Virus record (IMG/VR): IMGVR_UViG_3300043548_000125
Coordinates: 1-21,263 of that record
DNA from: a virus
Length of the DNA stretch: 21,263 bases
Strand: one strand, 5' to 3'
Part shown: one piece after another, positions 1-21,263 of the stretch
Numbering within the stretch: the first letter of the stretch is position 1
How the letters are laid out: every line of letters starts with the position of its first letter
The notes under the pieces: model-generated
Databases searched by the model: none
What the model was told of the DNA's origin: nothing
The model's input: the letters and a program-made list of their open reading frames with translations, nothing else
Program-made: the position numbers and the translations under genes

Positions 1-289
1 GGTCGGTGTAGGTCTCTGCCGCCATCGCGTACTTCTGGCTGAACTCCTTACGCTTCGTCTCCAGCGTGTCGCTGTGCCGCCACATGAGCGACCGCACGGT
101 GTCCCTAGCGAGTCCTGTGACTTCGGAGGTGCTTTTGATAGACTTGCCTTGCGCTAGCAGCCAGAGGGCTTTTGCGGCTGCTTCTGGGTTCCAGAACTCC
201 ACACGCTGCCTGTTTCCATGTTCCTCGGCTCGGCGCATGACCTCTGCGAACCATTCTTGATCTGGTTCTGCGGTTAGTTTCTCGCTCAT
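1..289 (-). CDS. Helix-turn-helix protein, possible small terminase or packaging regulator (3' end cut by window)
   Basis: About 96 residues are visible, starting at the ATG at 287-289, and the gene runs off the window edge. The protein begins MSEKLTAEPDQEW. Residues 38-70 (EAAAKALWLLAQGKSIKSTS, then GLARDTVRSLMWRH) read as a helix-turn-helix: a helix, a tight turn, then a recognition helix of the kind seen in small terminases and phage regulators. It lies 12 bases downstream of the giant virion gene on the same strand, so it is probably in the same transcription unit and may open the packaging genes. There is no Shine-Dalgarno; the leader is the A/C-rich run aactaaccacc. DNA binding is inferred from the pattern. 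The terminase role is only a positional guess. Confidence 0.6.
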   Translation of the reverse strand, partial: MSEKLTAEPDQEWFAEVMRRAEEHGNRQRVEFWNPEAAAKALWLLAQGKSIKSTSEVTGLARDTVRSLMWRHSDTLETKRKEFSQKYAMAAETYTD

Positions 290-300
290 GGTGGTTAGTT

Positions 301-3300
301 TTACTTCAGCTTCGCGGCGTTTGCAATAGTTGAAGCGTTACCTTTTGTTTTTGATTTTCTAGTCTTTTCTTCTTCCATTGCTGGATTATATCCCCATTCA
401 AAGATGGAATTTCCATCTGTGTAAATGTCTTTCGCTTTCACGCTTTTGCTAAAAATGCGATATTCTCCTTGCAATGCAGAATCACCATGATCTTTAGCGT
501 ATTGCTTGCTGGTTGTCACCCAATCACCAGAACGGAAAACATATTTTGACGGAGACCCAGTTTTTCTGGCCTCTTCTGCTACATCAACTGGAACAGCACG
601 GTATATTGTGATACTGGCATTTGGGTTGTCTTTAAGGCGTTTGATTTTCTTCATTTCCTCTAGCCCCGCATCCTGCTCATACCAGTCTGGTCGTGTGTAT
701 ACATCGGCAGGATATACTCCATTGCCAGTAAGATCATGTGCTGGAGCGGATTCAGATGTGGGTGCTGTATGCGTGCCGCGATAATCCTCTGGCATGAACC
801 GCATCTGCCCAGTCTGCGAAATCTTCCGCATCTCTGGGGTGATTTCGACTTTCCAGATTGGTACTGCTTTGCCCTCGACTCTACCTTGTGATTCTAGCTG
901 CGCCAATTCCTCTGGAGTAGCGTCAGACAGGTCGCCCATGTCCAAATCTTCTCTTGAGATAGATTGACCGATTTGCGACTTCTCCACCTTCCCATTCCAC
1001 TGCTTGACATACTTGCCAATCTCCTTGGGTAAAATGTCATCATAGAACCCCCTCATTCCCTTGGATTCTGTTTTTAAATCAAGCCCTTCAAGATGATGCC
1101 AATCTCGATAACCTTCTGTATCTTTGCGCCCCTCTTTTGCTAGTACTTTTTCTGCTATTTCTTTTCCCGCCAACTCCTCAATTCTGTCAATATTGATGTC
1201 GGTTTCTGAAATAACTGGATTTAAATTATCGTTCAATGGATACGCCTCAAAATCAAAAGTTCCATCTGGATTTGGTTCGTAACTAATTCTTGAAAGTCTT
1301 TTGCTTAAATCAAATCGATCTGATTGTGTTGAACCAGTAGTCCACCCCACCCACTCCTTGCCAGAATCAACAGCATCACGCAGTGCGCGTTTGAATAGTT
1401 GGATGGGCCAAGTGGTGCGGAAGGGTGCGTCTGCAACGCTTCGTTCGTCTTGAACTTTCCGTATTGAAAATCGATGTCTTTTTTCTTCTGAAATGCTCTC
1501 ATCAATCCATTGGCGCGCTTCGGCTTCACTTTTAAAATATGGTGATTCTCCGGTTGCGCTCACAGCTTTCCATTTGTCTTCTTCTCCACGATACCCCTTC
1601 TTCCTCCCCTCTTGATGCCTGTCGGACTGGAACTCCTCCACGAACAATCCCGGCCTACCATCCGCATCCACACGCTCGTTTGTACGCATGTGGGCAACGT
1701 AGTTGGGGATGTTGGGGAAGTGGGATGAGGTATAAACATTTTTATTTACTTCACTATCCTTTAGATTCGCAGCCCTAGAGAAATCTTGCCATTTTGCATA
1801 CTGATCTGGGTAATTATCCCTCAACCAAGCAGTTTGATAAAGTGGATTCGCATCGGCAGGAAAATCTTGAAGTTTTGTTGCTTCATCCCAAGCTTCATCT
1901 CTTAGTTTTATGGCTTGTTCCTTGGATACTCCAGTTTTGCTTTGCATTGCCAGCACCACCTCGCGGTAGTTCTCTCCTCCGGGGAGTTGGTATTGGGCGT
2001 ATTTGGGGTCACCCTTTCCTTTGGAATATGCTCCAGCAAAAGCTCTCCAATCATATTCTTTCTGCAAAAGTTGAGCGAAAAATGCCTTGTCTTCTGGGTC
2101 TGTTGCACTTTCCCATTGTGCGTATTGCTCTGGCATTGTTTCTTTCGCCCATTCAGATACAGACATTTCACTCACCTTTTTAGGTTTGCTTAATGTAACC
2201 TCCTCAAACCTCACTCTACCCTCATTCCGCAAGTAGTTCAGCAAATCCTCCTTGGATACCTTGCCGTCCTTCTCCAGACTCGCCAACGCCTGCTCAATTC
2301 CGCTCCACTTGATCTCATCGGCCTTGACTCCACTTCCCCTCGTCGGGTCGATGGTCGCCATGATCTGCTGCGGAGTTGCTCGACTGGGGACTTTGTCGGT
2401 GATGACGCGATCCAGTTGGGAGTAGAACTTGTCCTCGTCCACACCCTCTGGCATGAAGCGTGTCTGCGATGGTGCGGGTGCTTCACCCTCTGGCATCTGG
2501 CGTTGCTCTGGCATCCTCACCGCACTCACTGCTTCGTAGCTGAATGGCATTGCAGGATACTCGTCTGGCGACATTGGAACCGCTTTGCTGACACGATCTG
2601 CGCGGTAGGTGCGATAGACGTTATCACGGCTTTTCACACCATCCTCTAGGAGCATTGGGTTAAGAACTGCCTGTTCCTTTTGGTTGAGCAGGCCAAACAT
2701 CGTGTTGATGAACTTCTTGCGCTGGTCTGCCTCGACAGCACCATACTTTTGACTGAAGTACTCAAGGCTATCCACGCCTTGCTTGTGGTAGTCCATCATT
2801 GCCTGCGTGTCGCTCAGGATCAAATCCACGTTGCCACCATAAAGCTTTTTGCCACGCTTGCTCTGTGAGCGTTTCTGGATGTTCTCATGCAGCTTGGTGA
2901 CCGACATCAACCCAAACAACAGATTTCCGTCCTTGGAGATTGTAACTGCGACTGGAACCGTGTCGCGTAGCGTTGCCGCCTGCGGCTTATAAACAACCTT
3001 TCCTGCCTTGTTGCGGGTGGTGGCTGGGAAGTTAATCATCACCACACGATCTCCAGCACCCTTGCGGATTAGCTTGTTCATTTCGCGGATGATTCGCTTC
3101 TGCTCTGGGTTGTACTTGTTCTTGGCGAACATCTCGGTGAGAACATCGTTGGACAACCATCCGGGTTGGAATTGCCCCTCGTCATCGATGTGCGCCTCAC
3201 CCTTTTCTGGGGCGTAGTTCTCATCACGCTTCCTCTGTAGGACTTCCTTGGCAGTAAGACCAGCAAGCGCACGTTCAAGCTCTGTAGCCCTGTCTAGTGC

Positions 3301-6300
3301 CACTGGCTTGCCGTCCTGCATGATAGGCTTGCCAGTGTCGTCAACCTTGACAAGTGGGTGAAGAAGCTCGGCATCGATGCCGTCAGCGGGGTTAAGGATA
3401 ATTGGCGCACCAGAGTCTGGTTTATCGCTCATAAGCGGATCAAACTGACCCGGCACAAGCCCCGCACTTCGCCTGTTCATGTCGCGGAACATCTTGCTGG
3501 TGATTGGGTCACGCTTGACACCCTCTGCGTCTAGGATGCCGTTTCCAGTCACCCATGCACCATTCGCGTCGATCATGCCACCGCTCTTGAAGTGGAGGTC
3601 TTTGAGGACTGGGATGCGAGGCAGGACGGTCTCAAGGATTGACCCAAGCTTGCGCCTAGCAGCACCGCTGGCTGCGACCGCTCCAAGTTCCCCAGACTCT
3701 GCCATTGCAGCATACTGGTCCGCATGCTTTTCAATGAAGTATTCAACCGCGATCTTATCGAGTGGGTAGATAGCATCCCTCTCTGCGTTGGACATACCCT
3801 CGACACCAAGACGCTTGTAGTATCCATCGCGGAATGCCTCGAAATTCGGGTCTAGCTTTCCATCCCTAGAACGGAACAATCCACCAACCGTGTTATTTTT
3901 TGTATCACCAAGGAACAGGGCAGAAATGCCATTTTCCATGTTGTTCTTGATTATGGTATGGTGAAGCGTTTCGTGTGCAACCAGTGCCTTGATTGGGTTG
4001 GTTGACTTTACGTTGATGATTGCCGTATTGGTGTTAGGGTCGTACCTACTTGCGCCAGAGTCCTTGAAGATGTAGTTGAGTGTAGGGTTGGCGATTGAAT
4101 AGGTTGCAATCGCCCTACGTGTTCCTGCTGGTATAGCCTCAAACAATGCCTTCTGGCGTGGATCGGTAAGGTCGCGTCTAAAGTTAAGCTCATCACCAAT
4201 CGAAAGCTCACGCATGCGCTTCTTGGTTCCCATGAACGCACCACCAGCTCCAGCAAATGATCCACCAATAAAGAACGACTCAGCACTTGCTTGATACAGG
4301 GTTTCTGGACGCATGTCAGCACCATCAGACAGGTACTCAAACATCAAGTCCGTAGGTGCGGCTGCGGCAATACCACGACCCGCCCTGCGGATTGTGTCAG
4401 ATGTGACACCACCAAGGTCCAGCATGTTGAATGTGTGAGCTACACCGCGACCGAAAGAACCCGGTGCGGTGTGTGCCGCCACACGCTTCCAGAATGGAAT
4501 CTGACCACGTACATTTTCCATCTCTTTCCCAACATAACGGAATAGCTTCCCGTAGTTTGACAGAACCTTGCCGGTTTTGAGTGCAGCGGCCCCTGCACCG
4601 ATAGCCCCGATAACTGGACTGCCTGCCAAACCTACGACCCCTGCCGCACCAACGGCTGCGGTGTACATTTGGTCAAGACCACGTTCTTGAAGAAAGTTTG
4701 TGACTGCCGTATCAGTCTTTGAAATAGTGCCACCAACACGTTCCAAGGTTGCGCCAACTGCCTTTGCTGGCATGGCACGCATCTGCCTTCCAAGTTCCAT
4801 CGTCTGAAGAACCTTCTGTGAGTAGGCTTCTGGAATTCTGGTTGCCAAGCTATTGCGTTTTGCGACAAGATTGTCTAACTCCGATGTAATTGTTGGCAAT
4901 GTTGCTCGTATTTTGTTTGCCTCTTCAGTTAGTCTGGTTGCTACTTGAGATGCTTGATTCGCACGTGCAACAAGTTCTGGATTAGATCCGGCGCGAGTGG
5001 ATATGTCAGCGGCAAGTCTATTTGCTAGATTTACGCTTGCTGCCTCCTTGTTAAGCAAAGCATTGGCTTCTGCTACGGCAACCTTTCCTTGGGCAATTGC
5101 CATTTCTTGTTTTGCAATATCACCAAGCCTTCTTTGTGCTGTTATACTAATTCGCGTTCCAAGTGGTGCGCTTGTTGCTGCTTTAACTGCAAAATTTGCA
5201 GTTACAAGATTTTCTGGGCTTAAAAATAACTGCTGGAATGCTGCTCCTTGCCCATACTGCTTATTGAATTCATCTTCACCAAGTCTGTTTTTTACTTCAT
5301 CAACTTGTTTAACCGCTCCATCAATGTTCAGAATCGTTTCAGCTAATTCGCCAGCATCTTTGTTGATGTAATTTTGTTGAGCATTCCACAAATCATATCT
5401 AGCACGAACCAAATCTTGATCAGCCTCGTCTTCAACCTCTTGTGGTAAAATTCCAGAAAGCACACTTTTTGTTTTGGCCTTGGCAATTCCAGCAATTCCA
5501 GAAAGACCAATCACGCCCCTAACGAATTCTTCATAGATCCCGTATTCAGAAGCCACCATCTTGTCGCGTAACTCTTGGGGTCTCCTGTCATCCATGCCAA
5601 TTAGACTTGGCCAAGTTTGACTGTTGTACCATGCAGCTTGCGCCCCTTGTGACACACCCTCTGGTAGGCTCATTACGCCCTTTTTCAATAAGTCCACAAC
5701 ACCAGCACCAATTTCCCCCAATGATCCACTTGTGCGAATAAGTCCATCTTTCCAGAGGGTGTCAAAAATTTCTCTATTCTCTGGCTTGTTAACCCATTCG
5801 CCAGATATATCCTGCATTTCTTCTAATGGAGTGAGATAGGCAATCCCCTTTTTGTTGATCGTGCCATCCTCATTAAACACCCCAGAGTTTTTTAGGTGGA
5901 AGAACAACTCTCCTTTTTCTGTGGCTTTTCCTTCGCCATCCACAAAACCCAACGCCTTGATCTTATTGGCATCGAGTGGTTTGGCAAACACCTCCAGCGG
6001 AGACGATGCAATCTCTCCAGCATCATTACGCAGTGAATCAACCTCTTCCCCAACAATGTCCGTTACGGCTTGCTCGTATGGTGTGATGGACACCATGTCA
6101 CCACCGAACTGCGCCTGTGCTTGATTTGCAAAGTTGGAAACAACCCGTGGCTCCTCTTGTGGAGCAACCATGCTTTCTTTGGCAACTGGAGCGGTTAGAT
6201 CGGCAACCTCTTCTACTGGTTGCGGCTCATAAACGTACTGCTCCAGAGGAGTAAGATCGCGGGTGACAGGTGCTTGTACTGGCTTATTGTAAGCCTCAAC

Positions 6301-6429
6301 CAGAGTCTCTGGTTGTAAAACATTTAATTGTCCTAGCGTTCTTTCAACGTCCTTAGACAGCAATTCAAGGCTGCTTTTGACCTTTTTATTGAATGCTGGC
6401 TTTTCTTCTTCGGGAACATTGTAAGACAT
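301..6429 (-). CDS. Giant 2042-aa polyvalent virion/ejection protein with zincin motif and C-terminal ART-like domain
   Basis: This is the last virion gene and probably a protein ejected with the DNA, comparable in position and size to T7 gp16 and the giant polyvalent proteins of phages. Seen in order: a low-complexity N-terminus; a long Ala/Glu-rich coiled coil at about residues 430-560; a Gly/Ala-rich hydrophobic stretch at about 590-640; an HExxH zinc-protease motif, HETLH at 819-823, with a possible third ligand near AVEYF at about 895; a region at about 1430-1870 carrying VEEFQSDRHQEGR, DAPFRTTWP and GWTTGSTQSDRFDLSK, patterns I recognise from large phage proteins; and a C-terminal ADP-ribosyltransferase-like domain (R1944 in IYRAVP, S1974 in WVTTS, E2011 in FEWGY). 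RFMPE-type peptides near 1323 and 1875 sit at domain borders. Its start shares TAATG with the upstream stop. The virion role is inferred; the motifs are seen. Confidence 0.85.
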   Translation of the reverse strand: MSYNVPEEEKPAFNKKVKSSLELLSKDVERTLGQLNVLQPETLVEAYNKPVQAPVTRDLTPLEQYVYEPQPVEEVADLTAPVAKESMVAPQEEPRVVSNFANQAQAQFGGDMVSITPYEQAVTDIVGEEVDSLRNDAGEIASSPLEVFAKPLDANKIKALGFVDGEGKATEKGELFFHLKNSGVFNEDGTINKKGIAYLTPLEEMQDISGEWVNKPENREIFDTLWKDGLIRTSGSLGEIGAGVVDLLKKGVMSLPEGVSQGAQAAWYNSQTWPSLIGMDDRRPQELRDKMVASEYGIYEEFVRGVIGLSGIAGIAKAKTKSVLSGILPQEVEDEADQDLVRARYDLWNAQQNYINKDAGELAETILNIDGAVKQVDEVKNRLGEDEFNKQYGQGAAFQQLFLSPENLVTANFAVKAATSAPLGTRISITAQRRLGDIAKQEMAIAQGKVAVAEANALLNKEAASVNLANRLAADISTRAGSNPELVARANQASQVATRLTEEANKIRATLPTITSELDNLVAKRNSLATRIPEAYSQKVLQTMELGRQMRAMPAKAVGATLERVGGTISKTDTAVTNFLQERGLDQMYTAAVGAAGVVGLAGSPVIGAIGAGAAALKTGKVLSNYGKLFRYVGKEMENVRGQIPFWKRVAAHTAPGSFGRGVAHTFNMLDLGGVTSDTIRRAGRGIAAAAPTDLMFEYLSDGADMRPETLYQASAESFFIGGSFAGAGGAFMGTKKRMRELSIGDELNFRRDLTDPRQKALFEAIPAGTRRAIATYSIANPTLNYIFKDSGASRYDPNTNTAIINVKSTNPIKALVAHETLHHTIIKNNMENGISALFLGDTKNNTVGGLFRSRDGKLDPNFEAFRDGYYKRLGVEGMSNAERDAIYPLDKIAVEYFIEKHADQYAAMAESGELGAVAASGAARRKLGSILETVLPRIPVLKDLHFKSGGMIDANGAWVTGNGILDAEGVKRDPITSKMFRDMNRRSAGLVPGQFDPLMSDKPDSGAPIILNPADGIDAELLHPLVKVDDTGKPIMQDGKPVALDRATELERALAGLTAKEVLQRKRDENYAPEKGEAHIDDEGQFQPGWLSNDVLTEMFAKNKYNPEQKRIIREMNKLIRKGAGDRVVMINFPATTRNKAGKVVYKPQAATLRDTVPVAVTISKDGNLLFGLMSVTKLHENIQKRSQSKRGKKLYGGNVDLILSDTQAMMDYHKQGVDSLEYFSQKYGAVEADQRKKFINTMFGLLNQKEQAVLNPMLLEDGVKSRDNVYRTYRADRVSKAVPMSPDEYPAMPFSYEAVSAVRMPEQRQMPEGEAPAPSQTRFMPEGVDEDKFYSQLDRVITDKVPSRATPQQIMATIDPTRGSGVKADEIKWSGIEQALASLEKDGKVSKEDLLNYLRNEGRVRFEEVTLSKPKKVSEMSVSEWAKETMPEQYAQWESATDPEDKAFFAQLLQKEYDWRAFAGAYSKGKGDPKYAQYQLPGGENYREVVLAMQSKTGVSKEQAIKLRDEAWDEATKLQDFPADANPLYQTAWLRDNYPDQYAKWQDFSRAANLKDSEVNKNVYTSSHFPNIPNYVAHMRTNERVDADGRPGLFVEEFQSDRHQEGRKKGYRGEEDKWKAVSATGESPYFKSEAEARQWIDESISEEKRHRFSIRKVQDERSVADAPFRTTWPIQLFKRALRDAVDSGKEWVGWTTGSTQSDRFDLSKRLSRISYEPNPDGTFDFEAYPLNDNLNPVISETDINIDRIEELAGKEIAEKVLAKEGRKDTEGYRDWHHLEGLDLKTESKGMRGFYDDILPKEIGKYVKQWNGKVEKSQIGQSISREDLDMGDLSDATPEELAQLESQGRVEGKAVPIWKVEITPEMRKISQTGQMRFMPEDYRGTHTAPTSESAPAHDLTGNGVYPADVYTRPDWYEQDAGLEEMKKIKRLKDNPNASITIYRAVPVDVAEEARKTGSPSKYVFRSGDWVTTSKQYAKDHGDSALQGEYRIFSKSVKAKDIYTDGNSIFEWGYNPAMEEEKTRKSKTKGNASTIANAAKLK

Positions 6430-7343
6430 TACCTTGCTTGTGGTTGGTTAAATCTGTTAAAGAATGAGTTAGCACCGCTAACAGTTTCTTCTTCATCCTC
6501 TTGATTTTGGGTAGTTTTGTCAACACCTTCGATTTGGATGTCAGCACCAGTTGACTGCTTGTATTGACGCACACGCTCTTCAATGTCCTTCTTGAATGCC
6601 TCAGCTGCCTTGAGAGCAGTTTCATTGCGTGTCGTAAGTCCAATTGGAATGAGGTATTTCTGTGCAGCAGACACCTCTCCTTCACGCGCAACAGAACTTG
6701 GGTCTACGGTCTTAGCATATGCAATGGCCATTTGGTATGGCAGTTGACCAAGTTGAGCAGAACCCTCTGGGCTTGCAATCTCAAATGTTCCGTACTTTTT
6801 AATTGCGTCAGAAAGCTGATTCGTGAACCTCAATGCAGCAGCTGCATTCTGTTCAAATGTAACATCTGCTTGTGTTTTCTTGGGTGCTTTATCCTCTTCT
6901 TTTACCTCAAGGACAGGAAATGATGACTTGGTAATATCTCTAGCCTTGTCTGGGTCAACTTGAGCAAGTGCAGTTATGGTCTGAACGAGAGATGGGTCAA
7001 ACTTATTGCCGCTTGCAGCAGACTTTTGTGCCAGTTGGTTTAATTCCGCAATCGTGGCTGCGGTGAAAGCCTCTTTCTTCGCAGCATCTTCTGCGGTTGT
7101 GTCTTTTGGTCGAGTTGCTCCCTCGCCCTTAATGTTTGAGCCGTAAAACTTGGCAATCTCCTCAAAGTCTTTAGCGATAGTTACGTCCTTGTTTTGGATT
7201 TTATTGACTAATCCTTGTTCAAAAACATCAGCTTCTGCGTTAAAACCCCTAGCCCTCAAAAGAGCAATGCGTTGCTGTGCATTACTAGCAGCAGCACGAA
7301 TGTTTGATTGTGGTGATAACAGGCTAGAAAGATCAACTGCCAT
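6429..7343 (-). CDS. Putative internal virion protein (304 aa)
   Basis: The protein is mostly helical and Ala/Gln/Lys-rich, starting MAVDLSSLLSPQSNIRAAAS. Around residues 205-235 it carries AKTVDPSSVAREGEVSAAQ, close to the L-DP-x-SVVREGE pattern I know from phage structural and ejection proteins. The C-terminus is acidic then Asn/Gln-rich (NQEDEEETVSGANSFFNRF). It lies between two other likely internal proteins and couples to the giant gene by a TAATG overlap, so the three were probably expressed together. There is no signal peptide or membrane span. A T7 gp15-like role in the ejection channel fits by order, but no sequence signature proves it. Confidence 0.65.
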   Translation of the reverse strand: MAVDLSSLLSPQSNIRAAASNAQQRIALLRARGFNAEADVFEQGLVNKIQNKDVTIAKDFEEIAKFYGSNIKGEGATRPKDTTAEDAAKKEAFTAATIAELNQLAQKSAASGNKFDPSLVQTITALAQVDPDKARDITKSSFPVLEVKEEDKAPKKTQADVTFEQNAAAALRFTNQLSDAIKKYGTFEIASPEGSAQLGQLPYQMAIAYAKTVDPSSVAREGEVSAAQKYLIPIGLTTRNETALKAAEAFKKDIEERVRQYKQSTGADIQIEGVDKTTQNQEDEEETVSGANSFFNRFNQPQAR

Positions 7344-7360
7344 AATATATTTGCTTTAGA

Positions 7361-7813
7361 TTAAAATGTGATTTGCGATGGAGCGGACTCGCCACCTCCA
7401 GACGAGCCACTACCAGATGATGCTCCCATTCTAGCCTCGCGTTGCTTTGCGATGCTAATAGATGTCTGTGCTTTCATCATGTTTAAGGAGTTGTTGATCA
7501 TATCGCTTGTGCTTGCGGCAATAAATGCACGCTCATCAAGCGGAACATTTTCGTCCTTGATGGCATCACGATATGATTGAAGTGATGGGGCTAGTTCTGG
7601 AAACAACTTCAACGCAGCGTCGATCTGAACATCGCTTTGCTTAATCAGCTTCTTCTTCTCCCCTTGCTGCTTGAAGTAATCCCCAACTTGGCCGATCAAA
7701 CCAGACGCAACTTGATATGGTGCAGCTGCCGCCGCGCCACCTGCTGCCGCCGCCCCAGAATAGTCTGGGATTCGATAACCAGAAACTGGTACTTGTCCTG
7801 CTACTAATGCCAT
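7361..7813 (-). CDS. Hypothetical virion-module protein, Ala-rich N-terminus (150 aa)
   Basis: I chose the ATG at 7811-7813 (MALVAGQVPVSGYRIPDYSG), 7 bases after the preceding stop. An in-frame ATG at 7850-7852 would overlap the upstream gene by 32 bases and add residues unlike the rest. Residues 15-35 are an Ala/Gly run, followed by a Lys/Gln-rich helical body (GDYFKQQGEKKKLIKQSD). The tail is Gly/Ser-rich (SSGSGSSGGG) and looks flexible. It sits between two probable ejection proteins, so an internal or accessory virion role is likely. I do not recognise the family. Confidence 0.65.
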   Translation of the reverse strand: MALVAGQVPVSGYRIPDYSGAAAAGGAAAAAPYQVASGLIGQVGDYFKQQGEKKKLIKQSDVQIDAALKLFPELAPSLQSYRDAIKDENVPLDERAFIAASTSDMINNSLNMMKAQTSISIAKQREARMGASSGSGSSGGGESAPSQITF

Positions 7814-7820
7814 GATCTTA

Positions 7821-8819
7821 TTAAACTGGTGTTGCGCGTGGAACTCCTCCAAACATATTTTTCAATCCCATTCCAGCAGAGAGTCCAAGACCGCTAAGTC
7901 CAGTTGCACCTGCGGCTCCTCCTGCCAGACCAGTAAGTCCAAGACCTGCGGAAAGACCTCCAGTAAATGGAATGGCTGCAAGACCGACAAGGTTTCCAAT
8001 CATCCCTGCGCGAGATTGCCTTGCCTGCATATCAGCTTCATACTGGGCCTTATTTCTTGCGTCAAGTGCGCTTGCTCTTTCACGGGCGAGGTTCAATGGA
8101 AGGTTGTAATCAAGTTCCGGTCCAAGAGATTGACCAAGACCAAGAGCTGTTCCACCAATAGATGTTCCTGCCGTGTAAGATGCTGGGGTTGATCCAAGCA
8201 TACCAAGTCCCGGTTGGGTGTAAAATCCACCTGCCAAGTTATAGCTTCTTTGTGCGGCATCTGCTGCTTCTGCGCGTTTGCGTGCCAATACACTTTCTCG
8301 GCCCATAGCCTCTTCGACAATCGCGGCATTTCCACCAAGTCGTCCTGCCGCTTGGAATCCCTCGCGGGCTTGTTGCTCGTAAGTCCTGCGCTCTTGTGGC
8401 GTTACTCCCTGCGCTGCCGCTCTGGCTCTTTCAGCTTCTTGCGCTGATGCTTGAACTGCTGCGGCTTGTTCCGGAGAAAGTGCCTCCATCAACCCACGGG
8501 TCAATGGTACTTGACCAGTCATCTGACCAAGTTCTTGGGCGCGGAGGTCTGCCATTGATTGCGCCGCCTCAGTACCAGCAGCGCGTTGTAATGCTTGAAG
8601 TCCTGTAAGTGCTTGACCGCCAAAACCAAACGCTTGCTCCATGAACTGTGGAGTATACTCTCCCTGCATCCCAAGGAATGCCGGCAACGCTTGACCATAA
8701 TACCCAGTAACACCTTGAAGTTGTCCGCCAGCAAGATTCTGACCAGTCTTTTTGTTGACCTTGAAAATGTCTGTAGGTTGAGGTATGCTTGGTGCGCTTC
8801 CTCCGAATAGTGATCCCAT
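7821..8819 (-). CDS. Putative internal core/ejection protein (332 aa, T7 gp14-like in position and composition)
   Basis: The protein starts MGSLFGGSAPSIPQPTDIFK and is dominated by Ala, Gln, Arg and Gly. A long amphipathic helical region runs from about 80 to 260 (EAERARAAAQGVTPQERRTY is typical). Residues about 270-325 are hydrophobic and glycine-rich (GLAAIPFTGGLSAGLGLTGL) and could insert in a membrane during DNA ejection. This combination resembles T7 gp14-type internal virion proteins that form the outer-membrane part of the ejection conduit. Its start lies 1 base from the upstream stop. The role is inferred from composition and gene order; no catalytic motif is visible. Confidence 0.65.
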   Translation of the reverse strand: MGSLFGGSAPSIPQPTDIFKVNKKTGQNLAGGQLQGVTGYYGQALPAFLGMQGEYTPQFMEQAFGFGGQALTGLQALQRAAGTEAAQSMADLRAQELGQMTGQVPLTRGLMEALSPEQAAAVQASAQEAERARAAAQGVTPQERRTYEQQAREGFQAAGRLGGNAAIVEEAMGRESVLARKRAEAADAAQRSYNLAGGFYTQPGLGMLGSTPASYTAGTSIGGTALGLGQSLGPELDYNLPLNLARERASALDARNKAQYEADMQARQSRAGMIGNLVGLAAIPFTGGLSAGLGLTGLAGGAAGATGLSGLGLSAGMGLKNMFGGVPRATPV

Positions 8820-8820
8820 A

Positions 8821-9153
8821 TTATTTTATTCTGTTAAGGGTTTTTTGATAGTTCCAGATTCTTATGCTTGGACTGTTTTTGAACTGGCGTTGAAATACGA
8901 TAAACTCAAAGTCTCCATCAAACTCGCGCATGATAAACGGCATTTCTCCAGCGCAGTATGTGACAAACAACGAATCTGCATGATGCCGTTGGGTTGGTGT
9001 GGTTGGATCGCTTGAGTGTGCGAAGAAACCAATCGCAAAGCATTCAGGACGGCACAAAACAAAACCATGACACAGGTGCCAATCAAGCAAATGTGCAAAG
9101 TTTGTGTTGTGATTTGAGTAGTCATTAAATGCTTTCGCTAGGTATTGGTTCAT
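8821..9153 (-). CDS. Small virion-module protein, unknown fold (110 aa)
   Basis: I chose the ATG at 9151-9153, which overlaps the preceding stop as ATGA; an earlier in-frame ATG at 9169-9171 adds six residues. The protein (MNQYLAKAFNDYSNHNTNFA) is rich in aromatic, His and Cys residues. It contains CHGFVLCRPECFAIGFFAHS and then DSLFVTYCAGEMPFIMREF. This order, a P-x-x-F strand followed by a D-x-x-x-V...AG[E/D] strand, reminds me of small acetyltransferase-fold proteins near podovirus tail genes, including T7 gp13-like ones, but the resemblance is weak. It is translationally coupled to the tail-fibre-like gene. Function unknown. Confidence 0.6.
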   Translation of the reverse strand: MNQYLAKAFNDYSNHNTNFAHLLDWHLCHGFVLCRPECFAIGFFAHSSDPTTPTQRHHADSLFVTYCAGEMPFIMREFDGDFEFIVFQRQFKNSPSIRIWNYQKTLNRIK

Positions 9154-10064
9154 CGAATAATTGAAACGCAAACTTCCGGTGAATTAAATTTACTTCCACT
9201 AGAAGTCAACACATCAAGAACAATTGATGAATTTGTTTTAGATCCAAGATTTGGCCTTCCAATAATAACATCACCAGAAGTATCACCAGATGCTGCTCTT
9301 CCAGATCCTTGATACATATAAGAAGTATCTGGCATATCAGTTGAAAAATTTATCTGAAAACGACCAGTGTCTGTTTTTAAAACGCTAGAAACATTTCCAG
9401 ACTTATAGATAAATCTATTTGTATTTAGTGTGTTAGATGCCCCAGAAGCATCTCGCAGCATATCAAAGCTAACCCATGCCCTTATCCCAAAAATTGGAGC
9501 AGTTCCATCTGGAACAGGAAACTGAGAAAAATTTGAGGCATCCTTATAAAACTTAAATCCATTTGGACCAGTTAAATAAGTCTGTCCATTGTTGTTTTCA
9601 ATAATTAAATCACCAGTTCCATTTTGGGTTACAAATAGTCTTCCGTTCTCGCCTGACTCCCTTGTAATTGACGCATTTGTATTTACTCCAGATTGAGTCC
9701 CAAATTGCAATACAGAAGTTCCATTAGAAGCGCGAGATGGAGTAATGCTTAAATAATACGGGCTAGATGAAGCACCGAAACCAATATCTGTGTAATCGCT
9801 CCCCCAAGAAACCTTCCCAGTAGATAATTTCTCTGGTGTTACAGATCCATTGGTAATGTTGTCCGTGGTAACAGCTGGAGTCGCCAGTTCATTTGAGGTA
9901 ATTTTTCCAGCGGCAACGCGCAACTTTCCAGAAGAAACCTCGATTGTTCCATTAGTGAAAACCGCATCAGATGTCATCGTCGTCTGGTCGATGATATTGT
10001 TCATCTTAGTGCTAGTGATTGTGTCAGTAGCCGTAAATGTGTAGGTGGTATTAACTGCGCCCAT
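9150..10064 (-). CDS. Tail fibre-like/receptor-binding protein (304 aa)
   Basis: The N-terminus (MGAVNTTYTFTATDTITSTK) is Thr-rich and beta-like. Residues about 60-85 contain ELATPAVTTDNITNGSVTPE, the T-x-N-I-x-x-G-x-V-T-x-x-K-L motif common in phage tail fibres just before the shaft. The rest is rich in Ser, Thr, Asn and Gly with short beta repeats (GRLFVTQNGTGDLIIENNNG) and a jelly-roll-like end. The gene is visibly AT-richer than the nozzle gene beside it, as expected for a frequently exchanged receptor-binding gene. The stop overlaps the next start (ATGA). The fibre role is inferred from composition, motif and position; no chaperone or cleavage domain is seen. Confidence 0.7.
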   Translation of the reverse strand: MGAVNTTYTFTATDTITSTKMNNIIDQTTMTSDAVFTNGTIEVSSGKLRVAAGKITSNELATPAVTTDNITNGSVTPEKLSTGKVSWGSDYTDIGFGASSSPYYLSITPSRASNGTSVLQFGTQSGVNTNASITRESGENGRLFVTQNGTGDLIIENNNGQTYLTGPNGFKFYKDASNFSQFPVPDGTAPIFGIRAWVSFDMLRDASGASNTLNTNRFIYKSGNVSSVLKTDTGRFQINFSTDMPDTSYMYQGSGRAASGDTSGDVIIGRPNLGSKTNSSIVLDVLTSSGSKFNSPEVCVSIIR

Positions 10065-10069
10065 AGCGG

Positions 10070-12508
10070 TTATTTCTGTGAGATAATTTGTCTGTTGGTA
10101 ACGGAACCAGCAACTTTAATGGAGTTCACCTTGGGGGAACCAATGGTTCTTGTCAAGATCATCGTGCCAGTATAACCGCGAATGCCACCAAGTCTGCAAC
10201 GAATGCCAGCGGTTTCCGCCTCCCCTGTGAAACTAGGTTCCAGTATTTCACCTCCAAGAAACTGTGTAGTAGTTCCTATTTCCTCGGCATTATCTGGATC
10301 TTCAGAGGCAAAAGATATGCTATATTCGCCTTTTTGTCCCGGTAGGTTTTGCATTACCAATTGGGCATCCGTAAACCTTTTGCGCTCCATAGTACCCAAA
10401 TCATAGCCACGGGTAATAAGCCTTGAGTTAATTGTTGGTGTTACAACAACACTTGATGTGTTTGACACACTTAAACTATCGTTTGATGTGTCCGCTGCTT
10501 CCATTTGGTGCAATCCACCATTTGCGGTCACGGCATAGATGTTGTCGCGCACTTCTGCGCTGCCGATCACAAAGTTTTCGATCAAGAACCGTGAGTCTCC
10601 GAAGGTGTCAAGCGACTCCCAACCTTTATTTAAGAAGTTAAACACCAAAATTGCGTTATTTCCACGCGCATCTCCAATTCCCGGTGCTGAATCAAGCGGA
10701 ACTGCAAGGTAATATCGATTGTTGAACAGTATTCCTACAGATCTGTCGGCATAATTCTTGTTAATTCGGTCGATGTAAGGTTGAATGTTCTTGGAAATTG
10801 GCTCATCAGCCCCGCGCAGATTGTAATCGTTGAGGAACTCAACGGCATAAACACCATCATCGGACAGGAACATGACCATGTTTCCACGGGAAACTATAGT
10901 CCTACGGGCCAAGCATCCAACCTCGGAGGTTAATTCTGTGACCTTGGTGTCCAGCAGGCTGCCAACCGTACCAGAAATAAGGTGCAAGCTATTGCGGTTA
11001 AGCACAATCAGCGCATCGTCGTAAAATCCATGCATCCCCACCACATAATCGGCAGTACCACCGCTGATGCGGAACTGGTTCTCGATCTGGTCGAAGGTCG
11101 TGGTATCTAGAATATCCGAAACAGCGATCTCGTCGGTGATTTTGGTGCTGGTGTAGGTCGGCGCATTATAAGCCCCAGACTGGTTGTAGTAGTGTGGAAC
11201 CCACAATCTGCGCTGGAAGTAGACTCCCCAAGGCGCACCGGGTTGGTGCATAAACCCGCCACCAACGCTAAACCTACCACCAAACTCAAATGCATCGGCA
11301 GATGAAGTATTGTAGTCCCCAATAGGTGCATACCACTTAATCGTGGTAGTCGTAGCCTCGGTCACATAGTACTCGTTTCCAACCATGCCAGAAAGCTCTG
11401 GTGTTGCGGACTCACGAACTACGATAATATCTCCAGCCCTAACGGTAACATTGCCAGTAACGGTGGCAGTCACTAATCCAGAAACCACATCGACATCCTT
11501 TGCTTGGATGTTGAATGTCTGCGGTTGGGTGTACGCACCACCGGGTGACAGGGTAAACCCATCGGTCATGGTGGCAGCAGAAACTCCAAAAGTTTGGGTC
11601 TGGCTAGTCGTGAATGTGTAGGTAAAAGTGTCTTGGTTAGTAACAGAAACAACCGTGAATGTGCCATTGGCAGGCGTACCACCAGTAAGTCCAGCAACCG
11701 TAATCTGCGCCCCAGCAAGCAACCCGTGGTCTTTGACGCTCATGGTAACGGTCGTAGTCCCAGACTGCGATGCAGACAAAATAGGACGACCATTAGGGAA
11801 CCACTCAAACGCCTGCTGCCCATCGCGGAAGAGCATCACCTTGTCGAACACCTGTATCATGTCGGTGTCGGCTCCTAGGGCTTGGCCGGGAGGGTAGGGG
11901 ATGTTTGTGACGCTGTAGTCCGCTAGGTCAACCTTCTTGGCTACCGTATCCAAGGCAATGATAACGTACTCCTTGTTGCTAGTATTGGGGTCGCTGAATA
12001 GGCAGGAAGCTCGGACGTTGGCATTCGCAGCATCGTTGATCGGCATTTGCGATAAAGTGCCATTAACATCGGAAACGGAAGTCACTCCAGCCACCGTGTA
12101 TTGCAACGTATTTGCATCAAAATATGAAAGCAAGTAATCTCCATTAACCGCAGAATCCAAGCCATTTACACGCGCCCAACCAGTCGATCCCGCTTCAAAT
12201 CCGTGAGCCGTAACTGTAATGCGAATAGTACCAGTCGTTGGAACCGTCACATTGGAAATAGTCTTGGGGGAGTCGATCAAATAGAACGGCAACTGCAACG
12301 GAGTTTGACCAGTCGTAAATGCACTGGTCTTCTCCACGATCCCCTTGCGAGGACGCCAGTAACCCTCCATGCGCCCATTCAAGGACTCGCGCACTTCACC
12401 CGGCTGCAACTGGTTAAGCTGCAACCTCTGGTTCACGCCAACAAAACCCCGATCACCATCCTCGGCAATCGAGTCGTCCATTCCACCCATGGAACGGAAT
12501 TGGGACAT
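10070..12508 (-). CDS. Tail nozzle/tail tubular B-like protein with HGL-type beta repeats (812 aa)
   Basis: The N-terminus contains GVNQRLQLNQLQPGEVRESL and NGRMEGYWRPRKGI (residues 24-57), typical of podovirus tail nozzle or tubular B proteins of about 800 residues. Beta domains of the type often annotated as E1 FCCH-like follow: at 92-145 (TAHGFEAG...NGDYLLSYFDANTLQYTV), at 250-305 (KDHGLLAG...NGTFTVVSV...TFTYTF) and a related one at about 325-395. The second half (LSDDGVYAVEFLNDYNLRGA, then FNNRYYLAVPLD) has the WD/propeller-like rhythm of gp12-type nozzles. It presumably forms the distal tail tube through which DNA exits. Its stop lies 5 bases before the fibre-like gene, and its start shares one base with the upstream stop. 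Confidence 0.78.
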   Translation of the reverse strand: MSQFRSMGGMDDSIAEDGDRGFVGVNQRLQLNQLQPGEVRESLNGRMEGYWRPRKGIVEKTSAFTTGQTPLQLPFYLIDSPKTISNVTVPTTGTIRITVTAHGFEAGSTGWARVNGLDSAVNGDYLLSYFDANTLQYTVAGVTSVSDVNGTLSQMPINDAANANVRASCLFSDPNTSNKEYVIIALDTVAKKVDLADYSVTNIPYPPGQALGADTDMIQVFDKVMLFRDGQQAFEWFPNGRPILSASQSGTTTVTMSVKDHGLLAGAQITVAGLTGGTPANGTFTVVSVTNQDTFTYTFTTSQTQTFGVSAATMTDGFTLSPGGAYTQPQTFNIQAKDVDVVSGLVTATVTGNVTVRAGDIIVVRESATPELSGMVGNEYYVTEATTTTIKWYAPIGDYNTSSADAFEFGGRFSVGGGFMHQPGAPWGVYFQRRLWVPHYYNQSGAYNAPTYTSTKITDEIAVSDILDTTTFDQIENQFRISGGTADYVVGMHGFYDDALIVLNRNSLHLISGTVGSLLDTKVTELTSEVGCLARRTIVSRGNMVMFLSDDGVYAVEFLNDYNLRGADEPISKNIQPYIDRINKNYADRSVGILFNNRYYLAVPLDSAPGIGDARGNNAILVFNFLNKGWESLDTFGDSRFLIENFVIGSAEVRDNIYAVTANGGLHQMEAADTSNDSLSVSNTSSVVVTPTINSRLITRGYDLGTMERKRFTDAQLVMQNLPGQKGEYSISFASEDPDNAEEIGTTTQFLGGEILEPSFTGEAETAGIRCRLGGIRGYTGTMILTRTIGSPKVNSIKVAGSVTNRQIISQK

Positions 12509-12906
12509 TATTCAAAGTAAACAATAACAACGCCGCTTGTCAATGTAACCGACGAGAATCGGCCGCCAATACCCAATCCAGCAGGAAGGGTGATGGACTG
12601 CAAGCGGGTCGGGTTGGCAACATTGCCAGACGCACTGGCAACCGAACTCAACACGGCATCGTTCACCACTTGAATCCAGCGGATGTTACCAGAATAGCTA
12701 TGGCCAGCACCCAATACGGTGCTGCCATTTTGCCCCTGTAGATCGTATGCAACGGGAGTAGACATATCCACGAAGTGGGCGGGGAATGTGGATGCGTCAA
12801 GCAGGAATCTGCGGGTGGAGTATACAGAGGATACAGAAGAATGTGATATAGAAGATAAAGAAGATCGAGAAGAAGGGTTGACAGGCAGAGGGTAACTTGC
12901 AAACAT
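12508..12906 (-). CDS. Small virion-module protein, beta-rich C-terminus (132 aa)
   Basis: This is the first gene of the virion unit. The reading frame stays open up to 13005, but that would run into the tRNA-like sequence, so I start at the ATG at 12904-12906. An alternative ATG at 12763-12765 gives an 85-aa protein starting MSTPVAYDLQGQNGSTVLGA. Residues 1-45 are Ser/Arg-rich. The C-terminal 85 residues alternate small and hydrophobic residues (GGRFSSVTLTSGVVIVYFE), typical of a short beta-sandwich head or tail decoration protein. A 6-bp hairpin at 12914-12929 lies just before the start. Function unknown. Confidence 0.6.
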   Translation of the reverse strand: MFASYPLPVNPSSRSSLSSISHSSVSSVYSTRRFLLDASTFPAHFVDMSTPVAYDLQGQNGSTVLGAGHSYSGNIRWIQVVNDAVLSSVASASGNVANPTRLQSITLPAGLGIGGRFSSVTLTSGVVIVYFE

Positions 12907-12907
12907 T
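12878..12907 (+). promoter_or_regulatory. Weak candidate plus-strand promoter for the tRNA-like gene
   Basis: A perfect TTGACA at 12878-12883 is followed after 17-18 bases by AAACAT/AACATT, a poor -10 box (three of six matches). It lies about 40 bases before the tRNA-like sequence and overlaps the start of the opposite-strand gene. Only the -35 box is convincing. Confidence 0.2.
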
Positions 12908-12913
12908 AACCAT

Positions 12914-12929
12914 CTCACCCAGTGGTGAG
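12914..12929 (-). promoter_or_regulatory. Small hairpin just upstream of the first virion gene
   Basis: CTCACC and GGTGAG form a perfect 6-bp stem around a 4-base loop, 7 bases before the ATG at 12906. On the minus-strand transcript the 3' arm (GGTGAG) is the only purine-rich stretch near the start, so folding could hide it. A chance hairpin cannot be excluded. Confidence 0.3.
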
Positions 12930-12948
12930 TTGCCCCTTGCCCAGTGCT

Positions 12949-13020
12949 TGCCTTGTAGCTTAACGGACAAAGCGACCGTAGTAAAATTCGGTGATCTGGG
13001 TTCAAATCCCAGCAAGGCTA
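12949..13020 (+). tRNA. tRNA-like sequence with irregular anticodon arm (isotype unassigned)
   Basis: This is the only RNA-gene candidate on the plus strand. A 6-bp acceptor stem (GCCTTG with CAAGGC; the terminal 1-72 pair is T-T) encloses TA at positions 8-9. The D-arm is GCTT/AAGC with loop AACGGACA, which contains the GG and the final A. The T-arm is a perfect CTGGG/CCCAG with loop TTCAAAT. The region between them is abnormal: ACCG and CGGT pair around a 10-base loop, or five pairs form if one T is bulged, leaving a 7-base loop GTAAAAT that would read as anticodon AAA. The variable loop is then only 3 bases. CCA is not encoded. It could be a divergent, decayed or non-translating tRNA-like element. 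A hairpin terminator follows at 13047. Confidence 0.55.
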
Positions 13021-13046
13021 GGTTGGCAATTTGGGAAATTTTTGAA

Positions 13047-13071
13047 GGGGGGGTTAATCGCCCCCGCTTTT
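13047..13071 (+). terminator. Rho-independent-type terminator behind the tRNA-like gene
   Basis: A run of seven G at 13047-13053, a loop TTAATCG, then CCCCC at 13061-13065 form a GC-only stem of at least five pairs, followed by GCTTTTC. The T tract is short but lies on the plus-strand side only, 27 bases after the tRNA-like 3' end. This supports real plus-strand transcription there. Confidence 0.5.
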
Positions 13072-13133
13072 CCCGCCGCGCCAAAACTTGACCCCCTCCC
13101 CCCCAGTACTTGTAACAATATGCGTAATGCTGA

Positions 13134-13177
13134 ATCGTGTTCCACGGAAATCACCAGTATCCATCGGTGTTCCACGG
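13134..13177. repeat. Pair of direct repeats in the module boundary
   Basis: ATCGTGTTCCACGG at 13134-13147 recurs as ATCGGTGTTCCACGG at 13163-13177, differing by one inserted G and separated by 15 bases. The start-to-start distance is 29 bases, close to three helical turns, which fits a pair of protein-binding sites (late promoter activator or repressor). No other copy was noticed. Confidence 0.45.
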
Positions 13178-13414
13178 GATCGGGTGGTCGCCAATCAGTA
13201 ATCAACCCGTGAGTTGGTGGGCGCAGCACTAGATATGGTGGGTGGCATCGACCCTCGCGTGCGTGTTTCGGAAATCTTTTGCGAAAGTGGGAGCGATTCC
13301 CAGCACTCCATCTGCTCACCCAATCCCCATCACCACTACATTCCAGAGCATCACCCTCTTAATCGCACGGAAATGCCTCTGTATGCTCTCGACCCTATTT
13401 ATGGACACATTACC

Positions 13415-13454
13415 CACAAGAAAGCTCCAGACGCTGTGTGAGCGATTCTGGAGC
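13415..13454 (-). terminator. Rho-independent terminator closing the replication module
   Basis: On the minus strand GCTCCAGA pairs perfectly with TCTGGAGC. Inside is a further CGCT/AGCG stem with loop CACAC and a 2-base bulge. The 3' arm is followed directly by TTTCTT. There is no T tract on the plus-strand side, so it acts for leftward transcription only. It lies about 40 bases past the helicase stop, so the virion genes probably use their own promoter. Confidence 0.7.
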
Positions 13455-13492
13455 GATCTAGCGTGGTTTGGTGGAGGATGTTGCCTGTCTGG

Positions 13493-14728
13493 TCATACGA
13501 ACTCTTGGTACTGACCATTGAGTCGGAGCGGAAGCACCACGTCTCGTTGACCGTTCCGCAGCTTCCCAACCTTGATTCCGTCCTCGGCAATGAATAGGAG
13601 AGCATCTGCATCCTGCTCGATAGCGCGTGACTCTCGGACTTGATTGTTGTCGTTGAGTTGGCTTGCGCTGATGACTGGGCATTTGAGGTGCTTGGCTAGT
13701 TGCTTCAACCCACCAGAGACTCTGGCGACTTCCTCTTCCCGTGACTCTCGGCTTGATCTAGCTCCTCGGATCAATTGCAGGTAGTCCACCACCACAAGGT
13801 CGAGGGAGCCATGCAGGTCGCGGATGCGCTCGGCTTCTGCCGCGATGCTGTCGATGCTCTGGTTTGAGCTTGAGTCGATCCACAGGGGAGCGGATGATAT
13901 CTGCTCCACGCCACGCTGGATCTTCTGAAGCTCATGCTTGGCTGCGGTCCTTGGCTGAGTGATCGACCCGTAGTTGGTGTGGGTCATGACGCTGATGAGC
14001 CTTCCGATGACCTCGTGGTTCATCATCTCAAGGCTATGGATGGCGATTGGTCGCTGATCTGCGATGAACTTCGCGGCGATCTGTAGCATGAGGACGGACT
14101 TACCTCTAGAGGGCTTTCCAGCGACAACCCAGAACTCACCGGGTCTCATTCCGCCGCAAATAGCGTCGATCTCTTGGATGCCCGTGGAAGCTCCCGGAAG
14201 GTCTCCAGATTTGTAGTCGCGCATGAGGTTCTCGATGAACTGCTTGCTAGCTTTGTCAGCGTCGATGCTCCGTTGCTTGCCAGATACGACCTGTTGCAAG
14301 CTCTGGAGGGTGGTACGGAATGAGGCGATTGCTCCAGCGGCATCGTCTGCCTCTGCGATCTCACGGGCGGCAGACTGGGCGAGTCTGCGTGCTTGGTACT
14401 CCTTGAGCGTTGCAACCCACTGACTCCATCCTGCGGGTGTTGGCGAGTAATTGTAGCACTCGACGACCTGTGCCGCTCCACCGATTCTGTCCAGTCTGTC
14501 TTGATCGGTCAGATGCTGGACGACTGCGATGAGGTCGAACTGGTTGTTGTCCGATGCTGGCATTTCCCTGCAAGCATCCCACAGGGTCTTGGTATCGGGG
14601 TGGTGGAACGAGTCTGCGCTGAGTCCATCAGCGGCAGCACGCTTCAACAAGGATGCGTCCTTGAGTATGGATGAGATGACCGCCTTCTCGGATGGATGGG
14701 CTGAGGGTATGGTTTGTTCTGTGTTCAT
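13493..14728 (-). CDS. dnaB: Replicative DNA helicase, DnaB family (411 aa)
   Basis: This is a hexameric 5'-3' replicative helicase. The N-terminal domain starts at EKAVISSILKDASLLKRA (residues 14-31), the DnaB-type primase-interaction domain. The RecA-like C-terminal domain has Walker A GKPSRGKS at 204-211, the SLE motif H1a at 232-234, Walker B LVVVDYLQL at 311-319, and SQLNDNNQVRESRAIEQDAD at 356-375, which holds the arginine-finger region and the IEQDAD signature. I start at the ATG at 14726-14728, 7 bases after the initiator stop; an upstream ATG at 14785 would add 19 residues and overlap it. The leader is AACCAGAACATG with no Shine-Dalgarno. It lies directly after the O-like initiator, which presumably recruits it to the origin. 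Confidence 0.95.
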   Translation of the reverse strand: MNTEQTIPSAHPSEKAVISSILKDASLLKRAAADGLSADSFHHPDTKTLWDACREMPASDNNQFDLIAVVQHLTDQDRLDRIGGAAQVVECYNYSPTPAGWSQWVATLKEYQARRLAQSAAREIAEADDAAGAIASFRTTLQSLQQVVSGKQRSIDADKASKQFIENLMRDYKSGDLPGASTGIQEIDAICGGMRPGEFWVVAGKPSRGKSVLMLQIAAKFIADQRPIAIHSLEMMNHEVIGRLISVMTHTNYGSITQPRTAAKHELQKIQRGVEQISSAPLWIDSSSNQSIDSIAAEAERIRDLHGSLDLVVVDYLQLIRGARSSRESREEEVARVSGGLKQLAKHLKCPVISASQLNDNNQVRESRAIEQDADALLFIAEDGIKVGKLRNGQRDVVLPLRLNGQYQEFV

Positions 14729-14735
14729 GTTCTGG

Positions 14736-15314
14736 TTAAATTCCAAATTGGTCTGAGGTTTGTGGTCGGGTGTTTTGCTTGTCACGCGCCTGCCATGTCC
14801 TTACCGCTGATTTCCAGCACTTCATTGGTGACTTTCCCACAACCCAGCCTTTTGACTCGTAGTAGTCAATGAATTGTTGAGCCTTGAGGAACTTTGGAGT
14901 GAGGCTTGAGCCGTAGGCTAGGACATCCGCTACGGATGGTTTCTTGAACCTCTTCTGGTTCTTTGTTTCCCCTATATGTTCTATTGACGGTTCTTTAATA
15001 TAGGGCAGGTCTCCAGTACGGACTTCTAGAGGTCTCCGCTGCGGACTTCTAGAGGTCTCCAGTACGGACTTCTGGATTTTATAGATGACCTCGTTTCGTC
15101 CACGATGACGCTCCACGATGCCGCTCTCCTCAAGGTCATTCAACGCCTTGAAGACGCTGCTCCTCGCCAACCCTGTCTCGGCTGCGATGGTCTCGATGTG
15201 AGGCCAAGCAACACCCTCGTCGTTCGCGTTGTCGGCTAGCTTGAGCAACACCAACTTGGCCTTGGCATCGGCAACCGGGGTCTTCCATGCCTGCGATATG
15301 TAGTGGATGCTCAT
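14736..15314 (-). CDS. Lambda O-like replication initiator, winged helix (192 aa)
   Basis: Residues 1-80 form a winged-helix domain: AKAKLVLLKLADNANDEGVA, then PHIETIAAETGLARSSVFKA and a wing at IVERHRGRNEVIYKIQ. This is the HTH_36-type domain of phage initiators. Residues 81-104 are a linker encoded by three 23-bp tandem repeats. The C-terminal part has FIDYYESKGWVVGKSPMKCW (about 147-166) then KSAVRTWQAR, a pattern I know from phage replication proteins and probably the helicase-contact domain. Its start overlaps the upstream stop (ATGA) and the helicase gene follows 7 bases after its stop. As in lambda, the protein probably binds the repeats in its own gene and loads the helicase. Confidence 0.85.
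   Translation of the reverse strand: MSIHYISQAWKTPVADAKAKLVLLKLADNANDEGVAWPHIETIAAETGLARSSVFKALNDLEESGIVERHRGRNEVIYKIQKSVLETSRSPQRRPLEVRTGDLPYIKEPSIEHIGETKNQKRFKKPSVADVLAYGSSLTPKFLKAQQFIDYYESKGWVVGKSPMKCWKSAVRTWQARDKQNTRPQTSDQFGI
14966..15076. other. ori: Candidate replication origin inside the initiator gene
   Basis: The three iterons are followed, in the direction of transcription, by a locally AT-rich stretch (about 14966-15003, including TTTAATATAGG). Iterons followed by an AT-rich unwinding region, both inside an O-type initiator gene and next to helicase genes, is the lambda origin layout. Origin activity is inferred; the arrangement is seen. Confidence 0.6.
15008..15076. repeat. Three 23-bp tandem repeats (candidate origin iterons)
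   Basis: The unit starts GGTCTCCAGTACGGACTTCT and ends AGA. Copies are at 15008-15030, 15031-15053 (three central changes: GCTGC for AGTAC) and 15054-15076 (one change near the end). Since 23 is not a multiple of three, each copy is translated in a different frame of the initiator gene, so the DNA rather than the peptide is being conserved. Junctions carry a TCTAGA-centred near-palindrome. Confidence 0.85.
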
Positions 15315-15496
15315 TCTTCCTCAAGGTTGTCCTGCATGAAGCGGATGAAATGCTCAATTGCCCGGCTGCGTGACTTCTCTCCTCGGAAGTGATGCTTCTG
15401 GAGGTGGGCTAGGATCTCCCACGATTCTGGTGACATTGTTATGGATCTGGCGATGCGATGCTTGCCCTGCGGTAGTGGTTTTCTTCCTCGTTTCAT
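15311..15496 (-). CDS. Small basic protein, possible ribbon-helix-helix DNA binder (61 aa)
   Basis: It starts MKRGRKPLPQGKHRIARSIT, a basic arm and a short strand, followed by SPESWEILAHLQKHHFRGEK and SRSRAIEHFIRFMQDNLEEE. A strand with two helices and an S/R-x-AIEHFIR second helix resembles ribbon-helix-helix repressors (Arc/CopG type). Its stop overlaps the initiator start as ATGA, so it is cotranslated with it and may control replication genes. It overlaps a zinc-ribbon ORF in another frame by 143 bases. Confidence 0.65.
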   Translation of the reverse strand: MKRGRKPLPQGKHRIARSITMSPESWEILAHLQKHHFRGEKSRSRAIEHFIRFMQDNLEEE

Positions 15497-15596
15497 TGTT
15501 GTTCTGGCACTTTTTGCAGTTGGGGGTACTGCGGAACTCCTCCAGTGCTTTTGGGAGTCCGCAGCAGGCGCATATGCGCCAATGTATTTTTGTCAT
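15354..15596 (-). CDS. Small zinc-ribbon-like protein (up to 80 aa, overlaps next gene)
   Basis: Residues 1-30 (MTKIHWRICACCGLPKALEE, then FRSTPNCKKC) give a C9-x2-C12...C27-x2-C30 zinc ribbon with the K-x-L-x-E-F spacing seen in many short phage proteins. The reading frame continues to 15354, but from residue 34 it overlaps the 61-aa gene in a different frame and becomes Thr/Arg/Pro-rich, so the C-terminus may be meaningless extension. A sequencing error or programmed shift joining the ribbon to the 61-aa protein is possible; the sequence CAAAAAG lies just before the overlap. Confidence 0.5.
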   Translation of the reverse strand: MTKIHWRICACCGLPKALEEFRSTPNCKKCQNNNETRKKTTTAGQASHRQIHNNVTRIVGDPSPPPEASLPRREVTQPGN

Positions 15597-15640
15597 GAGT
15601 AAATGTTTGAGTCGTTGTCGTGATATTGTCTTTCAAATGT

Positions 15641-15766
15641 CTATAATAAAGTTCTTTTGATTGGTAGTATGTTTTGACCTAGGCTCGTTGACTCACGGAT
15701 AGCTACTTCCCGCCGGGTTTCATCGAGCCGGACTAACCCGGTTCCCTTTGTCGTCAAATTTTTCAT
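15641..15766 (-). CDS. Small hypothetical protein (41 aa)
   Basis: An ATG at 15764-15766 overlaps the stop of the PP-loop gene as ATGA, the junction used throughout this module. The frame reads MKNLTTKGTGLVRLDETRRE then VAIRESTSLGQNILPIKRTL before a TAG stop. It is basic and has no recognisable motif. A 7-bp inverted repeat (15713-15719 with 15735-15741) lies inside it. Support is the coupling and the otherwise empty gap; expression is not proven. Confidence 0.45.
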   Translation of the reverse strand: MKNLTTKGTGLVRLDETRREVAIRESTSLGQNILPIKRTLL

Positions 15767-16656
15767 ACTCCGCACATTCCTTCGCACTCAGCTTGGAAAT
15801 CCCAAGTCATTTGTCCTTTTTGCTCATCGCTATCAAAGTCGATTTCGGCAAGTGGTTTGCATGAGTTGTGGAGGTAAACTGACATCTTCATATTTTTATC
15901 GTATTTTTTATATGCAGACCGAATATCCTCATCAAATTGAATTGCCTTCGCAAACTCGACTGGATTTTCATCCCGTAATCGTCTCCACTCTTTATCTGAG
16001 TGAAACGGGCAGTAATAACACGCCGATCTCGGAGGTTCTGGATATCCATTATTTTTCATCCAATCCAAACAAGACCGTCTGCTCATTTTGTGTTCAATTA
16101 GCGGCCATCGGTGCTGAAGCCAAGGAAGTCTCGATTCTTTCATGCGCTGTAATTCGTCCATCGAAATACCAATCCATTGAGTAACTGTAACATTTTTCTG
16201 ACCCCTTGAGACTCCGCATAACTCCTTTATTTTATTGTGGATTGGAACGATTTTGTAATCCGAAGTGCATCTTCTTCCGATTGCGGCTACACGATTTCCG
16301 TTTGGCATCTGACCAAACAAAGGAATTAGATTTTTCAAATAAGACGATCCAACTGGCATACCCTTGCCATTATCTCTTTTTTTAACCACAGGGACTAAGC
16401 AATCCTCGGTCAAGTTTCCTTTTGTAACTGTGTATATTGGAAATGGGTATTCGCTGGATGAAATTTCTTTTTTTAGGTACTCAAGCCATTCCATCACTTG
16501 TTGAGGTTCAGCTTGCGTATCAGCGAACACCGCAAAGTCTGGCTTTGGCGTTACCTCTCCTTTGGCCGCCATGAGTGCAAGGCATGAGGACTGAACGCCC
16601 GCTCCAAGGCTGAGGACATTCCACTTTGTCGGCGGTGGTGGATCAAATAGTTTCAT
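15763..16656 (-). CDS. Phage PAPS-reductase-like PP-loop (adenine nucleotide alpha hydrolase) protein (297 aa)
   Basis: The PP-loop SLGAGVQSS at residues 16-24 and the FADTQAEPQQVMEWLEYLKK segment (44-63) define the PAPS-reductase/ATP-sulfurylase-like fold, which activates a substrate by adenylation or binds PAPS. R128-R129-C130-T-S-D-Y-K135 is the usual phage version of the substrate loop. Further cysteines at 147, 196, 213 and 216 (CYYCPFHSDKEW) and 291/295 could bind zinc or an iron-sulfur cluster, as in DndC-like relatives. The true reaction of phage members is mostly unknown; DNA or RNA sulfur chemistry is one possibility. The gene is AT-richer than its neighbours, suggesting separate acquisition. 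It couples by ATGA to genes on both sides. Confidence 0.8.
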   Translation of the reverse strand: MKLFDPPPPTKWNVLSLGAGVQSSCLALMAAKGEVTPKPDFAVFADTQAEPQQVMEWLEYLKKEISSSEYPFPIYTVTKGNLTEDCLVPVVKKRDNGKGMPVGSSYLKNLIPLFGQMPNGNRVAAIGRRCTSDYKIVPIHNKIKELCGVSRGQKNVTVTQWIGISMDELQRMKESRLPWLQHRWPLIEHKMSRRSCLDWMKNNGYPEPPRSACYYCPFHSDKEWRRLRDENPVEFAKAIQFDEDIRSAYKKYDKNMKMSVYLHNSCKPLAEIDFDSDEQKGQMTWDFQAECEGMCGV

Positions 16657-16958
16657 TGGATGGTTTCGTTATAAATTGTTTCGTCGTTGTCGTGGTCTGG
16701 TGAGGTGAATGGGTCGGCATCATGTGGCCAAGTGATGACACGCTGGATGAATGTTTCCTTCTCCTCCAGCATTGCCTTCAGTCGCTTATTCTCCACGATC
16801 AGCGCACTCTCCCTGTTTTGAGCCTCACGAACCCTCCTGCACAGCACTTCTACACTGACGTGTTCGGAGACGGGAAGTTCGCAGGTGGGGCAGGTGCGGT
16901 CAGTATCTGCCACCCAATCTTGATGGCAGCATGGGCATTCGTTGTGGTCAGTTTCCAT
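16653..16958 (-). CDS. Zinc-ribbon protein with coiled-coil tail (101 aa)
   Basis: I start at the ATG at 16956-16958 (METDHNECPCCHQDW). The frame is open further upstream to 17072, but that part re-reads a neighbouring gene's repeat as NQNQNQ. C8-x2-C11 and C23-x2-C26 (TCPTCELP) form a compact zinc ribbon. Residues about 35-75 (VEVLCRRVREAQNRESALIV, ENKRLKAMLEEKE) are a good coiled coil. This layout is common in phage proteins of unknown role. It overlaps the upstream 42-aa gene by 11 bases and the PP-loop gene by ATGA. Confidence 0.7.
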   Translation of the reverse strand: METDHNECPCCHQDWVADTDRTCPTCELPVSEHVSVEVLCRRVREAQNRESALIVENKRLKAMLEEKETFIQRVITWPHDADPFTSPDHDNDETIYNETIQ

Positions 16959-17076
16959 GTTCTGGTTTTGGTTCTGGTTTTGGTTCTGGTTTGTCCTTGC
17001 GGAAGATCGCATCGTAATTTTCACCGTACGCTTTTGCGTCCACTGGTCGTGGAGTATCACCTTTTCCAGCACTCAT
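16948..17076 (-). CDS. Conserved small phage protein of the KGDTPRPV...YDAIF type (42 aa)
   Basis: The start at 17074-17076 is fixed by a strong Shine-Dalgarno, AAGGAGGT, 6 bases upstream. The protein starts MSAGKGDTPRPVDAKAYGEN and continues YDAIFRKDK. G-K-G-[D/S]-x-P-R-P-x...N-[Y/W]-D-x-I-F is a short motif I know from many tailed phages, always in proteins of this size and without known function. The tail KPEPKPEPKPE is encoded by a 12-bp repeat. It is coupled to the membrane protein before it (ATGA). Confidence 0.75.
   Translation of the reverse strand: MSAGKGDTPRPVDAKAYGENYDAIFRKDKPEPKPEPKPEHGN
16959..16992. repeat. 12-bp tandem repeat (TTCTGGTTTTGG unit, nearly three copies)
   Basis: The unit repeats almost without change just upstream of the ATG at 16958. 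In the 42-aa gene it encodes KPEP repeats, and at the same time it is the A/C-rich leader (aaccagaac before ATG) of the next gene. The same AACCAGAACATG context precedes the helicase start at 14728. Confidence 0.7.
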
Positions 17077-17240
17077 GCTGCACCTCCTTTCACTAGGAGC
17101 CAGATCACCGCAACCCAAAGGGCTACGCATGATGCTAGTGGGATTACCCTGCACCAGCAGATCCTGCGGGTGGGTTTGCGCTTCGGCATGTGGATGATCG
17201 GAATTCCGATACGACTCATTTTGTATTGGTATTTTTTCAT
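17073..17240 (-). CDS. Small single-span membrane protein (55 aa)
   Basis: It starts at the ATG at 17238-17240 (MKKYQYKMSRIGIPIIHMPK); a second ATG at 17217-17219 is possible. The first 26 residues are basic (PKRKPTRR), followed by a hydrophobic span at about 28-50 (ICWCRVIPLASCVALWVAVI). The basic N-terminus suggests N-in orientation. The C-terminal KGGAA and stop are encoded by the Shine-Dalgarno of the next gene. No function is recognised; a holin-like or membrane-associated role is only a possibility. Confidence 0.6.
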   Translation of the reverse strand: MKKYQYKMSRIGIPIIHMPKRKPTRRICWCRVIPLASCVALWVAVIWLLVKGGAA

Positions 17241-17242
17241 GG

Positions 17243-17353
17243 TTAGTAGCTGTGTACGAAGTTCTTGAGTAGGATTGCCGCGCCGATGAAGGCTGCTCCG
17301 ATGAGGGCTGAGAGGATCACTGCAATCCATGTGGGTGGTTCTGGTAGGTTCAT
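17243..17353 (-). CDS. Very small single-span membrane protein (36 aa)
   Basis: The start at 17351-17353 shares TAATG with the upstream stop, and the stop lies 2 bases before the next ATG, so it fills the gap exactly. The sequence is MNLPEPPTWIAVILSALIGA then AFIGAAILLKNFVHSY. Residues 9-29 form a single Ala/Ile/Leu/Gly transmembrane helix. Function unknown. The fit into the coupled gene chain is the main evidence that it is real. Confidence 0.6.
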   Translation of the reverse strand: MNLPEPPTWIAVILSALIGAAFIGAAILLKNFVHSY

Positions 17354-17568
17354 TAGTAGGAAATTTCCACTCCGTTCCATTCAAGTTTGTCGATGACCTT
17401 CGACACCACGAGGTCACGGTCGATGTTCTCGTCGTAGTGCAACTCCATCACGGCATCGGTGATACGAGCAATGACATTGTACGCTGTGTAGTCTGCGCTG
17501 TGGTTGATGCCCTTATAGGCAGCAATACAAAGGTCGATGATTTTCTGTTCTGTTTTGTTTGGTTTCAT
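17353..17568 (-). CDS. Small hypothetical protein (71 aa)
   Basis: I use the ATG at 17566-17568 (MKPNKTEQKIIDLCIAAYKG). The frame is open to 17688, but that upstream part crosses a palindrome and hairpin and looks non-coding. The protein is helical, with ARITDAVMELHYDENIDRDL in the middle. It shares MKPN, the central D-A-[V/I]-M and the following H-Y with the 63-aa protein at 18344-18535, so the two may be paralogues. There is no enzymatic motif. It follows a 144-base intergenic region that probably carries a promoter. Confidence 0.6.
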   Translation of the reverse strand: MKPNKTEQKIIDLCIAAYKGINHSADYTAYNVIARITDAVMELHYDENIDRDLVVSKVIDKLEWNGVEISY

Positions 17569-17712
17569 GTGTGTGGTTGGTTGGTTGTTTGTGTGCCTGC
17601 TGGCAACGAGAAGACAATCCCACACGTGTGGAATAAACTCAACAGAAAAATGCAGAATTTCTGAAAAAAGTTTCAGAATCCGCTGCAACCCGCTTAAAAT
17701 CTAGGAATTTTC
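17569..17712 (-). promoter_or_regulatory. Intergenic regulatory region with hairpin and perfect palindrome
   Basis: In transcription order: a hairpin TTCTGAAA-CTTT-TTTCAGAA (17659-17678) followed by a T-containing stretch (possible weak terminator for the gene ending at 17713), then the perfect 12-bp palindrome CCACACGTGTGG (17620-17631), a possible operator, then an AACCAACCAACC leader before the ATG at 17568. I see no clear -35/-10 pair. Confidence 0.4.
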
Positions 17713-18099
17713 CTACTCCAATTCGTCGTCCAGACCGGGGTAACTCCACATTGGGGCGGGTTCTGGTACGTCTTCGGGCGACAAACCACGCTCGTCGATG
17801 ATCAACGCCTTGGCCAAGATAGCGTAATTCACTAGGTCGAGGCAGGCATCCTCGGCAGACTCGTTGGGTACTGCAAGCTTCCCATCGTTGGCGAACGACT
17901 TGAGACGCTGAAGCTTGTCTTGCATGCGGAGCAGCAGCCCTGTGATAGGATGTAAGCCTAGCGACTCGCTAGCCTTGAAGTTCGCCAATGCATCGTGTGC
18001 ATGCTCACCTCCAGAGTAGTCGTTATTCTTTACATCCATTATTGCCAACGCTTGTCGGCATGTTTCGGTGTGTACCTTTAGTAGTGCTTGTTTGTTCAT
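17713..18099 (-). CDS. DUF1599/Nmad1-like nucleotide-modification-associated protein (128 aa)
   Basis: I start at the ATG at 18097-18099 (MNKQALLKVHTETCRQALAI). Motifs in order: KNNDY at 24-28, NF at 40-41, then LLLRMQDKLQRL (55-66) and ESAEDACLDLVNYAIL (80-95). This order, KN-x-DY...NF...RM-x-DK-x-RL...E-x-x-x-D-x-x-x-DL-x-NYAIL, is what I know as DUF1599, named nucleotide modification associated domain 1. The helices with E/D spacing also recall all-alpha NTP pyrophosphatases. It probably acts on a phage nucleotide pool, though substrate and reaction are not evident. It overlaps the upstream 76-aa frame by 77 bases. Confidence 0.75.
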   Translation of the reverse strand: MNKQALLKVHTETCRQALAIMDVKNNDYSGGEHAHDALANFKASESLGLHPITGLLLRMQDKLQRLKSFANDGKLAVPNESAEDACLDLVNYAILAKALIIDERGLSPEDVPEPAPMWSYPGLDDELE

Positions 18100-18253
18100 T
18101 GGTTTTGGTTTTCCATGTTTTATAGTTGTCCTCGTCGCAGTAAAACGGATCGTTTGCAAGCAACCACCTCTCGCACGCTCGACGAACATCTAGGAACATT
18201 TCCTGCGGGAGTCCGTCCTCGGCTAGTGTTGGGTTGCGAACAAATCGTGGCAT
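18023..18253 (-). CDS. Small hypothetical protein (76 aa, long overlap with next gene)
   Basis: The start at 18251-18253 lies 1 base after the upstream stop (MPRFVRNPTLAEDGLPQEMF then LDVRRACERWLLANDPFYCD). The first 50 residues look like a real helical protein with a W-L-L-x-N-D-P motif. The last 25 (KTNEQTSTTKGTHRNMPTSV) are coded by bases that also encode the start of the Nmad1-like gene and look random. The true C-terminus may be elsewhere if a frameshift exists. Function unknown. Confidence 0.5.
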   Translation of the reverse strand: MPRFVRNPTLAEDGLPQEMFLDVRRACERWLLANDPFYCDEDNYKTWKTKTNEQTSTTKGTHRNMPTSVGNNGCKE

Positions 18254-18254
18254 A

Positions 18255-18341
18255 TCAAATGAAGTCGTCTGGTCCCGGTGATAGGAACAGGATGCTCATG
18301 ATCACCAGTATCACGAATAGGCTAACAAGTTCTGCGTTCAT
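18255..18341 (-). CDS. Very small single-span membrane protein (28 aa)
   Basis: The frame is MNAELVSLFVILVIMSILFL then SPGPDDFI. It starts 2 bases after the upstream stop and ends 1 base before the next ATG, so it exactly fills the gap. Residues 3-21 form one strongly hydrophobic helix with a short acidic tail. It resembles other tiny membrane proteins in phage early regions; function unknown. Confidence 0.5.
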   Translation of the reverse strand: MNAELVSLFVILVIMSILFLSPGPDDFI

Positions 18342-18343
18342 AT

Positions 18344-18535
18344 TTAGTAATCTTCATTGGAAGAATGTGGCTCAAATTCGTAGTGTTCGCAAATCTCATT
18401 CATGATTGCATCGACCACCCTGTCTACTATCTGCTCCTCGGTCGGCATTTCATTATACTTGAATGCTCTCATTACTCCGTAGATAGCTCCGTCATACACG
18501 CAGTCGCTAAGTATTTTATAGTGGTTTGGTTTCAT
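18344..18535 (-). CDS. Small hypothetical protein (63 aa)
   Basis: The protein reads MKPNHYKILSDCVYDGAIYG then VMRAFKYNEMPTEEQIVDRV and DAIMNEICEHYEFE, predicted helical and acidic at the end. It is a possible paralogue of the 71-aa protein at 17353-17568, sharing MKPN and VVDAIM...HY. The start overlaps the upstream stop (ATGA). No catalytic motif is visible. Confidence 0.6.
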   Translation of the reverse strand: MKPNHYKILSDCVYDGAIYGVMRAFKYNEMPTEEQIVDRVVDAIMNEICEHYEFEPHSSNEDY

Positions 18536-18777
18536 CGTTTTTCTATTAGTTCGTGTTCAAGGTTCCTGCACATTGCTAGTACATGGAAAAATTCATCAGC
18601 TAATTCTTTGCATGTCAAGTCTGCGAGTTGCTTCTTTAGGCATTGCTTGCATTCGCGGCTACCACGGGCAGAACCAGAGCATCCGTCATTGGCGCATGGT
18701 CCGAAGGTCGATGGCCAAAATGGATGTTGATACCAGATTGCTGATATAAGGTTGGCGATTCTGTCTTGTTCGGTCAT
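18532..18777 (-). CDS. Small zinc-binding protein (81 aa)
   Basis: The N-terminal helix (MTEQDRIANLISAIWYQHPF) is followed by C28-x4-C33 (GPCANDGCSGSARGS) and C43-x2-C46 (ECKQC), a likely zinc knuckle, then a helical C-terminus (LADLTCKELADEFFHVLAMC). ATGA overlaps join it to genes on both sides, including the resolvase. It may bind nucleic acid, but I do not recognise the family. Confidence 0.65.
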   Translation of the reverse strand: MTEQDRIANLISAIWYQHPFWPSTFGPCANDGCSGSARGSRECKQCLKKQLADLTCKELADEFFHVLAMCRNLEHELIEKR

Positions 18778-19226
18778 TGCTTTGTCCCGTAGTAGGCTAT
18801 GAGTAATGCGTCTGCTGTAGCGTGGGTGATCTTGCGGTCTGGGAATAGTTCCTGCGCTTTGCTCTTACTGACGTTCTTATCACCCTTGGTCATGCAACCT
18901 AGTGCCTTCTGCCAGACTTGTGGGCGCACACGCTCAAATGGTATTCCTGCTGCCGTCAACGCCATCTCAAGGTTGCCATATCCTCGGCCAAAACTAAATG
19001 CCGATACCACGCCCATCTGTGGACTGCTCGCCACCTGCTCGATGTACGCCTTGTAACTCCTTCCGTCGATAGATGACTTCGGGTAGCTTGTAATGTCGCA
19101 GAGCAATTCCCAGAGGTCTTGCAGGGTGTCTGGAATCTTTTCAACGCAAGCCTTGCCGTTGTAGTCAATCCACGCGATGCCTCCGTTCGCGCCGGGGTCT
19201 ATGCCTATGGTGATTTCGTATTTCAT
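18774..19226 (-). CDS. RuvC-like Holliday junction resolvase (150 aa)
   Basis: This is an RNase H-fold endonuclease that would cut four-way junctions in replicating or recombining phage DNA. Acidic metal ligands are visible: D10 in IGIDPGANGG, E63 in YIEQV, and the H135-A-T-A-D139-A-LLIAYY motif near the C-terminus. SPQMGVVSAFSFGRGYGNLE (68-87) and RVRPQVWQKALG (99-110) match the phage RuvC-like group. At 150 residues it is a normal length. ATGA overlaps link it to the DnaA-like gene before it and the zinc protein after it. It fits with the exonuclease and SSB-like genes as a recombination set. Confidence 0.9.
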   Translation of the reverse strand: MKYEITIGIDPGANGGIAWIDYNGKACVEKIPDTLQDLWELLCDITSYPKSSIDGRSYKAYIEQVASSPQMGVVSAFSFGRGYGNLEMALTAAGIPFERVRPQVWQKALGCMTKGDKNVSKSKAQELFPDRKITHATADALLIAYYGTKQ

Positions 19227-19570
19227 TTGAGTCGTCTAATTACAAACATAGCCTTCTCCCGAAACGCCTCATCGTTGCGAGTGAAGCGGTCCGCTCGTTG
19301 TTTGGCGGCGATGACGGTGGTGTGGTTGTGACGCTGGAAGATACGCGCGGTCTCGGCTAGCGTGTGATGCTCGGCAACCAGTGCCATTGCGAGCGACCTA
19401 GCCTGCACTGGGGCAAGCTGTCGATCATATGCTAGGATCTGCGAAGGGTGGATGCCGAATATCTCGGCGCAAACCTCGATGATCTTCATGGCCTTGCTGC
19501 GGCTCATCCGTTGCGACAACTCCTTGCAAAGCTCGTCGGTTTTAAGGTCGGAAACGTGTGTGACTTTCAT
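19223..19570 (-). CDS. Stand-alone DnaA domain IV-like DNA-binding protein (115 aa)
   Basis: I start at the ATG at 19568-19570 (MKVTHVSDLKTDELCKELSQ). The longer open frame to 19723 would cross a structured intergenic element. Residues 28-98 match DnaA domain IV: IIEVCAEIFGIHPSQIL, then QARSLAMALVAEHHTLAETA and RIFQRHNHTTVIAAKQRAD, with NHTTV (82-86) in place of the DHTTV signature that contacts the DnaA box. There is no AAA+ domain, so it binds DNA without ATP-driven opening. It may recognise DnaA boxes, compete with host DnaA, or act as a regulator. The start lies 10 bases after the candidate pseudoknot RNA. Confidence 0.8.
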   Translation of the reverse strand: MKVTHVSDLKTDELCKELSQRMSRSKAMKIIEVCAEIFGIHPSQILAYDRQLAPVQARSLAMALVAEHHTLAETARIFQRHNHTTVIAAKQRADRFTRNDEAFREKAMFVIRRLK

Positions 19571-19580
19571 TGGAAAATTT

Positions 19581-19633
19581 GCCCTGCGAGGAACCCGTGG
19601 GCCACGGGCAGAACACTGCGCCCTCGCTCGCAG
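19581..19633 (-). ncRNA. Candidate cis-regulatory RNA, copy A (stem, hairpin, pseudoknot)
   Basis: On the minus strand: outer stem CTGCGAG (19633-19627) with CTCGCAG (19590-19584), an 18-base spacer, the hairpin CCCGT-GGCCC-ACGGG (19608-19594), TTC, the outer 3' arm, then GGCAAATTTT. The GGCCC loop can pair with GGGC at 19584-19581, an H-type pseudoknot. The ATG of the DnaA-like gene is 10 bases further on, so folding could block its initiation region. It matches copy B in layout and differs by paired changes. Confidence 0.55.
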
Positions 19634-19637
19634 AAAC

Positions 19638-19895
19638 TTATGCGTGGTTGGATACCAAATCGATTGCGGATTGGATGACGATGATGCCGTCACCCTTTGC
19701 GGGTGCGTGCTTGTCAACACCATGCTCTAGGGTGGCGAGATACCACCACTCCTTGGCGTTGACTGGCATGACCCGGTAGAAGTCCCCGATAATCTGGATG
19801 TCGTTGTAGACATCACCCTCGGAGGTTCTCATCCTGCGAATGATGTCTGGGTTTTTGACCTTGGTCTTGTATTTGAATTTAAGTGTGCGGTTCAT
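19638..19895 (-). CDS. Hypothetical protein (85 aa)
   Basis: The start is at 19893-19895 (MNRTLKFKYKTKVKNPDIIR). It has a basic N-terminus and alternating strands (DIQIIGDFYRVMPVNAKEWW YLATLEH split over the middle), suggesting a small beta-barrel or mixed fold. There is no catalytic motif. It is flanked on both sides by the two copies of the candidate pseudoknot RNA, which is unusual in an otherwise gapless region. It lies in the replication/recombination set; function unknown. Confidence 0.65.
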   Translation of the reverse strand: MNRTLKFKYKTKVKNPDIIRRMRTSEGDVYNDIQIIGDFYRVMPVNAKEWWYLATLEHGVDKHAPAKGDGIIVIQSAIDLVSNHA

Positions 19896-19900
19896 GGAAA

Positions 19901-19929
19901 GTTAAAGATCACAATTTGTGATGTTAAAG
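19901..19929. promoter_or_regulatory. Operator-like palindrome between two direct repeats
   Basis: ATCACAATTTGTGAT (19908-19922) is a perfect 7+1+7 inverted repeat, flanked exactly by GTTAAAG at 19901-19907 and 19923-19929. It lies 6 bases upstream of the ATG at 19895. It could be a repressor site or a hairpin hiding the start. Confidence 0.45.
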
Positions 19930-19930
19930 G

Positions 19931-19984
19931 TTGCCCTGTAACGAACCTTCGGGCCAAAGGACATGCAATGAGACTTGTCGTTAC
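19931..19984 (-). ncRNA. Candidate cis-regulatory RNA, copy B (stem, hairpin, pseudoknot)
   Basis: On the minus strand: outer stem GTAACG (19984-19979) with CGTTAC (19943-19938), an 18-base spacer, the hairpin CCTTT-GGCCC-GAAGG (19960-19946), TTC, the outer 3' arm, then AGGGCAA. GGGC (19936-19933) can pair with the GGCCC loop. It precedes the 85-aa gene by 37 bases. Loop, spacer length, TTC and CAGGGCAA are the same as in copy A while the stems differ. Confidence 0.55.
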
Positions 19985-19997
19985 TCAAGCGCACCCA

Positions 19998-20225
19998 TCA
20001 AAAGGGAATTTCGTCGGTCTCTTCTTTCGGCGCGGGTTTAGCCGCAGCCTTGTCTTCAACCTTCAAAGAAATGAACTTGCCTTTCTTGCCCTCTCGGACC
20101 CACCCGACGATCTCATATTCTTTGCCGTTGACATCAACCTTGCCCTTGTAGGCAGGACGTTTTGGGTTGTCGCCAACATCGTTTTTAAACAGAATGCCCG
20201 TATTCGTATTATCGTAGTTACTCAT
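19998..20225 (-). CDS. SSB-like protein with DEIPF tail (75 aa)
   Basis: I use the ATG at 20223-20225 (MSNYDNTNTGILFKNDVGDN); a longer frame to 20282 overlaps the exonuclease gene. One small beta domain (KRPAYKGKVDVNGKEYEIVG, WVREGKKGKFISLKVED) is followed by a Lys/Ala/Pro linker and an acidic tip EETDEIPF. That tip is the hallmark of single-strand binding proteins, used to recruit partner enzymes. The domain is shorter than a full OB-fold SSB (about 110 residues), so it may be a reduced version or a related small family. It sits directly after the exonuclease, as expected for a recombination set. Confidence 0.65.
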   Translation of the reverse strand: MSNYDNTNTGILFKNDVGDNPKRPAYKGKVDVNGKEYEIVGWVREGKKGKFISLKVEDKAAAKPAPKEETDEIPF

Positions 20226-20229
20226 GGTA

Positions 20230-21033
20230 TTACTTTGTTTTGGTTGCCCACTTTGGAGGTGAGATTGTTTGGATGCCGTCAATGGCAGGGGGGAATGTGT
20301 TGGTCTGGACGCACTGGTTCCACTTGGCTAATGCCTGCATGTAACCTTCGCGGCCCAACTTAATGAAGTCCTCGTCGAGGAGGATGTTTGCCATCTCATA
20401 GGGACGCTCGGTCTCCATGAAGATAAACATGAACTCTGTGCGGTTGTCGCCAGATGCCATGTTCCAGAGGTCGAGGTACATAGACGCTTGAAGGTGATAA
20501 CCACGGTTGATGATCAGCGAGGTGAGTTGATCCACCGATTCAATGGACTGAGTTGTCTTGAGGTCAATCAACGACACACCAGAGTCTGGAACGAGGTCGA
20601 TAAGGCACTTGCAAGGTGTGCCAAATACATCCGCGAAAACAGCAATCTCGGTGCGATAACCGGGCAGATGCTCGATTGCTGGATTTTTTCGAAACGCATA
20701 CCCTGCGCTCTCCGCTTTGATGTACTCGTCAGCAGTGATGACCTGTATGCCAGTCATGCTGTCACGCCACTCCCTAGCCTCCTTGGTGCGGAAGTCGGAG
20801 TAAGGTGAAACGATGTACTCTGTCTCAAGCTTATGAGGCTCAAGGCAGGCAGTGTGGTACAGGACTCCAGTCCTCATAGCGGGAGTGCTTTCCTTCTCCC
20901 TGCGGTTATTGAACCACTTGTACGGACTGCGGTTGAAGTCCCAGAGCAGACTTTTGCTGACTGGGCCTTGGAGGTTGGTTGGGCTTGCGGTTTTCGAGTA
21001 GTACTCTCGCCCCATTCCTTCGATGATTTTCAT
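20230..21033 (-). CDS. RecE/YqaJ-like PD-(D/E)XK exonuclease (267 aa)
   Basis: This is a nuclease of the RecB/RecE superfamily, expected to resect double-strand ends for phage recombination. Core residues are visible: GVLYHTACLEP (56-66) with the conserved His, E129 in YRTEIAV, D146 in KCLIDLVPD, D157-L-K159-TT in the signature SLIDLKTTQS, and Q182...Y186 in GYHLQASMYLDLW. FRTKEAREWRD (81-91) is typical of the RecE C-terminal nuclease group. The start at 21031-21033 has a strong Shine-Dalgarno, AGGAGGT, 6 bases upstream and overlaps the previous stop as ATGA. The partner annealing protein is probably the gene before it. Confidence 0.88.
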   Translation of the reverse strand: MKIIEGMGREYYSKTASPTNLQGPVSKSLLWDFNRSPYKWFNNRREKESTPAMRTGVLYHTACLEPHKLETEYIVSPYSDFRTKEAREWRDSMTGIQVITADEYIKAESAGYAFRKNPAIEHLPGYRTEIAVFADVFGTPCKCLIDLVPDSGVSLIDLKTTQSIESVDQLTSLIINRGYHLQASMYLDLWNMASGDNRTEFMFIFMETERPYEMANILLDEDFIKLGREGYMQALAKWNQCVQTNTFPPAIDGIQTISPPKWATKTK

Positions 21034-21263
21034 GCTGCACCTCCTACCTTCTTCGCCTTGGCATCCAGAGATGCGTTAGCTTTGGCCACAGCAGGCTTAG
21101 TAAGCTCTGAGAGGGACTTGACCGCTAGGTACTTGAGGAACGCTTCCTCATCAACTCCAAGTCCTTCCATGCGGGTCTTGAGGCTTGCGATGTCTTCCTT
21201 GGTCGCTGGAGCCGCGGTGCGGGTGTGTGCCGCGGATTGCCCGTCATCGTCCTCCTGCGCGAT
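21030..21263 (-). CDS. C-terminus of a possible ssDNA-annealing recombinase (5' end cut by window)
   Basis: 77 residues are visible: an acidic, low-complexity linker (IAQEDDDGQSAAHTRTAAPA) then TKEDIASLKTRMEGLGVDEE and AFLKYLAVKSLSELTKPAVA. The pattern G-[V/I]-x-E-E-x-x-L-x-Y-L-x-V-x-S-L-x-x-L-T occurs at the C-termini of some phage RecT/Erf-type proteins after a flexible linker. Position just before a RecE-type exonuclease supports this, but the catalytic core lies outside the window. The last residues GGAA are encoded by the Shine-Dalgarno of the exonuclease. Confidence 0.45.
   Translation of the reverse strand: MAQEDDDGQSAAHTRTAAPATKEDIASLKTRMEGLGVDEEAFLKYLAVKSLSELTKPAVAKANASLDAKAKKVGGAA

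Follow-up and report, generated by a model that had tools for sequence, protein, structure and literature searches.

The recombination region of an uncultured phage (IMG/VR record IMGVR_UViG_3300043548_000125; the window analysed here is a stretch of 21,263 nucleotides) holds, in two gaps between genes, sequences that look like copies of one another. Is this likeness due to an RNA structure maintained by selection and, if so, what may such a structure do for the genes around it? Translational control by single-stranded DNA-binding proteins is known from a few model phages, and an answer would tell whether uncultured phages apply a similar logic, with another fold, to their recombination operons. 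A sequence-only reading of the window had proposed a covarying, pseudoknot-capable RNA with a role in control of translation.

Two Copies of an Intergenic Element in the Window

Both copies lie where the sequence-only reading had placed them: on the transcribed (minus) strand, one in the gap ahead of the gene of a DnaA_C-domain protein and one in the gap ahead of an 85-aa gene. The features of this region are as follows:

19223–19570 (−), gene of a DnaA domain IV-only protein, 115 aa, downstream of copy A; Pfam PF08299, E 2.6e-11
19579–19633 (−), copy A, double-pseudoknot RNA; 62.2 bits, member of the covariance model
19638–19895 (−), 85-aa gene, between copy B and copy A
19931–19990 (−), copy B, double-pseudoknot RNA; 63.2 bits, member of the covariance model
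19998–20225 (−), ssb, 75 aa, C-terminal tip DEIPF, directly upstream of copy B; PHROG 18154 and 7364 (single strand DNA binding protein), E 4e-15 and 5e-13
20230–21033 (−), exonuclease VIII-like gene, upstream of ssb; PHROG 412, E 6e-56; Pfam PF12684

The first helix of copy A (P1, see below) begins 5 nt past the stop codon of the 85-aa gene; 8 nt lie between the end of the fold and the ATG of the DnaA_C-domain gene. In copy B, P1 begins 8 nt past the ssb stop codon. Here an inserted stretch containing a TCACAAATTGTGA hairpin moves the next ATG to a distance of 35 nt downstream. The 85-aa protein had no Pfam or PHROG match; its structure model was weak and gave no fold match.

The window holds exactly two occurrences of the string GGCCC-N5-TTC-N4-CAGGGCAA. 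When up to three mismatches were allowed, shuffled sequences contained 0.21 matches on average, and 2 of 100 shuffles reached two. A descriptor of all four helices matched twice on the minus strand, not at all on the plus strand, and not at all in 300 dinucleotide-preserving shuffles of the window. Since this descriptor was written after the copies had been seen, the homologues are the real test, which they pass. Minimum-free-energy folding of both gaps gave no signal (z −0.5 to −0.9), as expected for a fold that is largely pseudoknotted.

Homologues in Viral Contigs

A string scan of IMG/VR returned 28 contigs, most of them with an intact 5-bp hairpin and complementary strands; the remainder was chance-like. 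A mis-spaced version of the pattern also drew 28 contigs, none of which had the element in a descriptor scan of all loci, and this sets a rough chance level. Because the first pattern fixed GGCCC, TTC, and CAGGGCAA, the conservation of these parts is partly built in for copies found with it. This bias is relaxed in copies from loci fetched by protein, which were, however, recognised by a covariance model trained on pattern-found copies (R1, comprising only the helices PK1 and P2).

All 16 contigs encoding a relative of the DnaA-like protein carried the element, 15 of them twice and one (L132) once; the expectation that further copies would stand upstream of related genes was thus borne out. 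At loci of a second SSB type (SSB-2), 18 of 46 had the element, in one copy each. Altogether, the family comprises 52 copies with 33 distinct sequences from 36 viral contigs, the window and the contig L033 included. Whole contigs contained one copy, or two that are ~330–350 nt apart with a gene between them, and no third copy was found in them.

The copy in L033, a G+C-rich contig, lies behind recT and a tRNA-Thr gene and is followed by a reading frame of just 13 codons. It was found by a second model that excluded L033 (42.5 bits, E 3e-9 in 369 kb). Since 79 other RecT-related loci gave no convincing copy, we regard it as an isolated occurrence.

Outside this set of contigs, a pattern scan of 84,980 bacterial and archaeal genomes gave 26 matches, none of which combined the hairpin with PK1. 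The model, run with strict filters on 369 genomes from one class and on 395 from one phylum, returned no match, and neither did the SSB-2 alignment when 388 genomes from a different phylum were searched with it; given the strict model filters and the missing positive control, these negatives do not show absence from bacterial genomes. Among cultured phages, blastn with two elements gave no match, nor did the model match downstream of the SSB-2 homologue in three cultured relatives that have this gene.

Consensus Fold

The consensus, ~55 nt long, consists of a P1 hairpin, a short spacer, a P2 hairpin, and a single 3′ strand that pairs first with the P1 loop and then with the P2 loop. The order of its parts is P1, loop L1, P1′, spacer, P2, loop L2, P2′, U, the 7-nt 3′ strand of PK1, A, GGGC, and AA. 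P1 has 4–7 bp, and L1 has exactly 8 nt, an A followed by seven paired bases; the spacer measures 7–13 nt. P2 has 5 bp (4 bp in four cores), and L2 is mostly GGCCC, with the variants GGCTCC, TGCCC, and CGCCC. The 7 bp of PK1 join L1 to the strand 3′ of P2, while the 4 bp of PK2 join L2 to the next four bases. In the window, the parts are:

Copy A
19629–19632 (−), 5′ strand of P1, TGCG; partner CGCA at 19617–19620
19621–19628 (−), loop L1, AGCGAGGG, 8 nt; positions 2–8 are the 5′ strand of PK1
19617–19620 (−), 3′ strand of P1, CGCA
19604–19608 (−), 5′ strand of P2, CCCGT; partner ACGGG at 19594–19598
19599–19603 (−), loop L2, GGCCC; its GCCC is the 5′ strand of PK2
19586–19592 (−), 3′ strand of PK1, TCCTCGC
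19581–19584 (−), 3′ strand of PK2, GGGC, followed by the invariant AA at 19579–19580

Copy B
19986–19989 (−), 5′ strand of P1, CTTG; partner CAAG at 19974–19977
19978–19985 (−), loop L1, AGTAACGA, 8 nt; positions 2–8 are the 5′ strand of PK1
19956–19960 (−), 5′ strand of P2, CCTTT; partner GAAGG at 19946–19950
19951–19955 (−), loop L2, GGCCC
19938–19944 (−), 3′ strand of PK1, TCGTTAC
19933–19936 (−), 3′ strand of PK2, GGGC, followed by AA at 19931–19932

In copy A, P1 is extended by one outer C-G pair (19633 with 19616). The connectivity suggests two interlocked H-type pseudoknots, in which the 7-bp PK1 and the 4-bp PK2 would each be crossed by one base and the 3′ strand of PK1 would sit in the third loop of the second knot.

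The sequence-only reading had described PK1 as an outer stem separated from an inner hairpin by exactly 18 bases in both copies. This spacing does not hold as a shared feature: in the register common to all homologues, the 5′ strand of PK1 and the inner hairpin are 12 nt apart in copy A but 17 nt apart in copy B. The pairing CTGCGAG/CTCGCAG of copy A, which gives 18, is a non-homologous alternative and was rejected; the conserved pairing is GCGAGGG/TCCTCGC. When the homologues were read side by side, the 5′ arm of the supposed outer stem always lay in an 8-nt loop closed by a stem of its own. This stem, P1 (TGCG/CGCA in copy A, CTTG/CAAG in copy B), is a third covarying helix that had been missed, and its existence makes the 5′ arm a hairpin loop.

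The conserved unpaired positions are few (the first A of the loop, the linker U and A, and the terminal AA), and the spacer is not conserved. Behind GGGCAA come sequences such as CCACTTTCC, and the tail is C/U-rich, resembling CACTTTCC in most copies. No long U-run follows the fold, nor does an intrinsic terminator or attenuator with a G+C-rich hairpin and a U-run.

Covariation and Strand Bias

In all 33 distinct cores, at least three of the four pairs of P1, six of the seven of PK1, and four of the five of P2 can form, as can all four of PK2. As a null, the substitutions inferred by parsimony on one FastTree phylogeny were replayed at random columns. Against it, the top 8 of 1770 column pairs were all structural, as were the 6 with E<0.05 (three in P1, two in PK1, and one in P2). 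The covariation claimed for the hairpin (P2) and the outer stem (PK1) thus extends across the homologues. P1 was 98.9% paired with both-sided changes at all four pairs, and this is an independent confirmation, since P1 pairing was outside the model that found the protein-selected copies.

In the alignment (A7), 99.3% of cells hold a standard pair compared to 33–41% when slid, and both-sided changes were seen in 92 cells compared to 25.8 in shuffles. On the coding strand, there are 59 G·U pairs and 5 A·C pairs, and selection therefore acts on the mRNA; every copy is also oriented like its genes. At the level of sequence comparison, covariation in three helices, the fraction of standard pairs, and the sense-strand G·U bias strongly support the earlier view that this is a selected RNA structure.

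The pairing of GGGCAA with the hairpin loop, also proposed earlier, has a different standing. PK2 (GCCC/GGGC) is essentially invariant, and the only changes are one-sided (GGGU in L168, and GCUC or a bulged U in GGCTCC loops). With no compensatory change, the case for this pairing rests on invariance and on the match of the two strands.

Gene Neighbourhood and Variation at Junctions

Nearly all copies lie in an ssb-containing recombination cassette. In the group to which the window belongs (group 1), the order is an ERF-type annealing protein (seen in L129), exonuclease, SSB-1, element, 85-aa gene, element, and DnaA_C protein; in group 2, it is DnaA_C protein, RecT, exonuclease, SSB-2, element, 68-aa gene, and a RuvC-like gene. 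The element is always downstream of ssb in both groups. SSB-1 proteins match PHROGs of single-stranded DNA-binding proteins. SSB-2 matches a PHROG of unknown function, and its structure model is poor; we call it a putative SSB because its tip is acidic (...IPF) and its gene stands behind those of annealing proteins and exonucleases, an arrangement also seen in Vibrio and Methylophilales phages.

DnaA domain IV-only proteins are found in both groups (window 19223–19570 (−), L144 550–1002 (+), and L158 413–751 (+)). In group 1, their genes follow the second element; in group 2, they precede recT.

P1 starts 5–13 nt past the stop codon in most copies and ~22 nt past it in the L150 subgroup. The terminal AA mostly ends 8–10 or 18–20 nt before an ATG, the overall distances being 6, 8–10, 18–20, and 35 nt. 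The downstream genes vary and include the 85-aa, DnaA_C, and 68-aa genes and, in L038, a 260-aa gene. A particular link to the DnaA-like gene, as first suggested, is therefore not general: the elements of group 2 and L033 precede other reading frames. A Shine–Dalgarno sequence is rarely recognisable in these phages, so its absence is uninformative and was rejected as a special feature of the element. Frameshifting or readthrough at the ssb stop codon was likewise rejected, as stop contexts and spacer lengths vary freely.

The element can be present or absent at the same junction. In L132, the ssb stop codon overlaps the start of the 85-aa gene (TGATG); copy B is absent, and copy A is kept. Distant SSB-2 loci have ~10–30 nt from ssb to the next ATG and no element. 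Such natural pairs, with and without the element at one junction, are ready controls. In five SSB-2 loci without the element (L145, L146, L162, L163, and L181), a small CxxC-containing gene lies directly behind ssb and is preceded by a promoter-like sequence.

Between the window and L046, the 85-aa gene is near-identical, and the ssb products share ~78% protein identity; in copy B, P1, PK1, and P2 all differ, with pairing maintained. A recombination breakpoint is apparently located at or near copy B (window 19931–19989 (−), L046 1867–1924). Within single phages, the P2 hairpins of the two copies are identical or nearly so in L136 and L142 and different in L131, which hints at occasional exchange between the copies.

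Comparison with Known RNAs

A search of window positions 19500–20050 against all families of Rfam 15 gave no match at E up to 10, in agreement with the earlier statement that the RNA matched no familiar class, although a published description outside Rfam is possible. At the gathering score, the whole window matched only a tRNA.

By its likely function, the nearest known RNA may be the operator of T4 gene 32, and by context, STAXI. The T4 protein gp32 represses its own mRNA through a pseudoknot and a less structured stretch (PMC535899). Like the element, the gene 32 operator of T4 and RB69 is a pseudoknot in a phage mRNA, close to a start codon and to an ssb-type gene, and its sequence diverges while the fold stays (PMC535899). 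At the element, the fold is given by covariation, and a tail of 8–35 nt lies before the start; this tail may correspond to the less structured stretch of the T4 operator. The T4 operator is a single pseudoknot of ~28 nt upstream of gene 32 itself. In contrast, the element has two interlocked pseudoknots and lies downstream of ssb and upstream of other genes, and SSB binding to it is hypothetical; no copy in groups 1 and 2 was found upstream of the SSB's own gene.

STAXI (RF01728) is a pseudoknot motif often found near ssb and other DNA-handling genes (PMC2864571). It is repeated two or three times in tandem, often with UUCG loops, whereas the element is single at each junction, has a GGCCC-type loop, and consists of two interlocked knots; no tandem pseudoknot repeat of the STAXI kind was seen at any junction. 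The RF01728 model, run without a sure STAXI as positive control, had no match in window positions 19500–20050 or in six viral contigs at E up to 10. The two RNAs are set apart here by covariance model and description, not by aligned sequences.

Two pseudoknots or long-range helices in a small RNA are also found in HDV-like and twister ribozymes and in the preQ1-III riboswitch. The element differs from these in that the loops of two separate hairpins pair with adjacent parts of one 3′ strand, and it had no Rfam match. Type III toxin–antitoxin systems (ToxI-like pseudoknot repeats) place a short pseudoknot RNA beside a small gene; the element, unlike these, has no tandem repeats, and its neighbours match no Pfam toxin family and differ between phage groups.

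Possible Functions of the Element

We lean, with moderate confidence, towards an mRNA structure that acts in cis to control how the following gene is translated, i.e., an operator or gate of two interlocked H-type pseudoknots. Control of translation is suggested by position and by precedent. With its end 8–20 nt before most starts, the folded element would lie in or beside the ribosome landing zone, and its own start would be close enough to be reached by a ribosome that stops on the upstream gene. The frequency with which the downstream gene is translated on its own, apart from the upstream gene, would then be set by folding or by a factor that binds the fold. With less confidence, we infer that such a factor would recognise the invariant PK2 and AA and would be a product of the operon itself. 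One candidate trans-factor is the SSB of the operon: as the most constant neighbour, it would make the element analogous to operators of phage single-stranded DNA-binding proteins such as T4 gp32.

Both the stop–element–start placement and the gain and loss at a junction among relatives support an operator. Because the start distance varies, a single steric model misfits some copies, and the several distance classes argue for recognition of the fold over one fixed steric block. A single protein partner is not obvious, as the downstream genes differ and the two SSB types match different families. The L033 element, which follows a tRNA gene and precedes only the 13-codon frame, speaks against an operator.

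The tight spacing from stop to element to start would also be consistent with a constitutive initiation or reinitiation module, in which the fold and its C/U-rich tail recruit ribosomes (e.g., through protein S1) or bridge stop to start without regulation. The CACTTTCC-like tail of most copies in phages poor in Shine–Dalgarno sequences would suit such a role, and genes without the element are joined by a TGATG overlap or a short gap. We nevertheless consider this unlikely, since relatives that lack the element retain these genes and show no substitute for it, the start distance is variable, and the invariance of PK2 suggests recognition over mere accessibility.

Somewhat less probable still is an intercistronic stabiliser or processing signal, an exonuclease block or RNase site that would set the relative levels of ssb and downstream mRNA. 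A compact pseudoknot can stop exonucleases, and the element lies directly behind the stop codon both at ssb and at the 85-aa gene. For this purpose, however, simple hairpins would suffice, the 3′ edge of the fold would not need to hold to a few start distances as it does, and no long U-run or terminator stands behind it.

The sequence-only reading had left the choice between a riboswitch-like and a protein-binding element of translational control. Placement between stop and start fits either and makes such control plausible; the two differ in how they fare against the conserved positions. Small translational riboswitches have a similar size, pseudoknot density, and position before starts, and PK2 and AA are nearly invariant. 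A new-class metabolite or ion riboswitch that times phage replication or recombination is nonetheless improbable in our view. The scarcity of conserved unpaired positions, together with the unconserved spacer, would speak less for a metabolite riboswitch than for a fold contacted by a protein or the ribosome, and the downstream genes have no metabolic theme, the neighbours being concerned only with DNA handling.

A DNA-level element, folded as a single strand for recombination, replication, or mobility, is disfavoured and very improbable: its place in a recombination cassette, the gain and loss at one junction, the mosaic breakpoint between the window and L046 near copy B, and the same idea considered for STAXI (PMC2864571) are outweighed by the excess of G·T over A·C on the coding strand, the constant gene orientation, the squeezed position between stop and start codons, and the lack of other copies in whole contigs.

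Beyond the operator reading, we tentatively raise the possibility of a new regulatory RNA class, an interlocked double pseudoknot that would answer a phage factor or a small ligand and set the output of the recombination operon, common to at least two phage groups that differ in their SSB and annealing proteins and to a third, unrelated phage, L033. The element adds a compact, well-defined fold to the regulatory RNAs of phages, and the consensus is good enough for searching and for bench tests.

Other Observations in the Window

A tRNA-like gene lies at 12948–13021 (+), on the strand opposite the phage genes; it scores 43.7 bits with the Rfam tRNA model, and ARAGORN assigns it no amino acid and an odd two-letter anticodon. 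At 301–6429 (−), a 2042-aa protein is encoded whose last ~160 residues match a PHROG of the ParB C-terminal domain (E 9e-37). A phosphoadenosine phosphosulfate reductase-like gene at 15763–16656 (−) (PHROG 424, E 6e-46) is a possible auxiliary metabolic gene.
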